A DNA stretch of 64,000 nucleotides from Roseovarius pacificus (GTDB lineage Bacteria; Pseudomonadota; Alphaproteobacteria; Rhodobacterales; Rhodobacteraceae). The notes below the pieces were generated by a model. That model did no database searches, was not told the DNA's origin, and saw only the letters and a list, made by a program, of their open reading frames with translations. The DNA lies in NCBI RefSeq assembly GCF_900142665.1, contig NZ_FRBR01000006.1:1-64000 (forward strand), in the 5' to 3' direction. The number at the start of each line of letters is the position of its first letter. The first letter of the stretch is position 1. Below, one piece after another: positions 1 through 64,000 of this stretch. Both the position numbers and the translations under genes were made by a program.

Positions 1-25
1 GTCCGGCCAGACTGGAGGCACGCCC

Positions 26-127
26 ATGACGTGGCCATCGATCTTGCTGGCCATTCGCAAGGCCATCCCCGCAATCGTCTTCGGTACCTGCTATGTCAGC
101 CTGTTCGCCATCATTCTGCTGTCCTGA
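26..127 (+). CDS. Small hydrophobic peptide, or end of a membrane protein cut by the window edge
   Basis: From ATG 26 the frame gives 33 residues, nearly all hydrophobic after an initial short basic stretch, so one membrane helix is likely. A GGAGG at 14-18 stands 7 bases before the ATG, which favours a true small gene. The frame is however open back to base 2, so this could equally be the last helix of a longer protein starting outside the window. It is followed 21 bases later by another tiny ORF and then the FAD protein, all in the same direction. No family recognised. Confidence 0.35.
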   Translation: MTWPSILLAIRKAIPAIVFGTCYVSLFAIILLS

Positions 128-148
128 CGACTCCGAAAGGAACGCCAC

Positions 149-301
149 ATGTATCCCTGTTGCGCATATGATCCGGGACTTCTTCTGTTCGCCATGAGCG
201 AAGACGGGATCGAACACATATCCGAACACGACGCGTTGACCAATGCCGTTGCCTTGCTGGCATCGGTAAGCGCTTTCGTCCTGCTGGCGCTGGTGTCCTG
301 A
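149..301 (+). CDS. 50-residue small protein coupled to the FAD/NAD(P)-binding gene
   Basis: ATG 149 follows an AAAGG at 136-140. The product is 50 residues: a Cys-Cys near the N terminus (MYPCCAYDPG), an acidic middle and a hydrophobic C-terminal third that could be one membrane helix. Its TGA (299-301) shares a base with the ATG (301) of the next gene, the usual sign of translational coupling. I do not recognise the family. Coupling and the ribosome site are the only support, so it could be a leader that sets translation of the downstream enzyme. Confidence 0.4.
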   Translation: MYPCCAYDPGLLLFAMSEDGIEHISEHDALTNAVALLASVSAFVLLALVS

Positions 302-1683
302 TGGACGGGGCCCCGCAACCGGGCATGGGTCCGCGACCGCATGTCGTGATCATCGGCGGCGGCGCGAGCGGCGTCCTCATGGCCGCGCATCTGCTATGCC
401 TGCCCCCCGGCGATATCCACGTCACCATCATCGAACGCGCGAAACTGCTGGGTTGTGGCATCGCCTACGGCACGGACGATCCCGACCATCTGCTGAACAC
501 CCGTGTCTCGCAGATGAGTGCCTTTCCGGACGATCCTTCACATTTCGAGCGCTGGCTGAATGGCAACGATATACTGGTCACGGGTAAGGGCTTCGTCGAT
601 CGCCGGACCTATGGGCGCTACCTTGCCAGCCTGTTGGCGCCCTGGTCCAGCGACGCCGAAAACAATCGGCTCCACTGCATTCGGGGCGAATGTCTTCGCC
701 TGATTGAAACGGCGCATGGTGTCGTCGCCGAACTGGATACCGGTCAGACCATCTCGGCGGACCGGGCCGTTCTTGCGACGGGCCATGCGGTTCCCGCCGC
801 GCCAGTGCCGCCACTGCGGGGCGCCTGGGATTTCAGACCACCGCATAACGCCGATGCGACCGTTGCCATCATTGGCACCGGGCTCAGCATGGTGGACCAT
901 GTGGCGACGCTACTCAGCGCCGGACATCGTGGCCCGATCTGGTGCCTGTCCCGACGCGGGCTGCTGCCGCGCGAGCACGCGGCCTCGCAGCCGCTGGTTC
1001 TGGAGCCGCGCGACATCCCCTTCGGCGTTCCCGTCAGCAAAACGATGCGCTGGCTTCGCGCGCTGGTCCGTCTTGCCGAGGCGCAAGGCGGGACCTGGCG
1101 GGACGCAATCGACGGTATTCGCCCTTACGTGGCAGATATCTGGCGGAACTGGTCCCGGGAGGAACGCGCGCGTTTTCTGCGCCATGCCGTCGCCTGGTGG
1201 GAGGTCCATCGCCACCGTATGCCGCCGGTTTCGGCGGGGCGCATCTCCCGGGCCGTTGCCAGCGGCCAGCTTCGCATTCTTCGCGGCAACTTTCAGGGCG
1301 TGGAGGAGCAAGCCGATGGACGGATCGTGCTGAATATCACTCCCCGGACCGGCGGCAGCACGGAAGAGCTTGTTGCCGATCACGTCATCGACTGCCGCGG
1401 AATCCGCAGAGATCCGACCGAACATGCCGCTCCGATGATCCGGGATCTCCTTGCGCGTGGCACAGCGCGGCTCGATCCGCTCGGGCTGGGCCTCGATACC
1501 ACCACGACCGCCCGGGTGATCGACGCCAGGGGGGTGGCTTCGCAACGCCTTCATGCAATCGGCCCGTCGGCCCGTGGCGCATTGTGGGAGATCACGGCGA
1601 TTCCCGACATTCGAAAGCAAACCAATGCTCTGGCCCGGACCCTCTTCGGATCAGCCGGGGTGAGCATGCCCACCGAGGTCTGA
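301..1683 (+). CDS. FAD/NAD(P)-binding oxidoreductase (NAD_binding_9 type)
   Basis: 460 residues. The N terminus has a Rossmann dinucleotide fold (VVIIGGGASGVLMAAHL, about residues 15-31) and a second nucleotide site near residue 187 (VAIIGTGLSMVD), as in FAD/NAD(P)-binding proteins of the HpyO/SidA-like group. Soluble, with no signal peptide. It starts on the last base of the preceding 50-codon ORF. Downstream lie an FMN reductase, a flavin monooxygenase and a sulfonate-type ABC transporter, so a redox step in organosulfur use is a reasonable inference. The substrate cannot be read from sequence. Confidence 0.8.
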   Translation: MDGAPQPGMGPRPHVVIIGGGASGVLMAAHLLCLPPGDIHVTIIERAKLLGCGIAYGTDDPDHLLNTRVSQMSAFPDDPSHFERWLNGNDILVTGKGFVDRRTYGRYLASLLAPWSSDAENNRLHCIRGECLRLIETAHGVVAELDTGQTISADRAVLATGHAVPAAPVPPLRGAWDFRPPHNADATVAIIGTGLSMVDHVATLLSAGHRGPIWCLSRRGLLPREHAASQPLVLEPRDIPFGVPVSKTMRWLRALVRLAEAQGGTWRDAIDGIRPYVADIWRNWSREERARFLRHAVAWWEVHRHRMPPVSAGRISRAVASGQLRILRGNFQGVEEQADGRIVLNITPRTGGSTEELVADHVIDCRGIRRDPTEHAAPMIRDLLARGTARLDPLGLGLDTTTTARVIDARGVASQRLHAIGPSARGALWEITAIPDIRKQTNALARTLFGSAGVSMPTEV

Positions 1684-1807
1684 CGTTCTCCAAGGGGTGC
1701 CAAAGACACATAATTTCACCTCTTTAACCGCGAATCTTTGGAATGGAGTGAAGCCCCCGATCGCCTTAAATTAAATCTCGATAGAGTTAATCGTGATAGG
1801 AATGGAT

Positions 1808-2377
1808 ATGACCGGAATCATCGGCTTCGCGGGGAGCCTGAACGCCCCCTCCCGCACCAGGACACTGGTGGAAACGGCAGTACAACGGAGCGCAGCCTTG
1901 TCGGAGAGGGCGAGCGCCATTGTCGATCTGGCGGATCTCGGGCAGGGGTTCGGAACCGCAAGGAAGCTGTCCGACCTCACCCCTCAAGCGCGACAATCCG
2001 TAGATCGCCTGATCGCGGCCGATGCCCTCGTCATCGGCAGTCCGGTCTACAAGGGCAGCTATACCGGCCTTTTCAAGCATCTGTTCGACATGATCGAACC
2101 CGAGGCGCTGAAGGGCAAGCCGGTGCTGCTCACGGCGACAGGCGGCGGGCATCGCCATGCGCTTGTCATCGAGCACCAGTTGCGCCCGCTCTTTGGCTTC
2201 TTCGAGGCTGCCGTGGTGGCGACTGGCGTCTATGCCGCAGCAGAGGATTTCGCGGATGGCCAACCAGCCTCGGCGGCGCTGCTGAGCAGGCTGGACGACG
2301 CGGCGGCGCAACTGGCCTCAGCCGTTAATGAAGCGGGGCGCCGCAGGCCCCCTGACCTGGCCGCCAGCGCCGCCTGA
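1808..2377 (+). CDS. NADPH-dependent FMN reductase (MsuE/SsuE-like)
   Basis: About 189 residues of flavodoxin-like NADPH:FMN reductase: phosphate-binding loop GFAGSLNAPSRT at the N terminus, then GSPVYKGSYTGLFKHLFD and TATGGGHRHALVIEHQLRPLF, the signature run of MsuE/SsuE reductases. The enzyme would supply reduced FMN to the monooxygenase encoded next. Start chosen at ATG 1808 because AGGA at 1798-1801 is 6 bases upstream; GTG 1793 and ATG 1802 are in frame but worse placed. The 124-base gap before it has an AT-rich stretch that may hold a promoter. The exact substrate pairing is inferred. Confidence 0.85.
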   Translation: MTGIIGFAGSLNAPSRTRTLVETAVQRSAALSERASAIVDLADLGQGFGTARKLSDLTPQARQSVDRLIAADALVIGSPVYKGSYTGLFKHLFDMIEPEALKGKPVLLTATGGGHRHALVIEHQLRPLFGFFEAAVVATGVYAAAEDFADGQPASAALLSRLDDAAAQLASAVNEAGRRRPPDLAASAA

Positions 2378-2505
2378 GGCCGAACAACATTCACCCCCAA
2401 TTCGTCTTGCACCGGTCCCGCGATGGCCCGGCAACGGCGGAGCCATGCCCGGAGACAGGGCGAACCCATCACCCGACCAACTGTAACAGGACAGGAACCA
2501 GACCC

Positions 2506-3873
2506 ATGACCAGACAGACCAAACCCAGGCAGATCAAGCTCGGGGCCTTTCTGCCCGGCGGCGGCCAGCATGTCGCCGCATGGCGCCACCCGGACCACCC
2601 CGTGGACGGGGCCACCAGTTTCGAATTCCACAAGCAACTGGCCCAGACGGCGGAGCGCGGGCTTTTCGACGCCTATTTCCTTGCTGACGGGCTGGCCGTT
2701 TCCTTCGGCGGCGGGACAGAAGGCGGCAATGCCAAAGTGGCGGGGTTCGAGCCGGTGACGCTGTTCTCGGCGCTTGCTCCGCTGACGAAGAACCTGGGCT
2801 TTATCGCTACCGCCTCGACCACCTACGAGGAGCCTTACAACACCGCGCGCAAATTCGCCTCGCTCGACCTGATTTCCGGCGGCCGGGCCGGGTGGAACGT
2901 GGTGACGACCGCCACCGAGGCCGCCGCGCAGAACTTCAATCTCGATCAGCAACTTCCCCATGCGGCGAGATACCGCCGCGCACAGGAGCATGTCGAGGTG
3001 GTCAAGGCCCTGTGGGACAGTTTCGAGGACGACGCCTTTATCCGCGACAAGGAAAGCGGCGTGTTCTACGACACGGCGAAAGTGCACGATACGGATCACG
3101 TGGGCGAGCATTTCAAGGTCAAGGGGCCGCTGAATGTCCCTCGCTCATCGCAGGGTCATCCGGTCATCGTCCAAGCGGGCCAGTCCGAGGACGGGCGCAG
3201 GCTGGCGGCGGCAACGGCCGAGGTCATCTTTACCGCGCATCAGCACCTGGACACCGCGCAGGAATTCTATCGCGATATCAAAGCCCGTGCGGTCGCCGCC
3301 GGACGGAACCCCGATCATGTGCTCGTCATGCCCGGTGTCTCGCCCTTCGTGGGGCGGACCGAAGCGGAGGCACGCGAGAAATACGATCGCATTACCTCCT
3401 ACATCCTGGAAGAGGATGGCATCGCGCTCCTGAACGGGCTGACCGGCGGTACGCTGGACCTGAGGGGCCATGACCTCGACGGGCCCTTGCCGCCTGTGCC
3501 GGCGACCGAGGGCATGAAATCCCGCCAGGCGCTGATCCGCCAGATTGCGGACGAGAACGGATTCACTATCCGGCAGCTCTATCAATGGGTCGCCTCGGCG
3601 CGTGGGCATTACACGGTCATCGGCACGCCTGTGCAGATCGCCGACACGTTGCAGGAGTGGTTCGAGAACGAGGCTGCGGACGGTTTCAACATCCTGCCGC
3701 CCTGGTTCCCCACGGCGTTGGACGATTTCGTCGACCTGGTGATCCCCGAGCTTCAGCACCGCGGCCTGTTCCGCACCGCCTACGAAGGGACAACCCTGCG
3801 TGACAATCTCGGCCTGCCCGTCCCGGTCAATCGCCATTCGGCGGGTCATCGCACGGTCCAGGCCGCGGAATGA
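2506..3873 (+). CDS. FMN-dependent monooxygenase, NtaA/SnaA/DszA family
   Basis: 455 residues of the luciferase-like superfamily. The opening KLGAFLPGGGQHVAAWRHPD and the central SGGRAGWNVVTT followed by Asn-Phe are hallmarks of the NtaA/SnaA/DszA branch, two-component monooxygenases that use reduced FMN from a separate reductase. Start ATG 2506 follows AGGACAGGA; an upstream in-frame extension to 2407 is not family-like. It sits between an FMN reductase and an SsuCAB-type transporter, which fits cleavage of C-S bonds in a sulfone or sulfonate. Family members also attack nitrilotriacetate or EDTA, so the substrate is open. Confidence 0.85.
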   Translation: MTRQTKPRQIKLGAFLPGGGQHVAAWRHPDHPVDGATSFEFHKQLAQTAERGLFDAYFLADGLAVSFGGGTEGGNAKVAGFEPVTLFSALAPLTKNLGFIATASTTYEEPYNTARKFASLDLISGGRAGWNVVTTATEAAAQNFNLDQQLPHAARYRRAQEHVEVVKALWDSFEDDAFIRDKESGVFYDTAKVHDTDHVGEHFKVKGPLNVPRSSQGHPVIVQAGQSEDGRRLAAATAEVIFTAHQHLDTAQEFYRDIKARAVAAGRNPDHVLVMPGVSPFVGRTEAEAREKYDRITSYILEEDGIALLNGLTGGTLDLRGHDLDGPLPPVPATEGMKSRQALIRQIADENGFTIRQLYQWVASARGHYTVIGTPVQIADTLQEWFENEAADGFNILPPWFPTALDDFVDLVIPELQHRGLFRTAYEGTTLRDNLGLPVPVNRHSAGHRTVQAAE

Positions 3874-3888
3874 CCGGAGGATACATCA

Positions 3889-4728
3889 ATGACCTATCAA
3901 CTGACTGACACCGCAGAGCAGGCACCTTCGAAGCGCATCGCGGGTATCGTCAATACTCCCCGGCTGCGGCTTTTCCTCGGCAATGCCGTGGCCGACTACG
4001 GACTGCTTTTCGCCTTCTTCGCGGGCTGGCAGGTTGCCAGTAGCGCGGGCTGGCTCAACCCGGCGGTGTTTCCACCTCTCGACCACGTGGCGGCGGCGCT
4101 CTGGACGGGCATCGTCTCGGGCGCGCTGCTCGACGACATCGCCGTTTCGCTGCAACGCGCCGGCATCACCTTCCTCGCGGCGGTCGGTCTCGGCATCCCG
4201 CTGGGCCTCTTCATGGGGCAAATCCGGGCGGTGGAGCGCGCTCTCGACCCGATCCTGCAACTGTTCCGGCAGACCTCGGCGTTGGCGCTCTATCCGGTTT
4301 TCATCCTGCTGCTTGGCCTCGGCGAAGCCTCCAAGGTCTTCGTGATCTTCTGGGCGACGCTGTTTCCGATCCTGCTGGCCACGATCGGCGGGGTAAAGGA
4401 GGTGGATGCGAAGCTGGTCGAGATGGCGCGCAGTTTCGGTGCCTCACGCACGACGATCTTCCGCCGCGTGATCCTGCCAGCCTCGGTGCCGCCGATCTTC
4501 GTCGGGCTGCGCCTTTCGGCGACCACCGCGCTGCTGCTGCTGATCGCCGCCGAGATGATCGGCGCCAACAAGGGCGTCGGCTTCCAGGTGATGAACGCTC
4601 AGTACAATTTCCAGATCCCGCTGATGTTCGCCGCGATCTTCCTGCTGGCCTTTCTCGGTCTTGCCGCGAACCGGGTTCTGGTCCTGCTTCAGCGGCGCCT
4701 GTGCCGCTGGAGCCTTACCGAACACTGA
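3889..4728 (+). CDS. ABC transporter permease, SsuC/TauC type
   Basis: 279 residues, about six membrane helices, BPD_transp_1 fold. The cytoplasmic EAA loop is visible near residues 165-195 (VEMARSFGASRTTIFRRVILP), the site that docks on the ATPase. It starts 15 bases after the monooxygenase stop with GGAGG-like sequence before the ATG. Together with the binding protein (4760-5740) and ATPase (5751-6521) it forms a complete importer of the nitrate/sulfonate/taurine family. Confidence 0.88.
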   Translation: MTYQLTDTAEQAPSKRIAGIVNTPRLRLFLGNAVADYGLLFAFFAGWQVASSAGWLNPAVFPPLDHVAAALWTGIVSGALLDDIAVSLQRAGITFLAAVGLGIPLGLFMGQIRAVERALDPILQLFRQTSALALYPVFILLLGLGEASKVFVIFWATLFPILLATIGGVKEVDAKLVEMARSFGASRTTIFRRVILPASVPPIFVGLRLSATTALLLLIAAEMIGANKGVGFQVMNAQYNFQIPLMFAAIFLLAFLGLAANRVLVLLQRRLCRWSLTEH

Positions 4729-4759
4729 TCCCCAATCAACCCTGAGACAGGAAAAGAAG

Positions 4760-5740
4760 ATGACCTACAGATTCAAGACACTCCTCACCGCAGCGGCCAC
4801 GACGCTTGCCCTGACCGGCATGGCGCGGGCCGAGACCGTCACCTTGCGTTACCTTGCAAACCACGGCAGCGTTTCGGCGCATGAACTGGCCCAGGAACTG
4901 GGATATTTCGAGGGCACCGGCGTGGCGATCGAAACCGTCGGCTTTGCCAGCGGCGGGCCCGAATCCCTTTTCGCGCTGGCCTCGGGCAGCGTCGATATCG
5001 GCTCGGCTGCGACCTCGGCGGTGATCAACTCCATCGCCAGCGGCAACGATTTCGTGGCCGCTTACCCCACCAATGGCATCAATGACGACACGCAATCCAT
5101 CTTCCACGTGCTCGAGGACAGCCCGATCCGGTCAATCGAGGATATCGCGGGCAAGACCATCGCGGTCAACACGCTGGGGGCGCACCTGGACTATACCGTG
5201 CGCGAGGCGCTGCATTCCGTCGACCTGCCGCAGGATGCCGCGAACCTTGTTGTGGTGCCGGGGCCGCAGCTTGAACAGGTGCTGCGGTCGGGCCAGGTGG
5301 ACATTTCGGCCTTCGGTTACTGGCAGACCACGTTCGAGGGCGTTGCACGGGCCAATGGCGGCCTCCGGGCCGTGTTCGACGACACCGACGTGCTGGGTGA
5401 GATCGCCGGCGGCTTTACCGTGCTGCGGCGCGACTGGGTCACGGCACATCCGCAGGCGGCCCGCGTCTTCGTCGAACGATCTGCCCGGGCGCTCGACTAT
5501 GCGCGCGAGCATCCCGACGAGACCCGTGGGATCTTTGCCCGTCTTCTGGAAAAGCGCGGCGAGAATCCCGAGGTCGCGCGGTATTTCGCGGGCTACGGCG
5601 TGCGCGAGGGCGGGTTGCCGGTGGAGCGTGACATCCAGTTCTGGATCGACGTCCTGATCCGCGAGGGAGCGCTGGCCGAGGGGCAGTTGACCGCATCCGA
5701 CATCCTTCTGGTCACCGGCGACCAGAACGTCGGCAACTGA
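4760..5740 (+). CDS. ABC transporter periplasmic binding protein, SsuA-like
   Basis: 326 residues. Residues 1-25 form a Sec signal peptide ending ARA; the mature part has the SsuA/TauA/NMT1 layout (LRYLANHGSVSAHELAQELGYF, then GSVDIGSAATSAVINSIASGND, then GKTIAVNTLGAHLDYTVREAL). ATG 4760 lies after AGGAAAAGA. Translation of an upstream extension would run through the permease gene and is discarded. Ligand presumed to be an organosulfur compound from the neighbouring enzymes. Confidence 0.88.
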   Translation: MTYRFKTLLTAAATTLALTGMARAETVTLRYLANHGSVSAHELAQELGYFEGTGVAIETVGFASGGPESLFALASGSVDIGSAATSAVINSIASGNDFVAAYPTNGINDDTQSIFHVLEDSPIRSIEDIAGKTIAVNTLGAHLDYTVREALHSVDLPQDAANLVVVPGPQLEQVLRSGQVDISAFGYWQTTFEGVARANGGLRAVFDDTDVLGEIAGGFTVLRRDWVTAHPQAARVFVERSARALDYAREHPDETRGIFARLLEKRGENPEVARYFAGYGVREGGLPVERDIQFWIDVLIREGALAEGQLTASDILLVTGDQNVGN

Positions 5741-5750
5741 GGGCCGGATC

Positions 5751-6521
5751 ATGAGTGTTGCACAAGTATCCGCCAAGGGAGAGGTCACGGTCCGTGACCT
5801 CTCCAAGTCCTTTACCCTCGACGGAGAAACCCTGACGGTCCTGAAGAACCTCGATCTCGACATCGCCGGGGGTGAAAGCCTTGCCATCGTCGGCGCCAGC
5901 GGTTCGGGCAAGACGACCTTGCTCAGGGTTCTCGCGGGGCTGGAGGAACCGGACTCGGGCGGCGTGCTGATCGACGGGGCGCCGGTTCACGGCCTCGGCA
6001 AGGAGCGTGCGGTAATCTTCCAGGAGCCGCGGCTCCTTCCCTGGCTGACCGTGCTCGGCAACGTGTCCTTTGGCCTCGAAGTTCAGGGGATCTCGCGCAG
6101 CGAGGCCGAGGATAAGGCCCGGCATTATATCCGGCTCGTGGGCCTCGGTGAGTTCGAGACGGCATGGCCGCGCCAGCTATCGGGTGGCATGGCGCAGCGC
6201 GTGGGGATTGCCCGCGCCCTGACCGTGCAGCCCGAAATCCTGCTGCTTGACGAACCTCTGGGCGCGCTGGACGCGATGACCAAGCTGACCATGCAGGAAG
6301 AGCTGACCCGCATCTGGACCGAGGAAAAGGTGACGATGGCGCTAGTCACCCACGACCTGGAAGAGGCGATCTTCCTGGCGGATCGGGTGCTGATCCTGCC
6401 GAGGGAGAAGGGCGCTCACCCGCGTCTGATCGACATCGACCTCCCGCGCCCACGCGATCGCAGCGAGACCCGCTTCGTCCGGTTCCGCCAACAGCTCATG
6501 GCCGAGTTCGGGCTGCACTGA
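5751..6521 (+). CDS. ABC transporter ATPase, SsuB/TauB type
   Basis: 256 residues with all nucleotide-site motifs: Walker A GASGSGKTTLL near residue 47, Q-loop IFQEPRLLPWL, signature LSGGMAQRVGIARAL, Walker B ILLLDEPLGALDA, and the switch His in LVTHDLEEA. Ten bases after the binding protein, so part of the same operon. It is the last gene of the + strand cluster; a hairpin follows at 6528-6552. Confidence 0.9.
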   Translation: MSVAQVSAKGEVTVRDLSKSFTLDGETLTVLKNLDLDIAGGESLAIVGASGSGKTTLLRVLAGLEEPDSGGVLIDGAPVHGLGKERAVIFQEPRLLPWLTVLGNVSFGLEVQGISRSEAEDKARHYIRLVGLGEFETAWPRQLSGGMAQRVGIARALTVQPEILLLDEPLGALDAMTKLTMQEELTRIWTEEKVTMALVTHDLEEAIFLADRVLILPREKGAHPRLIDIDLPRPRDRSETRFVRFRQQLMAEFGLH

Positions 6522-6527
6522 ATCGTA

Positions 6528-6552
6528 CCCGGTTGGCAAACCGCCAGCCGGG
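6528..6552. terminator. Hairpin between convergent ABC ATPase and SLC13 genes
   Basis: CCCGGTTGG (6528-6536) pairs with CCAGCCGGG (6544-6552) with one G-U pair and a 7-base loop. It lies between two convergent stops. There is no clear T-run, so its strength as a terminator is uncertain. Confidence 0.5.
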
Positions 6553-6559
6553 CATCTGT

Positions 6560-8335
6560 TCAGAACGGGAAGAACAGGGGAATGACCAGCACCGCGAGCG
6601 CCGCGAAAATGATGTTCAAGGGCAGCCCGACCTTGAGGAAGTCGCGGAACCTGTAGCCACCGGCGCTATAGACGAAAGTATTCGTCTGATAGCCGATGGG
6701 CGTTGCGAAACTCGCCGAGGCTGCGAACATCACCGCGATGATGAAGGGCCGCGGATCGAAGCCAAGTTCGAGCGCCAAAGCGATGACGATAGGGCCGATC
6801 AGGACCGCAACCGCGTTGTTCGAGATCATTTCGGTCAGCACGCTGGTCAGGACATAAACCGCCGCCAATATGGCCAATGGTCCGATCCCGCCCACGGCAC
6901 CTACCACGGTTTCCACGATAACCCGCGCGGTGCCGGTCTGTTCCATCCCCATGCTCAGGCCGAGCATCCCGAAAATCAGGAACAGAATGCGCCAGTCTAT
7001 GGCATCGAACGCCTCTTCCGGATCGACGCAGCGTGTGATCATCACCACGACCGCCCCGATGACAGCAAGCCCGGCAATCGGAAGCACATTCAGTGCAGCA
7101 AGCCCCATCACACCGAAGATCGTGGCAATCGCGATTGGAGCCTTCGCCCGGCGCATGGGGCGTTCCGAAGGAGCGGACAGGTTGATGATCCCGCCGTCTT
7201 CCATCAGCCGCTGGATGCCCTCGGGCGGTCCCTCCAGCAGCAGCGTATCGGCGAATTGCAGTCGCAGATCGTCGATCCGGTCGGAAATGTTGCGATCGTT
7301 GCGGTGCACCGCCATGACGTAGACCCCGTATTTCCGCCGCAGCCGCAGATTGCCCAGTTCCTGCCCGCGCAGATGCGATTTTGGCCCGACACTGGCCTCC
7401 ATCAGCACCGTCTGTTCGGCGGTCACGGGTTCATAGCCGCGGTCGGCGATATCGCGAAACTCGATCCCGCCATCTTCCTTGAAGCCCAGAATCTCTCCGG
7501 TGTCGGTCTTGATGACCACGCGGTCGCCGGCGCGGAGTTCGAGCGTTTTAAGCTCTCGCCGCATCGAGACCTCGCCCCGGATAACGTCGAGCACACGCGA
7601 CTGCGCGGTGTTGAACGGCAGATCGGCCAGCTTCATGCCGACATAGCGCGACTCGGCCGGGATCAGCAGCCGCGCCATGAATTTCCGCTTGCCCTCCTGT
7701 CCCAGAAGGCTCGACAGCGAGGCGCGGTCCGGCAGCAGGAAGCGCCCGGCAAACACCATATAGAGCATGCCGACGGTGGCGAAGATCAGCCCCGGCAAGG
7801 TCATCTCGAACATCGAGATCGGTGGCTGGCCGGTATCGCGGGCGACCCCGCTCATCAGGATGTTGGTCGAGGTGCCGACCAGCGTCAGCGTACCGCCGAA
7901 GATCGCCGAAAAGGACAGCGGGATCAGCAGCCGCGAGGGCGCCACCCCCACCGAGGCCGCCACGGAAATCATGATCGGGGCGAGCAGAATCACGACCGGC
8001 GTGTTGTTCATGAAGGCCGAGGCCGCCATCGTGCCGAACATCATCAGCAGGATGGTCCTGAGATACGATCCCCGCGCCTGCCGTCGCAGGAAATCCCCCA
8101 GGATCGTAAGCACCCCGGTGCGTTCAAGCGCGGCGGATATGATGAACATCATCGCGATGGTGATCGGTGCCGAAGAACTGAAGACCGTCAGAAAATCACT
8201 GGTGTCGATGATTCCGGTCGCCAAAAGCGCCGCGGACGCCGCGAGCGCAGTCACTTCGGGAGGGTAGACCTCCTTGAAAAAGCTCAGGAACACCGCTCCG
8301 AGAAGCACAAGAACGAAGATTTGATCGAGACTCAT
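6560..8335 (-). CDS. SLC13/DASS-type anion permease with two RCK_C (TrkA-C) domains
   Basis: 591 residues. N-terminal helices start with SLDQIFVLVLLGAVF, followed by the CitMHS/DASS transport half (TIAMMFIISAALERTG), a cytosolic centre with two TrkA-C-like domains (AESRYVGMKLADLPFN and SHLRGQELGNLRLRR) and a second membrane half ending ALAVLVIPLFFPF. Start placed at 8335, where GGAAG stands 7 bases upstream, rather than 12 codons earlier. Proteins of this architecture carry sulfate or other oxyanions in algae and bacteria; next to an organosulfur cluster a role in sulfur oxyanion movement is plausible but unproven. Convergent with the ABC operon. Confidence 0.85.
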   Translation of the reverse strand: MSLDQIFVLVLLGAVFLSFFKEVYPPEVTALAASAALLATGIIDTSDFLTVFSSSAPITIAMMFIISAALERTGVLTILGDFLRRQARGSYLRTILLMMFGTMAASAFMNNTPVVILLAPIMISVAASVGVAPSRLLIPLSFSAIFGGTLTLVGTSTNILMSGVARDTGQPPISMFEMTLPGLIFATVGMLYMVFAGRFLLPDRASLSSLLGQEGKRKFMARLLIPAESRYVGMKLADLPFNTAQSRVLDVIRGEVSMRRELKTLELRAGDRVVIKTDTGEILGFKEDGGIEFRDIADRGYEPVTAEQTVLMEASVGPKSHLRGQELGNLRLRRKYGVYVMAVHRNDRNISDRIDDLRLQFADTLLLEGPPEGIQRLMEDGGIINLSAPSERPMRRAKAPIAIATIFGVMGLAALNVLPIAGLAVIGAVVVMITRCVDPEEAFDAIDWRILFLIFGMLGLSMGMEQTGTARVIVETVVGAVGGIGPLAILAAVYVLTSVLTEMISNNAVAVLIGPIVIALALELGFDPRPFIIAVMFAASASFATPIGYQTNTFVYSAGGYRFRDFLKVGLPLNIIFAALAVLVIPLFFPF

Positions 8336-8664
8336 TGACAGACTTCCAGTTGCGCAGAAGATATTCCGCAATAAACGATAATATTAATCGTGTTTTCAAC
8401 CGGGAACTGCATTTGAAGCCGGAATAGACATACACCGGACCATTCCGCTCGGAAAATGCGGGGATTCATACCACATACTCCCGATGCGATCTACGGCCGG
8501 ACGTTGGTTAACCGCGTCTTTGACGTCATTGGATGCGGGTTTGACCGCTTAGAGGCATTCCGGCTCAGCAATAAAACATCCAGCCTGTGCGCATCGGTGG
8601 ATTGTCATCATGCAGGTATTCGCCTGCCCTTGACATGCAGGTTATTGCCTGCCTATTATCAAGT
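8336..8664. other. Intergenic stretch between divergent SLC13 and ArsR-SRPBCC genes
   Basis: 329 bases without a convincing gene. The left part should hold the promoter of the SLC13 gene (TTATCGTTTATTGCGG-like AT-rich sequence read on the - strand). The right end holds the ArsR operator-promoter (8612-8659). An open frame from 8456 has no family resemblance and runs into the ArsR start; I do not call it. Confidence 0.5.
8612..8659 (+). promoter_or_regulatory. Leaderless promoter with two operator palindromes for the ArsR-type gene
   Basis: A consensus -35 TTGACA (8630-8635), an 18-base spacer and a -10 TATTAT (8654-8659) end 5 bases before ATG 8665, so transcription should begin at or within one base of the A of the start codon. 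Two palindromes of the form GCAGG-N6-CCTGC occur: 8612-8627, just upstream of the -35, and 8637-8652, filling the -35/-10 spacer. Their centres are 25 bp apart. This is the expected layout for autorepression by the encoded winged-helix protein. Confidence 0.75.
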
Positions 8665-9444
8665 ATGACAGATGACCCATTTGATGACGATAAGGTGTTC
8701 AAGGCCCTGGGCGACCCCGCGCGCAGGCGGCTGCTGGACCGGCTGCACCGGAAGAACGGCCAGACCCTGACCGGGCTTTGCGCATCCATGGACATGACGC
8801 GCCAGTCCGTGACCCAGCATCTTGGCCTGCTCGAAGACGCCAACCTGATCAGCACCGCGCGCCAGGGACGGGAAAAACTTCATTACATCAACCCGGTCCC
8901 GCTGCACGATGTCTATGAAAGATGGGTTCGCAAGTTCGAGACGGATCGTCTCGCACTGCTGCATGACCTGAAACACCATCTCGAAAGGAAAGAGGACATG
9001 ACCGACAAGTCAGCAAGCTTCGTCTATGTGACCTATATCCGCACGACTCCCGAAAAGGTTTACGAAGCGATCACCACACCCGAAATCGCCCGTCGCTACT
9101 GGGGCCATGAAAATGTCTCTGACTGGACGCCCGGAGCGAAATGGGAACATATTCGCGCCAACGACGAAAGGCCGGTCGAACTCGTCGGCAAGGTCGTTGA
9201 GACCGAGCCACCCCACCGCCTGATCATCACATGGTCCGCCGCATCCAAGGCGGACGACCCGGATGAGGAAAGCCGCGTCACCTTCGATATCGAAGAGCAC
9301 GAGAACGGCATGGTCAAACTCACCGTCACGCACGATCAACTCCAGCCGGGCAGCAGCATGGCAAAGGGGATCGGCAAGGGATGGCCGCTGGTTCTGTCCA
9401 GCATGAAATCCTACCTCGAAACCGGAACGGGCATGGACCTTTGA
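8665..9444 (+). CDS. ArsR-type HTH repressor fused to an SRPBCC (Aha1-like) domain
   Basis: 259 residues. Residues about 8-90 are an ArsR winged helix (VFKALGDPARRRLLDRL, TLTGLCASMDMTRQSVTQHLGLLEDANLIS), and residues about 115-259 are an SRPBCC/AHSA1 ligand-binding fold (YVTYIRTTPEKVYEAITTPEIARRYW). Such fusions occur as single-polypeptide regulators or arise where the two genes are usually separate and adjacent. No Cys pair for metal sensing is evident in the HTH part, so a small organic ligand held by the SRPBCC cavity is the likelier signal (inference). The ATG lies at the predicted transcript start, so the mRNA has no leader or ribosome site. Confidence 0.88.
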   Translation: MTDDPFDDDKVFKALGDPARRRLLDRLHRKNGQTLTGLCASMDMTRQSVTQHLGLLEDANLISTARQGREKLHYINPVPLHDVYERWVRKFETDRLALLHDLKHHLERKEDMTDKSASFVYVTYIRTTPEKVYEAITTPEIARRYWGHENVSDWTPGAKWEHIRANDERPVELVGKVVETEPPHRLIITWSAASKADDPDEESRVTFDIEEHENGMVKLTVTHDQLQPGSSMAKGIGKGWPLVLSSMKSYLETGTGMDL

Positions 9445-9588
9445 ACCCCACCTTGCCGACCGGGCAAGGAAACCGCCATGAGCCTGAGGTTCGAGCAGTT
9501 CGTACCGGCAGTCGCCACCAAGGCGAGTCCGCACAGAACATATGGCGCCGACCCGCACGTGACCGTCCGCTCAGCGCCGCTCATGGCA

Positions 9589-10596
9589 TCACGCAGCCAC
9601 ACCCCGATCGCGTAATTCCGTCAACACATCGGCAGCGATCCCGAACGAGCGGACCCGCGCGCTGTGGTCGTGGATCATGCCCGTGATCATCAATTCATCT
9701 GGCCGGAACGTGTCGATCAGCGTGCCGAGTTGCTCCCTCACGGTCGCGGCCGATCCGGTGGCAGAGCATGACAAGGCCTGCCGCACCTGCTCCATGACCG
9801 GCGCGGGAATTTCCTCATCGACGTCATGGGTCGGGTAAGGCAATTTTCCGGGCCGTCCCGTTCTCAGCCGCGCGAAGGCAAGCAGTTGCGAGGAGCGCAG
9901 GAATTCCGCCTCGGCATCGCTGTCCGCCGCACAGACCCCGGCGGCCATCATGACATAGGGTTCTTCCAAGTGCTCCGATGGCTGGAAGCTGCGGCGGTAG
10001 ACCTCCAGCGCCTGCTCCAGCATCGCCGGAGCGAAATGCGAGGCAAAGGCATAGGGCAGGCCCAGATACGCCGCCAGTTGCGCGCCATGGAGGCTGGACC
10101 CGAGAATCCAGACCGGGACATGGGTGCCGGTTCCGGGAATGGCGCGCACAGGCGACGTGCCGGTGTCATCGCCGAGATAGCCGATCAGTTCCTGCACGTC
10201 CTGCGGAAAGCTGTCTTCGGGCGCCATGTGACGGCGCAGCGCCCGTGCGGTGGCCATATCGGTGCCGGGCGCGCGGCCCAGCCCCAGGTCGATCCGTCCC
10301 GGATACAGCGTTGCAAGGGTGCCGAACTGTTCCGCAATGACAAGCGGCGCGTGGTTGGGCAGCATGATGCCCCCGGCCCCGATCCGCATGGTTTCGGTCG
10401 CACCGGCCACATGGCCGATCAGCACGGCGGTAGCCGCACTGGCGATCCCCGGCATGTTGTGATGCTCGGCCATCCAATAGCGATGATACCCCGCCCGCTC
10501 GGCGGCTTGGGCTAGATCGACGGTTCCCGCCAGGGCATCGGCGGCGGTTTTCCCCTCGGGAACAGGGGACAGATCGAGAAGTGAAAAATGCTGCAT
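9589..10596 (-). CDS. Luciferase-like monooxygenase, MsnO8/YhbW type
   Basis: 335 residues. The start [12 protein letters not shown] and the run [25 protein letters not shown], then IRIG-like [22 protein letters not shown], are the pattern of the MsnO8 family of flavin-dependent oxidoreductases. Start ATG 10596 has GGAGG 5 bases upstream; the longer frame to 10752 adds a non-family segment. It is a second, unrelated branch of the luciferase superfamily from the DszA-like enzyme at 2506. It has no operon partner, and its substrate is unknown. Confidence 0.85.
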
Positions 10597-10948
10597 TACG
10601 GCCTCCGTTGGAACACAGCTAGGCACCACGGACGGCCAGGCCAAGGTTGTATCGGATTTTTCAATGGCCTGGTATTGGCGAGTCCGGGCCATCCGAGGTT
10701 TTGGATGTTGTTTGTCTCTGCACGCTGCGAGCCTTTTTGACGTAGCAAGCAAAGAACAGTAACACTCCGCCGTTCCCCATCAGGCCGTCGCTATAGAAAC
10801 GTCAGCTAGGGCACTTGCTGTTGAGCGACAAATGAACAGGGAGCCACAATGATAAAGAACCTTATCAATATACAAAGCTCACCAGATTTATTAACCGGCA
10901 ACAGGCCAGTTCGCCACTCTGACCCAAATGGCCGGGCGGCGAACGCAG
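10597..10948. other. Intergenic stretch between luciferase-like and methyltransferase genes
   Basis: About 350 bases with lower GC than the flanks around 10840-10900. The only candidate gene is a 36-codon frame from ATG 10849 (with GGGAG 5-6 bases upstream) to the TGA at 10957-10959, which overlaps the end of the methyltransferase gene. It matches no family I know and may be a decayed gene start. No repeats or strong hairpins seen. Confidence 0.35.
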
Positions 10949-11680
10949 TTATCTCCTGAACGCCGAAACCAGCAGCATCATGGGGCGCTCCAATTCTTCG
11001 GCGAGTTCCGGCATGGCTTGGATCTGCTCGGGCGTTGGTGCGAATTCCTCGATCCGGCGCAAGGTGAAGCCCGCACCGACCAGGGTGTTGAGCGTGGTCG
11101 CCAATGTCCGGTGATGTTTCAACACGCCCTTGACGAACCAATCGGTGCGGCGTTCGCCCTCCCTCGAATAGCCGTTGACGGGCCATGTCTTGCGCCCGTC
11201 CTCGTCCTGGGTCCAGTGCGGGTGGGCGGCGGCCATGAAGATCGGATGTTCGATGGTGAAAACCAGGTCTCCGCCCGGCGCCAGCGCTCTGTGGATCATA
11301 CGGATCAGCCGCCCGAAATCCGCGACATAGTGGAAGGTCAGCGCGCTGTAGACCAGATCGAAGGTGGCTTCCGGTAGATCAAGCGTGTCCAGATCGGCGA
11401 TGCGGTAGGTGATGGCAGCATCTCGGGTATCCGCCTGCGCCCGGTCGATCATGTTCTGTGACAGATCAAGCCCCAGAACCGTTTCCGCCCCCTGTTCACG
11501 GAACCAGCGGGATGCCCAGCCGAAGCCGCAACCCAGATCAACCACGCGCTTGCCCGTCATATCAGGCAACAGGGCGCGGATGGCGGGCCATTCGGGTGCA
11601 CCGTCCAGACCTTGCACTTGCCGGGGAAGCTGGCTGTAGCCTGCGAAGAAATCGGGATTGTCGTAGATATTCTGTGTCAT
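10949..11680 (-). CDS. Class I SAM-dependent methyltransferase
   Basis: 243 residues, Methyltransf_11/25 fold. SAM-binding motif I is RVVDLGCGFGWASRWF near residues 45-60, followed by the acidic ribose ligand in VLGLDLSQNMIDRA and motif IV in FDLVYSALTFHYV. Start at 11680 matches the family start (TQNIYDNPDFFAGYSQLPRQ) though its ribosome site is weak (GAAAG); an upstream extension to 11761 is not conserved-looking. Similar small-molecule methyltransferases are often linked to biotin or ubiquinone-type names, but the acceptor cannot be told. Confidence 0.82.
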   Translation of the reverse strand: MTQNIYDNPDFFAGYSQLPRQVQGLDGAPEWPAIRALLPDMTGKRVVDLGCGFGWASRWFREQGAETVLGLDLSQNMIDRAQADTRDAAITYRIADLDTLDLPEATFDLVYSALTFHYVADFGRLIRMIHRALAPGGDLVFTIEHPIFMAAAHPHWTQDEDGRKTWPVNGYSREGERRTDWFVKGVLKHHRTLATTLNTLVGAGFTLRRIEEFAPTPEQIQAMPELAEELERPMMLLVSAFRR

Positions 11681-11779
11681 GGTTACTTTCAGCGAAAAAA
11701 GTCGAGCTATCGAAGTCCTGTTTCGATGACGTGGCCCTATGTGTCCATAGCTCGATAACATTATCCTTCTTCGCCTGCT

Positions 11780-12433
11780 CTACGCGCGTTCGTGCATCCG
11801 CATGAACCGATATCCCAATTCCGGCCCACCCTTGCCGCCATAGGCAAGGACCGAGACCGCCAGCCCGAACGGCTCCATGTAGCGGGCGGTCCGCAGGTCC
11901 CCGAGATCAACCGGGTTGAATCCGCTGTCGCGGATCAATCCGGCCGCGGTGACCTTGGCCTGTGCATCGTCCCCGGCATAGATCAGGTCGGGTCTCTGCC
12001 AGTCGCTGCTGCGCCGCTCGAAGACCGGGAACAGGATTTCGCCGGGCACCGTGTTGTAGGCAGCCACCACCTTGGCGCCGGGCAGCTTTTCCGTCAGCGC
12101 CTCGGGGCCGGAGGAGGTATGGCCGATGACCAGATGGCTGTCATCCGCGCTCATCGCCAGCGAACAGGTCAGCACCACCTTGCCCGAAAGATCGCCCGCC
12201 TGCGCCAGCACGTCGTCCACCCGTGTCCAGTGGACGGCGAGCAGCACGACGTCCGCGTCCCGCACCGCTTCCTCCGGGTTGCCCGCGCGGGCGCCGTTCC
12301 CGGCCTCGCGCGCAAGTTCGTCCAGCTTGGCCTGCGTGCGGGCATAGCTGAACACCACCTCATGGCCCGCCTGGGCGTAGATCTTGCCCAACCGGCCGCC
12401 CATCAATCCCGATCCGAGTATGCCGATACGCAT
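11780..12433 (-). CDS. NADPH-dependent F420 reductase-type dinucleotide-binding protein (copy 1)
   Basis: 217 residues. The N terminus RIGILGSGLMGGRLGKIYAQ is a Rossmann fold of the F420:NADP oxidoreductase-like (PF03807) type, and the rest follows the same fold (DADVVLLAVHWTRVDDVLAQAG, VVAAYNTVPGEI). The organism need not make F420; many such proteins simply bind NADP. A clear paralogue lies at 33039-33683 with the same length and motif order. It is downstream of two hydrolase genes on the - strand, separated by a hairpin (12470-12492). Confidence 0.8.
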   Translation of the reverse strand: MRIGILGSGLMGGRLGKIYAQAGHEVVFSYARTQAKLDELAREAGNGARAGNPEEAVRDADVVLLAVHWTRVDDVLAQAGDLSGKVVLTCSLAMSADDSHLVIGHTSSGPEALTEKLPGAKVVAAYNTVPGEILFPVFERRSSDWQRPDLIYAGDDAQAKVTAAGLIRDSGFNPVDLGDLRTARYMEPFGLAVSVLAYGGKGGPELGYRFMRMHERA

Positions 12434-12469
12434 GGGTTCCCTCCGTCAAATTGCAAAGATCAGAAGCGA

Positions 12470-12492
12470 TCCGGGCCGACTGGCGGCCCGGA
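12470..12492 (-). terminator. Intercistronic hairpin
   Basis: TCCGGGCC (12470-12477) and GGCCCGGA (12485-12492) form a perfect 8-bp stem with a 7-base loop between the hydrolase stop and the reductase start. It lacks a T-run on either side, so it may act in mRNA stability rather than termination. Confidence 0.45.
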
Positions 12493-12512
12493 CGCCCTTT
12501 CATGGTCGGTTC

Positions 12513-13445
12513 TCAGGCAAGATGGTCCTTCAGGAACGGCACCACCCTGTCGAGGGCCAGCTCGACCGGCTCGTCCTTGTCGTAGAGGTCGTAATGCGAC
12601 CAGTCCTCCAGCGAGACCAGTTGCCGGTCCTTCGAGGCCGTGGCCCGGCCATGAATCTCCAGCCCGTCGCGATAGGCGCCGAACGCGCCGACCTTCTGAC
12701 CGATCACCACCATCATGGGCTGCGTCATCAACGTCTCGGCGAAGTTGAATGCATCCCAGGCCAACGTCTTCTGGGCATGGCTGAACAGCATCCGCGTCGC
12801 CCCGCCCGGCTGCTGGCCGCGCGGCGTCTTGTAGTAATCCGTCGCCTCGAACACATCGCGCTCGGTCAGCCCGTTCGCGCGCGCGACCTCGGGGCAGGGC
12901 GGCAGCAGTTCGTTGACCTGCCCCTCACCGCCACGCGCCTCTGCCGTGCGCTGCGCCGCCATCGCGTCCAATGCGCCGCGCGGGTCGAAATTGCTGAAGC
13001 CTTCGCGGAACAGGCGGCCGATATTGACCGGCGTGATACCGACCACCGCCTTGATGCGTTTCTCGGTCAGCGCCGCGTTCAGGATATAGCCGCCACCGCC
13101 GCAGATCCCGATCCCGCCGATCCGGTCGGCATCGACATATGGCAGGGTTACCGCATAGTCGATGACATGGCTGATATCCTCGACCCGCTGCGCCGGGCTC
13201 TCGATCCAGCGGGGCGCGCCGCCGCTTTCACCCTGATAGCTGGCGTCGAAGGCGATCACGACAAAGCCCTGTTCGGCCAGAGCCTTGCCATAGACCGCGC
13301 TGGAGGTTTGTTCCTTGCAACTGCCGAAAGGATGGACGGCGATGATGGTCGGCCAGGTCTTGTTTTCGTCAAAACCGGGCGGCGTCAGGATCAGCGCAGC
13401 GATGTCCCAGGCCATGTCGGCATTGCGGAATGATACGGGTTTCAT
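12513..13445 (-). CDS. Alpha/beta hydrolase, dienelactone hydrolase-like with Cys nucleophile (copy 1)
   Basis: 310 residues. The nucleophile elbow reads GICGGGGY, placing Cys where most alpha/beta hydrolases have Ser; the acid region follows and the catalytic His is in DWSHYDLYD near the C terminus. HPFGSCKEQTS near residue 40 forms the oxyanion side. Start ATG 13445 follows GAGGAG. It is closely related to the next gene (13526-14446) and to the exported protein at 36443-37534, so three paralogues lie in this window. No signal peptide, so cytoplasmic. Confidence 0.82.
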   Translation of the reverse strand: MKPVSFRNADMAWDIAALILTPPGFDENKTWPTIIAVHPFGSCKEQTSSAVYGKALAEQGFVVIAFDASYQGESGGAPRWIESPAQRVEDISHVIDYAVTLPYVDADRIGGIGICGGGGYILNAALTEKRIKAVVGITPVNIGRLFREGFSNFDPRGALDAMAAQRTAEARGGEGQVNELLPPCPEVARANGLTERDVFEATDYYKTPRGQQPGGATRMLFSHAQKTLAWDAFNFAETLMTQPMMVVIGQKVGAFGAYRDGLEIHGRATASKDRQLVSLEDWSHYDLYDKDEPVELALDRVVPFLKDHLA

Positions 13446-13469
13446 ATCGGTCTCCTCGATACTCTGTGG

Positions 13470-13495
13470 GCATCCCGCCCGGACGGGCGGGATGC
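13470..13495 (-). terminator. Strong hairpin between the two hydrolase genes
   Basis: GCATCCCGCCC (13470-13480) pairs perfectly with GGGCGGGATGC (13485-13495) across a 4-base loop. It lies just after the stop of the upstream hydrolase (- strand). No T-run follows, so partial attenuation or 3' end protection is likelier than full termination. Confidence 0.55.
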
Positions 13496-13525
13496 ATTGG
13501 GGGGCGGTTTCCAGCAAGGCGCGGC

Positions 13526-14446
13526 TTACGCGGCCAGCTTGTCCTTGAAGAAGGGGCTGAGGACCGAGACCGCCTCGGCGACGTATGTCTCGCCGTCATA
13601 GAGCTCCATGTGATTGGCGCCCTCGACCACGTGCAGGGTCTTGTCGGCGCTGGCGGCCCGCGCGATCAGATCGTCGCTCATCCACTTGCTGCCCGCTTCA
13701 CTGCCCGCCACGGCCAGCAGCGGCTGGGTCAGGAAGGCTTCGGCCTTGTGATAGGCGTCGTAGGTGATGATCTGGTTCAGGCTGCGGGCCGTGGCGAAGC
13801 CCGGCGCGGTGGCGCATTCGGCGCGTGGTGTGTGGTAGTATTCCCAGGCCTGACGCAGTTCCTCGTTCGGGGCCTCTTCCTCTTTCATCGGGGCCAGCGG
13901 CATCGGCGCCTTCTCATCGCTGGCCGCATCCGCGGTGCGCGCGCCCGAGCCCATCTCGATCATCGGCAGCGCATCGGCGTCCTTGACGGTGTTTTCCCAG
14001 CCGTTGCGGAACATCTGGCCGATATTGACCGCGCTGACCGTGCCCACGGCCCTGATGCGATGGTCCTGGATCGCTGCATTCGCGGTGTAGCCGCCACCCG
14101 CGCAGATCCCCATCGCGCCGATCCGGTCGGCATCGACATAAGGCAACGTGGTCAGATAATCGAGTACGGCGCTGACATCTTCGGTCCGCACATGCGGGTT
14201 TTCGAGCTGGCGCGGCTCGCCCCCGGATTCACCCTGATACGAGGCATCATAGGCGATGGTGACGAAGCCTGCCTTGGCCAGTTCGCGCGCATAGGTGCCC
14301 GCCGTCTGCTCCTTAACGCCGCCGCCGGGATGCGAGACGATGATCGCCGGATATGTTTGGCCCTCGTCGAAGTCCTCGGGGAAGTTGATGACCGCCGACA
14401 TGGTGATGGTCGGGTTGTTGGTATTGGTAAAACTTATCTTGCCCAT
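13526..14446 (-). CDS. Alpha/beta hydrolase, dienelactone hydrolase-like with Cys nucleophile (copy 2)
   Basis: 306 residues. Shares with copy 1 the strings VTIAYDASYQGESGGEPR, TLPYVDADRIGAMGICAGGGY (Cys nucleophile) and ANHMELYDGE (His). The central lid is acidic and unlike copy 1. ATG 14446 follows AAGGAGA. Divergent from the LysR gene at 14568; the operator-like dyad at 14520-14538 is 74 bp before this ATG, so it is the probable target of that regulator. Confidence 0.83.
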   Translation of the reverse strand: MGKISFTNTNNPTITMSAVINFPEDFDEGQTYPAIIVSHPGGGVKEQTAGTYARELAKAGFVTIAYDASYQGESGGEPRQLENPHVRTEDVSAVLDYLTTLPYVDADRIGAMGICAGGGYTANAAIQDHRIRAVGTVSAVNIGQMFRNGWENTVKDADALPMIEMGSGARTADAASDEKAPMPLAPMKEEEAPNEELRQAWEYYHTPRAECATAPGFATARSLNQIITYDAYHKAEAFLTQPLLAVAGSEAGSKWMSDDLIARAASADKTLHVVEGANHMELYDGETYVAEAVSVLSPFFKDKLAA

Positions 14447-14519
14447 GGTCGTTCTCCTTGGTTTGCCGATGCGGCCGCAGGGGCCTGCGGTTCGACTTGG
14501 AAGATACGGCGCGGGCGGC

Positions 14520-14538
14520 TATCATTCTATGGATGATA
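14520..14538. promoter_or_regulatory. Candidate LysR operator TATCAT-N7-ATGATA
   Basis: A perfect 6-bp inverted repeat with a 7-base spacer lies between the divergent hydrolase (ATG 14446, 74 bp away) and lysR-type gene (ATG 14568, 30 bp away). Spacing and position copy those of the TCATGA-N7-TCATGA sites at 32-37.7 kb, although the half-site differs. Regulator binding is inferred. Confidence 0.6.
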
Positions 14539-14567
14539 AATTCTTGCGCTTATAAGCAGGCAGCTTA

Positions 14568-15482
14568 ATGAACCGGGAAGACATGGCAGACCTGACGGCC
14601 TTCGTGGCCGTGGCGGAGGAGCGCAACTTCACCCGTGCCGCCACCAGGATCGGGGTGTCACAATCGGCGCTCAGCCAGATCGTGCGGCGGCTGGAAGAGC
14701 GTCTGGGTGTTCGTCTGCTCGACCGCACCACCCGCAGCGTCGCGCCGACCCCTGCCGGAGAGCGGCTGGTCGAGCGTATGGCACCCATGCTGCGCGAGCT
14801 CGACGAAAGCCTGACCGAACTGGGCGAGTTCCGCGACAAGCCCGCGGGCACCATCCGCATCACCTCGGTCGAACACGCCGCGCGGAAATACATCCGCCCC
14901 GCGCTGACGCAGCTTCTGGAGGATAATCCCGACATCACCGTCGAGATCATCATCGACTACGGGCTGTCGGATGTGGTCTCTGATCGCTTCGACGCCGGGG
15001 TTCGGCTGGGCGAGCATGTGGCGAAGGACATGATCGGGGTGCGGATTTCGCCCGAGATCCAGATGGCCATTGTTGGGGCACCGGACTATTTCCGGCGGCA
15101 TCCGGCCCCGGCCGAGCCGCGTGGGCTGGTCGATCACCGCTGCATCAACCTGCGACTACCAACGTCGGATACCTTGAACGCTTGGCGGCTGTTGGAAAAC
15201 GGCGAGGAGATCAGGATACGCAGCGACGGGCCGCTGATCTTCAATTCCATCGAGCTGATCATCGACGCCGCGCTCGATGGAACCGGCCTGGCCTATCTGC
15301 CGCTCGACCAGGTCGTACCGCATCTGGAGGCAGGGCGTCTGACCCGCATCTTCGCCGAGCAGACCCCGCCACTGCCGCCCTATCACCTCTACTATCCCAA
15401 CCGGCGTCATAGTGCACCGGCCTTCCGGCTGTTCGTCGATGCGCTGCGGCGTCAGGTCAGGCGGCTGTCAATAACAGGCTGA
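14568..15482 (+). CDS. LysR-family transcriptional regulator (copy 1)
   Basis: 304 residues. N-terminal winged helix (MADLTAFVAVAEERNFTRAA, then VSQSALSQIVRRLEERLGVRLLDRTTRSVAPT) followed by the periplasmic-binding-like effector domain ending PPYHLYYPNRRHSAPAFRLF. This belongs to the YafC/DmlR-like branch, as does the second LysR in the window (34590-35486), which shares the same YYP.R C-terminal pattern. Divergent transcription from a hydrolase gene suggests local control. Confidence 0.88.
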   Translation: MNREDMADLTAFVAVAEERNFTRAATRIGVSQSALSQIVRRLEERLGVRLLDRTTRSVAPTPAGERLVERMAPMLRELDESLTELGEFRDKPAGTIRITSVEHAARKYIRPALTQLLEDNPDITVEIIIDYGLSDVVSDRFDAGVRLGEHVAKDMIGVRISPEIQMAIVGAPDYFRRHPAPAEPRGLVDHRCINLRLPTSDTLNAWRLLENGEEIRIRSDGPLIFNSIELIIDAALDGTGLAYLPLDQVVPHLEAGRLTRIFAEQTPPLPPYHLYYPNRRHSAPAFRLFVDALRRQVRRLSITG

Positions 15483-15562
15483 AGCCTGCCGATGGTGCGG
15501 GCGGTGCATTTGTCGCCCGCCTCCGCCGATGGCACAAGAGATGCAAACGAAGGAATTGAACC

Positions 15563-15853
15563 ATGAGAACCAACCTGAAAACATCCATCCTCGCGATCTG
15601 TACTGCCGGTGCCCTCACTGGCTGCGTCACCGACGAAAACAACACGGAGCAAGGCATGTGCAATCCCGAAAGCATCGAAAAGCTAATTGGGCTCGTCAAC
15701 CCTACTGACCAGCAGATTATGGAGATCACAGGTGCCACCGCCGTGCGCCGCGCGAACGAAGGTCAGCCGATGACCATGGAGCTGCTTCCCTATCGCGCCA
15801 CCGTCATCATGGACGCGGAGAGCGGCGAGGTCACGCAGGCGAATTGCAGCTAG
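15563..15853 (+). CDS. I78-type peptidase inhibitor lipoprotein
   Basis: 96 residues with a lipoprotein signal peptide: basic start, hydrophobic core and lipobox LTGC (Cys about residue 21). The mature part has Cys near its start, the ITGATAVRRANEGQPMTMEL motif and C-terminal DAESGEVTQANCS, matching the I78 (Aspergillus elastase inhibitor-like) family in which a Cys pair frames the inhibitory loop. Probably anchored in the outer or inner membrane, guarding against subtilisin-like proteases. AAGGA precedes the ATG. Confidence 0.78.
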   Translation: MRTNLKTSILAICTAGALTGCVTDENNTEQGMCNPESIEKLIGLVNPTDQQIMEITGATAVRRANEGQPMTMELLPYRATVIMDAESGEVTQANCS

Positions 15854-15892
15854 GCGCCGTGTTCCGGAAACAATGTTGAGAATGGCTTACCG

Positions 15893-16387
15893 ATGACAAT
15901 ACGGGATGAAGCCCCGGGCGACGAAGCCGCAATCCGTGCATTGACGGAGGCGGCCTTCGCGCCGGTTGAGATGAGCGACGGCAGCGAAGCGCAGATCGTC
16001 GATGGGCTTCGCCTGAATGGCGATCTCACCGTGTCGCTTGTCGCCGTCGAGGACGACCAGATTGTCGGCCACGTCGCTTTCTCTCCGGTGACCGTATCGA
16101 ATTCGGATGGGCGATGGTTCGGCCTCGGGCCGATCTCGGTGCATCCGGACCGCCAGCGATCGGGCATTGGGCGGCAGTTGATTGAGGAAGGTCTGGAACG
16201 GCTACGGTCCCTCGACGCCGTCGGCTGCGTTCTTCTGGGTGACCCCGCCTACTACGGGCGCTTCGGTTTCACCTCGTCTGGCGATCTCACATATGGCAAT
16301 GTCCCGACACAATACGTGCAGGCACTCTCCTTTGGCGGTAGAGATGTCAAAGGCGAAATCCGGTATAGTTCCACCTTTGGGAGCTAG
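15893..16387 (+). CDS. GNAT-family N-acetyltransferase (YhbS-like)
   Basis: 164 residues. Acetyl-CoA-binding motif A is LGPISVHPDRQRSGIGRQLI near residues 80-100, followed by VLLGDPAYYGRFGF, the typical YhbS sequence. Starts 39 bases after the I78 lipoprotein stop, so the two may be cotranscribed. Acceptor unknown. Confidence 0.85.
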   Translation: MTIRDEAPGDEAAIRALTEAAFAPVEMSDGSEAQIVDGLRLNGDLTVSLVAVEDDQIVGHVAFSPVTVSNSDGRWFGLGPISVHPDRQRSGIGRQLIEEGLERLRSLDAVGCVLLGDPAYYGRFGFTSSGDLTYGNVPTQYVQALSFGGRDVKGEIRYSSTFGS

Positions 16388-16585
16388 GTGTCTCAGGCTG
16401 TATTTCTGGAAGCTCAGCCGAGATTGTCTCAATTCATGGGCGGGCAGTCGGTCGAATGCCAGAAGGTTTCATGCGTCTTGGCTCGATCCTTTGCCCTCGC
16501 TTTTGCCAGAGAGGTGCTGTCCACCGCCCCGATCGCGCAGAAAAATCTCAGCACCCACAGCAGGATCGAATACATCCCGGCTCTC

Positions 16586-17752
16586 TCACCCCGCTTCAAG
16601 GGCGGTTGCGGATAACAAAGACCTCCGCCTCCACATCGTCACAATGATTGCGGTTGCTACGAGTTGGACGGATGCAAAGACAATCATCGCGGTCAGCAAG
16701 CCCAGCATGTCCGCCAATGCCCCGCTGGCGATCACGGGAAGCGAGAACCCGAAATACGCATAGACGAACAGGCCCGCCGTTGCGCGCGCCCGGTCGTCCG
16801 GCGCGCGCAACGAGACCTCTGCCAGTGAGGCGAGATAGGTAAAGCCATAGCTGGCCGCGCTGGTGATACAGGTACCGACGAGAACCAAGGTCAGGAGTTT
16901 CAACCAGACACCGGCCAGAAGCACAAGAAAGCCGAGCGGGATCAGAACGAACCCGAGGGCGAGCGCGTGATTGTTGGTCATGCGCCGCGCGATTGGCTGA
17001 CAGAGGAAACCCACGAAGATTGCCAGGAAGATCACAAGACCCGTCCATCCGCCGAGATCGTTCGCCGCCAGTTCCAGCGGGACAACCGCGATGGTCATGC
17101 CAGTCGTGGACCAGGCCAGCGCCATTGCCGCTCCGAACATCCATGTGCCAGCGGGGAAGACCGGCAAGCGCAGAAGGGATACGGGACGCGGCATGTCAAG
17201 CCGGGGCAGTCCGAGGGCGATTACCGCGAGGACCGGAGCCACTACGAACAGGGCGATATAGCTGGCCGGCAGGAGCGTCGGTCCCTGCACAGCGAGACTG
17301 ATGCCGGTCGCCAGAGCGCCGCCGCCGAAACCGAGCGACGTAGCAGAGGTAATGATAAGGGCGGCGCTTTTCGCGCGGTCCGCACCCAGTATTTCCGTCA
17401 TATAGGCCGTTCCGGCAGTCGTTGCGAGGCCGGTTCCGATCCCGAGCAGGAAGCGTGCGATCACAAGGCTTGTCCAGCTTGGTACCTGCACAAGAAGCGC
17501 CGTCGCCATGGCCCCTAGAACCAGCGCCAGCGCGATCGGAATCCGTCGCCCGATCCGGTCCGAAAGCCCGCCGAGCAGCAACAGCGTCGGCATGAGGCCC
17601 CCGACATAGGCCGCGAAGGCAACCGTCACCGCCGTCGCGCCGACATCGCTTTCGGCAGCGTAAGCATCGTAGAGCGGAGCCTGAAGATTCACCGCAAACG
17701 TGACCGTGAACAGACCAAGGGCAAGCAATGACGCGGGGATCAATTTGGGCAT
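16586..17752 (-). CDS. Major facilitator superfamily transporter
   Basis: 388 residues with about twelve hydrophobic helices. Motif A between helices 2 and 3 is GGLSDRIGRRIPIALAL. C-terminal tail is short and basic. It is divergent from a MocR-type regulator (17842), with an 89-base gap that contains the TGTA-N5-TACA dyad, so it is the likely target of that regulator. Substrate unknown; a drug or metabolite exporter of the Bcr/arabinose-efflux group is plausible. Confidence 0.83.
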   Translation of the reverse strand: MPKLIPASLLALGLFTVTFAVNLQAPLYDAYAAESDVGATAVTVAFAAYVGGLMPTLLLLGGLSDRIGRRIPIALALVLGAMATALLVQVPSWTSLVIARFLLGIGTGLATTAGTAYMTEILGADRAKSAALIITSATSLGFGGGALATGISLAVQGPTLLPASYIALFVVAPVLAVIALGLPRLDMPRPVSLLRLPVFPAGTWMFGAAMALAWSTTGMTIAVVPLELAANDLGGWTGLVIFLAIFVGFLCQPIARRMTNNHALALGFVLIPLGFLVLLAGVWLKLLTLVLVGTCITSAASYGFTYLASLAEVSLRAPDDRARATAGLFVYAYFGFSLPVIASGALADMLGLLTAMIVFASVQLVATAIIVTMWRRRSLLSATALEAG

Positions 17753-17820
17753 GGACCGAACCTCGAAGATTGACTTGAGACCGGATTGCCATGAAGTATT
17801 AAATATGACAATTTTTCTAT

Positions 17821-17833
17821 TGTACTAGATACA
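17821..17833. promoter_or_regulatory. Small dyad TGTA-N5-TACA in the MFS/MocR gap
   Basis: TGTA (17821-17824) and TACA (17830-17833) face each other 9 bp before the GTG start of the regulator gene, within an AT-rich stretch. Size and position fit an autoregulatory operator, but short dyads arise by chance. Confidence 0.35.
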
Positions 17834-17841
17834 GTGAGCGC

Positions 17842-19167
17842 GTGAGAAAAGCCCGATACATCCGCCTTGCCGACATGCTCGCGACCGCGATCCAGAATGG
17901 CAAACTCGCGCCGGGCACAAAGCTGCCCACGCATCGCGCCTTTGCGGAACAAGTCAATGTGGCGCTTGCCACGGCAACGCGCGCCTACGGGGAACTCGAA
18001 CGCAGGGGCTTGATCATTGGCGAAGCCGGTCGCGGCACCTTCGTGCGCGATCTCGGACTGCCGCCTTCGCTAGGGGTCCGGCAGGCCACCAGCGAAGGCC
18101 TCATCGACCTGGTATTCAACATGCCGGGGGATGCGGCCGATGCGGATATGTTGCGAACGGGATTGCGGCGACTCGCAGCGGCCGGCGATCTTGAGGTGAT
18201 GCTGCGCTACCAGCCACACGGCGGGCGGATGCACGAGCGCCGGATCATTGCCGAAAGCCTCGCTTCGACTCTTGGTTCGATTGACCCCGAAGGCTTGCTG
18301 GTCACATCGGGCGGCCAACACGGACTGTCGATCATTGCCCTTAGCCTCTTTCGGCGCGGGGACGCTATCGCGACCGACGCCCTGACTTATCCCGGTTTCA
18401 AATCCGTCGCGGCGATGCAAGGTCTCGATCTGGTGCCGGTCGAAGGACAACACGGAGTGATGGATACCGACGGTCTCGAAAGACAGTGTCGCGAACGTAA
18501 GGTGCGTGCTGTTTATTTGATGCCCACCGTTCACAACCCCTTGGGCACGGTTATGAGCGAGGCAACGCGCCTGCGGATTGTTGAAATCGCGCGGAAACAT
18601 GATCTTTTGATCATCGAAGATGCGGCTTATGCCTTCCTTGAACCGGACTCGCCGCCAGCCCTCGTCACCCTCGCACCGGACCGAACGATTCATGTGGGCA
18701 GCTTTTCCAAGAGCCTCGCGACAGGGCTGCGCCTTGGCTATGTGATTGCCCCCGTAACCCACAACGACAGACTGCTTGAGGCAATCAGGGCAACGACCTG
18801 GAACGCCCCGGCACTGATTTCCGGACTGGTCACAGGTTGGATTGAGGACGGCACGCTGGCTGATTCCGAACAGAACCGGAGACAGGACGGCTCAGAGCGT
18901 CAGCAGCTTTGCCGAAACGCTTTTGATGGAATACCGGTCGTTTCCCATCGCAATGCAGGTTTCGCATGGTTACCTCTCGACAAGGGTGTCAGGGCCGAAC
19001 CAATCGTCACGCGTCTGAAGGAATGCGGTATTTCTGCATGCGGCGCAGAGCCCTTCGCAACCACTGTAGCAATCCCGCAGGCGCTGCGGCTCGCCTTTGG
19101 CGGGATTCCGAAAGATGAACTGCCGGGAATTTTACGGATAGTCCGCGAGGCTGTCGAGGAAGCTTAG
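17842..19167 (+). CDS. MocR-type regulator: GntR winged helix fused to a class I aminotransferase fold
   Basis: 441 residues. Residues 1-75 are a GntR helix-turn-helix (IQNGKLAPGTKLPTHRAFAEQ, VALATATRAYGELERRGLI), and residues about 100-441 are a PLP aminotransferase fold, with the PLP lysine in HVGSFSKSLATGLRLGYV. Start is GTG 17842; no better start is available because a nearby GTG hits a stop. MocR proteins sense amino-acid-like ligands or PLP through the aminotransferase domain. Divergent from an MFS gene it probably controls. Confidence 0.87.
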   Translation: MRKARYIRLADMLATAIQNGKLAPGTKLPTHRAFAEQVNVALATATRAYGELERRGLIIGEAGRGTFVRDLGLPPSLGVRQATSEGLIDLVFNMPGDAADADMLRTGLRRLAAAGDLEVMLRYQPHGGRMHERRIIAESLASTLGSIDPEGLLVTSGGQHGLSIIALSLFRRGDAIATDALTYPGFKSVAAMQGLDLVPVEGQHGVMDTDGLERQCRERKVRAVYLMPTVHNPLGTVMSEATRLRIVEIARKHDLLIIEDAAYAFLEPDSPPALVTLAPDRTIHVGSFSKSLATGLRLGYVIAPVTHNDRLLEAIRATTWNAPALISGLVTGWIEDGTLADSEQNRRQDGSERQQLCRNAFDGIPVVSHRNAGFAWLPLDKGVRAEPIVTRLKECGISACGAEPFATTVAIPQALRLAFGGIPKDELPGILRIVREAVEEA

Positions 19168-19340
19168 GTGTTGTAAGGGAACTTTGGCTATCACCGATGA
19201 CGTAATGGCCTGAGTTTCGGCCGTCACGTAGAGGTAAGAAGCTCTTCGAAGGTCAACCAGAGACTATCTGCAGTTCACGGAGCAGCATGTGTAGCCGGGC
19301 TGTTAAAGGTGCGGTTTTGGCAATGATCCCAGTTATGTCT

Positions 19341-19374
19341 AACTCTTTACAAAAGAAGTGTTTTGTAAAGAGTT
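19341..19374. repeat. Perfect 14-bp inverted repeat upstream of a recombinase remnant
   Basis: AACTCTTTACAAAA (19341-19354), 6-base loop, TTTTGTAAAGAGTT (19361-19374). The arms match perfectly and are AT-rich, unlike the surroundings. It lies 50 bases before a truncated tyrosine recombinase. Could be a recombinase binding/crossover site, a terminator left by an element, or an operator. The rest of the 19168-19424 gap shows no gene. Confidence 0.6.
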
Positions 19375-19424
19375 TAAGATGAGCGGTCCAAGCAAGACTG
19401 GGACTTCGGAAGCGCGATGAAACG

Positions 19425-19976
19425 GTGACCAAACGGCAAATTGTAAAAAGTTCTGACGGCCGGGCGGCAGATGAGCATGAACACGCTCGTGACTACCTCG
19501 GCCAGGCACAAGTCGACCAACTGCTCGCTTCCGCGAAGAAGGGGCGGCACGGGGTGCGGGATCACCTTCTGATCCTGATGATGTTTCGCCATGGGCTTCG
19601 GGTGTCGGAAGCCATTGCTTTGCGCCGTTCAGATGTCGATTTAGCCCAGTCACGTGTTTGGATCGCGCGGCTCAAGAATGGTCTTAGTGTCGAACAGCCC
19701 GTGCCAGGCGACGAGCTACGCCCAATCCGCAGATGGCTTGCGAAGCGGGACGACGCGCTTACCTGGCTGTTCATCTCGGAGCGCAAGCAACCTCTGACGC
19801 GACAAGCGGTCAACTACATCGTCTCGTCTGTCGGCAACGCGGTTCGTCTGGACGTCAGGTTTGGGGAAGCTGCGCCGCAGCCAAGGCGAGGCCCGCGAAT
19901 GGCCGCAGCGGGCCGTTCGAACTACTTCATGCAGTATATAAGTAAGCTCTACCTCGTCGTCAGCTACCTAAGATAG
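19425..19976 (+). pseudogene. Truncated tyrosine recombinase (integrase) next to tRNA-Pro
   Basis: The frame from GTG 19425 encodes the N-terminal part of a compact tyrosine recombinase: MFRHGLRVSEAIALRRSDVD holds the first catalytic Arg and VWIARLKNG the Lys. The HxxR box, the second His and the Tyr nucleophile, expected after QAVNYIVSSVG, are absent; the last 45 codons look unrelated. So the gene is broken or replaced at its 3' end. It sits on the 3' side of tRNA-Pro, the usual target end for such integrases, which suggests the remnant of an integrated element. Confidence 0.72.
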
Positions 19977-20051
19977 GTCAACATTGCTGCATCAAAGGAA
20001 GCTTATGTGCCCGAAAGGCAAAATATCTCTGCAATCGACATCTGAAATTAT

Positions 20052-20128
20052 TGGTCGGAGTGAGAGGATTCGAACCTCCGACCCCTGCCTCCCGAAGACA
20101 GTGCTCTACCAGGCTGAGCTACACTCCG
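20052..20128 (-). tRNA. tRNA-Pro (anticodon CGG)
   Basis: Read on the - strand, the acceptor stem CGGAGTG pairs with CACTCCG, followed by discriminator A and an encoded CCA (20052-20054). The D arm carries AGCTCAGCCTGGTAGAGC, the anticodon stem-loop is CTGTC-TTCGGGA-GGCAG with anticodon CGG, and the T arm has GGTTCGAATCC. Length 77 with CCA. Confidence 0.95.
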
Positions 20129-20235
20129 ACCGTGGAACAGGCGATTACAGATCGTTGCGGCGCTTTGCAAGGGGGATTCGGGGGTTCTTGTGTTTCGCGG
20201 TGGCGATTTGCATTCTGTTATCCGGAGTAACCGGC

Positions 20236-21831
20236 ATGATGGCACAGGCATTGCCCGCTCTCGGTGGGATCGGGCTGTTTCTTCTGGGGATGAAGATCAT
20301 GACCGACGCCCTGCGCGAGGCCGCGGGCGCCGGGCTGCGCCGTTTGCTGGCGCGCTTCACCACCACGCCCTTGCGCGGTGTCGCGAGCGGCGCACTGACC
20401 ACCGCGGTTATCCAGTCCTCCTCGGCGACCACGGTCATGACGGTGGGGTTCGTGGGTGCGGGGTTGCTCAGCTTTCCGCACGCGCTCGGGGTCATTTACG
20501 GCGCGAATATCGGCACCACGGTGACAGGCTGGATCGTGTCGCTGGTGGGGTTCAAGCTCAGGTTGGGCACGGTGGCGATGGGGCTGTTGTTCATGGCCAG
20601 CCTTGCGCTTCTGCTGACCGAAGGGCGCATGGCGCGACTTGGGCGGATCGCGGCGGGGTTCAGCCTTTTGTTCATCGGGCTGGACATGATGCAGGACAGC
20701 ATGAGTGGCGCGGGGGGCTGGTTGCACCCTGATCGGATGCCTGGTGACGGGATCGGCGGAGTGCTGGTCATGGCCTTCGTGGGGCTGGCGATGACGGTCG
20801 TGATGCAATCCTCGTCCGCTGCGGTGGCGGTGGTGCTGGTCCTGCTGGACAGCGGCGCGCTGACGCTGATGCACGCCGCCGCCGCGGTGATCGGGATGAA
20901 TCTGGGCACGACCTTTACCGCCCTTCTCGCCGTGCTGGGCGGATCGCGGGCGATGCAGCAAACGGCGGCGGCCAACCTGCTGTTCAACTTCGGCACCATG
21001 CTGATCGCCTTTCCGTTGCTGATGATCTCGGCGGGTACGTTGCAGGATATCGCGATGCGTACCGGGGCGGATACCGCGCTGGTCCTGTTTCACACCGCGT
21101 TCAACCTGCTGGGAACGGCGGTGTTCCTGCCGTTTACGGATCGGTTTGCCGGATTGGTCGCGCGCCTGTTGCCCGAGCCGTCAGCCACCACCCCACCGGA
21201 GCTGGACGACAGACTGCTCAGCGACGAAGGCGCGGCCATGCAGGCGGCGCACAGTGTCCTTCACTGGGCGGCGCGGGACGTGCTGAACGCCTATTCCGCA
21301 GCCCTTGGCCCGGACCGGGATTTGCGGAGGCTGTCGGCGCTTGAACCGCGTGTCGTGCCGGTTCTGGATCAGCTCAAGGATTACCTCGCGCGGATCGTCC
21401 TGCCCCGCGACAAACCGGACGAGGCCGCCACCTATGCCGCGCTCATGCATCAGGTCGATCACCTGACCCGCCTTCTGGAACAAAGCAGCAGGCGCAGTTT
21501 TATCCCGATCCTGACGGCAAGGCCGGTCACCCTGCGCCCGGTGCGCTGGTTCGCGCGGTGCATGTCGCCTGAAAAGGACCTGTCCCTGTTCGGGATCGGC
21601 ACGCGGCTGGCGCGTATGTCCGGAGTGATCGACGGGCGCTTCCGGCGGCAGAGGCGCGCGCTTCTGCTGGGCGAACATGCCGGGATTTATTCGGTGCAGG
21701 ATACGTTCGACACCACCGATGCGATGCGGTGGCTGGCCCGGATCATGCACAATGTGCAACGCCTTGGGGAATACGACCAGACCGTGCAGAACAAACTGGG
21801 GCGGACAGATATGCCCGCCCCGCAGTCATAA
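20236..21831 (+). CDS. Na/Pi cotransporter family protein with C-terminal PhoU-like domain
   Basis: 531 residues. Two Na_Pi_cotrans repeats are visible, each with the QSSSA motif (TAVIQSSSATTVMTVGFVGA near residue 65, TVVMQSSSAAVAVVLVLL near residue 190), and a soluble C-terminal helical region resembling PhoU. Start at ATG 20236 (or 20239) with GGAG 9 bases upstream; the frame is open further but would run through the tRNA. Predicted inner-membrane sodium-dependent phosphate carrier or regulator. Confidence 0.87.
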   Translation: MMAQALPALGGIGLFLLGMKIMTDALREAAGAGLRRLLARFTTTPLRGVASGALTTAVIQSSSATTVMTVGFVGAGLLSFPHALGVIYGANIGTTVTGWIVSLVGFKLRLGTVAMGLLFMASLALLLTEGRMARLGRIAAGFSLLFIGLDMMQDSMSGAGGWLHPDRMPGDGIGGVLVMAFVGLAMTVVMQSSSAAVAVVLVLLDSGALTLMHAAAAVIGMNLGTTFTALLAVLGGSRAMQQTAAANLLFNFGTMLIAFPLLMISAGTLQDIAMRTGADTALVLFHTAFNLLGTAVFLPFTDRFAGLVARLLPEPSATTPPELDDRLLSDEGAAMQAAHSVLHWAARDVLNAYSAALGPDRDLRRLSALEPRVVPVLDQLKDYLARIVLPRDKPDEAATYAALMHQVDHLTRLLEQSSRRSFIPILTARPVTLRPVRWFARCMSPEKDLSLFGIGTRLARMSGVIDGRFRRQRRALLLGEHAGIYSVQDTFDTTDAMRWLARIMHNVQRLGEYDQTVQNKLGRTDMPAPQS

Positions 21832-21834
21832 GGA

Positions 21835-22941
21835 TCAGAGGCTGGCGTCCAGCGCCGCGACGATGGCATCGCCCATTTCCGAGGTCGAGACAGGCTGCGC
21901 ACCGTCTTCACCCAGCAGGTCCGCGGTGCGTTTGCCATCGGCCAGCACCTGCTCGACCGCCTTTTCAAGGCGCGTCGCCTCGTCCCCCTGATCGAAGCTG
22001 TAGCGCAGCGCCATGGCAAAGCTGAGGATACAGGCAATCGGGTTGGCCTTGCCCTGTCCGGCAATATCGGGGGCCGAGCCATGCACCGGCTCATACAGAG
22101 CCTTGGGCCGCCCGTTGGCCATCGGTGCGCCAAGGCTGGCCGAGGGCAGCATGCCGAGGCTGCCGGTCAGCATCGCGGCAGCGTCCGACAGGAGATCGCC
22201 GAACAGGTTGTCGGTCACGATCACGTCGAATTGCTTGGGCCAGCGGCACAGTTGCATCGCACCGGCGTCGGCATACATGTGGCTCAGTTCCACGTCGGGA
22301 TAATCCTCGTCATGGACCTTCTGGACCACTTCGCGCCACAGGATGCCCGATTCCATCACGTTGGCCTTTTCCATCGAGCACACCTTGTTGCTCCGCTTGC
22401 GGGCCAGTTCGAACGCGCTGCGCGCAACGCGGTCGATCTCGGATTCGGTATACCGCTGGGTGTTGATGCCCACACGCTCGTTGCCTTCCTCGAAGATCCC
22501 GCGCGGTTCACCGAAATAGATGCCGCTGGTCAGTTCGCGCACGATCATGATGTCGAGCCCGGCAACCACATCCTTTTTCAGCGACGAGAAATCGGCCAGC
22601 GCATCGAAACACTGCGCCGGGCGCAGGTTGGCAAACAGATCCATTTCCTTGCGCAGGCGCAGCAGGCCGCGCTCGGGCTTCACGCTGAAATCCAGATTGT
22701 CGTATTTCGGGCCGCCCACCGCGCCCAGCAGAACGGCGTCCACCTCCTGCGCCTTGGCCATCGTATCGTCATGCAGGGGCGTGCCGTGCTTGTCATAGGC
22801 GGAACCGCCGACAAGGTCCTCGCTGACGTCAAAGGACAGGTCGCGCTTGGCGCCGTACCAGTCGATGACCTTGCGCACCTCGGCCATGACTTCGGGGCCG
22901 ATGCCGTCACCGGGCAGAATAAGAAGCGAGGGGGTGCTCAT
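21835..22941 (-). CDS. leuB: 3-isopropylmalate dehydrogenase
   Basis: 368 residues, normal length for LeuB. Oxidatively decarboxylates 3-isopropylmalate in leucine synthesis. Visible are the N-terminal [20 protein letters not shown], the [11 protein letters not shown] segment, substrate Arg residues in [20 protein letters not shown], and the Mg-binding [22 protein letters not shown]. Start at 22941. The stop is 3 bases from the convergent symporter gene stop. leuD and leuC lie further right on the same strand. Confidence 0.95.
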
Positions 22942-23063
22942 GGGCGTTTCCTTTGCGTTGTCTGGTGTCTGCTTTCGCCTATCCCGAAGCCCCGCAATGG
23001 TCAAGAAAGGCGGCTTGGGCCATAGGCGTACAAACCCGCATCACTGGTTTTGGGCGGATAGGT

Positions 23064-24146
23064 CTATGGCTCGCGCCGGTCGGTTTCCAGATCGACCCAG
23101 ACCAACCGGTGCGCGCTGGCGCGAGTGGCCGCCTCATGGCCCGGTGTCCCCTTGGGGGGCCAATGCACCGCCGCCGCGCGCACCGTCCAATCCGCCGAGG
23201 GCAAAACGTAATCCACCCGCAACGGGCCGGGGCCGGGCGCGGGCCAGTCCACCGTATGCAGGCGCGGATCGCCTTTCGGTCCGGCCACGGGCGGCACCGG
23301 GCCGGGGCGCATCGGGCGCGGGTCGCGCACGCGCGGATCGGCCAGCAGGGCGCGGATCGCACCCTTGCGCCCTCCGCCATCCACCGGGTCCACCGTCGCC
23401 CCGCCCAGAATGACGAACCGCGCCCTGGGGCCGGGGCCGAACGCTCCGTCCAGCACATGCTGCCAAAGACGAATTTCATCGTGATTGCGGCGGCCATTGC
23501 GATCTTCGGGGCCGTCGAACACATGCGGAGCGGCGTGAAAGGCCATCAGGCCAATGCATCCGCCCGGCGCCTGCACCGGCACGATCCAATGCCCGACCGA
23601 AGACAGGCGCTGTATCGCCTGCGCCTCCTCCGACGGGAACGCCTTGCCATCCATCATGGGCAACAGCGCCCCCGGCACGTCCTGCCACAGCAGGCCCGAC
23701 AGATCGCGCACCGCGGCCCGGTCAACCGGATAGCGCGACAGGATCGCCATACCCCCCTGCCCGGAAAACGCGCCATAGCCCTGCGCATCGCCGCCGCCGC
23801 CCAACCGCCCGTCACCGTTCAGGTCCAGCCCCGTGGGCTGGCCGCTGTTGGGCGGCAGGGCAAAGATATGCGGATAGTGCGGCCCGGTCCGCGCAATGGC
23901 ATCGCGCAGCGCCCGCACTGCATGCAGGTCGTGGTCATGATCGACGCCTTGCAACAACAGGATATCCGGCATCACCTGGGCAATCACCTGCACCACGCCA
24001 GCCACCTGTGGATCCTTGCCTGCCAGGATATCGCGCAACAACAGGCCGGGGCCGTCACGTTCCAGACCCGTGTTGAATGTCGCGATGCGCAGGGTGTCCG
24101 CCGGGGCACCCCCGGCAACGAGCATCAGGAAAAGCGTCAGGATCAG
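23064..24146 (-). CDS. Secreted endonuclease/exonuclease/phosphatase (EEP)-fold protein with altered catalytic motifs
   Basis: Roughly 350 residues after a hydrophobic signal-like start (LILTLFLMLVAGGAPA). The fold is recognisable from LRIATFNTG, FSGQGGMAILSRYPV, AFHAAPHVFDGPEDRNGRRN, LRVDYVLPSADW and ASAHRLVWVDLE. Metal-site positions deviate: LLLQG replaces LQE/LQD, ILGGATVDP replaces GDxNxDP, and SAHR replaces SDHR. The start is unclear: no ATG or GTG gives a proper signal peptide. A CTG at 24144-24146 overlapping the TGA of the upstream gene (CTGA) would; the first ATG is at 24125. Confidence 0.72.
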   Translation of the reverse strand: MILTLFLMLVAGGAPADTLRIATFNTGLERDGPGLLLRDILAGKDPQVAGVVQVIAQVMPDILLLQGVDHDHDLHAVRALRDAIARTGPHYPHIFALPPNSGQPTGLDLNGDGRLGGGGDAQGYGAFSGQGGMAILSRYPVDRAAVRDLSGLLWQDVPGALLPMMDGKAFPSEEAQAIQRLSSVGHWIVPVQAPGGCIGLMAFHAAPHVFDGPEDRNGRRNHDEIRLWQHVLDGAFGPGPRARFVILGGATVDPVDGGGRKGAIRALLADPRVRDPRPMRPGPVPPVAGPKGDPRLHTVDWPAPGPGPLRVDYVLPSADWTVRAAAVHWPPKGTPGHEAATRASAHRLVWVDLETDRREP

Positions 24147-24982
24147 GCGCTGTGCAACGCCTCGGCCTCGGCCCGCGCATAGGCGCGCTTGCGCTTGTCT
24201 TCGATCATCTCGGCGATACGAGACATCGCGACACCGCGCATCAGCATACTTGCCGGCAGAAAGGCCCATGCGGTCATCGTCCAGATCAGCGTTTGCGGAT
24301 TGGCGATCGAGATCGGGTCGATCAGATCGGATGCCGCCTTGATCGCCGCCGGAATCAAGAATGGCAGCAAAGACCCTAACACAATGTTAAGGCCCGCATC
24401 CCGTTTCAGACGATACAGAACATCGCCGCCACCCGTCGGATCGAACAGCGGCAGGTTCACCCAGACATTGAACGCACCGTTACGCAACGGCCAGCCAAAC
24501 AGGCGCACCGCCGTGATGAACACAAAGATCATCACGATGGAGATCGTATAAGACAGTCCTGCCGCCGTGCGCACCGAGGTAACCAGCGCCTCATCGGCAT
24601 CGGGCGGCATCATCAGCACCACAAGGCGCACCGGCGAATACGGAAAGTCGATCGCCCGGCCCAGCCCGTCGCCCAGCTGCGTCAGGAACAGGCTCCACCC
24701 CGTAGGATCGTGGGCGCCGCGCAGGATGACCGTCAGCAGGAAAACCGTGCTGGCGAGTCCGATGAACTTGATCCGGTTGAACGGCGGGGCGAAACGGAAT
24801 TCGACGATACTGGGATACTGACCGTAATATTCGATGAAGGTCATGAACGACGCGAGAATGGCCAGCACCACCACAAGCTGCGCCGTGTCCGTTCCCGTAT
24901 CCGGCAATAGCAACGATGGCGTTGCAACCAGCAACGCAACCAGAATGGCGCGCATCAACGCACTGGTAACTTGTGAAAACAC
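24143..24982 (-). CDS. Conserved multi-pass membrane protein of unknown function
   Basis: 279 residues starting at GTG 24982, preceded by GAAGGGAAG; product begins FSQVTSALMRAILVALL. About six helices: residues 10-30, 35-55, 70-95, 150-175, 205-225 and 235-255, with a basic C terminus rich in Ala-Glu. I recognise no domain; similar uncharacterised proteins sit near leu genes in relatives (recollection, not checked). Its stop overlaps the next gene. Confidence 0.72.
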   Translation of the reverse strand: MFSQVTSALMRAILVALLVATPSLLLPDTGTDTAQLVVVLAILASFMTFIEYYGQYPSIVEFRFAPPFNRIKFIGLASTVFLLTVILRGAHDPTGWSLFLTQLGDGLGRAIDFPYSPVRLVVLMMPPDADEALVTSVRTAAGLSYTISIVMIFVFITAVRLFGWPLRNGAFNVWVNLPLFDPTGGGDVLYRLKRDAGLNIVLGSLLPFLIPAAIKAASDLIDPISIANPQTLIWTMTAWAFLPASMLMRGVAMSRIAEMIEDKRKRAYARAEAEALHSA

Positions 24983-25324
24983 TGCCCGCTTCCCTTCAAA
25001 CTGGACCGGCACGGTACTTCGCCGCGCCGTTGTGCCAACTTGATTCCGCCAATTGTGGCGGTATGCCTCATTTCTGTCCAATTTTTGCCCACTTTCGCTC
25101 TGCGGCTCAAGCTGTACCCGGACAAGACATGGATTTTTCGGCAATTTGATGTATGGGGTGGTGCGGGATTGCATCAATTTCGGTACAGAAATTAGGCAGC
25201 CTTGTGGTCCACCACTACATCTTGCGGTTCACCCGAACCCGACAACCAGAGGCATATTTCCCGATCCAAAATGAAAGCACCGCCGGATTGCTCCGGCGGC
25301 GCAACATATCAACCTGGCGCAAGG
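24983..25324. other. Intergenic stretch between the membrane-protein gene and leuD
   Basis: 342 bases without a credible gene. It holds the leuD terminator at its right end and presumably the promoter of the membrane-protein/EEP pair at its left (on the - strand, sequence around 25060-25130 is AT-richer). Open frames here show no coding character. Confidence 0.5.
25280..25299 (-). terminator. Terminator of leuD
   Basis: On the - strand the stem CCGCCGGA/TCCGGCGG (8 bp, 4-base loop) is followed by TGCTTTCATTTTGG, a T-rich tail. It starts 25 bases after the leuD stop. Confidence 0.7.
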
Positions 25325-25930
25325 TCAGACCCAAGGGCGCTCCGTACCCGCCTTGGCCTCGAAGGCGTCGATGGCGGGCGCCTTTTCCATGGTCAGGCCG
25401 ATATCGTCCAGCCCTTCCAGCAGGCAATGCTTCTTGAACTGGTCCACCTCGAACGGAAACACCTCGCCATCCGAGGTGGTAATCGTCTGGTTTTCCAGAT
25501 CGACGATCATCCGCGCATTCGATCCCTTTTCGGCATCCTTCATCAGAACGTCGATCTGGTCTTGCGGCAGGGCGATGGGCAGAATGCCGTTCTTGAAGCA
25601 GTTGTTGAAGAAGATGTCGGCAAAGCTGGGCGCGATGACACAGCGGATACCGAAATCCTTGATGGCCCACGGGGCATGCTCGCGGGACGATCCACAGCCG
25701 AAATTGTCGCCCGCGACAAGGATTTCAGACTCGCGATACTGCGGTTTGTTCAGCACGAAATCGGGAATTTCGTTGCCGTCGTCGTCGTAACGCATCTCAT
25801 CGAACAGGTTGACCCCCAGCCCCGAACGCTTGATCGTTTTCAGGAACTGCTTGGGAATGATCATGTCGGTATCGACATTGATCAGGGGCAGCGGGGCGGC
25901 AATGCCGGTGAGTTTTTCAAATTTTTCCAT
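25325..25930 (-). CDS. leuD: 3-isopropylmalate dehydratase small subunit
   Basis: 201 residues, usual length. Swivel-domain subunit of isopropylmalate isomerase, paired with LeuC. Typical strings: [33 protein letters not shown] and [21 protein letters not shown] 25930 follows AAGGAGAACC. Separated from leuC by an oppositely oriented membrane-protein gene, an arrangement common in this bacterial family. Confidence 0.95.
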
Positions 25931-26052
25931 TCTGGTTCTCCTTGGCTCGGTCAGAGCCGGGGTTGTTCATCGAAATCAGGGATCACGGGCCGGGAACGGC
26001 CTGTGGCAATTGCAGTGGATCGGACGGCGCGGCTGACATAGACTTTGAAATC

Positions 26053-26667
26053 GTGAAAGAAAGCGCGCTCATCACCTGGCCCGAACTGAGGCAGATTGCC
26101 GATTGCACGTTCAACCGTTGGCATGCCGGTATCGGCGATCCCAGCCTCATCGGCTGGCTGACCGTTGTCGCCTATGCCCTGACCTGCGCCCTCGCATTTT
26201 CCGTCCGGCGCAAACTGCCGCCGCACCCTGCCGGCCAGAGGTTTTTCTGGTCCTGCCTGGTGGTTCTGCTGGCGTTCCTGGCGATCAACAAGCAACTGGA
26301 TCTCCAGTCGCTCGCCACCGCCAGCGCACGCTGCACGGCCAAGGTTCAGGGCTGGTACGCCGACAGGCGCAACTTTCAGATCATGGCGATCCTGTCCTTT
26401 ATCGCCATCGCCTGCTTTGCGGGCCTGATCCTGCTCTGGGTCATACGCAAGGCCTTCTGGCGGAACGCGCTTGCCCTTGCCGGGCTGACAACGGTGCTGA
26501 CCTTCGTGATGGTCAGGGCGGTGGGGTTTCACCACATGGATGCCCTGATCAAACGCGAAATAAGCGGTCTCCGGCTGAACTGGATTCTCGAACTGTCCGG
26601 TATCGCGCTTATATGTGCCAACGCCGTTTATCATCTTCTCCGCTCCCGGCGCACCAGACCTAGATAA
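26053..26667 (+). CDS. Four-helix membrane protein lying between leuD and leuC (opposite strand)
   Basis: About 204 residues from GTG 26053; key strings are [21 protein letters not shown] and [19 protein letters not shown]. Four hydrophobic helices are evident (residues 30-50, 65-82, 110-135, 175-195). Homologues between leu genes have been labelled isopropylmalate isomerase by position, but nothing in the sequence resembles LeuC or LeuD. The start is uncertain because no strong ribosome site is seen; TTG 25942 is the longest choice. Its 3' end overlaps the leuC 3' end by 8 bases, convergently. Confidence 0.7.
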
Positions 26668-28063
26668 GGTCCCGCACGTCCGTCAGCTTGCCGGTCACCG
26701 CGGCGGCGGCGGCCATTTGCGGCGACATCAGATGCGTCCGCCCGCCACGGCCCTGACGGCCCTCGAAGTTGCGGTTGCTGGTGGCAGCGCAGCGTTCACC
26801 GGGCGACAGCTGATCGGGGTTCATCGCAAGGCACATCGAACACCCCGCAAGACGCCATTCGAACCCGGCCTCCTTGAAGATGTCGGCAAGGCCCTCTTCT
26901 TCGGCCTGCGCCCGCACAAGGCCCGAACCGGGCACCACCATGGCGCGCAGACCGTCCTTGATCTTCTTGCCTTTCAGGATTTCGGCGGCGGCGCGCAGAT
27001 CCTCGATCCGGCCATTGGTGCAGGAGCCGATGAACACCGTGTCGATCTCGATATCGCTCAGCTTCTGACCGGCGGTCAGGCCCATGTATTCCAGCGCACG
27101 CTTGGCCGCGTCCACCTTGCCGCCTTCGAAATCCTCGGGGCTGGGCACGGTGTCGGTGATCGGCAGCACGTCTTCGGGGCTGGTGCCCCAGGTGACGACG
27201 GGCGCGATATCCTCGCCCTTGATGGTGATCACCTTGTCCCAATGCGCGTCGTCATCGGAATAGAGCGTCTTCCACCACGTCAGCGCGGCTTCCCACTGCG
27301 CGCCTTTCGGGGCATGGGGGCGGCCCTTGATGTATTCGAACGTGGTTTCGTCCGGGGCGATCAGACCGGCGCGCGCGCCGCCTTCGATCGCCATGTTGCA
27401 CACGGTCATCCGACCTTCCATCGACAGCGAGCGGATCGCCTCGCCGCAATATTCGATCACATAACCCGTGCCACCCGCCGTACCGGTCTTGCCAATCACC
27501 GACAGGGTGATGTCCTTGGCGGTCACGCCGGGGCGCAACTGGCCGGTGATCTCGACCTTCATGTTCTTCGACTTGGTCTGGATCAGGGTCTGGGTGGCCA
27601 GCACATGCTCGACCTCCGAGGTGCCGATGCCATGCGCCAGCGCGCCGAACGCGCCATGCGTGGCGGTGTGGCTGTCACCGCAGACCACGGTCATGCCCGG
27701 CAAGGTCCAGCCCTGCTCGGGGCCGACGATATGCACGATGCCCTGCCGGACATCGTTAACCGGGTAATAGTGGATGCCGAAATCCTTGGCGTTCTTGTCC
27801 AGTGCCTCGACCTGGATGCGGCTTTCCTCGTTCTGGATACCGTTCACGCGGTCGGGCGTGGTGGGCACGTTGTGATCCGGCACGGCAATCGTGTTTTCCG
27901 GCTTGCGCACCTGACGCCCGGCCATGCGCAGCCCTTCAAAGGCCTGCGGGCTGGTCACCTCGTGCACGAGGTGGCGGTCGATATAAAGAAGGGATGTGCC
28001 ATCCTCGGCCTCATGCACGACATGCGCATCCCAGATTTTGTCATAGAGTGTCTTGGCAGACAT
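26660..28063 (-). CDS. leuC: 3-isopropylmalate dehydratase large subunit
   Basis: 467 residues. Aconitase-type 4Fe-4S enzyme: cluster Cys ligands in [10 protein letters not shown] and [11 protein letters not shown], plus [23 protein letters not shown]. Converts 2-isopropylmalate to 3-isopropylmalate together with LeuD. Start ATG 28063 ([15 protein letters not shown]) has GGGAG 8 bases upstream; the 14-codon extension to 28105 is not conserved-looking. First gene of the leu block on the - strand. Confidence 0.95.
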
Positions 28064-28286
28064 GCGGGGAACTCCCGTTTGGCGGAATGTAGTCAAATAG
28101 CTCAACAGGTCTGGTCGCGCCTCATAGGCGCGCCAGCACCGTCATGGTCGCACCGTAAAACCGCCAGGGCAGGCGTGCGCGATCATCCATGTCGAAAATC
28201 CGTGTCATACCATGTCAGATACAGCCGATCCCCGAGTCTATCAAGGGGATAGGTCACACAAGGCATGCGGCACGAAAACGGCCCAC

Positions 28287-28988
28287 TCAGTCGGGCACCA
28301 GCATATACCCCTCGCCGCGCACCGTTTGCAGGTAGCGGGGCTGCTTGGGATCGGCTTCGATCTTGCGGCGCAGCCGGGTGATCTGCACATCGACCGCGCG
28401 TTCCTGCGCCTGTCCCCTGTCGCGGCCCAGATCCTCGACCAGCTTGGTGCGGCTCACCGGCTCGCGCAGGTTTTCCGAGAATATCCGCATCAGCTGCACC
28501 TCGGTCGCGGTCAGGCGCACCATGGCGTCGCCCTCAAACAATTCCGAGCGTTCGATATCGAACCGCACCTGCCCCATATGCAGCACCTTGGGCGCCGCCA
28601 GCGCCGCGGCGGGTTCGGGCATCCGCCGCAGGATCGCGTTGATCCGCAGCAGCAGTTCCTTGGGTTCGAACGGTTTGGGCAGGTAATCGTCGGCCCCCGC
28701 CTCAAGCCCCGCAATGCGCTCTTCGGTTTCGCCTCTGGCGGTCAGCAAGAGGATCGGCGTTTGCATCGTTTCGCGCAAGGATCGGGTCAGCGAAACGCCG
28801 TCTTCACCCGGCATCATCACATCCATCACGATCAGGTCGAATTCCAGCCCCGACAGGACACGCCGGGCATGTGCCGCATCCCGCGCGACCGACACCAGAA
28901 ATCCGTTCCGAACCAGGAACTTGCGCAACAGGCCGCGAATGCGCTCGTCATCGTCCACGATCAGCAGATGGGGAATGGGATCGCTCAT
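28287..28988 (-). CDS. petR: OmpR-type response regulator, PetR-like
   Basis: 233 residues. Receiver domain with acidic pocket (LLIVDDDERIR), phosphoacceptor Asp in DLIVMDVMMPGEDG, Thr in LLLTARG and Lys in PKPFEPKELL; DNA-binding winged helix from residue 135 (LTATEVQLMRIF, RAVDVQITRLRRKIE, TVRGEGYMLVPD). Its ATG overlaps the stop of the MarR gene by 4 bases. In Rhodobacter capsulatus a MarR-type PetP and response regulator PetR form such a pair. No sensor kinase gene adjoins here. Confidence 0.85.
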   Translation of the reverse strand: MSDPIPHLLIVDDDERIRGLLRKFLVRNGFLVSVARDAAHARRVLSGLEFDLIVMDVMMPGEDGVSLTRSLRETMQTPILLLTARGETEERIAGLEAGADDYLPKPFEPKELLLRINAILRRMPEPAAALAAPKVLHMGQVRFDIERSELFEGDAMVRLTATEVQLMRIFSENLREPVSRTKLVEDLGRDRGQAQERAVDVQITRLRRKIEADPKQPRYLQTVRGEGYMLVPD

Positions 28989-29500
28989 ACGTCCTTGTCC
29001 CTGATGGCGTGATAGCGGCGGCGCATATCGGGGTCCATCATCGCCTCCAGCACCTTGCGGAACCCGGCAACCGCTTCGGGACCCGCGGTGCGATATGCGC
29101 CCCGCATCCGGGCGCGTTGCGCATCGCTCAGCTTCTGTTCCAGCGCGTCACCGGCATCTGTCAGGTACAGGTGGCGTTCGCGCTTGTCGGCGGTGCCGAC
29201 GCGGCTTTCCACCAGACCGTCCTCGATCAGGGTGCGCAGCACGCGGTTCAGCGATTGCTTGGTCACGCCCAGAATGGCCAGAAGGTTGTTCACCGTGGTG
29301 CCGGGAATACGCGAAATGAAGTGAAGCGCCCGGTGATGCGCACGGCCATAAGCCATCGTCGCGAGGATGCGGTCGGGATCGGCGGTAAACCCCCGATAGG
29401 CAAAGAACATCGCCTCGATTCCCTGCCTCAGCTGTTCATCCGTCAGGAACAGCAGGGTTTCCCCACCTTGTGGTTCAGGCATCGGCTCCTCCGGTCGCAT
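28985..29500 (-). CDS. petP: MarR-family regulator, PetP-like
   Basis: 171 residues. Winged-helix MarR fold (TTVNNLLAILGVTKQSLNRVLRTLIEDGLVESRVGTADKRERHL). Short N-terminal leader rich in Glu/Pro. Cotranscribed and coupled with the response regulator by an ATGA overlap. The name rests on gene order and family pairing; the target genes are not in the window. Confidence 0.8.
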   Translation of the reverse strand: MRPEEPMPEPQGGETLLFLTDEQLRQGIEAMFFAYRGFTADPDRILATMAYGRAHHRALHFISRIPGTTVNNLLAILGVTKQSLNRVLRTLIEDGLVESRVGTADKRERHLYLTDAGDALEQKLSDAQRARMRGAYRTAGPEAVAGFRKVLEAMMDPDMRRRYHAIRDKDV

Positions 29501-29652
29501 CCTGTGAGCGTTTGAAACACATTACGTCAGCTTTATTGACATTCCAAGGATGAACTGGTAGCGAATCGCAGCTTTGACGCAATTATATGTCCGATATGGA
29601 CGTTTCTCGCGCAATATATGGAAATCTCTGGCCACAATAAAGGAGATAGGCG

Positions 29653-30519
29653 ATGGCTGGTTATGATGATCGTGATGGTAAGATCTGGATGGATGGCACC
29701 CTGGTCGACTGGCGCGAGGCCAACGTACATATCCTGACGCACGCGCTGCACTATGCCAGTTCGGTGTTCGAGGGCGAGCGCTGCTATGACGGCAGGATTT
29801 TCCTGTCGCGCGAACATTCCGAACGCCTGCTGAAATCGGGCGAGTTGATGGATATGCAGATCCCCTACAGCGTCGATCAGATCGAGGCCGCCAAACGGGC
29901 CGTGCTGAACGCCAACGGGCTGGACAATGCCTATGTGCGCGTCGTCGCCTTCCGTGGCGCGGGCGAAGACATGGGCGTCGCCAGTGCGCGCAACCCGGTG
30001 CGCATGGCCGTGGCCGCATGGGAATGGGGCAACTATTACGGCGACGCCAAGATGAAAGGCGCCAAGCTGGACATCGCCAAATGGAAACGCCCCAGCCCCG
30101 AAACCATCCCGACCGCCGCCAAGGCCGCCGGTCTTTACATGATCTGCACCATGTCCAAACACGCCGCCGAGGCCAAGGGCTGCTCGGACGCGCTGTTCAT
30201 GGATTACCGCGGCTATGTGGCCGAGGCGACCGGCGCCAACGTGTTCTTCGTCAAGGACGGCGAGGTGCACACACCCGACCCGGACGCGATCCTCAACGGC
30301 CTGACCCGCCAGACCGTGATCAAGCTGCTGGAAGAGCGCGGCATCAAGGTGAACGTCCGCCACATCATGCCCGAGGAACTGGAAGGGTTCGAGCAATGCT
30401 GGCTGACCGGTTCGGCCGCCGAAGTCACGCCCGTGGGCCAGATCGGTGACTACACGTTCGAAGTCGGCCAACTCACCCGCGACATCGCCGAAGGGTACGA
30501 AAAGCTGGTTCGCAGCTGA
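29653..30519 (+). CDS. ilvE: Branched-chain amino acid aminotransferase
   Basis: 288 residues, fold-type IV PLP enzyme. Visible: VHILTHALHYASSVFEGERCY, IFLSREHSERLLKSGELM, the PLP region around PSPETIPTAAKAAG, and GYVAEATGANVFFVKDGEVHTP. It transfers amino groups to the keto acids of Leu, Ile and Val, finishing the pathway whose leu genes lie to the left. AAGGAGATAGGCG precedes the ATG. Upstream (29565-29610) lies an AT-rich stretch with TTGACG and a GTCC-N5-GGAC dyad, a possible promoter/operator. Confidence 0.93.
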   Translation: MAGYDDRDGKIWMDGTLVDWREANVHILTHALHYASSVFEGERCYDGRIFLSREHSERLLKSGELMDMQIPYSVDQIEAAKRAVLNANGLDNAYVRVVAFRGAGEDMGVASARNPVRMAVAAWEWGNYYGDAKMKGAKLDIAKWKRPSPETIPTAAKAAGLYMICTMSKHAAEAKGCSDALFMDYRGYVAEATGANVFFVKDGEVHTPDPDAILNGLTRQTVIKLLEERGIKVNVRHIMPEELEGFEQCWLTGSAAEVTPVGQIGDYTFEVGQLTRDIAEGYEKLVRS

Positions 30520-30528
30520 TACATCCCA

Positions 30529-30562
30529 CCGGCCCGGCGCCCCTAGGTGCCGGGCCGGGTTT
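30529..30562 (+). terminator. Terminator of ilvE, overlapping the convergent MFS gene end
   Basis: CCGGCCCGGC (30529-30538) pairs with GCCGGGCCGG (30549-30558) and is followed by GTTT. The stem includes the stop region of the - strand MFS gene. Confidence 0.65.
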
Positions 30563-31907
30563 CGCGTTCGGCAAGGCCGAGCATGGCCAGCGCGCCCAGC
30601 AGGCTGAACCCCGACGTGGCCAGCACCGCTTCCCGCCATCCCGCAAAGAAACTTTGCCCGCCAATACCGGAAATCAGAATCGAGACCAGCGCGATACCAA
30701 TGGCCGATCCCAGATACCGGGCCGTGTTGTTCACCGCCGACCCCATTGCCGAGCGCTCTGCTGGCACGGTCTGTATCGCCGCCTGACCGAGCGACGCGTT
30801 CAGGATACCGTTCGAGACACCGGCGACCAGCAGGGCGGGCAGAAAGATCGTCCAATGCGACCCCGGCTGCGCCACAAGCAGCAAAAGCTGCCCGGCCATG
30901 CAGCCCAGAATACTGACGATGATCGCCATGCGGACGGAAAGCGTTCCGGGCAGGAAACGCGCGCCAAGTGCCGATACCATCGTCATACCGGACCAGGCAA
31001 CCAGCACGACCGCCGCCAGAAGCGGTGTATGGCCCTGCCCCCGAACCATCACTGTGGGCACCATCGACATCAGCGCAAGCACGCCCGCCCCCGAGGCAAA
31101 GGCCGCAATCGTCGCACCGGAGAAATCGCTGCGCCGGAACAGATCGACCCGAAGGATCGGGTTGGCCACCCGGCGTTCGACATGAAAGAACAGGATCAGG
31201 AGGACAGCGCCACCAGAGGCCAGCGCGACCACCGTTGCGCTCAGGCCGAACCGCACCTCGATCAGCGCCGAAAGCAGACAGGACAGCCCCACCATCAAAA
31301 GAAGACTGCCGCCGATGTCCATCCGCTCCCCGATCCTTCGGCTTTCGGGAAGCGACAGCGCCACAAGCGCCAGCACCGCAGAGCCCACCGCACACAGCCA
31401 GTGGATGGCCTGCCAGCCGCCGAAACCGAGCAGGAGCGAGGCAAGGATCGGCCCCGCCGCCACCCCCGCACCGATCGCCGCGGCCCAGATGCCCGCCGCC
31501 TTCCGAAAACCGTCACCGCCGTAAACCTGGCCCAGAAGCCCCAGGCCGCAGGCCATGATTCCCGCCGTGCCAAGCCCCTGGGCAATCCGGGCGGCAATCA
31601 GCAACGGCCCGGTCGGAGCGAGCGCGGCAATGACCGAAAACAGGGCGGTGACCCACAAACCGCCGACGAAAGTCCGTTTGCGCCCCAACGTATCGCCAAG
31701 CGCCCCCGCGGTCAGCAGACCGGCGGCGGCACCCAGCGGCGTGCCACTCATCACCCAGGCCTGAACACCCGGCGACATGCCGAAATCCGCCGTCATCGCC
31801 TCCAGCGTGGTCAGCGGGGCCGTGAAAACCACCAGCGACAGAAGCGTCGACAGCGCCACGACCGTCAGCGGCCCGTTGGAGGTTTCATCCTGCGTGGAAA
31901 TCTGCAT
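30543..31907 (-). CDS. MFS drug/H+ antiporter, DHA2 (EmrB/QacA) type
   Basis: 454 residues, about fourteen helices. Motif A GALGDTLGRKRTFVGGL follows helix 2, and motif C-like ILASLLLGFGGWQAIHWL lies in helix 5. Start ATG 31907 follows GGACAGGACAG; an extension to 32003 would read through the operator. The TCATGA-N7-TCATGA site at 31997-32021 is 90 bp before this ATG, so the pump is likely part of the LysR regulon at 32-38 kb. Confidence 0.85.
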   Translation of the reverse strand: MQISTQDETSNGPLTVVALSTLLSLVVFTAPLTTLEAMTADFGMSPGVQAWVMSGTPLGAAAGLLTAGALGDTLGRKRTFVGGLWVTALFSVIAALAPTGPLLIAARIAQGLGTAGIMACGLGLLGQVYGGDGFRKAAGIWAAAIGAGVAAGPILASLLLGFGGWQAIHWLCAVGSAVLALVALSLPESRRIGERMDIGGSLLLMVGLSCLLSALIEVRFGLSATVVALASGGAVLLILFFHVERRVANPILRVDLFRRSDFSGATIAAFASGAGVLALMSMVPTVMVRGQGHTPLLAAVVLVAWSGMTMVSALGARFLPGTLSVRMAIIVSILGCMAGQLLLLVAQPGSHWTIFLPALLVAGVSNGILNASLGQAAIQTVPAERSAMGSAVNNTARYLGSAIGIALVSILISGIGGQSFFAGWREAVLATSGFSLLGALAMLGLAERETRPGT

Positions 31908-31996
31908 CTGTCCTGTCCATGATTGCCGGTACACCCTGCGGTAAAGAAAGAGATAAACGCTTCGCACCGGCACCGGAATGCACCGCGTCTTACAAG

Positions 31997-32021
31997 CACT
32001 CATGACGCCCCCTCATGAGTG
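31997..32021. promoter_or_regulatory. Operator site 1: CACTCATGA-N7-TCATGAGTG
   Basis: A perfect 9-bp inverted repeat with a 7-base spacer; the cores TCATGA are at 32000-32005 and 32013-32018. It is the best-conserved of five copies. It lies 90 bp before the MFS ATG (-) and 121 bp before the cytochrome P460-like ATG (+). Confidence 0.75.
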
Positions 32022-32141
32022 GGCCGATTACCGGTCCGGACGGCATTGATGATCCTGTCTCATGTCCGGTTTCGGGATTGCGGGGCTAATCCGGGGCCTG
32101 TCCGGCTGTTACTTTTGCACGGATACAAAAGGAGACACGCC

Positions 32142-32582
32142 ATGCGGATCGCAACATGCATACCGGTGATCGGGGGATTGATCCTTGCGACGCCGCTGAT
32201 TGCCCAGGTGCTGAACGACGATGTCGCCTTGCGGCCCGACTATCGCGAAGGCGCGCATTACACCACCGTCACAAGGGGCGGCATCACCGAGGAGCTTTAT
32301 ACCTCCGCCGACGCCATCGAAGCGGCCCGCGCGGGCGATCCTTTTCCCGAAGGGACTGTCATCACCATGGACGATTTCCGGGGCGGAGAACTGACCCGCA
32401 TCCTCGTCATGGAAAAGCGCGCCGCATGGTCTGACCGCTCCGACTCCGGAAGCTGGCTGTTCCGCGAGTTCGCCCCCGACGGCACGCCGAACATGCAAGA
32501 GGACGGCACGCGGTGCCAGTCCTGCCATGCATCGCAAGGGGCGAATGATTACGTCTTCACCCGCGACAACATGATGGAGTGA
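32142..32582 (+). CDS. Exported cytochrome P460-like haem protein
   Basis: 146 residues with a Sec signal peptide (residues about 1-21, ending LIAQ). One haem-binding CQSCH box lies at about residue 126, near the C terminus, as in P460-type and related monohaem proteins; DNDVALRPDYREGAHYTTVTRG fits the P460 domain start. Periplasmic. AAGGAG precedes ATG 32142. It faces a convergent cupin gene. Function in hydroxylamine or peroxide chemistry is a family-based guess. Confidence 0.72.
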   Translation: MRIATCIPVIGGLILATPLIAQVLNDDVALRPDYREGAHYTTVTRGGITEELYTSADAIEAARAGDPFPEGTVITMDDFRGGELTRILVMEKRAAWSDRSDSGSWLFREFAPDGTPNMQEDGTRCQSCHASQGANDYVFTRDNMME

Positions 32583-32584
32583 AG

Positions 32585-32604
32585 GCCGGGCATTGCCGCC
32601 CGGC
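32585..32604. terminator. Hairpin between convergent cytochrome and cupin genes
   Basis: GCCGGGC (32585-32591) and GCCCGGC (32598-32604) form a perfect 7-bp stem with a 6-base loop, directly after the cytochrome stop. No T-run. Confidence 0.5.
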
Positions 32605-32613
32605 CCGCCCGCT

Positions 32614-33009
32614 TCAGCCCTGATAATCCTCGTCCGAAACCTTCTCCATCCAGGTGACGGGACTGCCGTCAATGCTTTCCTGAATGGCGATATGGCTCAT
32701 CGCCGTTTCGGGCAAGGCGCCGTGCCAGTGCTTTTCATCGGCGGGGAACCAGACGACATCGCCCTGGCTGATTTCCTCGATCGGCCCGCCTTCCCGCTGG
32801 ACCCGGCCACGCCCGAAAGTCACGATCAGGGTCTGGCCCGCCGGATGAGTGTGCCACGCGGTGCGCGCGCCGGGCTCGAACGTGACATGCGCGCCGCCTG
32901 CGCGCCCCGGCTCCTCGGCGGTGAACAGCGGATCGACGCGCACGGTGCCGGTGAAATACTCCTCCGGGCCGGGGGCCGAAGGGGTGGTGCCTGAACGAAT
33001 GATTTTCAT
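32614..33009 (-). CDS. Cupin protein resembling bacterial cupin-type hydroxynitrile lyase (copy 1)
   Basis: 131 residues, one small double-stranded beta barrel. Cupin motif 1 is [18 protein letters not shown] with its metal His-His and Gln, motif 2 [10 protein letters not shown]. The whole length closely follows the Mn-dependent cupin of Granulicella known as a (R)-hydroxynitrile lyase ([25 protein letters not shown]), from memory. Cytoplasmic. Last gene of the CMD-reductase-cupin unit on the - strand. Physiological substrate unknown; many such cupins carry the mandelonitrile lyase name without proof. Confidence 0.82.
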
Positions 33010-33038
33010 GGATCAACTCCTCGATTTGGACACGGGGC

Positions 33039-33683
33039 TCAATCCCGCAGCTTTTCAAAACGATAGGTAAGCGCCGGGCCACCGGGCTGACCATAGGCCA
33101 GTTCCGCCGTGACCATGGCAAAAGGTTCGACGAAACGCGCGGTGTGCAACCCACCCGCCTCCAGCGGTTCGAAACCGATGTCGCGGATAAGCCCGTTCGC
33201 GATATCCTTGGCCCCCGCATCGTCCCCATAGATCAGCAGATGCGGGCGCGGTGCCTGCTCTTTGCGGGCGAAAACGCCCGCAAAGCTTTCCGACGGGCTG
33301 GTGTTGAAGCACGACACCCAGCGGGCATCGGGGCGCATCCCGGCCAGTTCTTCGGCCCCCGAGGTGGTGGTGCCCACCACCAGATCGGTGTTGCTCTCGT
33401 CCAGCGGCACGCAGCAATTCAGCACAACCTGCCCGGCAAGATCGCCCGCCTGCTCCAGCACATCGCCGATCCGCGACCAATGGACCGCCAGCAATACCGC
33501 GTCCGCATCCCGCACGGCATCGGCGACCGATCCGCTGGCAGCCCCGGCCCCGGCGTCACGGGCCAGCCGCTCCAGCTTCGCCATGCTGCGCGCATAGGCA
33601 AAGGTCACCTCATGCCCGCAACGCGCCCAGAGCGTGCCCAGCTTGGCCCCCATCAGGCCCGATCCCAGTATGCCGATCTTCAT
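33039..33683 (-). CDS. NADPH-dependent F420 reductase-type dinucleotide-binding protein (copy 2)
   Basis: 214 residues, KIGILGSGLMGAKLGTLWARCGHEVTFAYARS at the start in blocks shared with copy 1 at 11780-12433 (also DADAVLLAVHWSRIGDVLEQAGDL and RYMEPF/RFVEPF). NADP-binding Rossmann fold. Its position between the CMD-like gene and the cupin gene, with gaps of 40 and 29 bases, indicates one operon. Confidence 0.8.
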   Translation of the reverse strand: MKIGILGSGLMGAKLGTLWARCGHEVTFAYARSMAKLERLARDAGAGAASGSVADAVRDADAVLLAVHWSRIGDVLEQAGDLAGQVVLNCCVPLDESNTDLVVGTTTSGAEELAGMRPDARWVSCFNTSPSESFAGVFARKEQAPRPHLLIYGDDAGAKDIANGLIRDIGFEPLEAGGLHTARFVEPFAMVTAELAYGQPGGPALTYRFEKLRD

Positions 33684-33723
33684 CGTGGTTCTCCTTCACG
33701 TCATGCGGCGCGCGCCGGGCAGA

Positions 33724-34485
33724 TCATTCAGCGCGGGCTTCAAAGACCTGTTTCGCCACCGGCAGGGCCGAAAACACCTTGGGCCACCCGGTATAGAACG
33801 CCAGATGCGACAGCACCGCGCCCGCCTCTTCCTGTGTCAGGCCGTTGTCCATCGCCCGGTTGAGGTGAAAGGTCATCTGCTCGGGCTGGCCTGCCGCAAT
33901 CAATGCCGCGACGGTCACAAGGCTGCGGTCGCGCGGCTCGAGTCCCGGACGCAGCCACAGATCGCGAAACAGCAATTCGCGGGTGTTGTCCACGACGCCC
34001 ATGCTGACATCACCGAAATTGCCGCGCACGTTTTCCTCCCGCGCATCCTCGGCGGCTTCGTCCAGCGGCAGCAATTCGGGATCGGTGGCAGGCAGGTCTT
34101 CGGCAGTCACACCGCGCGCCTCAAAGACGGGGGCGGCGGCACGGACGGCCGCGGTGGCATTGCCCCATCCGGTGTAGAAGGCAAGATGAGTGATGGTTTC
34201 CGAAATCTCCGCCGGGGTCACACCCGCATCCAGCGCCAATGCCACATGATCGGGCAGGTTGCCGGTTTCGTGGCGTGTCGTCAGGGCGACAAAGGTGACA
34301 AGCGCCCGGTCGCGGGCCGAAAGTTCCTGCCCCTGCCAGACGGACCCGAACAGATCGTCATTGGAATAGGACTCCAGCGCCGGGGCCACACGGCCAACGG
34401 CCTCGGGCAGTGTGCCGGACAGGTCTTGCGCGGTTGCGGTGGTGGCGGTCATTGCAATGGCCGAGGCGGCGAGAAGGGTTTTCAT
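33724..34485 (-). CDS. Exported protein with two carboxymuconolactone decarboxylase (CMD/AhpD-like) domains
   Basis: 253 residues. Sec signal peptide (residues 1-19, ending TAQ). Two tandem CMD folds: LSARDRALVTFVALTTRHETGNLPDH with THLAFYTGWGNA, and LEPRDRSLVTVAALIAAGQ with SHLAFYTGWPKV. The AhpD-type CxxC is absent, so it is not an alkylhydroperoxidase of that kind. Periplasmic location is unusual for the fold. First gene of its operon; operator site 2 is 79 bp upstream of the ATG. Confidence 0.83.
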   Translation of the reverse strand: MKTLLAASAIAMTATTATAQDLSGTLPEAVGRVAPALESYSNDDLFGSVWQGQELSARDRALVTFVALTTRHETGNLPDHVALALDAGVTPAEISETITHLAFYTGWGNATAAVRAAAPVFEARGVTAEDLPATDPELLPLDEAAEDAREENVRGNFGDVSMGVVDNTRELLFRDLWLRPGLEPRDRSLVTVAALIAAGQPEQMTFHLNRAMDNGLTQEEAGAVLSHLAFYTGWPKVFSALPVAKQVFEARAE

Positions 34486-34563
34486 CTGGAACTCCTTTGT
34501 GTTGCGGCTACTTCATCTATGTGGCGCCTCCCGGCCCGGCCTTAATGGCCGATCGCGTCACGC

Positions 34564-34588
34564 CACTCATGATTACGCCTCATGAATG
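34564..34588. promoter_or_regulatory. Operator site 2: CACTCATGA-N7-TCATGAATG
   Basis: Same geometry as site 1, with one mismatch in the outer arm. Located just past the LysR stop codon and 79 bp upstream of the CMD-like ATG on the - strand. Confidence 0.72.
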
Positions 34589-34589
34589 C

Positions 34590-35486
34590 TCAGCCCCGCT
34601 CGCGCAAAGCGTCCAGCACCACCTGAAACGCCGAGGACGGGCGCAACCGGCTGGGATAGTAAAGATGGAAGCCGGGGAAATAGGGCGAGTAATCTTCCAG
34701 GCAGGTCCGCAAGGCGCCCGAGGCCAGATGATCCGCCGCCAGCCGCTCGGGGATCAGCGCCAGCCCGTGCCCGTCCAACGCCCCGCGCAGGACAAGGTTT
34801 ATCGTGTTGAAGCGGGCCTGCCCCTGCACCTTGACGCGGATTTCATTGCCTGTGTCATCCTCGAATTCCCAGGCATAAAGCGCCCCGTGATTGGACAGCC
34901 GCAGATTGATGCAGTGATGATCGCCAAGGTCTTGCGGCGATTGCGGGATGCCCTGCGCGTCGAAATATTCGGGCGCGGCGACACAGATCATGCGCTCTTC
35001 CGGGCCGATCCGCATCGAGATCATCCCGTCGCTCACCTGATCGCCATACCGCACCCCGGCATCGCATTGCGAACTGGCCAGATCGGTATAACCGTAGTCG
35101 ATCATGAGCTCGATATTGATCGCCGGAAACGCCTTGAGCACCGGAGACAGCTTGGGCCAGAGCAATGATTCGATGGCATATTCGGTCGCAACGATCCGCA
35201 CCGTCCCGGTCGGATGGTCCCGCGATTCGTTTAGCGCCTCGAGCCGCGCCTCGATCTTCTCGAAACACGGTGCGAGCGTGGCAAGCAGGTCTTCGCCCTC
35301 GAGTGTCGGGGCAACAGACCGGGTCGTGCGGGTCAGAAGCCGCAGGCCAAGCCGCTTTTCCAGCCCCTTGATCGTATGGCTCAGCGCCGATTGCGACACG
35401 TTCAGGCGCGCGGCGGCACGGGTAAAGCTGCGCTCTTCCGCCACCGTGGCCAGCGCGATCAGGTCGTTGATGTTTTCGCGAAGCAT
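34590..35486 (-). CDS. LysR-family transcriptional regulator (copy 2), probable master of the locus
   Basis: 298 residues from ATG 35486 (MLRENINDLIALATVAEERS), the normal LysR start; ATG 35519 with AGGGAAA upstream is an alternative. Helix-turn-helix TRAAARLNVSQSALSHTIKGLEKRLGLRLL, effector domain with IELMIDYGYTDLASSQCDAGVRYG and the YYPSRLRPSSAFQ tail. It lies in the middle of the region with five TCATGA-N7-TCATGA sites. A single TCATGA at 35532-35537 just upstream may serve autoregulation. Two Cys (in SSQCDAG and HHCINLR) could serve redox sensing, though the second is common in the family. Confidence 0.88.
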   Translation of the reverse strand: MLRENINDLIALATVAEERSFTRAAARLNVSQSALSHTIKGLEKRLGLRLLTRTTRSVAPTLEGEDLLATLAPCFEKIEARLEALNESRDHPTGTVRIVATEYAIESLLWPKLSPVLKAFPAINIELMIDYGYTDLASSQCDAGVRYGDQVSDGMISMRIGPEERMICVAAPEYFDAQGIPQSPQDLGDHHCINLRLSNHGALYAWEFEDDTGNEIRVKVQGQARFNTINLVLRGALDGHGLALIPERLAADHLASGALRTCLEDYSPYFPGFHLYYPSRLRPSSAFQVVLDALRERG

Positions 35487-35690
35487 ACGGGAGGCCCTGA
35501 CCTGCCAATCGAGGATCATGGTTGGTTTCCCTCATGATATATGCGCAGGGCTCATCAGTCCACGCATTGTGCAGTCGCACATCGTGATGTCCCGCAAATT
35601 GGGCAATCTTTCGCGCGACCGCCGCGATATGCATCATCCCGTCGGGGATGCGGGTCGGATGCGGCCTGCCAGAACAGGCCGCGATCCGGT

Positions 35691-36149
35691 TCACTGCGCG
35701 AAGTCCTCATCCGAAACCGGGTCGCCCCAGGTCACAGCCGAGTCGTCGACCGCCTCCTGAACGGCGACATGCGTCACCGCGTGCTCATCGGTCGCGCCGT
35801 GCCAGTGATCGACATCGGCGGGGAACCAGACAACATCGCCGGCATTCATGACCTGCTTTTCTTCGCCACGGACCTGATACCAGCCCGTCCCGGACGTCAC
35901 GACGAGCCATTGCCCCACCGGGTGCGTATGCCAGTGCGAGCGCGCGCCGGGCATGAAGGTGACGGAGCCCGCATTGACGTTGCCCATCCGGGCATCGAAC
36001 ACGGGCTGGACATAGACCGTACCGGTAAAGAAATCGGCGCTGCCGGCAGTGCCTGCGCGCTGCTCGGCGCTGGTGATTTCGGCGGTTTGCGCGAATGCCA
36101 TCGGGGCTGTCAGAGCCATGACAAGTGTCGTTGCGAAAACATGTTTCAT
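35691..36149 (-). CDS. Exported cupin protein (copy 2)
   Basis: 152 residues with a signal peptide (MKHVFATTLVMALTAPMAFA). Cupin motifs PGARSHWHTHPVGQWLVV and PADVDHWHGA keep the metal His residues; the C terminus VTWGDPVSDEDF matches copy 1. So one cupin acts in the cytoplasm and this one in the periplasm. ATG 36149 has AGGAG upstream. Operator site 3 is 124 bp before the ATG. Confidence 0.82.
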   Translation of the reverse strand: MKHVFATTLVMALTAPMAFAQTAEITSAEQRAGTAGSADFFTGTVYVQPVFDARMGNVNAGSVTFMPGARSHWHTHPVGQWLVVTSGTGWYQVRGEEKQVMNAGDVVWFPADVDHWHGATDEHAVTHVAVQEAVDDSAVTWGDPVSDEDFAQ

Positions 36150-36272
36150 ATCTGGTTGTCTCCTTCCTTGATCGAAAGCCGGCCTTGGCGACCGGCGGCA
36201 AGGACGCATTCCTTGCTGGATCAGACCTAGTGCGTGCCGTCCGGGCGATCATGGTCGGTGGACGGGATGCGC

Positions 36273-36291
36273 TCATGAGGCAGCCTCATGA
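36273..36291. promoter_or_regulatory. Operator site 3: TCATGA-N7-TCATGA
   Basis: Cores at 36273-36278 and 36286-36291, spacer GGCAGCC. In the divergent gap between the exported cupin (-) and the Tat-exported hydrolase (+); placed nearer the cupin. Confidence 0.72.
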
Positions 36292-36336
36292 ATTCAGCCA
36301 GTTAACGTCACGCGGGCAAACGCAGAATGTCGCCAT

Positions 36337-36355
36337 TCATGAAGCTGCCTCATGA
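36337..36355. promoter_or_regulatory. Operator site 4: TCATGA-N7-TCATGA
   Basis: Cores at 36337-36342 and 36350-36355, spacer AGCTGCC, 88 bp before the hydrolase ATG 36443. Its spacer ends GCC like sites 2 and 3. Confidence 0.72.
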
Positions 36356-36442
36356 CTGATTGTAGGATCAGGGGGCTTAATAAACCGGCAACACGACCCC
36401 AGTTTTCTGTGCATGAAGTTCACTTTGTAAGGAGAACAAGAA

Positions 36443-37534
36443 ATGGCCGATATCATCGTTCCCGCCACCACAGGCGACGTGCCGAACCAGGGCCGCCGCG
36501 ATCTGCTCAGAATGGCGGGGATCAGCGCCGCCGCCCTCGGGGCCGTTTCCGCCGCCGGAACGCCCGTTTTTGCACAAATCACCGATAACTGGGACAAGAC
36601 CTTTGCCCAAAGCGACGCCGTCGATCACCAGAAGGTGTCGTTCACCAACCGGTATGGCGTTCCCCTCGTGGGTGACCTCTACATGCCTGCGGACCGGCCC
36701 GCAGGGGCGCTTCCCGCCCTTGCCGTCGCGGGGCCGTTCGGCGCGGTAAAGGAACAGGCCGCCGGTCTTTATGCACAGACGATGGCCGAACGCGGCTTTG
36801 TCACGCTGGCCTTCGATCCGTCCTTTGTCGGGGAAAGCGGCGGCGATGTGCGTGACGTGGCCTCGCCCGACATCAACACCGAGGATTTCATGGCGGCGAT
36901 AGACTTCCTCGGTCTGCACGACGCCGTGGATCGGGAACGGATCGGGATCATCGGCATTTGCGGTTTCGGCGGCATGGCCCTGAACGCCGTCGCTGCCGAC
37001 AAGCGCGTGAAAGCCGTGGCAACCACAAGCATGTATGACATGTCCCGCGTGATGGCCAAAGGCTATTACGACGCGATGACCGACGAACAGCGCGCCGAAG
37101 CGCTGGAACAGATGAGCCGTCAGCGCTGGACCGATGTCGAAAACGGCCAACCGGCGATGGCGGGCGGTCTGCCCGACAGTCTGGACGGGATCGACGATCC
37201 GGTAATCCGCATGTACCACGGTTATTACAAGACCGACCGGGGCTATCATGAACGCTCGCTGAACTCCAACGGCGGCTGGACCGTGACCAACCCGCTGTCC
37301 TTCATGAACATGCCGCTTTTGACCTATATTGACGAGATTTCGCCGCGTCCGGTGCTTCTTGTCGCCGGGTCCGAGGCCCATTCGCGCTATTTCACCGAAG
37401 ATGCCTATGCGGCGGCGGCGGAACCCAAAGAGATGATGATCATCGACGGTGCGGATCACGTCGATCTTTACGATCAGGTGGACATCATTCCGTTCGACAA
37501 GCTGCAATCGTTCTTCGATCAGCACCTCGTCTAA
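36443..37534 (+). CDS. Tat-exported alpha/beta hydrolase, dienelactone hydrolase-like (copy 3)
   Basis: 363 residues. The N terminus has a twin-arginine motif (GRRDLLRMAGISAAALGAV) and cleavage near FAQ, so the folded enzyme should be exported to the periplasm. Catalytic Cys in GIIGICGFGGM, His in DGADHVDLYD; FGAVKEQAAGLYAQTMAERGF aligns with the cytosolic copies at 12513 and 13526. AAGGAG precedes the ATG. Confidence 0.85.
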   Translation: MADIIVPATTGDVPNQGRRDLLRMAGISAAALGAVSAAGTPVFAQITDNWDKTFAQSDAVDHQKVSFTNRYGVPLVGDLYMPADRPAGALPALAVAGPFGAVKEQAAGLYAQTMAERGFVTLAFDPSFVGESGGDVRDVASPDINTEDFMAAIDFLGLHDAVDRERIGIIGICGFGGMALNAVAADKRVKAVATTSMYDMSRVMAKGYYDAMTDEQRAEALEQMSRQRWTDVENGQPAMAGGLPDSLDGIDDPVIRMYHGYYKTDRGYHERSLNSNGGWTVTNPLSFMNMPLLTYIDEISPRPVLLVAGSEAHSRYFTEDAYAAAAEPKEMMIIDGADHVDLYDQVDIIPFDKLQSFFDQHLV

Positions 37535-37570
37535 GCGGTAACAAAGCCGAAACCGGCAAGACCGGGGGAT

Positions 37571-37600
37571 CGGGCGGCGGCCTTTGCAGGCCGTCGCCCG
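37571..37600 (+). terminator. Hairpin after the Tat-exported hydrolase
   Basis: A 12-bp GC stem (37571-37582 with 37589-37600, one G-U pair) and 6-base loop. No T-run follows. Confidence 0.5.
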
Positions 37601-37687
37601 CTTCGCCTCAGGGGCGGCATCGGTCGTGACTGGTCAGCGTTGCGAGCCGGAGCAACAGGATCGAACGCCGGATAAGATACGGGCAAT

Positions 37688-37706
37688 TCATGACCCACAC
37701 TCATGA
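37688..37706. promoter_or_regulatory. Operator site 5: TCATGA-N7-TCATGA
   Basis: Cores at 37688-37693 and 37701-37706, spacer CCCACAC, outer right arm GTG as in site 1. It is 88 bp before ATG 37794 of the cyclophilin-like gene. Confidence 0.72.
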
Positions 37707-37793
37707 GTGATAGAAAGCTTCAGCCGGTTATCCCGCGCGCATGAAGGTTTAAATTGCAAGGCAACCGAAACCGGACAGGAAAGGGGTATCACG

Positions 37794-38246
37794 ATGACCG
37801 CCCGAGGCATGACACATATCAGGGCCGCCGCGGTGGCATTGGGTCTTCTGTCCGGCGTTGCCCCGGCACATTCCGAAACAGGAGAAACCGCCATGACCAG
37901 GATTCACGTAATCGTCGGGAACGAGACACTTGAGGCGACGCTGGACGACACACAAGTCGCCCGCGACTTTGCCTCGCTCCTGCCGCTCGACCTGACGCTG
38001 AGCGATTATCACGCCACCGAAAAGGTCGCCGACCTGCCGCGCAAGCTCGATATCAGCGCCGCGCCCGACAGCTACACCCCCAAAGCGGGCGATATCACCC
38101 ATTACGCCCCCTGGGGCAATCTGGCGATCTTCTACAAGCCGTTCCAGACCTCGCGCGGCCTTGTCCGGCTTGGCGAATTCGACGGGCCGATGGACGCCCT
38201 GATGCAGGATGGCGCCTTTCCGGTCCGCATCGAACTGGCCGAATAG
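37794..38246 (+). CDS. Exported cyclophilin-like fold protein
   Basis: 150 residues. Signal-like N terminus (MTHIRAAAVALGLLSGVAPAHS). The rest matches the bacterial Cyclophil_like family: DDTQVARDFASLLPLDLTLSDYH, KAGDITHYAPWGNLAIFYK, and a C-terminal strand. Start ATG 37794 after AGGAAAGGGG; a later ATG (MTRIHVIVGN) would give a cytosolic form. These proteins have no proven isomerase activity. Followed by the SDR gene 47 bases on, so the two form an operon. Confidence 0.8.
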   Translation: MTARGMTHIRAAAVALGLLSGVAPAHSETGETAMTRIHVIVGNETLEATLDDTQVARDFASLLPLDLTLSDYHATEKVADLPRKLDISAAPDSYTPKAGDITHYAPWGNLAIFYKPFQTSRGLVRLGEFDGPMDALMQDGAFPVRIELAE

Positions 38247-38293
38247 ACCCAAAGCAAGCAGGTGCGCCTGCACCAAATTCCAAGGAAAATATC

Positions 38294-39046
38294 ATGACAA
38301 ACAATATCACCGGCAAGACCGTCATCATCACCGGCGCCTCCTCCGGCATCGGCGAGGCGAGTGCCAGGCTGCTTGCCGCGAAGGGCGCCAATGTCGTTCT
38401 CGGCGCGCGCCGCGCGGACAGGCTCAGGCAGATCGCCGACGAGATCGAAGCCGCCGGCGGCAAGGCGGCCTGGCAGGAACTGGACGTCACCGACCCGTCG
38501 GAAAACGAGGCCATCGTGAAGCTTGCCAAGGACAGGTTCGGCGGCGTCGACGCCATCTTTCTCAACGCCGGGCTGATGCCCAGCAGCCCGGTTTCGGCGC
38601 TCAAGACCGACGAGTGGAACCGGATGGTCGATGTGAACATCAAGGGCGTGCTGAACGGGGTCGCGGCCGTCATGCCGACATTCACCGCGCAGAAATCCGG
38701 CCATGTCCTTGCCGTGTCCTCTGTTGCGGGTCTCAAGAACTATCCCGGCGCAGCGGTTTATGGCGGCACCAAATGGTTCGTGCGCAACTTCATGGAAGTC
38801 CTGCGCATGGAATCCGCCACCGAAGGCACGAACATCCGCACCGCAACGCTTTACCCGGCAGCAATCAACACCGAACTTCTGGGCACGATCACCGATCAGC
38901 AGACCGCCGAGGGCATGCAGGGCCTTTACGATACATTCGGCATCTCGCCCGACCGGATCGCCGATGTCGTCGCCTTCGCGCTCGACCTGCCGGCAGACAC
39001 CACGGTTAACGAATTCACCGTCGGCCCGGCCAACCAGCCCTGGTAA
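38294..39046 (+). CDS. Short-chain dehydrogenase/reductase
   Basis: 250 residues, classical SDR. Cofactor site TVIITGASSGIGEASARLLA, the LNAG element (IFLNAGLMP), catalytic Ser in AVSSVAG and the Tyr-Lys pair in YGGTK. ADP-ribose side VVLGARRADRL suggests NADP preference. Cytoplasmic. Last gene of the LysR-centred locus. Substrate unknown. Confidence 0.88.
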   Translation: MTNNITGKTVIITGASSGIGEASARLLAAKGANVVLGARRADRLRQIADEIEAAGGKAAWQELDVTDPSENEAIVKLAKDRFGGVDAIFLNAGLMPSSPVSALKTDEWNRMVDVNIKGVLNGVAAVMPTFTAQKSGHVLAVSSVAGLKNYPGAAVYGGTKWFVRNFMEVLRMESATEGTNIRTATLYPAAINTELLGTITDQQTAEGMQGLYDTFGISPDRIADVVAFALDLPADTTVNEFTVGPANQPW

Positions 39047-39090
39047 CGACACGGGCGGTCAATCCGCCTGGGGACCCGCCATGAAAAAGG

Positions 39091-39124
39091 ACCAGCCGGG
39101 GACGAATGTTCGCGCCCGGCTGGT
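39091..39124 (-). terminator. Hairpin with T-run on the - strand
   Basis: ACCAGCCGGG (39091-39100) and CCCGGCTGGT (39115-39124) form a perfect 10-bp stem. On the - strand it is followed by CCTTTTTC, so it can stop leftward transcripts of the ABC operon; on the + strand it may protect the SDR mRNA end. Confidence 0.6.
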
Positions 39125-39190
39125 TCGTCATGAAACACCGCATGCGTGTCGTCGTCCGATCAATACGCGGCTCGGCAATGGTCCGGATGT

Positions 39191-39258
39191 GGCATCACAG
39201 GATGCCATGACGGGATTCGTACAAAACCCGGGTCGGTTTCGTACGTTTTGTACGAAAC
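39191..39258. repeat. Nested inverted repeats between convergent genes
   Basis: TTCGTACAAAAC (39216-39227) is the exact inverse of GTTTTGTACGAA (39245-39256). Overlapping it, GTTTCGTAC (39236-39244) inverts to GTACGAAAC (39250-39258). The two folds compete for the same right arm. GGCAT/ATGCC (39191-39206) adds a further small hairpin. Confidence 0.55.
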
Positions 39259-39281
39259 GCGCCGCCCGGATGGGCGGCGCG
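39258..39281 (-). terminator. Terminator of the - strand ABC operon
   Basis: CGCGCCGCCC (39258-39267) and GGGCGGCGCG (39272-39281) form a perfect 10-bp stem with a 4-base loop, followed on the - strand by TTTCG. It begins 8 bases after the permease stop. Confidence 0.7.
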
Positions 39282-39289
39282 GGTTGGGG

Positions 39290-40465
39290 TCAGCCGGGGC
39301 TCATGCCGCGCAATCGCTCGGACCGGCGGCGCAGCAGTTCGACCGTCGTCAGCAGGGCAATCGAGATCACCACGAGGATCGTCGCAACCGCCAGAATGGT
39401 CGGAGAGATTTGTTCGCGCAAACCGATAAACATCTGCCACGGAAGGGTTTTCTGCCCTGCCGAACCGACGAACAGAACCACCACCACCTCGTCAAACGAC
39501 GTGATGAAAGCAAACAGCCCGCCCGAAATCACCCCCGGCAGGATCAGCGGCATCTGCACCCGGAAGAACGTGGTCACCGGATTCGCCCCCATATTCGCCG
39601 CCGCGCGGGTCAAGGAGCGGTCGAAGCCGACCAGAGTTGCCGTTACCGTGATGATAACAAAGGGAATTCCCAGTGCCGCATGGGCCAGAACAACCCCCCA
39701 ATACGTCCCCTGAAGCCCCAGCCGCGAGTAGAAGAAATACATCCCCGCCGCCGAAATGATCAGCGGCACGATCATCGGCGAGATCAGAACCGCCATGATC
39801 GCACGCCGGAACGGCACGTGTTCAGAACTCAGGCCAATGGCCGCCAAGGTCCCGAAACCAACCGATAAAATCGTCGCCATCGGCGCAATCGACAATGAAT
39901 TCCACATCGCCTGTTGCCAGTCGCTGTTGGTAAAGAAATCTCGGTAATGCTTGAGCGAATACCCCTCGGGATCAAAGCGCAGCATCTCGGGCGTGAAGGT
40001 AAAGAAATTCTCGGCATTGAAGCTCAGCGGCATCACCACAAGAATCGGCGTGATCAGGAAGATAAAGATCGCCCCGCAAAGCACCCGGAACAGGAAATGC
40101 AGAAACACCTGCATTCCCGTGCTGTAAGGCGGCAGTTTGGCGCGGTAGCGTCCCTCGCCCAGCCAGAAAATGAACCACCCAAAAAACGCGCCAAAGGCAA
40201 GGCCGATCACAACGCCAGGCACACCGGCATAGGCAAACCCGACCGCGCCGAAGCCAAGAAAGGTAAGCCAGCGCGCAGCCCGTTCGTTCCGGAACACCGA
40301 GAGCCACACAAAGGCCAGCACCGCCGTCAGCACCGCGCCAATCGCCACACCCAGCAAGGGATTGTCATGGGCCGTTCCCACCAGCAGCCCGCAGAAGGCC
40401 CCGGCAACCGCCACGACAGGCGCGACAAAGGAAACAGGTTTCGGTTCGATGATAGTGAGTGTCAT
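39290..40465 (-). CDS. ABC transporter permease, PotC-like, with extra N-terminal helices
   Basis: 391 residues, longer than the usual 260-280 for PotC-type proteins. Residues about 1-105 add roughly four helices (APVVAVAGAFCGLLVG, LLGVAIGAVLTAVLAFVW, WLTFLGFGAVGFAYA, VVIGLAFGAFFGWFIFWLG) before the conserved core, which starts near residue 125 and contains the EAA loop SLTRAAANMGANPVTTFFRVQMPLI. Stop is followed by a terminator. Last gene of the transporter operon; 5 bases after the partner permease. Confidence 0.85.
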   Translation of the reverse strand: MTLTIIEPKPVSFVAPVVAVAGAFCGLLVGTAHDNPLLGVAIGAVLTAVLAFVWLSVFRNERAARWLTFLGFGAVGFAYAGVPGVVIGLAFGAFFGWFIFWLGEGRYRAKLPPYSTGMQVFLHFLFRVLCGAIFIFLITPILVVMPLSFNAENFFTFTPEMLRFDPEGYSLKHYRDFFTNSDWQQAMWNSLSIAPMATILSVGFGTLAAIGLSSEHVPFRRAIMAVLISPMIVPLIISAAGMYFFYSRLGLQGTYWGVVLAHAALGIPFVIITVTATLVGFDRSLTRAAANMGANPVTTFFRVQMPLILPGVISGGLFAFITSFDEVVVVLFVGSAGQKTLPWQMFIGLREQISPTILAVATILVVISIALLTTVELLRRRSERLRGMSPG

Positions 40466-40470
40466 CCGTC

Positions 40471-42138
40471 TTACCCCAGCTTCACGTTGTCGATGCCGAC
40501 AATCTTGTCATAAGCCCAATAGAGGATCAGCACCGCCGCCAGCAGGATCGAGCCAAGCGCCGCCGCCAGACCCCAGTTGAGCGAGATCGAAATGTGATAG
40601 GCGATCCGGTTCGAGATGAAGGTACCGGTGGTGCCGCCCACGATTTCGGGCGTGATGTAGTACCCGATGGCAAGGATGAACACGAGGATCGACCCCGCCC
40701 CGATGCCCGGCACCGATTGCGGGAAATAGACCCGCCAGAACGCCGTCCAGTTCGTCGCGCCAAGCGATTTCGCCGCACGTACATAATAGGGTGGAATGGT
40801 CGACATGACCGAATACATCGGCAGGATCATGAACGGCAGCAGGATATGCGTCATCGCCACGATCGTACCGAACTGGTTGTTGATCATCACCAATCGGCTG
40901 GCATCGTCCACCAGCCCCAGCCAGACCAGCGTATCGTTGATCACGCCTTGTTGCTGCAACATCACCTTCCAGGCTGACGTTCGCACCAGAAGCGACGTCC
41001 AGAACGGCAACAGCACCAGAATCATCAGCAGGCTCGACGTGCGCATCGGCAGGTTCGCGAGCAGGAACGCCACCGGATACGCCAGCAGGATGCAGGACCC
41101 CGTGATCATCAGCGACATGAACAACGTCCGTTTGAACAGCTTGATGTAAATCTGTTCGGATTCGGGACGCGCCTGAAAGCCTTCGGGCGTTTTCTGCATG
41201 TCTATGGCATTCAGGAAATAGCCCTCGGTGAAGGGCGGGGCATACATCTTGATGGTTTTCCAATTGTCCAGATCGCCCCAATCCTCGTTCATGTCGAGGA
41301 AAGCCTGCTTGTAATCAATGGCGGGTTGATCGGCCATGCCTTCCTGCGCTGCGCGCAGTTCCTCCGCACCGGGGCCATCATAGCCGGACAGATCGGCACC
41401 ATTGCGCAAATCCTCGATCAGCGCGACCTTGACAGTCTCCCACGGTTCTTCTTCGGCAACCACGTCTCCGTCGGCAATGGCCGTGAATACCGCAAAGGCG
41501 CTATAGGCCCGCACCGTGCGCGGCAGAAGATCAGCGATCTCTTGCGACGGCGCAAAGCCCACCTCGCCGGAAAAGCCGGTTTCGTTCAGCCTGGACAGGC
41601 GCGTGCGCTGAGCCTCAACGATGTCGTCCGCCTTCGCTGCGCCGTCAGCGCCGCTCATCAGCGCGAACCAGAAAGCCTCGTCGCCCCAGGACTCGTCGAT
41701 ATCCTCCAGGGCGTCGATCTGATCTTCGCCGACATCGTCCACCCTGCGTCCCGAGGTACGGAACATCGAGGAAATCCCGGCCTCTTCATAGTTCAGACGC
41801 GACCCGAGGCGCGTGTGGCGCTTGGACTCGGCGGCCAGAAACATATCGTAGTAAAGCGCCTCGAACGTCTCTTCTCCGGGCATCGTATCGCCGGTGCCGT
41901 CCCAATCGTTCAGCGTTGCAACCGTATTGGGCAGGGTGTTCGAAACGATCTGGTTCTCGACCGAACGGAACAGCATGTCCGCGATCGGTGCGATGAACGT
42001 CACGAGAACGAAGATCAGCAAGGGCGCGATCAGGGCCAGCGCCCGCATTTTCTGGGCCCGTAACGCGCGGTTCAGGCTGCGCTTGAGTGGCGTCCCGTCA
42101 GCGGCCAGCACCGGGCCGGAATCGGTGGTATCGCTCAT
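40471..42138 (-). CDS. ABC transporter permease, PotB-like, with a large periplasmic insertion
   Basis: 555 residues. Helix 1 is at about residues 32-55 and helix 2 begins near residue 335; the 275 residues between are acidic and rich in Trp, Asp and Glu, where ordinary PotB/PotH have about 50. The remaining core is typical, with EAA loop YVRAAKSLGATNWTAFWRVYFPQ. The insertion faces the periplasm if topology is standard. It is not a recognised domain to me. Coupled to the next permease gene. Confidence 0.85.
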   Translation of the reverse strand: MSDTTDSGPVLAADGTPLKRSLNRALRAQKMRALALIAPLLIFVLVTFIAPIADMLFRSVENQIVSNTLPNTVATLNDWDGTGDTMPGEETFEALYYDMFLAAESKRHTRLGSRLNYEEAGISSMFRTSGRRVDDVGEDQIDALEDIDESWGDEAFWFALMSGADGAAKADDIVEAQRTRLSRLNETGFSGEVGFAPSQEIADLLPRTVRAYSAFAVFTAIADGDVVAEEEPWETVKVALIEDLRNGADLSGYDGPGAEELRAAQEGMADQPAIDYKQAFLDMNEDWGDLDNWKTIKMYAPPFTEGYFLNAIDMQKTPEGFQARPESEQIYIKLFKRTLFMSLMITGSCILLAYPVAFLLANLPMRTSSLLMILVLLPFWTSLLVRTSAWKVMLQQQGVINDTLVWLGLVDDASRLVMINNQFGTIVAMTHILLPFMILPMYSVMSTIPPYYVRAAKSLGATNWTAFWRVYFPQSVPGIGAGSILVFILAIGYYITPEIVGGTTGTFISNRIAYHISISLNWGLAAALGSILLAAVLILYWAYDKIVGIDNVKLG

Positions 42139-42170
42139 CTTGTCCCCGTTGGAATTCTTTATGTTTTTGT

Positions 42171-42196
42171 CGAGAGGGCCGCGCGCGGCCCTCTCG
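42171..42196 (-). repeat. Strong hairpin between binding-protein and permease genes
   Basis: CGAGAGGGCC (42171-42180) and GGCCCTCTCG (42187-42196) pair perfectly and the 6-base centre GCGCGC can pair further. No T-run on the - strand. Such stems after an ABC binding-protein gene often shield its mRNA and lower permease expression. Confidence 0.6.
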
Positions 42197-42221
42197 GGTC
42201 ATTTTCAGTCAGACAGACCGA

Positions 42222-43334
42222 TCAGTTGGCCAGCCATGCCTGGAATTTCGCATCCAGATCGTCGCGGTTGTCCGCCCACCATTCATAGTCATACAGGTGA
42301 GTGTTCTCGGCATTTGCCGGATCGGTCGGCATGTGCGGCGCCATGTCGATGCCCAGTTCAGCATGTTGACCGACCAGCGGTGCCGAGGACTGACGTGCCG
42401 GACCATACGAGATATACGCAGCCTGATCCGCCAGACGCTGCGTGTCGGTTGCGAACTTCAGGAAATCGAGCACACGGGCCAGACGATCCTCGGGCAGACC
42501 GGCGGGAATGACCCAACCGTCCAGATCGAACGACTGCATGTCCCACATCATTTCGATAGGCTGATCCTGCTCGGCAATCGCCGAGAACAGACGACCATTA
42601 TAGGTCGACCCCATGAAGACTTCGCCATCGGCCAGCAGCTGCGGCGTTTCGGCGCCGGCGGTCCACCAGACGACCTGATCCTTGATGCTGTCCAGCTTGG
42701 CCAGCGCGCGGTTCACGCCCTCGTCGGTGCTCAGAACGTCATAGAGTTCGTCCTTGGCCACACCGTCGCAGTACAGCGCCCATTCCATGTTGTCGATCGG
42801 ACGCTTCTGAAGCGAACGCTTGCCCGGATAGGTTTCCAGATCGAACACGTCGCAAACGGTGCTCGGCGGCTCGACGCCATCGGGCACCATGTCGGTGCGA
42901 TAGCCGAAGGTGGTCGAATAAACGATCTGCGGAATAAAGCAATCGCTGACAATCAGATCGCCAAAGTCGTCGCTGGCATCCGTGCCGTCGGGGGCAGGCG
43001 CCAGTATCTCGTCGTGGTCCAGCTCCATTGCCAGACCTTCGTCGCACAGACGCATCGCGTCCGAGGCCACGACATCGACCAGATCCCAGGTCACGTTACC
43101 GGCTTCGTTCATGGCGCGCATCTTGGCAACGGCTTCGGCCGAGCTTTCGTCCCATGTGGCGGTCACGCCGGGATTTGCGGCCAGGTACGGCTCGACATAG
43201 GCTTTTTGCTGGCTGTTCTGATACGCGCCGCCCCAGGAGACGAGCGTCATCGAATTGGCCATATCCTGCGCCTGAGCCGACACGGCGGCTACAGTCAGCG
43301 CGGTCGAGGCCAGAAGAGTTGTCTTGAAGGTCAT
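42222..43334 (-). CDS. ABC transporter periplasmic binding protein, PotD/PotF type
   Basis: 370 residues with a signal peptide (residues 1-22, ending AQA). The mature protein begins MTLVSWGGAYQNSQQKAYVEPY, the SBP_bac_6/8 polyamine-type pattern, and contains CDEGLAMELDHD and YCDGVAKDELYDVL. Cys residues occur in pairs and may bridge. Sits next to an ectoine catabolic operon, so the ligand may be an ectoine or a derived amino acid rather than a polyamine (inference). Confidence 0.85.
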   Translation of the reverse strand: MTFKTTLLASTALTVAAVSAQAQDMANSMTLVSWGGAYQNSQQKAYVEPYLAANPGVTATWDESSAEAVAKMRAMNEAGNVTWDLVDVVASDAMRLCDEGLAMELDHDEILAPAPDGTDASDDFGDLIVSDCFIPQIVYSTTFGYRTDMVPDGVEPPSTVCDVFDLETYPGKRSLQKRPIDNMEWALYCDGVAKDELYDVLSTDEGVNRALAKLDSIKDQVVWWTAGAETPQLLADGEVFMGSTYNGRLFSAIAEQDQPIEMMWDMQSFDLDGWVIPAGLPEDRLARVLDFLKFATDTQRLADQAAYISYGPARQSSAPLVGQHAELGIDMAPHMPTDPANAENTHLYDYEWWADNRDDLDAKFQAWLAN

Positions 43335-43447
43335 TTCATACTCCCAACTAACGTCCCGTTTTGGTTTCAGGGCTTCGGGTTACGGGCAAGAACCTCAAAG
43401 CCTCAGGGTGACCGCACCCCGTTATCGAGGGCGCGAAGACACATGAC

Positions 43448-44551
43448 TTATACCGCGTCCAGTGCGCGGCAATCGCGCGGCAACCATCCGATCTGAATCT
43501 GCTCGCCCGGTTGCAGGCGCCGCTGATCCGCCGAATTGCGGGTCTTGATGATGAAATCATCCTTCCCGGCCACGCGCAGGCGGGTGCGGAACACATCGCC
43601 CATATAGATGAATTCCATCACCTCGGCCTTCAGGGTGTGGGCATTCTCGCCCAGCTTGGCGGTGTCCACCTCGACACGCTCGGGGCGGATCGAGATGGTC
43701 GTGCGATCCCCGACCTTGCTCACATTGACCGGCTTGGCGTCAATCAGTTCGCCATCGTCCAGTTCGACAAGGCAGATATCGTCACCAATCTCCTTGATCG
43801 TCCCCTCCAGCGTATTGTTCTCGCCGATGAACTGCGCAACGAAGCTGTTTTCAGGGCTTTCATACAACTCGTCGGGCGGCGCAAGCTGCTGAATGCGACC
43901 ATCGTCGAACACGGCCACGCGATCCGACATGGTCAGCGCTTCGGTCTGGTCATGCGTCACATAGACGGTGGTGATGCCCAACTCATGCGCCAGATTGGTG
44001 ATTTCGAACTGCATGTGCTCGCGCAACTGCTTGTCGAGCGCGCCCAGGGGTTCGTCCATCAGGACCAGCTCGGGCTCGAACACCAGCGCCCGAGCCAGTG
44101 CGATCCGCTGCTGCTGGCCGCCCGAGAGCTGCGCCGGACGCCGCCCACCGAAAGCGCCCATCTGGACCATGTCCAGCGCACGTTTCACCTTGGCCTCGCG
44201 GTCGGCCTTGCCGATCTTGCGCACTTCCAGCGGGAAGGACAGGTTTTCAGCCACGGTCATATGCGGGAACAAGGCGTAGTTCTGGAACACCATGCCGATC
44301 CCGCGCTTGTGCGGCGGAATGTTGTTGATCGGGCGTCCGTCCAGCTTGATCTCGCCATGCGTGGCGGTTTCGAACCCCGCCAGCATCATCAGGCAAGTTG
44401 TCTTGCCGGAGCCCGACGGCCCGAGCATCGTAAGAAACTCGCCCTTGGGCATGGAAAGGTTGAGGTCTTTGACGACAAGATTTTCGCCATCATAGCTTTT
44501 CTGCACACGCTCAAATTCAACGAACGCATCGCCGGTCGTGGTGTCGGCCAA
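43448..44551 (-). CDS. ABC transporter ATPase, PotA type
   Basis: 367 residues. Walker A GPSGSGKTTCLMMLAG, Q-loop MVFQNYALFPHM, signature LSGGQQQRIALARAL, Walker B LVLMDEPLGALDKQ, switch His in YVTHDQTEAL; a C-terminal TOBE regulatory domain from about residue 285. First gene of the four-gene transporter operon; the 227-base gap upstream (44552-44778) should hold its promoter and contains AT-rich sequence but no gene. Confidence 0.9.
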   Translation of the reverse strand: MADTTTGDAFVEFERVQKSYDGENLVVKDLNLSMPKGEFLTMLGPSGSGKTTCLMMLAGFETATHGEIKLDGRPINNIPPHKRGIGMVFQNYALFPHMTVAENLSFPLEVRKIGKADREAKVKRALDMVQMGAFGGRRPAQLSGGQQQRIALARALVFEPELVLMDEPLGALDKQLREHMQFEITNLAHELGITTVYVTHDQTEALTMSDRVAVFDDGRIQQLAPPDELYESPENSFVAQFIGENNTLEGTIKEIGDDICLVELDDGELIDAKPVNVSKVGDRTTISIRPERVEVDTAKLGENAHTLKAEVMEFIYMGDVFRTRLRVAGKDDFIIKTRNSADQRRLQPGEQIQIGWLPRDCRALDAV

Positions 44552-44778
44552 GTTAGGCTCCCTGTTATTGTTACTCGCGGATTTTCCCGCGTTTCATTGA
44601 ACTAAAACGCCATTGAATTTGTGTTGCAACCCGATTCCGCGACATTTTGCATCGAATAACGGCATCGCGGGAAGATTGGGCAATTTATATGGGCAATTCA
44701 GGCGTTTCGCCTGCGTCTGAATACTGAGCACACGCCGGGCCGCTACCTTTACGGACAGGAGCCCGGCGCCAGATCAAC

Positions 44779-46149
44779 TCAGCCCAGCACCTGCTGAACC
44801 GCCTTGACGGTCTTGCCGACCACCTCGTCGGCCTCTTCCCGAGTCAGGCAGAACGGCGGCGCGAAACCCAGGATATCGCCCTGCGGCATGGCGCGGCCGA
44901 TCACGCCCTGTGCGGCCAGCGCACCAGCGATCTGCGGCCCGACCTTATCAGCACCGTCAAAGAATGTGCGGCTGTCCTTGTCCTTGACGAACTCGACCGC
45001 ACACAGCATCCCTTCACCACGCACATCACCGACATTGCCGTGCCCGGCCAGCGCATCGGACATGGTCTTGTTCAAATAACCGCCCACCTCACGGTTGTTG
45101 GCGATCAGGTCCAGTTCGTCCAGCAGCTTGAGGTTGGCCACACCGGCCGCCGCCCCGATGGGATGGGCCGAATAGGTCCAGCCGTGGCCGATGGGGCCGT
45201 TTTCATCGGTGCCCTGTTCCAGAACCTTCCACATCTTGTCGCCCACGATGGACCCCGACAGCGGCGCATAGGCACTGGTCAGGCCCTTGGCGATGGTGAT
45301 CAGGTCGGGTTCCAGCCCGTAATGATCCGAACCGAACATCGTTCCCAGACGACCAAAGCCGGTGACGACCTCATCGGCCACCAACAGAATGTCATGCTTT
45401 TTCAGAACCGCCTGAATGGCCTGCCAGTACCCGGCAGGCGGGGGAACGATACCGCCGGTGCCCAGAACGGGCTCACCGATGAAGGCGGCGATGGTATCCG
45501 CACCTTCGCGCTCGATCAGCGCCTCCAGCTCGTCCACGCAATGCTGCACGAACTGCTCTTCGCTCTGGTCCAGATCGTCGCGACGGAAGTAATACGGCGC
45601 TTCGGTGTGGATCACCTGCGTCAGCGGCAGGTCGAATTTCTTGTGGAACAGTTCCAGCCCGGTCAGCGAGCCGGTCATCAACCCCGAACCGTGATACCCG
45701 CGCCAGCGCGAGATGATCTTCTTCTTCTCGGGGCGGCCAAGGATGTTGTTGTAGTACCAGATCAGCTTGACGTTGGTTTCGTTCGCATCCGAACCCGACA
45801 GGCCGAAATAGACCTTGCTCATGTTTTTGGGCGCACGATCCATGATCATCTTGGACAGCGTGATGCTCGCCTCGGTGCCGTGCCCCACATAGGCATGGTA
45901 ATAGGCCAGTTCCCTGGCTTGCTCCGCGATGGCGGCGGCAATGTCCTGACGGCCATAACCCACGTTCACGCAATAAAGCCCGGCAAAGGCATCCAACAGC
46001 TTGTTGCCGTCGCGGTCTTCGATATGGCAGTTGGTGCCGCCGGTGATCACGCGGTTCGGGGCCTCGCCACGGGCGAATTGCGCCAGATGCGTCGAGGGGT
46101 GGAAAAAATTGTCACGATCCCATTGATCGAGTTGATCGTTCTTCAGCAT
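44779..46149 (-). CDS. doeD: Class III aminotransferase, probable diaminobutyrate:pyruvate aminotransferase (DoeD/Atf)
   Basis: 456 residues, PLP fold-type I. Key strings: DAFAGLYCVNVGYGRQDIA, VYFGLSGSDANETNVKL, the aspartate in LLVADEVVTGFGRLGTMFGSD and PLP lysine in LITIAKGLTSAYAPLSG. Sequence type equals omega-aminotransferases using putrescine, taurine or diaminobutyrate. Because semialdehyde dehydrogenase, AsnC, eutC and eutB genes lie immediately upstream, as in the eut-asnC-ssd-atf order reported for Ruegeria, turnover of 2,4-diaminobutyrate to aspartate semialdehyde is the best reading. Symbol provisional. Confidence 0.75.
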   Translation of the reverse strand: MLKNDQLDQWDRDNFFHPSTHLAQFARGEAPNRVITGGTNCHIEDRDGNKLLDAFAGLYCVNVGYGRQDIAAAIAEQARELAYYHAYVGHGTEASITLSKMIMDRAPKNMSKVYFGLSGSDANETNVKLIWYYNNILGRPEKKKIISRWRGYHGSGLMTGSLTGLELFHKKFDLPLTQVIHTEAPYYFRRDDLDQSEEQFVQHCVDELEALIEREGADTIAAFIGEPVLGTGGIVPPPAGYWQAIQAVLKKHDILLVADEVVTGFGRLGTMFGSDHYGLEPDLITIAKGLTSAYAPLSGSIVGDKMWKVLEQGTDENGPIGHGWTYSAHPIGAAAGVANLKLLDELDLIANNREVGGYLNKTMSDALAGHGNVGDVRGEGMLCAVEFVKDKDSRTFFDGADKVGPQIAGALAAQGVIGRAMPQGDILGFAPPFCLTREEADEVVGKTVKAVQQVLG

Positions 46150-46226
46150 GTTTTGTCCTTTCGTTTGTTCGCTGGCCCGGAATTTCTGAAAATTCCGGGC
46201 CGAAATCTATTCAGGATCTCGCCCGC

Positions 46227-47702
46227 TCACGCCCAATCGCGGCAGACGTATTTGATCTCCATGAATTCTTCCATGCCCTTGCGGGCTCCTTCGCGGCCAA
46301 GGCCCGATTGCTTGACCCCGCCAAACGGGATCGGCGCGCCGGTGACCTTGGTGCGGTTCACCGCCACCATGCCGAATTGCAACGCACGGGTCACGCGGTA
46401 GATGCGCCGCGGATCGTGGCTGTGCAGATAGGCGACAAGGCCATATTCGGTGTCGTTGGCGCGCGCCACGACCTCGTCCTCGGTGTCGAACGGCGTGATC
46501 GGCGCGACAGGACCGAAGGTCTCGTCCTTCATGATCGCCGCCTCGTCGGGCACGTCGGTCAGAACCGTAGGCTGATAAAACAGCGGCCCCAGATCGTCAC
46601 GCTTGCCGCCACAGGCCAGCTTGGCGCCTTTTTTCAGGGCATCGGCAACGTGTTCCTCCTGCTTCTGCACCGCCTTTTCGTTCATCAGCGGCCCGATCTC
46701 GGGGTCATCCATGCCCACGCCAAGGCTCAGCGCCCGCGTGGCCTCGGTAAAGCGGCGGCAGAACTCGTCGTAGACCGGACGTTCCACATAGATGCGGTTT
46801 GCGCCCAGACAATCCTGCCCGGATGTGGCGAACTTGGCCTTGATGGTTTCCTCGATCGCGGTGTCCAGATCAGCGTTCTTGAACACGATCACCGGCGCGT
46901 GGCCGCCCAGTTCCATCACCAGCCGCTTTACCGTGTCAGCGGACTGGCGATACAGCAGCCGCCCGATCTCCGTGGACCCGGTGAACGACAGGGCGCGCAC
47001 GCGGTTGTCTTGCGTCCAGGGCTCAACCAGCGTTCGGGCCTGCCCCGTCAGCACGTTGAACACGCCCGCCGGAATACCGGCGCGTTCGGCCAGTTCGGCC
47101 AGCGCAAGGGCGGAATAGGGCGTTTCGCTCGACGGATGCGCCACGACGGTACAGCCCGCCGCCATCGCCGCTGCGGCCTTGCGCGTCAGCATCGCCGCCG
47201 GAAAGTTCCACGGCGTGATCAGGGCCGCGACCCCCACGGGTTCCAGCCACAATTCCACCTCGGCATCGGGCAGGTGGCTGGTGACGCCCTCGATATTCGG
47301 GCGCTTGGCCTCTTCGGCATAATACTCGACAAAGCTGGCGGCATAGTCGATCTCGCCGCGCGCCTCGGACAGGGGCTTGCCCTGTTCCAGCACCATGATG
47401 CGGGCCAGGTCCTCTTTGTGCTCCAGCATCAGATCGAACCAGCGGCGCAGGATGGCCGAGCGATCCTGAGGCAGAGTCATCGACCAATCGGCAAACGCCG
47501 CCTGGGCGGCATCCACCGCCCCGCGCGCCTGAGCGGCAGACAGGCTGGCCACATCGCCCAGCAAACGCCCATCGGCAGGGTTGGTGACAGCAATCGTGGC
47601 GCTGTCGTCGCCAGCCGTCCACTTGCCGTTCACATAAGAAAAACTGCGCACAAGGCGCGTATCGGTGACACCATTACGGGTCCAGATCGCAGTATCGGAC
47701 AT
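46227..47702 (-). CDS. doeC: NAD(P)-dependent semialdehyde dehydrogenase (DoeC/Ssd, GabD-like)
   Basis: 491 residues, aldehyde dehydrogenase superfamily. Contains VALITPWNFPAAMLTRKAAAA, LSFTGSTEIGRLLYRQS, the general base in MELGGHAPVIVF, and the catalytic Cys in SGQDCLGANRIYVE; GVKQSGLGREG near the end. Resembles succinate-semialdehyde dehydrogenase; in this setting it would oxidise aspartate semialdehyde to aspartate. 78 bases upstream of the aminotransferase start. Confidence 0.78.
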   Translation of the reverse strand: MSDTAIWTRNGVTDTRLVRSFSYVNGKWTAGDDSATIAVTNPADGRLLGDVASLSAAQARGAVDAAQAAFADWSMTLPQDRSAILRRWFDLMLEHKEDLARIMVLEQGKPLSEARGEIDYAASFVEYYAEEAKRPNIEGVTSHLPDAEVELWLEPVGVAALITPWNFPAAMLTRKAAAAMAAGCTVVAHPSSETPYSALALAELAERAGIPAGVFNVLTGQARTLVEPWTQDNRVRALSFTGSTEIGRLLYRQSADTVKRLVMELGGHAPVIVFKNADLDTAIEETIKAKFATSGQDCLGANRIYVERPVYDEFCRRFTEATRALSLGVGMDDPEIGPLMNEKAVQKQEEHVADALKKGAKLACGGKRDDLGPLFYQPTVLTDVPDEAAIMKDETFGPVAPITPFDTEDEVVARANDTEYGLVAYLHSHDPRRIYRVTRALQFGMVAVNRTKVTGAPIPFGGVKQSGLGREGARKGMEEFMEIKYVCRDWA

Positions 47703-47813
47703 AAAAGGCCCTCCTTTCCCCCGAAGATTTAGAGGGTCAGGGCCATGAGTTGAGGCTGAACAATTTGCAGTTACCAGAAGATTCTTCTGCCTCGCGCCAG
47801 CTAAACAGACGAT

Positions 47814-48290
47814 TCACCCGATCAAGGCTTCCAACGGCGGCAAAGCCGGGGATTTGACGGGTTTCGTGACGATATAGGTGAAGTACCGCGCCAGCCCGAT
47901 CCGGGCCTCCAGCATCTCGTCGATCAGGCGTTGGTACGTGTCGATATCGGTGGTCACGATCTGCATCAGGTAATCGAACCCACCCCCGAGCGCCCAGCAG
48001 GCGGTGATCTCGTCATAACGCTGCACACTGTCCTCGAAAGCGCGGAAACTGGCCGGGGTGTGATCGGCCAGTTCGGCAGCCACGAACACCGTCACATGCG
48101 GCCCCAGCTTGCGCAGGTTGATGCGCGCGTTATAGCCTTCGATGATCCCGGCCTGTTCCAGTTTTTTCAGGCGCTCCCAGCACGGGCTGGCCGACAGGCC
48201 GACCTTGGTCGCCAGTTCGGCCTTGGTGATCCGCCCTTCGGTGGACAGCACACGCAAAATGGCCATGTCACGGGCATCGAGTTTCAACAT
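47814..48290 (-). CDS. Lrp/AsnC-family regulator (AsnC/DoeX of ectoine clusters)
   Basis: 158 residues. Helix-turn-helix LDARDMAILRVLSTEGRITKAELATKVGLSASPCWERLKKLE, then the RAM effector domain with VTACWALGGGFDYLMQIVT-like sequence. In ectoine-degrading bacteria a Lrp-type gene of this kind sits between the eut/doe genes and ssd. It is 12 bases after the amidase gene. Confidence 0.85.
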   Translation of the reverse strand: MLKLDARDMAILRVLSTEGRITKAELATKVGLSASPCWERLKKLEQAGIIEGYNARINLRKLGPHVTVFVAAELADHTPASFRAFEDSVQRYDEITACWALGGGFDYLMQIVTTDIDTYQRLIDEMLEARIGLARYFTYIVTKPVKSPALPPLEALIG

Positions 48291-48302
48291 GCCGGCTCCG
48301 TT

Positions 48303-49067
48303 CTACAGTTTCACGCAGTCGCGCAGATAAGGCAGGCGGCTTCGGGCCGCGGCGACACGCGCCGGATCAAACGGCGCCGCGATCAGCCCCGCCTTGCCCG
48401 GCACCGCCACGGCGGCGTCTTGCCCATCAGGGGCCACGATCCGGCTGCCGCCGTAAAACGACAGCCCTCCACAGTCCCCTGCATGATCCGCATACGCGAT
48501 CCAGACTCCGTTTTCAAAGGCGCGGGTCGGCACCAGTTTCTCGGCCACGATCCCCCACTCGGCCCCCAACGCCGTTGGCACCAGAACCACATGCGCACCG
48601 CCTTGCGCGGCGTGTCGCAGGTTTTCGGGGAACTCCACCTCGTAACAAATGATCATCGCCAGCCGCAGATCGCCAAGATCGGCAAAAGTCACGGCCCCGC
48701 CCCGGCCAAAGGCCCGCTCTTCGAAACTGTACGGCGAGGGCAGGCGCTTGCGATGATTGGCCAGCAAGCGGCCCGATGCGTCAATCAAAGCCGCGGAGTT
48801 GTAAATCGTATCCCTGGCCCGTTCCGCATACCCATAGGCAATCGCAGTATCGTGCTTGCGCGCAAGCGCGGCGATCCCTTGCGCAAACGGCCCGTCCGGC
48901 GCTTCGGCCACGTCGCCATAATCGGCCCCCTGATCGTACCCTGTCGAGAACAGCTCGGGGCATAACAACAAATCCAGCCCCTGCCCCGCGATATGGCGCT
49001 CAAGCTCAGTCAGGCGTTCATCCTGCGTCCCGCCCGAGGCCGGGCATTGATACACGCCCAGCTTCAT
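48303..49067 (-). CDS. Carbon-nitrogen hydrolase (nitrilase superfamily amidase), candidate N-acetyl-diaminobutyrate deacetylase
   Basis: 254 residues from ATG 49067, which overlaps the eutC stop (ATGA). Catalytic triad visible: Glu38 in LLLCPELFSTGY, Lys107 in NHRKRLPSP and Cys141 in AMIICYEVEFPE. Members cleave amide C-N bonds. The ectoine pathway needs a deacetylase for N-acetyl-2,4-diaminobutyrate (DoeB/EutE, a zinc peptidase-like enzyme), and none is seen in the window; this amidase is in the right operon position to take that step (inference). Other amide substrates remain possible. Confidence 0.8.
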   Translation of the reverse strand: MKLGVYQCPASGGTQDERLTELERHIAGQGLDLLLCPELFSTGYDQGADYGDVAEAPDGPFAQGIAALARKHDTAIAYGYAERARDTIYNSAALIDASGRLLANHRKRLPSPYSFEERAFGRGGAVTFADLGDLRLAMIICYEVEFPENLRHAAQGGAHVVLVPTALGAEWGIVAEKLVPTRAFENGVWIAYADHAGDCGGLSFYGGSRIVAPDGQDAAVAVPGKAGLIAAPFDPARVAAARSRLPYLRDCVKL

Positions 49068-50056
49068 GCAGAGATCACCGTACCGGCCTTGCTGTCCCTG
49101 ATCATCGCGAAAACGTGGCTGGCGATGGCCGTATCCTGCGCGCCGGTGCCCGTCAGGTCGGCAATGGTGATATCTTCGTCGCTGCGCCGCCCCGGTGCAT
49201 CCCCGGTGATGACATTGCCCAATTCCGCCGGAATGCCATGCGCCCAAAGTCCGGCCTGCTTGGCGCTGCGTAACTCGCCCAGAATTTCCGTCTGGCTGAC
49301 ACGATCCGCCACATAGAGATCGGCCAGCGCCAGGGCACGCGGATCGATCTCGTTCTTGCCTTCCTGATCCGATCCCATCGCGGTGATATGCAGCCCCTTG
49401 TGCAGCCACTCGGCCTTGACCACGGGTTCACGCGCCGGGGTCGTCGTGACCACCAACTGACTGAGCGAAACCAGCTCAGAGGCGTCCGCCACCGGCTGCA
49501 CCTCGATCCCCAGATCCGCCGCCAGATCATCGGCGCAGGTTTGCGCCTTGGCCGCGTCCCGCCCCCAGACCAGCAGCTTGCTGAAGGGCCGCACCAGATG
49601 GGCGGCCTTCATCTGCAACCGCGCCTGTACGCCGGTGCCGATCACGCCCGCCGTTTCCACCACCTCGGGCGCCAGATGCCGCGCGGCCACGGCGCCCGCA
49701 GCCGCCGTGCGGATGTCGGTCAGATACCCGTTGTCCAGAAACAGAGCCTGAACCAGCCCGGTTTTGGCCGAAAACAGGATCATCAGCCCGTTCAGCGACG
49801 GCAGGCCCAGCTTGGGATTGTCGAAGAAACCGGGGCTGACCTTGATCGCAAACCCGTCGAACCCCGGAATATAGGCGGTTTTCACATCGACCTCGCCATT
49901 GGCGGCAGGCAGGTCCATCGACAGGATGGGCGGCATCACCACCTCGCCGCTCGCAAGCGCGGTAAAGGCCTGCTCGATCACATCCACGGTTTCGATATCA
50001 AGGCCGACCACCTGACGCAGTTCCGCCTCGGTTAGAATCTTGATGTCATGAGACAT
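49064..50056 (-). CDS. eutC: Ornithine cyclodeaminase/mu-crystallin family, hydroxyectoine utilisation EutC
   Basis: 330 residues. NAD-binding fold with AGVIGTGVQARLQMKAAHLVRP and the family opening LTEAELRQVVGLDIETVDVIEQAFTALA. EutB and EutC are thought to convert 5-hydroxyectoine to ectoine, EutC acting as the reductase-like partner. Overlaps eutB by 11 bases and the amidase by 4. Identity rests on pairing with eutB and divergent doeA. Confidence 0.85.
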   Translation of the reverse strand: MSHDIKILTEAELRQVVGLDIETVDVIEQAFTALASGEVVMPPILSMDLPAANGEVDVKTAYIPGFDGFAIKVSPGFFDNPKLGLPSLNGLMILFSAKTGLVQALFLDNGYLTDIRTAAAGAVAARHLAPEVVETAGVIGTGVQARLQMKAAHLVRPFSKLLVWGRDAAKAQTCADDLAADLGIEVQPVADASELVSLSQLVVTTTPAREPVVKAEWLHKGLHITAMGSDQEGKNEIDPRALALADLYVADRVSQTEILGELRSAKQAGLWAHGIPAELGNVITGDAPGRRSDEDITIADLTGTGAQDTAIASHVFAMIRDSKAGTVISA

Positions 50057-51047
50057 AGGGTTTTCCTTTCACCGTCACATCGCCCAAATCCACATCCTGC
50101 CCGGTCACGATGCGGGTGAATGTGGGCATGTCCAGATTGCGGCCCGTCACGATGGTGGCGCTCGGGCCGTCCAGTGTGACCTTGCCGTTCAGCACGGCGG
50201 CCAGCCCCACCACGCAGGCCCCTTCGGCCACGATCCTGTCTTCGTAATACAGCACCTGCATGGCGTGATAGATTTCATCCTCGCTGACCAGAACGACTTC
50301 GTCCAGCAGGTCGCGGCACATCGCAAAGCTCAGCCTGTTGTTCAGCCCGATCCCCCCACCAAGGGAATCGGCAAGGCTGGCGACCTCTTCGACTTCGACG
50401 GGTTTCCCGGCCCTGATGCTTTCATACATCGCCGCCCCGCGATCCATGGTGATGCCCACCACGCGAATGCCCGGATTGATCGCCTTCGCCGCCAGCGCCA
50501 CGCCCGCCGCCAGACCACCACCCGACAAGGGCACCAGCAACGTGGTCACATCGGGCCGCGCCGACAGGATTTCCAACCCGATCGTGCCCTGACCCGCAAT
50601 CACCAGTGGGTCGTCGAAGGGCGAGATTTCAACCAGCCCCTCCTCGCGCACCAGACGCAGGGATTGTGCCAGCGCATCGTCCTGACTGCGGCCCTTGATA
50701 TGCACCTCGGCCCCGAGGGCGCGAATACCGTCCACCTTGGCCTGCGGCACCAGTTCGGACATGCAGACAACCGCCCGCATCCCCCGTGCCCTTGCCGCAT
50801 AAGCCACACCGCGCCCGTGATTGCCGGTGGAACAGCAGGTCACACCCGCCGCATCGCCCACCCCGGCCACGGCGTTCAGCGCACCGCGCAGCTTGAACGC
50901 GCCGATGGGCTGCATGTTTTCGAGCTTCAGCAGAAACTCGGCCCCGGCGCACTCGCTCATGAAAGGCGAAGGCACCAGGGGCGTGGCATCGGCGATCCCG
51001 CGGATCGTGTTCGCGGCGGCATGAATATCGGCCAGCGTCGGTTGCAT
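50046..51047 (-). CDS. eutB: Threonine dehydratase-like hydroxyectoine utilisation protein EutB
   Basis: 333 residues, PLP fold-type II. PLP lysine in NMQPIGAFKLRGALNAV, Gly-rich phosphate loop VPLSGGGLAAGVALAAKA, STGNHGRGVAYAARARGM. Dehydrates hydroxyectoine in the route to ectoine. First gene of a long - strand operon (eutB-eutC-amidase-asnC-doeC-doeD); GAGGAG precedes ATG 51047. Divergent from doeA across 161 bases that should hold both promoters. Confidence 0.86.
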   Translation of the reverse strand: MQPTLADIHAAANTIRGIADATPLVPSPFMSECAGAEFLLKLENMQPIGAFKLRGALNAVAGVGDAAGVTCCSTGNHGRGVAYAARARGMRAVVCMSELVPQAKVDGIRALGAEVHIKGRSQDDALAQSLRLVREEGLVEISPFDDPLVIAGQGTIGLEILSARPDVTTLLVPLSGGGLAAGVALAAKAINPGIRVVGITMDRGAAMYESIRAGKPVEVEEVASLADSLGGGIGLNNRLSFAMCRDLLDEVVLVSEDEIYHAMQVLYYEDRIVAEGACVVGLAAVLNGKVTLDGPSATIVTGRNLDMPTFTRIVTGQDVDLGDVTVKGKPYVS

Positions 51048-51208
51048 TACGGCTCCTCGATGTATTGTGGCAGCTTTGCCTCGCTACAGGCTATCGTCAA
51101 TTGTGCGACATGGAATTTCCCAAAAACGACATTTCTTGCCGTTTTCCTTGGGGCAGCCCCCATTTCAAGACCGTAAGGCAGAAAGGTCCGACTACAGCAG
51201 GAAACATC

Positions 51209-52393
51209 ATGATCGAAAAGAACCTTCCCTTTTCCGATGCCGAATTCCAGCGCCGCCTGACCAAGACGCGCAACGCGATGGAGACCGCGGGCATCGACGT
51301 TTTGTTCGTTACCGACCCCTCGAACCAGAACTGGCTGACGGGCTATGACGGATGGTCGTTCTATGTGCATCAGGGGGTTGTCGTACTACCCGATGCCGAT
51401 CCGGTCTGGTGGGGCCGCAATCAGGATGCCAATGGTGGGCGGCGCACCGTCTGGATGACCGATGACCGGGTCATGGGATACGCCGACAACTACGTTCAGT
51501 CCACCGAACGCCACCCCATGCAGGATCTGGCAGAGCGCCTGCGCGGCATGGGGATGCAGGACAAACGCATCGGCGTCGAGATGGACAATTACTATTTCTC
51601 GGCCAAGGCCTACGCGGTGCTTCAGGCCGAACTGCCTGACGCCACCTTCGTCGATGCCACGGCGCTGGTGAACTGGCAGCGGGCGGTCAAATCCGACGAG
51701 GAACTGGTCTTCATCCGCAAGGCCGCCGCAATTTCGGAAAAGATCATGGACGGCCTTCTGGACCGCGTCGAACCGGGCATTCCCAAGAACGAGGTCGTGG
51801 CCGAGATTCTCCGCGACGGCATTCGCGGCGTGGACGGCGCCTGGGGCGATTACCCGGCCATCGTACCGCTGTTGCCCTCGGGCTCGGACGCCGCCGCACC
51901 GCACCTCACATGGGACGGGCGCGACTTTGCCAGCGGTGAGGCGACTTTCTTCGAGATTTCAGGTTGTTACCGCCGCTATCACGCCCCGTTTTGCCGCACT
52001 CTCTTTCTGGGCAAACCGCCGCAGTTCATCCTTGATGCGGAAAACGCACTGGTCGAGGGGCTGGAGGCCGGGCTGGACGCCGCCCGCGCCGGCAACCGCG
52101 CCTGCGACATCGCCAATGCGCTGGCCGCGCCGCTGGAGCGGGCAGGTATCGAACGCGGCGCGCGCTGCGGCTATCCCATCGGCCTCAGCTATCCGCCCGA
52201 CTGGGGCGAACGCACCGTCAGCCTGCGCGCCGAGGACGAAACCGTGCTGGAGCCGGGCATGACCTTCCACTTCATGCCGGGGCTGTGGATGTCCGACTGG
52301 GGTCTCGAGATCACCGAATCGGTGCTGATCACCGAGGACGGTCCGGCGGAAACCTTCTGCAACCGGCCCAGAAAGATGTTCGTCAAGGATTAA
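51209..52393 (+). CDS. doeA: Ectoine hydrolase DoeA/EutD (M24 peptidase family)
   Basis: 394 residues. N-terminal creatinase-like domain (RLTKTRNAMETAGIDVLFVTDPSNQNWLTGYDG) and C-terminal pita-bread M24 domain (ISGCYRRYHAPFCRTLF, GIGLSYPPDW-like PIGLSYPPDWGE). Opens the ectoine ring to N-acetyl-2,4-diaminobutyrate. Start ATG 51209 after CAGGAAA; a longer frame to 51065 lacks family similarity. Transcribed alone, divergent from eutB. Confidence 0.88.
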   Translation: MIEKNLPFSDAEFQRRLTKTRNAMETAGIDVLFVTDPSNQNWLTGYDGWSFYVHQGVVVLPDADPVWWGRNQDANGGRRTVWMTDDRVMGYADNYVQSTERHPMQDLAERLRGMGMQDKRIGVEMDNYYFSAKAYAVLQAELPDATFVDATALVNWQRAVKSDEELVFIRKAAAISEKIMDGLLDRVEPGIPKNEVVAEILRDGIRGVDGAWGDYPAIVPLLPSGSDAAAPHLTWDGRDFASGEATFFEISGCYRRYHAPFCRTLFLGKPPQFILDAENALVEGLEAGLDAARAGNRACDIANALAAPLERAGIERGARCGYPIGLSYPPDWGERTVSLRAEDETVLEPGMTFHFMPGLWMSDWGLEITESVLITEDGPAETFCNRPRKMFVKD

Positions 52394-52448
52394 GCCGCGA
52401 ATCGCCGCCAAAGCCCGGTTAACAAGGGAAAACCGGCTTCGGCACCGC

Positions 52449-52481
52449 GTCGGTATCATGTCGGTATCGCGTCGGTGCCGG
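52449..52481 (+). repeat. Three 11-bp tandem repeats upstream of rmlC
   Basis: GTCGGTATCAT, GTCGGTATCGC and GTCGGTGCCGG follow one another (52449-52481), with a partial fourth (GGTCGGCGGC). The period of one helical turn would put copies on one DNA face. The 52394-52609 gap otherwise holds no gene; it should contain the rml promoter. Confidence 0.5.
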
Positions 52482-52609
52482 GGTCGGCGGCATCCGTGGT
52501 AAACGGTGCGCACGCAAACAACACCACAATCCCCCGGTTCTGCCGGTGACATTCGCCTCACCGCTTGCTAAAGCCTTGATCCGTTGATCGATGCGAGGGA
52601 GTGCGTGTT

Positions 52610-53176
52610 TTGAAAGTCACTGAAACGAAACTGCCCGGTGTCCTGCTGTTGGAGCCGCGCCGCTTTGGCGACGAACGCGGCTTCTTCTCGGAAAGCTGGA
52701 ACCGCAAGACCTTTCTGGACCACGGGATCGACATGGATTTCGTGCAGGACAATCATTCGCTGTCCGCCACCGTGGGCACCGTGCGCGGCCTGCATTTCCA
52801 GTCCCCGCCCCACGCACAGGCCAAGCTGGTGCGCTGCGGGCGCGGGCGGCTGTTCGACGTGGCGGTGGACATCCGCAAGGGCAGCCCCACCTTCGGGCAA
52901 TGGGTGGGCTACGAACTCAGCTTCGAGAACGGTCTGCAACTGCTGATCCCCGCCGGATTCCTGCACGGGTTCGTCACGCGCGAACCCGATACCGAAATCA
53001 TCTACAAATGCTCGGATTACTACGCGCCCGACTGCGACGGCGCGGTGCGCTTCGACGATCCCGACCTGGGTATCGACTGGGGCCTCGGCGGCGATCCCGT
53101 CCTGTCCGAAAAAGACGCCAACGCGCCGCTGATGGCCGATTTCGACAGCCCCTTCACCTACGGAGACACGGCATGA
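52610..53176 (+). CDS. rmlC: dTDP-4-dehydrorhamnose 3,5-epimerase
   Basis: 188 residues from TTG 52610, chosen because GAGGGAG (52595-52601) is 8 bases upstream and the product then begins with the usual [26 protein letters not shown] 52601 would sit on the ribosome site. RmlC features: [42 protein letters not shown], and [13 protein letters not shown]-like [11 protein letters not shown]. Acts on dTDP-4-keto-6-deoxyglucose. First of four coupled rml genes. Confidence 0.93.
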
Positions 53177-54213
53177 AGATTCTTGTGACGGGCGGTGCGG
53201 GGTTCATCGGGTCCGCCGTGGTGCGGCTGGCGGTGGCGCGCGGGCATCAGGTGATCAACCTCGATGCGCTGACCTACGCGGGGCGGCTGGAAAACGTGGC
53301 CGAGGTGGCCGACAGCCCGAACTACACCTTCGTGCAGGCCGATATCCGCGACCGCGCGGCCCTGACCCGCATTTTCGAAACTCACAACCCCGACGCGGTG
53401 ATGCATCTGGCGGCTGAATCCCATGTGGACCGCTCGATCGACGGGCCCGGCGATTTCATCGAGACCAATATCACCGGCACCTACAACATGCTGGAAGCCG
53501 CCCGCGCCCAATGGGTGGCCAATGGCCGCCCCGAAACGTTCCGGTTTCACCATATCTCGACCGATGAAGTATACGGATCACTGGGCGATGAAGGGCTGTT
53601 CACCGAGGACACGCCCTATGACCCGCGCAGTCCCTATTCCGCCTCAAAGGCGTCCTCGGACCATCTGGTGCGGGCGTGGTTCCATACCTACGGGCTGCCC
53701 GTCGTGCTGACCAATTGCTCGAACAATTACGGCCCCTACCATTTCCCCGAAAAACTGATCCCCAAGGTCATCCTGAACGCGCTGCACGGCAAGGAGCTGC
53801 CGATTTACGGGCAGGGCCTGAACGTGCGCGACTGGCTTTTTGTCGAAGATCACGCCGACGCGCTGTTGCTGGCGGTGGAAAAGGGCACACCGGGGCGCAG
53901 CTATAACGTGGGCGGCCATAACGAACGGCGCAACATCGACCTCGTGCACGCGATCTGCGATATCCTCGACGCCAGGCGCCCGCGCGACAGCGGCAGCTAT
54001 CGTGACCAGATCGCCTTTGTCACCGACCGGCCCGGCCACGATGCACGCTATGCCATCGACCCCGAGCGGATCATGAACGAACTGGGCTGGAAACCGTCTG
54101 TTACGGTGGAACAGGGTCTGGAAAAGACGGTGCAATGGTATCTGGACAACCCCGAATGGTGGCAGCCGCTGCTGGAGATTGACGGCGTCGGCACACGGGT
54201 GGGCAAGGCATGA
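53173..54213 (+). CDS. rmlB: dTDP-glucose 4,6-dehydratase
   Basis: 346 residues, extended SDR. NAD site [33 protein letters not shown], catalytic [15 protein letters not shown] and Tyr-Lys in [14 protein letters not shown]. Overlaps rmlC by 4 bases (ATGA). Converts dTDP-glucose to the 4-keto-6-deoxy sugar. Confidence 0.95.
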
Positions 54214-55067
54214 GCCTGCTGATCTTCGGCAAAACCGGCCAGGTGGCCACCGAACTGGCGCGGCTGGCGCCCGAGGCCATCTTTCTGGGCCGCGATCAGG
54301 CCGACCTGAGCGATCCCGCCGCTTGCGCCGCCGCGATCAAGACCCATGCACCCGAGGCCGTGATCAACGCCGCCGCCTATACGGCAGTGGACCGCGCCGA
54401 AGAGGAAGAGGCCCTCGCCACCGTGATAAACGGCGAAACCCCCGGTGCGCTGGCCCGTGCCTGCACCGATCTGGGCATCCCTCTGGTGCATATCTCGACC
54501 GATTACGTGTTCGACGGGTCGGGTAGCGATCCGCGCGCAATAACAGACCCTGTTGCACCGCAAAACGCCTATGGTCGCAGCAAACTGGCTGGCGAGCAGG
54601 CGGTGGCGAAGGCCGGCGGCACCTATGGCATCCTGCGTACAAGCTGGGTGTTCTCGGCCCATGGCGGGAACTTCGTCAAAACCATGCTGCGCCTGTCGGA
54701 CACCCGCGATGCGCTGAGCATCGTGAACGACCAGATCGGCGGGCCGACTCCCGCCGCCGACATCGCACGCGCCTGCCTGACCATGGCCGGACAGTTGCAG
54801 GCCGATCCCGATAAAACGGGCATCTATCACTTTTCCGGCGCACCCGATGTCAGTTGGAAAGACTTCGCCGAGGCGATATTCGAGCTTGCCGGGCGGTCCG
54901 TGACAGTCAGCGGGATACCCACCGCCGACTATCCCACCCCGGCTATACGTCCATTGAATTCGCGGCTGGATTGCGCTGCGACAGAGACTGTTTTCGGCAT
55001 AGCCCGCCCCGATTGGCGCACGGGCCTGAAGGCGGTTTTGACAGACCTGGGAGTAACCAAAGCATGA
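54210..55067 (+). CDS. rmlD: dTDP-4-dehydrorhamnose reductase
   Basis: 285 residues. NADPH-binding [46 protein letters not shown] and the Tyr-Lys in [12 protein letters not shown]. Final reductive step to dTDP-L-rhamnose. ATGA overlaps on both sides show a tightly coupled operon. Confidence 0.95.
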
Positions 55068-55936
55068 CCCAACGCAAAGGCATCATTCTGGCCGGCGGGT
55101 CCGGCACGCGGCTGTACCCGATCACCATGGGGATTTCGAAACAGTTGCTGCCGATCTACGACAAACCGATGATCTACTATCCGATCTCGGTGCTGATGCT
55201 GGCGGGTATCCGCGACATCGCCATGATCACCACGCCACAGGATCAGGCCCAGTTTCAGCGGATGCTGGGCGATGGCAGCCAGTGGGGCATTTCCCTGACC
55301 TATATCGTGCAGGAGTCGCCCGACGGGCTGGCGCAGGCCTATTTGCTGGCCGAGGATTTCCTGAACGGCGCGCCGTCGGCGATGGTTCTGGGCGACAACA
55401 TCTTTTTCGGGCATGGCCTGTCCGAACTGCTGGCCGATGCCGACCGTCAAACCACCGGCGGCACGGTGTTCGGCTATCACGTCGCCGACCCCGAGCGCTA
55501 TGGCGTGGTCAGCTTCGATTCCGAAGGCCGCGTCAAAGAAATCATCGAAAAGCCCGAGGTTCCGCCGTCGAACTATGCGGTCACGGGCCTTTATTTCCTC
55601 GATGGCGATGCGCCGAAACTGGCGCGCGAGGTCAAGCCCTCGGACCGGGGCGAGCTGGAAATCACCACCTTGCTGGAAATGTATCTCCACGCCGGTAAGC
55701 TGGAGGTCAAACGCATGGGCCGGGGCTATGCCTGGCTGGACACGGGCACCCATGCCAGCCTGCTCGACGCCGGTAATTTCGTGCGCACGCTGGAAAAACG
55801 GCAAGGGCTGCAAACCGGCTGTCTGGACGAGATCGCCTATGATCGTGGCTGGATCAGTGCCGAGGCCCTCGCCGAACGGGCCGAAATGTTCAGGAAAAAC
55901 GACTATGGCCGCTATCTGAAAAGCCGCCTCAAATAA
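55064..55936 (+). CDS. rmlA: Glucose-1-phosphate thymidylyltransferase
   Basis: 290 residues. Nucleotidyltransferase signature GIILAGGSGTRLYPITMGISK, KPMIYYPISVLMLAGIRDI, MVLGDNIFFGHGLSELL and DTGTHASLLDA. Makes dTDP-glucose, the first step, although it is the last gene. Overlaps rmlD by 4 bases; ends in the terminator stem. dTDP-rhamnose would feed surface polysaccharide; no glycosyltransferase gene is in the window. Confidence 0.95.
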   Translation: MTQRKGIILAGGSGTRLYPITMGISKQLLPIYDKPMIYYPISVLMLAGIRDIAMITTPQDQAQFQRMLGDGSQWGISLTYIVQESPDGLAQAYLLAEDFLNGAPSAMVLGDNIFFGHGLSELLADADRQTTGGTVFGYHVADPERYGVVSFDSEGRVKEIIEKPEVPPSNYAVTGLYFLDGDAPKLAREVKPSDRGELEITTLLEMYLHAGKLEVKRMGRGYAWLDTGTHASLLDAGNFVRTLEKRQGLQTGCLDEIAYDRGWISAEALAERAEMFRKNDYGRYLKSRLK

Positions 55937-55950
55937 GAGGCGGCTTTCGT
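55921..55950. terminator. Bidirectional terminator of rmlA and the aminotransferase gene
   Basis: AAGCCGCCTC (55921-55930) and GAGGCGGCTT (55937-55946) form a perfect 10-bp stem with a 6-base loop containing the rmlA stop. T-rich bases follow on both strands. Confidence 0.75.
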
Positions 55951-55973
55951 AGAGTCATGGATGTCGGGCGGGG

Positions 55974-57371
55974 TCAACTGACCGCCTTCATCAGCCCTTC
56001 GTCTTTCAGGCGGGCATGGGCCTGATCCAGCGACCTCCAGGCGCGTTCGATCATCGTGTCGATCTCGGGCTTCGTGATCACCAGAGGCGGCGAGATTACC
56101 ATGCGATCCCCGACATGGCGCATCACCAGGTTGTTGCCGAAACACGCCTCGCGGCAGATCAGCCCCGCCGTTCCGGCATCGGCGGCAAACGCCGCGCGGC
56201 TGGATTTGTCGGGTGTCAGCGCGATCGAGCCCATCAGCCCGGCAATCTTGGCCTCGCCCACCAAGGGGTGATCTGTCAGCAAGTCCCATTTCTCTTTCAG
56301 ATAGGGCGCTGTTTCGGCCCCGGCACGGTCGACGATGCCCTCTTCTTCCAGAATGCGCAGGTTTTCCAGCGCCACGGCGCACGACACCGGATGCCCCGAA
56401 TAGGTATAGCCATGCGCGAACTCGCAATCGTTCATCACCTCGGCCACCTCGTCACATACCAGTGACCCGCCAATCGGCGCATAGCCCGAGCTGAGCCCCT
56501 TGGCGATGGTCATGATATGCGGGCGGATATTGTAGGTTTGCGACCCGAACCAGTTGCCCGTCCGGCCAAATCCGCAGATCACCTCGTCGGCGATCAGCAG
56601 GATCTCGTACGTGTCGCAGATCCGCTGGATTTCCGGCCAATAGGTCTCGGGCGGAACAATCACGCCGCCCGCGCCCTGCACCGGCTCGGCGATGAAGGCC
56701 GCGACCTTGTCTTCGCCCAACTCGTGAATCGCCTCTTCCAGTTCCCGCGCACGGGCAAGGCCGAACTCTTCGGGCGACATGTCGCCGCCCTCGGCCCACC
56801 AGTGGGGCTGATTGATGTGGTGAATATCCGGGATCGGCAGGCCGCCCTGCGCATGCATCCCCGACATCCCGCCAAGGCTGGCACTGCCCACGCTGGAGCC
56901 GTGATAGGCGTTCTTGCGGCTGATGACGATTTTCTTGTCGGGCTTGCCCTTCTGCGCCCAATAGGTGCGCACCATACGCAGGTTCGTATCGTTCGCTTCA
57001 GACCCTGATCCGGCGTAAAATACATGATTCAGGTCATGCGGCGCCAGTTTGGCCAGCTTGTCGGCCAGTGCGATGGCGGGCACATGGGTCGTCATGAAGA
57101 AGGTGTTGTAATAGGGCAGTTCCTTCATCTGGCGCGCGGCGGCCTCGGCCAGTTCATCCCGGCCATAGCCGATATTCACGCACCACAGCCCGGCCATGGC
57201 ATCCAGGATGTCATTGCCTTCGCTGTCGGTCAGGGTCACACCCTTGGCGCGGGTGATCACCCGCGCGCCGCGCCCGGCCAGTTCGTTGCCGTTGGTAAAC
57301 GGGTGCATATGGTGCGCGGCATCCAGCGCCTGCAATTCCGCCGTGGGCATGTGATTTGAAATCAGCGTCAT
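55974..57371 (-). CDS. Class III aminotransferase, putrescine/omega-amino acid:pyruvate type
   Basis: 465 residues. DAMAGLWCVNIGYGRDELAEAAARQM, FYAGSGSEANDTNLRMVRTY, PLP aspartate in LLIADEVICGFGRTGNWFG and lysine in IMTIAKGLSSGYAPIGG. SpuC-like sequence. With the potFGHI importer and PuuB-like oxidase on the other side of the GntR gene, deamination of putrescine or a derived amine is likely. Reads leftward, away from GntR, from the gap 57372-57465 holding a TGATCAAAT site. Confidence 0.82.
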   Translation of the reverse strand: MTLISNHMPTAELQALDAAHHMHPFTNGNELAGRGARVITRAKGVTLTDSEGNDILDAMAGLWCVNIGYGRDELAEAAARQMKELPYYNTFFMTTHVPAIALADKLAKLAPHDLNHVFYAGSGSEANDTNLRMVRTYWAQKGKPDKKIVISRKNAYHGSSVGSASLGGMSGMHAQGGLPIPDIHHINQPHWWAEGGDMSPEEFGLARARELEEAIHELGEDKVAAFIAEPVQGAGGVIVPPETYWPEIQRICDTYEILLIADEVICGFGRTGNWFGSQTYNIRPHIMTIAKGLSSGYAPIGGSLVCDEVAEVMNDCEFAHGYTYSGHPVSCAVALENLRILEEEGIVDRAGAETAPYLKEKWDLLTDHPLVGEAKIAGLMGSIALTPDKSSRAAFAADAGTAGLICREACFGNNLVMRHVGDRMVISPPLVITKPEIDTMIERAWRSLDQAHARLKDEGLMKAVS

Positions 57372-57438
57372 GACTTAACCTTTCAAGAGCAAGAGGACAC
57401 GGCGCCGCCCGGCGGCCCGTCTGTTCTTTGCCAGAATA

Positions 57439-57447
57439 TGATCAAAT
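57439..57447. promoter_or_regulatory. Candidate GntR half-palindrome TGATCAAAT (site 1)
   Basis: In the 94-base gap upstream of the aminotransferase gene. The core TTGATCAA-like palindrome (ATGATCAAAT) recurs at 58256-58264 before potF. Sharing by the two divergent units flanking the GntR gene is the only support. Confidence 0.4.
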
Positions 57448-57465
57448 TATTCGCTGTCAATCGAA

Positions 57466-58161
57466 TCAGTTCGATACCGCCGGGGCGTCGAAAGATTGCC
57501 GTACCTGCTCCATTCCCTGGATCACATCCTCGCGGATCGCCCGCGCCGCGCCTTCCGCATCCTTCGCGCGCATCGCCTCCAACAGGTCCTTGTGCTTGTC
57601 CGGCAGGTTCTGAGTCCCGAGCCGCCCACAGACCACCCGCAGCGACGGGCCGAACCGCAACCACAACCCATCGGCCAGATCGGCCAGGATCGGGGCCTCG
57701 GCCAACTCGTACAGGCGCTTGTGAAACCGGTAGTTCAGCTCCAGATATCCGCGCAAATCGCCCGCCGAAATCGACCGGTCCAGCGCCTCGTCCAGGGCCG
57801 TCAGCTCCTCCAGGTCGTCGGGGGTCGCGCGCTCGGTGGCGCGCAGGCTCAGATGTGGGTCAAGCCATTGTCGTGCAAGGATTAATTCGCTGATATTATC
57901 GGCGTTCAGAAGCGGCACAGAGACCCGGCGATTGCCCTGAAACTCCAGCGCCCCCTCGGCAATCAGGCGGCGGATCGCCTCGCGCACCGGGGTCATGCCC
58001 GCGCCCAGCCGTTCAGTCAGGCCCTGAATGGTCACCGCCTGCCCCGGCGCCAGATCGCCGTACAGCACCAGATCGCGCAACTGCCGATAGATCACCTCAT
58101 GCGCCGGCAGACGCCCTCTGGCAGTGGCGGATTCGGTTAATTTTCCGGCAGCCTTGTTCAT
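57466..58161 (-). CDS. GntR-family regulator, FadR/FCD subfamily
   Basis: 231 residues from ATG 58161, chosen for GGAGG 8 bases upstream; longer starts at 58191 and 58335 have no such site. Winged helix LRDLVLYGDLAPGQAVTIQGLTERLGAGMTPVREAIRRLIAEGALE, then a helical FCD domain with metal-site-like His residues (LNYRFHKRLYE). Lies between divergent polyamine-type genes and probably controls both. Confidence 0.86.
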   Translation of the reverse strand: MNKAAGKLTESATARGRLPAHEVIYRQLRDLVLYGDLAPGQAVTIQGLTERLGAGMTPVREAIRRLIAEGALEFQGNRRVSVPLLNADNISELILARQWLDPHLSLRATERATPDDLEELTALDEALDRSISAGDLRGYLELNYRFHKRLYELAEAPILADLADGLWLRFGPSLRVVCGRLGTQNLPDKHKDLLEAMRAKDAEGAARAIREDVIQGMEQVRQSFDAPAVSN

Positions 58162-58255
58162 GTCCGGGGCCTCCAGTCGCCCTGTCCTCATAACTGATCT
58201 TGCGAGTTTAACGGCTGCGTGAAAACATTGCCATATTGCCATGAGCGGAATTTTT

Positions 58256-58264
58256 TGATCAAAT
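58256..58264. promoter_or_regulatory. Candidate GntR site TGATCAAAT (site 2)
   Basis: Located 46 bp before potF ATG 58310, in an AT-rich stretch; TTTTTTGATCAAATC contains the palindrome TTTGATCAAA-like core. Matches site 1 at 57439. Confidence 0.4.
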
Positions 58265-58309
58265 CCGCAGACAAGGCAAAACAACTTGCCGAACCAACGG
58301 GAGACCACA

Positions 58310-59395
58310 ATGCGCAAGCTGATTCTGACAACCACCGCAACGATTGCCCTCGGCGCTGTATCCGCCAGCGCAGAAGAGGTGCGGGTCTACAACTGGTCCG
58401 ACTACATCGACGAGGAACTGCTGACCAGGTTCGAGGAAGAAACCGGACTGGACCTGATCTATGACGTGTTCGACAGCAACGAGGTTCTGGAAACCAAGAT
58501 GCTGGCCGGTGGCTCGGGCTATGATGTCGTGGTCCCCACCGGAACCTTCCTGCAACGCCAGATCAGTGCCGGTGCATTCCAGAAACTGGACCCGGCCAAG
58601 CTGCCCAATCTCGACAACATGTGGGACGTGGTCGAACAGCGCACCGCGCAATACGATCCCGACAACGCCTATTCGATCAACTACATGTGGGGCACCACCG
58701 GAATCGGCGTGAATGTCGGCAAGGTCACCGAATTGCTGGGCGAAGATGCCCCGGTCGACAGCCTGGACCTGATCTTCAACCCGGAAAACATGGAAAAGCT
58801 GGCCGGGTGCGGCGTGCATTTCCTGGACGCCCCGGCCGAGATGATCCCCGCAGCGCTCAAATATATCGGTGAAGACCCCGACAGCCACGATCCCGACGTG
58901 ATCGCCAGGGTCGAAGAGGTCTATGCCCCGATCCGCCCCTATATCCAGAAGTTCCACAGCAGCGAATACATCAACGCGCTGGCCAATGGCGATATCTGTG
59001 TGGCCGTGGGCTGGTCGGGCGACATCCTTCAGGCGCGGGACCGCGCGGACGAGGCCGGTAACGGTGTCGAAATCGCCTATAACGCCCCAAAGGAAGGCGC
59101 GCAGATGTGGTTTGACCAGATGGCCATTCCCACCGATGCGCCCAACCCCGATGGCGCGCACAAGTTCCTGAACTTCATCATGGACGCGCAAAACATGGCC
59201 GCCGCGTCGAACTATGTGTATTACGCCAACGGCAACAAGGCTTCGCAGGAATACCTGATCGAGGATGTGATCGACGATCCAGCGATCTATCCGTCGCAAG
59301 AGGCGATGGACAACCTGTTCACGACCACGCCCTACCCGGCAAAGGTTCAGCGCGTCGTGACGCGTCTGTGGACCAAGATCAAATCGGGCACCTGA
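58310..59395 (+). CDS. potF: Putrescine-type ABC periplasmic binding protein
   Basis: 361 residues with signal peptide (residues 1-22, ending SASA). Matches PotF/SpuD in EVRVYNWSDYIDEELL, YDVVVPTGTFLQRQI, MWGTTGIGVNVGKV and ICVAVGWSGDILQAR, which hold the polyamine-contacting acidic and aromatic residues. ATG 58310 follows GGGAG. First gene of potFGHI; an attenuator hairpin follows. Confidence 0.88.
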   Translation: MRKLILTTTATIALGAVSASAEEVRVYNWSDYIDEELLTRFEEETGLDLIYDVFDSNEVLETKMLAGGSGYDVVVPTGTFLQRQISAGAFQKLDPAKLPNLDNMWDVVEQRTAQYDPDNAYSINYMWGTTGIGVNVGKVTELLGEDAPVDSLDLIFNPENMEKLAGCGVHFLDAPAEMIPAALKYIGEDPDSHDPDVIARVEEVYAPIRPYIQKFHSSEYINALANGDICVAVGWSGDILQARDRADEAGNGVEIAYNAPKEGAQMWFDQMAIPTDAPNPDGAHKFLNFIMDAQNMAAASNYVYYANGNKASQEYLIEDVIDDPAIYPSQEAMDNLFTTTPYPAKVQRVVTRLWTKIKSGT

Positions 59396-59406
59396 CGCCC
59401 TTTTAC

Positions 59407-59440
59407 GGCCCGCGCAACGCATTTGCGCGGGCCATTTTCT
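59407..59440 (+). terminator. Attenuator hairpin between potF and potG
   Basis: GGCCCGCGCAA (59407-59417) pairs perfectly with TTGCGCGGGCC (59423-59433), then ATTTTCTG. It would stop or slow part of the transcripts, giving more binding protein than the membrane parts. Confidence 0.7.
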
Positions 59441-59456
59441 GACAGGTGGGACAGGT

Positions 59457-60581
59457 ATGACTCAAACCGTATTCGAGCCGTGGAACGACCCGAACGAAAA
59501 ACCGCTGATCCAGTTCAGGGGTGTCACCAAACGGTTCGGCGATTTCACCGCCATCGACAATCAGACATTCGACATTTTCGAACGTGAGTTCTTTGCCCTG
59601 CTCGGCCCTTCGGGCTGTGGCAAGACCACGATGATGCGCATGCTGGCAGGGTTCGAAACGCCCACCGAAGGCACAATCCTGCTGGCCGGGCAGGATATCG
59701 CGCCGATCCCTCCCAACAAACGCGCCGTGAACATGATGTTCCAGTCTTATGCGCTGTTCCCGCACCTGTCGGTCTGGGACAACATCGCCTTCGGCCTGAA
59801 ACGCGACGGCATGGCCCGCGACGCCATCGGCGATCGTGTCGCCGAGATGCTGAAACTCACCCGGCTGGAGAAATTCGCCAGGCGCAAACCCCACCAGATT
59901 TCCGGCGGTCAGCGGCAGCGCGTGGCGCTGGCCCGCAGCCTTGCCAAGGCGCCCAAGCTGCTGTTGCTCGACGAACCCCTGGGCGCGCTCGATGCCAAGC
60001 TGCGCCAGGATACCCAGTTCGAACTGATGGACATTCAGGAAAAGACCGGCACCACCTTCGTGATCGTCACCCACGATCAGGAAGAGGCGATGACCGTCGC
60101 CAGCCGCGTCGCGGTGATGGATCACGGGCAGATCATTCAGGCCGACACCCCCGCGCGCATCTACGAGACCCCCAATTCCGTCTACGTGGCCGATTTCATC
60201 GGCGATGTAACCATCATCGAAGGCACCGCCACCCGGGACGGCGCGGGATACCGGATCGACTTTGCCGAAGGACAGCCCGCCCTCTATGCCGAAACCGATA
60301 TCGCGCTGACCGACGGACAGCGCGCCTATCTGGCGATCCGGCCTGAAAAAGTCTCTATCACGGCGGAAAAGCCCGAAGACAAACGCAACGCGCTGCGCGG
60401 CAAGATCCTCGATATCGCCTATCTGGGCAATCTGTCGACCTATCACGTCGAATTGCCGAAGGGTCAGATCGTGCGCGCCCAGACGGCCAACACACGCCGC
60501 CTGTCGCGCCGCTCTTTCACATGGGAGGACGAGGTCTGGCTCAGCTGGACCGACACCGCCGCCGTCCTGCTGGAGCGCTGA
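59457..60581 (+). CDS. potG: Polyamine ABC transporter ATPase
   Basis: 374 residues. Walker A GPSGCGKTTMMRMLAG, MMFQSYALFPHL, ISGGQRQRVALARSLA, LLLLDEPLGALDAK, VTHDQEEAM, C-terminal TOBE domain. Follows potF after the hairpin; the second permease pair comes 4 bases after its stop. Confidence 0.9.
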   Translation: MTQTVFEPWNDPNEKPLIQFRGVTKRFGDFTAIDNQTFDIFEREFFALLGPSGCGKTTMMRMLAGFETPTEGTILLAGQDIAPIPPNKRAVNMMFQSYALFPHLSVWDNIAFGLKRDGMARDAIGDRVAEMLKLTRLEKFARRKPHQISGGQRQRVALARSLAKAPKLLLLDEPLGALDAKLRQDTQFELMDIQEKTGTTFVIVTHDQEEAMTVASRVAVMDHGQIIQADTPARIYETPNSVYVADFIGDVTIIEGTATRDGAGYRIDFAEGQPALYAETDIALTDGQRAYLAIRPEKVSITAEKPEDKRNALRGKILDIAYLGNLSTYHVELPKGQIVRAQTANTRRLSRRSFTWEDEVWLSWTDTAAVLLER

Positions 60582-60584
60582 ACG

Positions 60585-61475
60585 ATGCGGCGCGCAACTC
60601 TCATCCTCGTTCCCTACCTGTGGCTTCTGGCGCTGTTCCTGGTGCCTTTCGTGATCGTCCTGAAAATCAGCCTCAGCGACACGGCCCTGGCCATCCCGCC
60701 CTACACCCCCACGCTGGATTTCGGTGCAGGCTGGCAGGGCATCAGGGATTTCTTCTCACAGCTCGATCTTGAGAACTTCTGGTTCCTGAGCACCGACGAC
60801 CTCTACTGGAAGGCCTACCTGTCCTCGGTCAAGATCGCGGCCATCGCCACCTTCCTGACCCTGCTGGCGGGCTATCCCATCGCCTACGGCATGGCCAACG
60901 CCCCCGATCACTGGCGGCCCACGCTGATGCTGCTGGTGATCCTGCCCTTCTGGACCAGCTTCCTGATCCGCGTCTATTCGTGGATGGGGATTCTTTCGGG
61001 CGAAGGCTATCTGAACCAGTTCCTGATGTGGACAGGTCTGATTTCCCAACCGCTGACCATCCTCAACACACCCATCGCGGTCTATATCGGCATCGTCTAC
61101 ACCTACCTGCCCTTCATGATCCTGCCCATCTATGCCGCGCTCGAACGCATGGATGCCTCCCTGCTGGAGGCTGCCGAGGATCTGGGCTGTTCGCGGTTCA
61201 AGGCCTTCTGGCTGATCACCATTCCGCTGTCCAGGAACGGCATCATCGCGGGCTGTTTCCTTGTATTCATCCCGACCATCGGTGAATTCGTGATTCCCTC
61301 GCTTCTGGGCGGATCGCGCACCCTGATGATCGGCAAGGTGCTGTGGGAGGAATTCTTCAACAACCGCGACTGGCCGGTGGCCAGCGCCGTGGCGGTGATC
61401 CTGCTGCTGATCCTGATCGTCCCGATCATCCTGTTCCAGCGCAACGAGCAGAAACAGCGGGAGGCCGAAGGATGA
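60585..61475 (+). CDS. potH: Polyamine ABC transporter permease
   Basis: 296 residues, about six helices, ordinary size for PotH/PotB, with EAA loop LLEAAEDLGCSRFKAFWLITIPL. Its first periplasmic loop (about residues 30-80) is the normal length and serves as a contrast to the 555-residue permease at 40471. Its stop overlaps a 28-codon ORF. Confidence 0.88.
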   Translation: MRRATLILVPYLWLLALFLVPFVIVLKISLSDTALAIPPYTPTLDFGAGWQGIRDFFSQLDLENFWFLSTDDLYWKAYLSSVKIAAIATFLTLLAGYPIAYGMANAPDHWRPTLMLLVILPFWTSFLIRVYSWMGILSGEGYLNQFLMWTGLISQPLTILNTPIAVYIGIVYTYLPFMILPIYAALERMDASLLEAAEDLGCSRFKAFWLITIPLSRNGIIAGCFLVFIPTIGEFVIPSLLGGSRTLMIGKVLWEEFFNNRDWPVASAVAVILLLILIVPIILFQRNEQKQREAEG

Positions 61476-61558
61476 GAACCGTCGAGCACCTGAAATCTTC
61501 AAAAGATTTCAGCCCGATGTCTTTTCAGGACATCGTCACCCGGAGGGCGTGCGCATGA
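61472..61558 (+). CDS. 28-residue ORF bridging potH and potI by ATGA overlaps
   Basis: ATG 61472 overlaps the potH stop and its TGA overlaps the potI ATG 61555, both as ATGA. Product starts MRTVEHLKSSKD and ends TRRACA; basic, no known family. The DNA also forms two perfect hairpins. It may be a true coupled micropeptide, a coupling leader, or a chance reading of the hairpin DNA. Confidence 0.35.
   Translation: MRTVEHLKSSKDFSPMSFQDIVTRRACA
61490..61535 (+). repeat. Two tandem hairpins between potH and potI
   Basis: CTGAAATCTT/AAGATTTCAG (61490-61499 with 61503-61512, 3-base loop) and CGATGTC/GACATCG (61515-61521 with 61529-61535, 7-base loop). Both stems are perfect and AT-richer than the flanks. 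Possible RNA-processing or stability element. Confidence 0.65.
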
Positions 61559-62370
61559 GACGCTTCACCTGGTTCAACGCCACATCGCTGACCCTCGGCT
61601 TTGCGTTCCTCTACCTGCCGATGGTCCTGCTGATCATCTACAGCTTCAATGAGTCCAAGCTGGTCACGGTCTGGGCGGGATTTTCCACCAAATGGTACGG
61701 CGAACTCCTGCGGAACGAGGCATTTCTGGACGCCGCATGGGTCACGCTTCAGGTGGCCTTTGTCAGTTCCACCATCGCCACGGTCCTTGGCACCATGGCG
61801 GCCTATGTCATGGTCCGCGCGGGCCGTTTCGCGGGGCGTACCCTGTTTTCCGGCATGATCTACGCACCGCTTGTCATGCCCGAGGTGATCACCGGCCTGT
61901 CACTGCTGCTGTTGTTCATCGGCATCGGGCTGGACCGCGGGGTATTCACCATCATCCTCGCCCATACGACCTTTTCGATGTGCTACGTCTCGGTCGTGGT
62001 GTCCTCTCGGCTGGTCAGCTTTGACCGTTCACTGGAAGAGGCCGCGCTCGATCTGGGCTGTTCGCCGATGCAGGCGTTTCGCCTTGTCACCCTGCCCATC
62101 ATCGCGCCTGCGGTGATTTCCGGCTGGCTGCTGGCCTTTACCCTGTCGCTGGACGATCTGGTGATCGCATCCTTTACCGCCGGTCCGTCGGCCACCACCC
62201 TGCCGATCAAGATCTGGTCGTCGATCCGCCTGGGCGTCAGCCCCGAGATCAACGCATTGTCCACGCTGATGATCGCCGTGGTCGCCGTTGGGGTCATCAC
62301 CGCCTCGATCGTGACGAAACGTGCGGCCCTGCGGCAACAGGCAGATCAACGCGCCGCCGAACGCGCATGA
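61555..62370 (+). CDS. potI: Polyamine ABC transporter permease
   Basis: 271 residues, PotI/PotC size. EAA loop SLEEAALDLGCSPMQAFRLVTLPI. ATG 61555 has GGAGGG 7 bases upstream; GTG 61549 is too close to it. Ends in an ATGA overlap with the oxidase gene. Confidence 0.88.
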   Translation: MRRFTWFNATSLTLGFAFLYLPMVLLIIYSFNESKLVTVWAGFSTKWYGELLRNEAFLDAAWVTLQVAFVSSTIATVLGTMAAYVMVRAGRFAGRTLFSGMIYAPLVMPEVITGLSLLLLFIGIGLDRGVFTIILAHTTFSMCYVSVVVSSRLVSFDRSLEEAALDLGCSPMQAFRLVTLPIIAPAVISGWLLAFTLSLDDLVIASFTAGPSATTLPIKIWSSIRLGVSPEINALSTLMIAVVAVGVITASIVTKRAALRQQADQRAAERA

Positions 62371-63692
62371 AACACGTCTTTCCCGAGCACACCTATGGCG
62401 ATGCGCCCCGTGCGCAGTGCTATTGGGGCGATACGGTGTCCGATCCCGGCTATCCTGCCGCCTCGGGGCAGATCACCTGCGATATCGCGGTGATCGGCGC
62501 GGGCTTTACCGGCCTTTCCGCCGCCTTGCATCTGGCCGAATCCGGGGCCGATGTAGCCGTATTAGAGACGAATACACCCGGCTGGGGCGCCTCGGGGCGC
62601 AATGGCGGATTCTGCTGTCTTGGCGGGTTCGGGGCCCCCGACCCGGTGATCGCCAAGCTGCACGGCGAAAACGCCCGCGCCGAGGCCCGCCGCGCCGAAA
62701 TGGCCGCCGTCGAAACCGCCGCCGATCTGATCGAGCGCCACGATTTGCAGGTCAACCGCCACTCGGACGGCGAAACCGTCATGGGCTTCACCCCCAGATC
62801 GCTGGCCGGGTTCGAAGCCGAGTCGAAACGGATCGAGGTCGATCTCGGCATCACGCCACAAATCATCCCGAACGAAGATCTGGCACAGCACGGCATGACC
62901 GGCCCGTTCCACTGCGGCATGAGTATTCCGGTGGGGTTCGCCCTGAACCCGGCCAAATACGCGCTTGGCCTCGCACAGGCGGCCAGCACGCAGGGCGCGC
63001 GTATCTTTTCGCGCTCACCCGTGCAGCGGATCGACCACGGCAATCGCTTTACCCTGCATACGGATAGCGCCCGGATCACCGCCAAACGCCTGATCGTAGC
63101 AACCAACGGCTATTCCTCGGACGACCTGCCGCGCTGGATGCGGGCGCGATACCTGCCTGCGCAATCCAATGTGCTGGTCACCCGCACCCTGTCGGACGAA
63201 GAGATCGCCGAACAGGGCTGGTCCAGCCACCAGATGGCCTATGACGAACGGTTCTTCCTGCATTATTTCCGCCTGATGCCCAACCGGCGCTTCCTGTTCG
63301 GGATGCGTGGCGGGTTGTTCAGCTCCCCGGCACAGGATGCCCGCATGCACCGCACGATCCGCAGCCATTTCGAGCGGATGTTCCCCGCCTGGGCGCATGT
63401 CGATACCCCCTATAGCTGGAACGGGTTGCTCAGCCTGTCGCGCGACATGACCCCCTATGCCGGCCCGATCCCCGAAATGCCGGGGGCCTTCACCGCGCTC
63501 AGCTATCAGGGCAACGGCGTGGCGATGGCCAGCCACGCGGGGGCGATCCTTGCCGATCTGGTACAGGACAAGACACCAAGCCGCGCCTATCCGTCCATCC
63601 TGCGCAAACCGCCCCGGCGCTTTCCCCTGGGCCGTTTCCGGCGCGCATGGCTTTGGCCGCCCTACGCGGTGGCTGCATTGACCGGCGGGTAA
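62367..63692 (+). CDS. FAD-dependent amine oxidase, PuuB (gamma-glutamylputrescine oxidase)-like
   Basis: 441 residues. DAO-type flavoenzyme: YWGDTVSDPG start, dinucleotide fold CDIAVIGAGFTGLSAALHLAESGADVAVLE (about residues 40-68), GWGASGRNGGFC flavin-attachment region, and ending GNGVAMASHAG. Coupled to potI, so it would oxidise an imported amine. The partner ligase PuuA is not in the window, so direct amine oxidation is also open. Confidence 0.82.
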   Translation: MKHVFPEHTYGDAPRAQCYWGDTVSDPGYPAASGQITCDIAVIGAGFTGLSAALHLAESGADVAVLETNTPGWGASGRNGGFCCLGGFGAPDPVIAKLHGENARAEARRAEMAAVETAADLIERHDLQVNRHSDGETVMGFTPRSLAGFEAESKRIEVDLGITPQIIPNEDLAQHGMTGPFHCGMSIPVGFALNPAKYALGLAQAASTQGARIFSRSPVQRIDHGNRFTLHTDSARITAKRLIVATNGYSSDDLPRWMRARYLPAQSNVLVTRTLSDEEIAEQGWSSHQMAYDERFFLHYFRLMPNRRFLFGMRGGLFSSPAQDARMHRTIRSHFERMFPAWAHVDTPYSWNGLLSLSRDMTPYAGPIPEMPGAFTALSYQGNGVAMASHAGAILADLVQDKTPSRAYPSILRKPPRRFPLGRFRRAWLWPPYAVAALTGG

Positions 63693-63697
63693 CAGGC

Positions 63698-64000
63698 TTA
63701 GCCCTGCGGGGTACGCAATGCACGGGCCTGCCCACGCTTCAGGCCCAGATGACGCTCGCGCAGGATGATGATGATCCCCGCCGCAATCACCAACACCGCA
63801 CCCAGCAACATCGGCCCGGTCGGCACCTCGTCGAAAATCACGTACCCGATCGCCAGCGCGAACAGCATCGACGCATAATCGAACGGCGCCACCACACTGG
63901 CATCGGCAAAGCGATAGGCCGAAGTCAGGAAAATCTGCGCGATGCCGCCGATCAGCCCCGCGAGGATCAGATAAACAGTCTCTGTTCCGCCCGGAATCGT
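63698..64000 (-). CDS. EamA/DMT-family transporter, C-terminal part (runs off the window)
   Basis: The - strand frame is open from the window edge to the stop at 63698. The visible 100 residues are four helices of an EamA repeat (GGIAQIFLTSAYRFADASVVAPF, PTGPMLLGAVLVIAAGIIII) and a basic tail. The N-terminal two thirds lie outside. Drug/metabolite exporter family; convergent with the oxidase gene. Confidence 0.8.
   Translation of the reverse strand, partial: TIPGGTETVYLILAGLIGGIAQIFLTSAYRFADASVVAPFDYASMLFALAIGYVIFDEVPTGPMLLGAVLVIAAGIIIILRERHLGLKRGQARALRTPQG

Follow-up and report, generated by a model that had tools for sequence, protein, structure and literature searches.

Organization of the potH-potI junction

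The window, a 64,000-nt stretch of DNA from Roseovarius pacificus that was analyzed as a whole, carries toward its end a set of genes assigned by sequence to a polyamine-type ABC operon, with a micro-ORF between the two permease genes (Table 1). PotH and PotI were the top NCBIfam models for the potH-like and potI-like genes, both with scores under the curated (equivalog) cut-offs (392.6 bits versus 489, and 333.7 bits versus 476, respectively), and the substrate-binding protein gene of the operon had PotF as its top model, likewise under its cut-off. In ABC importers, two permeases of this kind are expected to make the membrane heterodimer of the transporter. Two other junctions of the operon were also inspected. 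Between the substrate-binding and ATPase genes, an 11-bp GC-rich stem followed by a T-rich tail resembles a terminator (59407-59433), and an excess of the binding protein may be set there. The potI/oxidoreductase junction was found as a 4-nt overlap in 58 of 88 cases measured among relatives; wide opening was rare, with widened junctions of 25, 48, and 31 nt in L169, L184, and L207, respectively.

Table 1. Features of the potH-potI region, in coordinates of the window
Feature	Position	Strand	Basis and remarks
potA/potG-like gene, ATP-binding subunit of the same operon	59457..60581	+	TIGR01187 (potA subfamily) above cut-off
potH-like permease gene	60585..61475	+	ORF; PF00528; terminal ATGA shared with the micro-ORF start
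Shine-Dalgarno-like GGAGG	61460..61464	+	Sequence; 7 nt 5′ of the micro-ORF ATG
Micro-ORF, 28 codons plus stop, proposed relay from potH to potI	61472..61558	+	ATGA at each end
Twin-hairpin repeat core, family A, 47 nt	61490..61536	+	Covariance model, 66.6 bits, E-value 4.9e-17 (window copy is itself among the 46 cores behind the model); covariation
Hairpin 1	61490..61512	+	Perfect 10 bp; arms 61490-61499/61503-61512; 3-nt loop
Hairpin 2	61515..61535	+	7 perfect bp; arms 61515-61521/61529-61535; when folded, 9 bp with one G-U and a UUC loop
Shine-Dalgarno-like GGAGG	61542..61546	+	Sequence; 8 nt 5′ of the potI ATG
potI-like permease gene	61555..62370	+	ORF; start chosen by alignment and Shine-Dalgarno sequence; PF00528
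FAD-dependent oxidoreductase gene, DAO domain	62367..63692	+	PF01266; ATGA overlap with potI

The 28-codon frame that an earlier note on this DNA had placed between the permease genes was found to be real: its start shares ATGA with the potH stop (61472-61475), and its stop shares ATGA with the potI start (61555-61558). Both perfect stems described in that note, of 10 and 7 bp, were present, and the AT-rich character it attributed to the spacer was borne out, the 47-nt hairpin block having a GC content of 40% compared with 62% for the whole window and 60% for the 300 nt on either side; 0.9% of all 47-mers in the window are equally AT-rich. Folding energy gave z = -6.2 versus shuffles for the 51-nt block and only z = -1.65 when the flanks were included (97 nt). 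Perfect 10-bp stems are not rare in the window, where they begin at 20 positions that fall at ten places; what stands above chance is the tandem pair of stems, its recurrence, and its covariation, and not one perfect 10-bp stem. Scans for known families gave no Pfam or NCBIfam match for the micro-ORF. A known RNA family was rejected on finding no match to the Rfam covariance models in 60500-62500 at E-values up to 1, and an intrinsic terminator was rejected as the hairpins were absent among the four terminator-like sites predicted in 58000-63800.

The hairpins are a copy of a dispersed repeat

When the pot region was compared with 84 Roseovarius genomes, additional short matches were found to fall on the hairpin stretch, which as a query of its own matched in 31 of the 84 genomes, with a maximum of 13 matches per genome. 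A covariance model extended these findings and identified the stems as one copy of a dispersed Roseovarius repeat, here termed family A, that matched in 59 of the 84 genomes with up to 68 rows per genome, both strands counted. In the window's own genome, BLAST recovered one full-length copy only, and the covariance model found more, namely 12 places, represented by 20 rows over the two strands, of which the last two are weak. A second, weaker twin-hairpin copy lies within the window itself (46177-46222, 30.5 bits), at one of the ten places that have a perfect 10-bp stem.

The 46 distinct 47-nt cores were aligned without gaps and share a structure in which two stems of 10 bp, each closed by a 3-nt loop, are 1 nt apart; 95.3% of cells pair. 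Of the 20 base pairs, 12 change on both sides, giving 47 such cells, where shuffling gives 11 on average and slid controls no more than 8; these counts are inflated by relatedness since the copies were gathered through their mutual similarity. Many copies are located directly after stop codons, often between convergent and seldom between divergent genes (17 and 3, respectively, of the 55 listed copies, six of which are the pot copies), according to crude gene calls based on long frames with GC bias. A second dispersed twin-hairpin family, family B, had 8 to 11 matches in each of five genomes; its query included the potH end, such that a few of these matches represent the potH end or the same place on the opposite strand.

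The junction is empty in most relatives

The potH-potI junction was read at 152 loci, comprising 73 loci from the 84 Roseovarius genomes searched and 79 named records, with some genomes present in both sets. Genomes without a usable junction match fall outside the counts, as do L141, which has no potH, and L284; identical spacers were counted once. At most of the 152 loci, potH and potI overlap directly with no spacer. Within Roseovarius, 44 of the 73 loci were empty, all 44 through ATGA, and 29 were filled (28 distinct spacers); the 79 named loci included 71 that were empty and 8 that were filled. Sampling was also extended to 80 genera with one genome each. Here 65 junctions were spacerless (57 with ATGA, 4 with GTGA, 2 with CTGA, and 2 with a 1-nt overlap), one had a 2-nt gap, and 14 were filled. 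The 14 include L284, where a paralogous pair of permease genes is separated by a frame of 159 codons that has ATGA at each end.

Of 180 empty junctions, 177 have a Shine-Dalgarno match of at least 4 nt ahead of the shared overlap, and of 43 filled junctions, 41 have one ahead of the ATG of the spacer frame. A match of this length also precedes potI in 40 of the 43 filled spacers, compared with 23% of shuffled spacers; with a Shine-Dalgarno sequence of its own, potI might start uncoupled, a point against the relay model below.

Placing the filled and empty junctions on a tree of both genes requires 28 changes of state, of which well-supported branches force 12, such that the number of independent insertions is uncertain. 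The nearest relative of the window locus (L025) has an empty junction, with the two proteins 93% and 96% identical. We take the filled state to be derived since the empty state is commoner, the change count itself giving no direction. One sequence group (group A) may have a long history in which the insert was lost exactly, more than once, by deletion from one ATGA end to the other, or it may have arrived several times; under either history, the rule described below survives complete turnover of the spacer sequence.

Unrelated spacers keep one frame open from potH to potI

The spacers found in the relatives, together with that of the window, amount to 57 distinct sequences of 22 to 244 nt. By blastn (E-value 1e-3, at least 18 nt), they were sorted into 19 groups without detectable similarity to one another, although very short words may be held in common at these settings. 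In all 57, the frame that is opened at the potH stop stays open to the potI start, while the other two frames are open in just 44 and 36. Spacer length is 1 mod 3 in 56 of the 57 and in 33 of the 34 combinations of group and length. The frame closes through ATGA at the potI start in 56 spacers, the exception (L014) stopping 1 nt before the potI ATG, and opens through ATGA in 56, the exception (L361) having CTGA as the potH stop with an in-frame ATG as TGATG (CTGATG). For the 43 distinct spacers of the first two sets, all 17 groups conform where 3.7 groups are expected by chance (product of chances, 10^-11.7), with the L014 group scored as a success since its other members close at ATGA. At the level of groups, length alone gives P = 3e-8.

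The rule was then used to make an advance prediction for a fresh genus. Of its 20 genomes, 14 seemed to have a filled junction, and these 14 and five of the six empty ones were retrieved. All 14 filled junctions had a spacer length of 1 mod 3 and closure at ATGA (spacers of 58 to 157 nt), a result that represents fewer independent successes than 14 as 11 of the spacers belong to one sequence group. The suggestion of the earlier note that the frame keeps ribosomes coupled gains strong support from the comparison, in which 57 of 57 spacers are joined and 14 of 14 were predicted.

What fills the junction was found to differ widely. In most pot spacers of the fresh genus (L357, L359, L360, L363-L366, and L368-L370), a pyrimidine-rich stretch is followed by CCAAATACGC-like letters, with no twin hairpin evident; a search of 1.48 Mb of DNA of other genera for an 11-nt word of this stretch gave a single occurrence, in the pot spacer of L231. 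In L024, L027, L074, L076, L097, L358, and L367, the junction is filled by another GC-rich palindromic repeat, partly in tandem, and the joining frame is present.

Other junctions mostly lack the relay frame, and none of the testable repeat copies elsewhere has it

Four controls were considered: (i) the copies of the family A repeat away from the potH-potI junction; (ii) ATGA-ended gene pairs at large; (iii) a chain of rfb genes; and (iv) a pair of regulator genes. Among 68 distinct repeat copies, the 6 at the potH-potI junction all provide a relay, meaning a frame that runs from the upstream stop to the downstream start. Of the 62 elsewhere, no relay was detected in the 45 with flanks long enough to test, nor, by a looser test, in the 17 further copies from short loci (351 or 361 nt). 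The possibility that the repeat carries its own relay was rejected on the basis of the 45 testable copies.

Gene pairs were scanned in 80 regions, each no longer than 20 kb, using similarly crude gene calls as for the repeat context, and for the ATGA-ended pairs the 14 pot cases were removed by hand from an initial 20 of 53. A relay-type frame was found in 6 of the remaining 39 ATGA pairs and in 52 of 306 pairs whose upstream gene has no start codon at its stop; the scan recovered 7 of the 13 pot relays within its regions. One of the six ATGA pairs outside pot is in L275, where on the minus strand a 20-codon ATGA-to-ATGA frame precedes what appears to be a branched-chain amino acid ABC ATPase gene.

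Three chained ATGA overlaps in the window (53173, 54210, and 55064) end in what we take to be dTDP-rhamnose (rfb) genes. The last two overlaps of this chain open in relatives mostly without a relay frame. At the filled rfbB-rfbD-rfbA junctions, a relay with its start at the first stop was found in 2 of 25 (one stopping 1 nt short of the start), and when the start codon was disregarded the frame was open to ATGA in 8 of 25. The lengths of these 25 gaps, all greater than 5 nt, were 1 mod 3 in 11, 0 in 11, and 2 in 3. This control is imperfect in that the genes are often rearranged, the 20 genomes were chosen for longer or split-looking matches, and the tally was made by hand. The ATGA overlap on the minus strand at 28988, between two regulator genes that are presumably petP and petR, was unbroken in all 79 genus genomes with a match and is silent on the relay rule since it was never opened.

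A general rule for all ATGA-ended genes was seen neither in the gene-pair scan nor at the rfb junctions. The rule therefore appears to belong to the potH-potI junction and not to the repeat or to ATGA-ended genes at large; it does not generalize, as insertions at the rfb junctions do not relay, and its scope is this one junction.

A relay model for the filled junction

We consider it likely, with a probability of roughly 0.83, that insertions survive at the potH-potI junction only when they bring a relay frame, in itself meaningless, through which the two permease subunits stay coupled by termination and reinitiation. Four things are direct observations from the comparison: that the frame is conserved, that it is indifferent to sequence, that the hairpins belong to a repeat, and that the junction is empty in relatives. 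According to the model, potH and potI would be translationally coupled by the ATGA overlap, as in most relatives examined, and in the window's genome a copy of the dispersed twin-hairpin repeat would have come to fill this overlap. The filler would be tolerated because it leaves a frame open from the ATGA of the potH stop to a new ATGA at potI, with the relay frame making use of the former potI start and its Shine-Dalgarno sequence. A ribosome reaching the end of potH would begin again on the relay frame, unwind both hairpins as it translates across them, terminate at the second ATGA, and initiate once more on potI, with the 28-residue peptide as a by-product. This double re-start is our reading of the sequence arrangement, and selection may act on the coupling of the two subunits by way of their stoichiometry, their assembly, or protection from Rho or RNases.

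Published work on E. coli gene pairs bears on the model. In reporters, reinitiation is described as falling by 40% to 80% at a distance of +14 nt and as almost nil by about +20 to 38 nt, and heteromeric complexes are described as enriched in short overlaps (PMC10666635). Given this distance dependence, the 79-nt gap of the window should break the coupling unless it is translated.

When the earlier note proposed that the spacer be compared among related species for conservation of the peptide or of the base pairing, each part met with a divided answer: the frame is conserved and its sequence is not, and pairing is kept as a dispersed repeat, but a perfect 7-bp stem is missing from 20 of the 57 spacers and most relatives examined lack a spacer altogether. 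Neither the dispersed nature of the stems nor the spacerless state of most relatives examined appears in that note. Homologous operons conserving neither frame nor pairing, the outcome named there as contrary, are not what was found, the frame being conserved without its sequence.

Alternative explanations of the spacer

The spacer could instead be an RNA element in which the twin hairpin sets the potH:potI ratio, such as by blocking an exonuclease or by ending transcription in part, while the frame merely keeps passage. The strong covariation of the stems, the many copies elsewhere directly after stops and often between convergent genes, and the occurrence of at least two perfect 7-bp stems in 27 of the 57 spacers compared with 0.3% of shuffles are all consistent with such a role. 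The 20 spacers without a stem of this kind do not fit, nor do the spacerless state of most relatives examined and the empty junction of the near relative L025. An element of this type is compatible with the relay, and both can hold; we nevertheless regard it as unlikely, and the setting of a permease ratio, as proposed in the earlier note, is not needed for the explanation.

A mobile element resembling the mycobacterial MIRU, with a start-to-stop frame of its own and ATGA sites as its targets, would produce an identical final architecture. The insert together with the duplicated ATGA measures 83 nt, or 2 mod 3, as is the case for the 77-bp and 53-bp MIRU described in PMC4213456. The 0 of 45 relays among testable copies away from the junction, together with fillers that span many groups without detectable similarity, make this origin very improbable.

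A functional transporter micropeptide as the product of the frame (a coupled micropeptide was the other proposal of the earlier note) has in its favor a conserved frame with a Shine-Dalgarno sequence and, in group B, the least change at codon position 1 of the non-repeat part (0.06 differences per site versus 0.37 and 0.34 at positions 2 and 3; five sequences). The non-repeat parts of group A, which flank the repeat, show changes spread over all three codon positions (per site, 0.42, 0.60, and 0.48 differences for the first, second, and third, respectively; ten sequences), with no excess at the third. The peptides range from 9 to 83 codons, have no similarity between the 19 groups and no family matches, and are missing from most relatives examined, all of which leaves a useful peptide a highly doubtful proposition.

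Chance can practically be dismissed: GC-rich, repeat-made spacers are often open, and a single 79-nt spacer of similar make-up would be open in a given frame in about 69% of cases, but this does not account for the mod 3 length and ATGA closure in 56 of 57 spacers and in the 14 predicted, with the P-value quoted above for length alone, nor for the lack of the pattern at the control gene pairs, rfb junctions, and repeat copies.

Possible meaning of the relay frame

The relay model has a broader form, which we hold to be somewhat probable, namely that at an obligatorily coupled junction ribosomes have to be passed on without interruption, and that this demand makes a translated relay, without a useful peptide, out of whatever DNA is inserted there. 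If true, such junctions would represent a recurrent route for the birth and upkeep of meaningless ORFs, as well as a natural experiment against long-range scanning by ribosomes between genes. It is disputed, as set out in PMC10666635, whether a ribosome that has terminated can scan across the gap between genes or has to begin again where it stopped. Evolution would in effect have run the scanning test many times at one coupled pair, with gaps of 22 to 244 nt, each distinct one bridged by a frame, which suggests that ribosomes need an unbroken hand-over at potH-potI. A conserved small ORF, by the same token, need not encode a useful peptide, a point that bears on the annotation of small proteins. 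The filled and empty junctions offer a ready panel for experiments.

Relation to known systems

The closest precedent, compared by description, is the mycobacterial MIRU, the original description of which is reportedly that of Supply et al. in 1997 (PMID 9426136). As described in PMC12548453, MIRU are apparently mobile repeats that are inserted at start codons and have an internal ORF coupled at -4 nt. The window locus is similar in that a dispersed repeat lies at a coupled start codon and provides an internal ORF with -4 nt overlaps through which translation of the operon would continue: the repeat family is dispersed (59 of 84 genomes; 12 places in its own genome), and the internal ORF overlaps both flanking genes by ATGA (61472-61558). 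It differs in that the Roseovarius repeat is a twin hairpin whose copies are not generally found at start codons with a coupled ORF (0 of 45 testable copies), and in that potH-potI takes mutually dissimilar fillers, all with a frame, such that the junction seems to impose the frame. Among the titles and abstracts listed in searches of open-licence papers, none reports this pot junction or a relay that a junction forces upon insertions of unrelated sequence.

Three further systems share parts of this arrangement. ATGA termination-reinitiation, as described in PMC10666635 and PMC6728339, likewise concerns subunits of heteromeric complexes, ATGA overlaps, and a strong dependence on distance; a 4-nt stop/start overlap was found here at both ends of the micro-ORF and at all 44 empty Roseovarius loci, and what differs is that two consecutive ATGA hand-overs appear to span a spacer of 22 to 244 nt. 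Short upstream ORFs that deliver ribosomes (PMC12548453) are comparable as short ORFs with the sole role of bringing a ribosome, whereas the frame described here has a gene on either side and would be supplied with ribosomes by the one upstream. REP sequences (PMC12306157, PMC3733652) are also dispersed extragenic palindromes near gene ends; the Roseovarius unit is set apart from them by description, being composed of two AT-rich hairpins with 3-nt loops.
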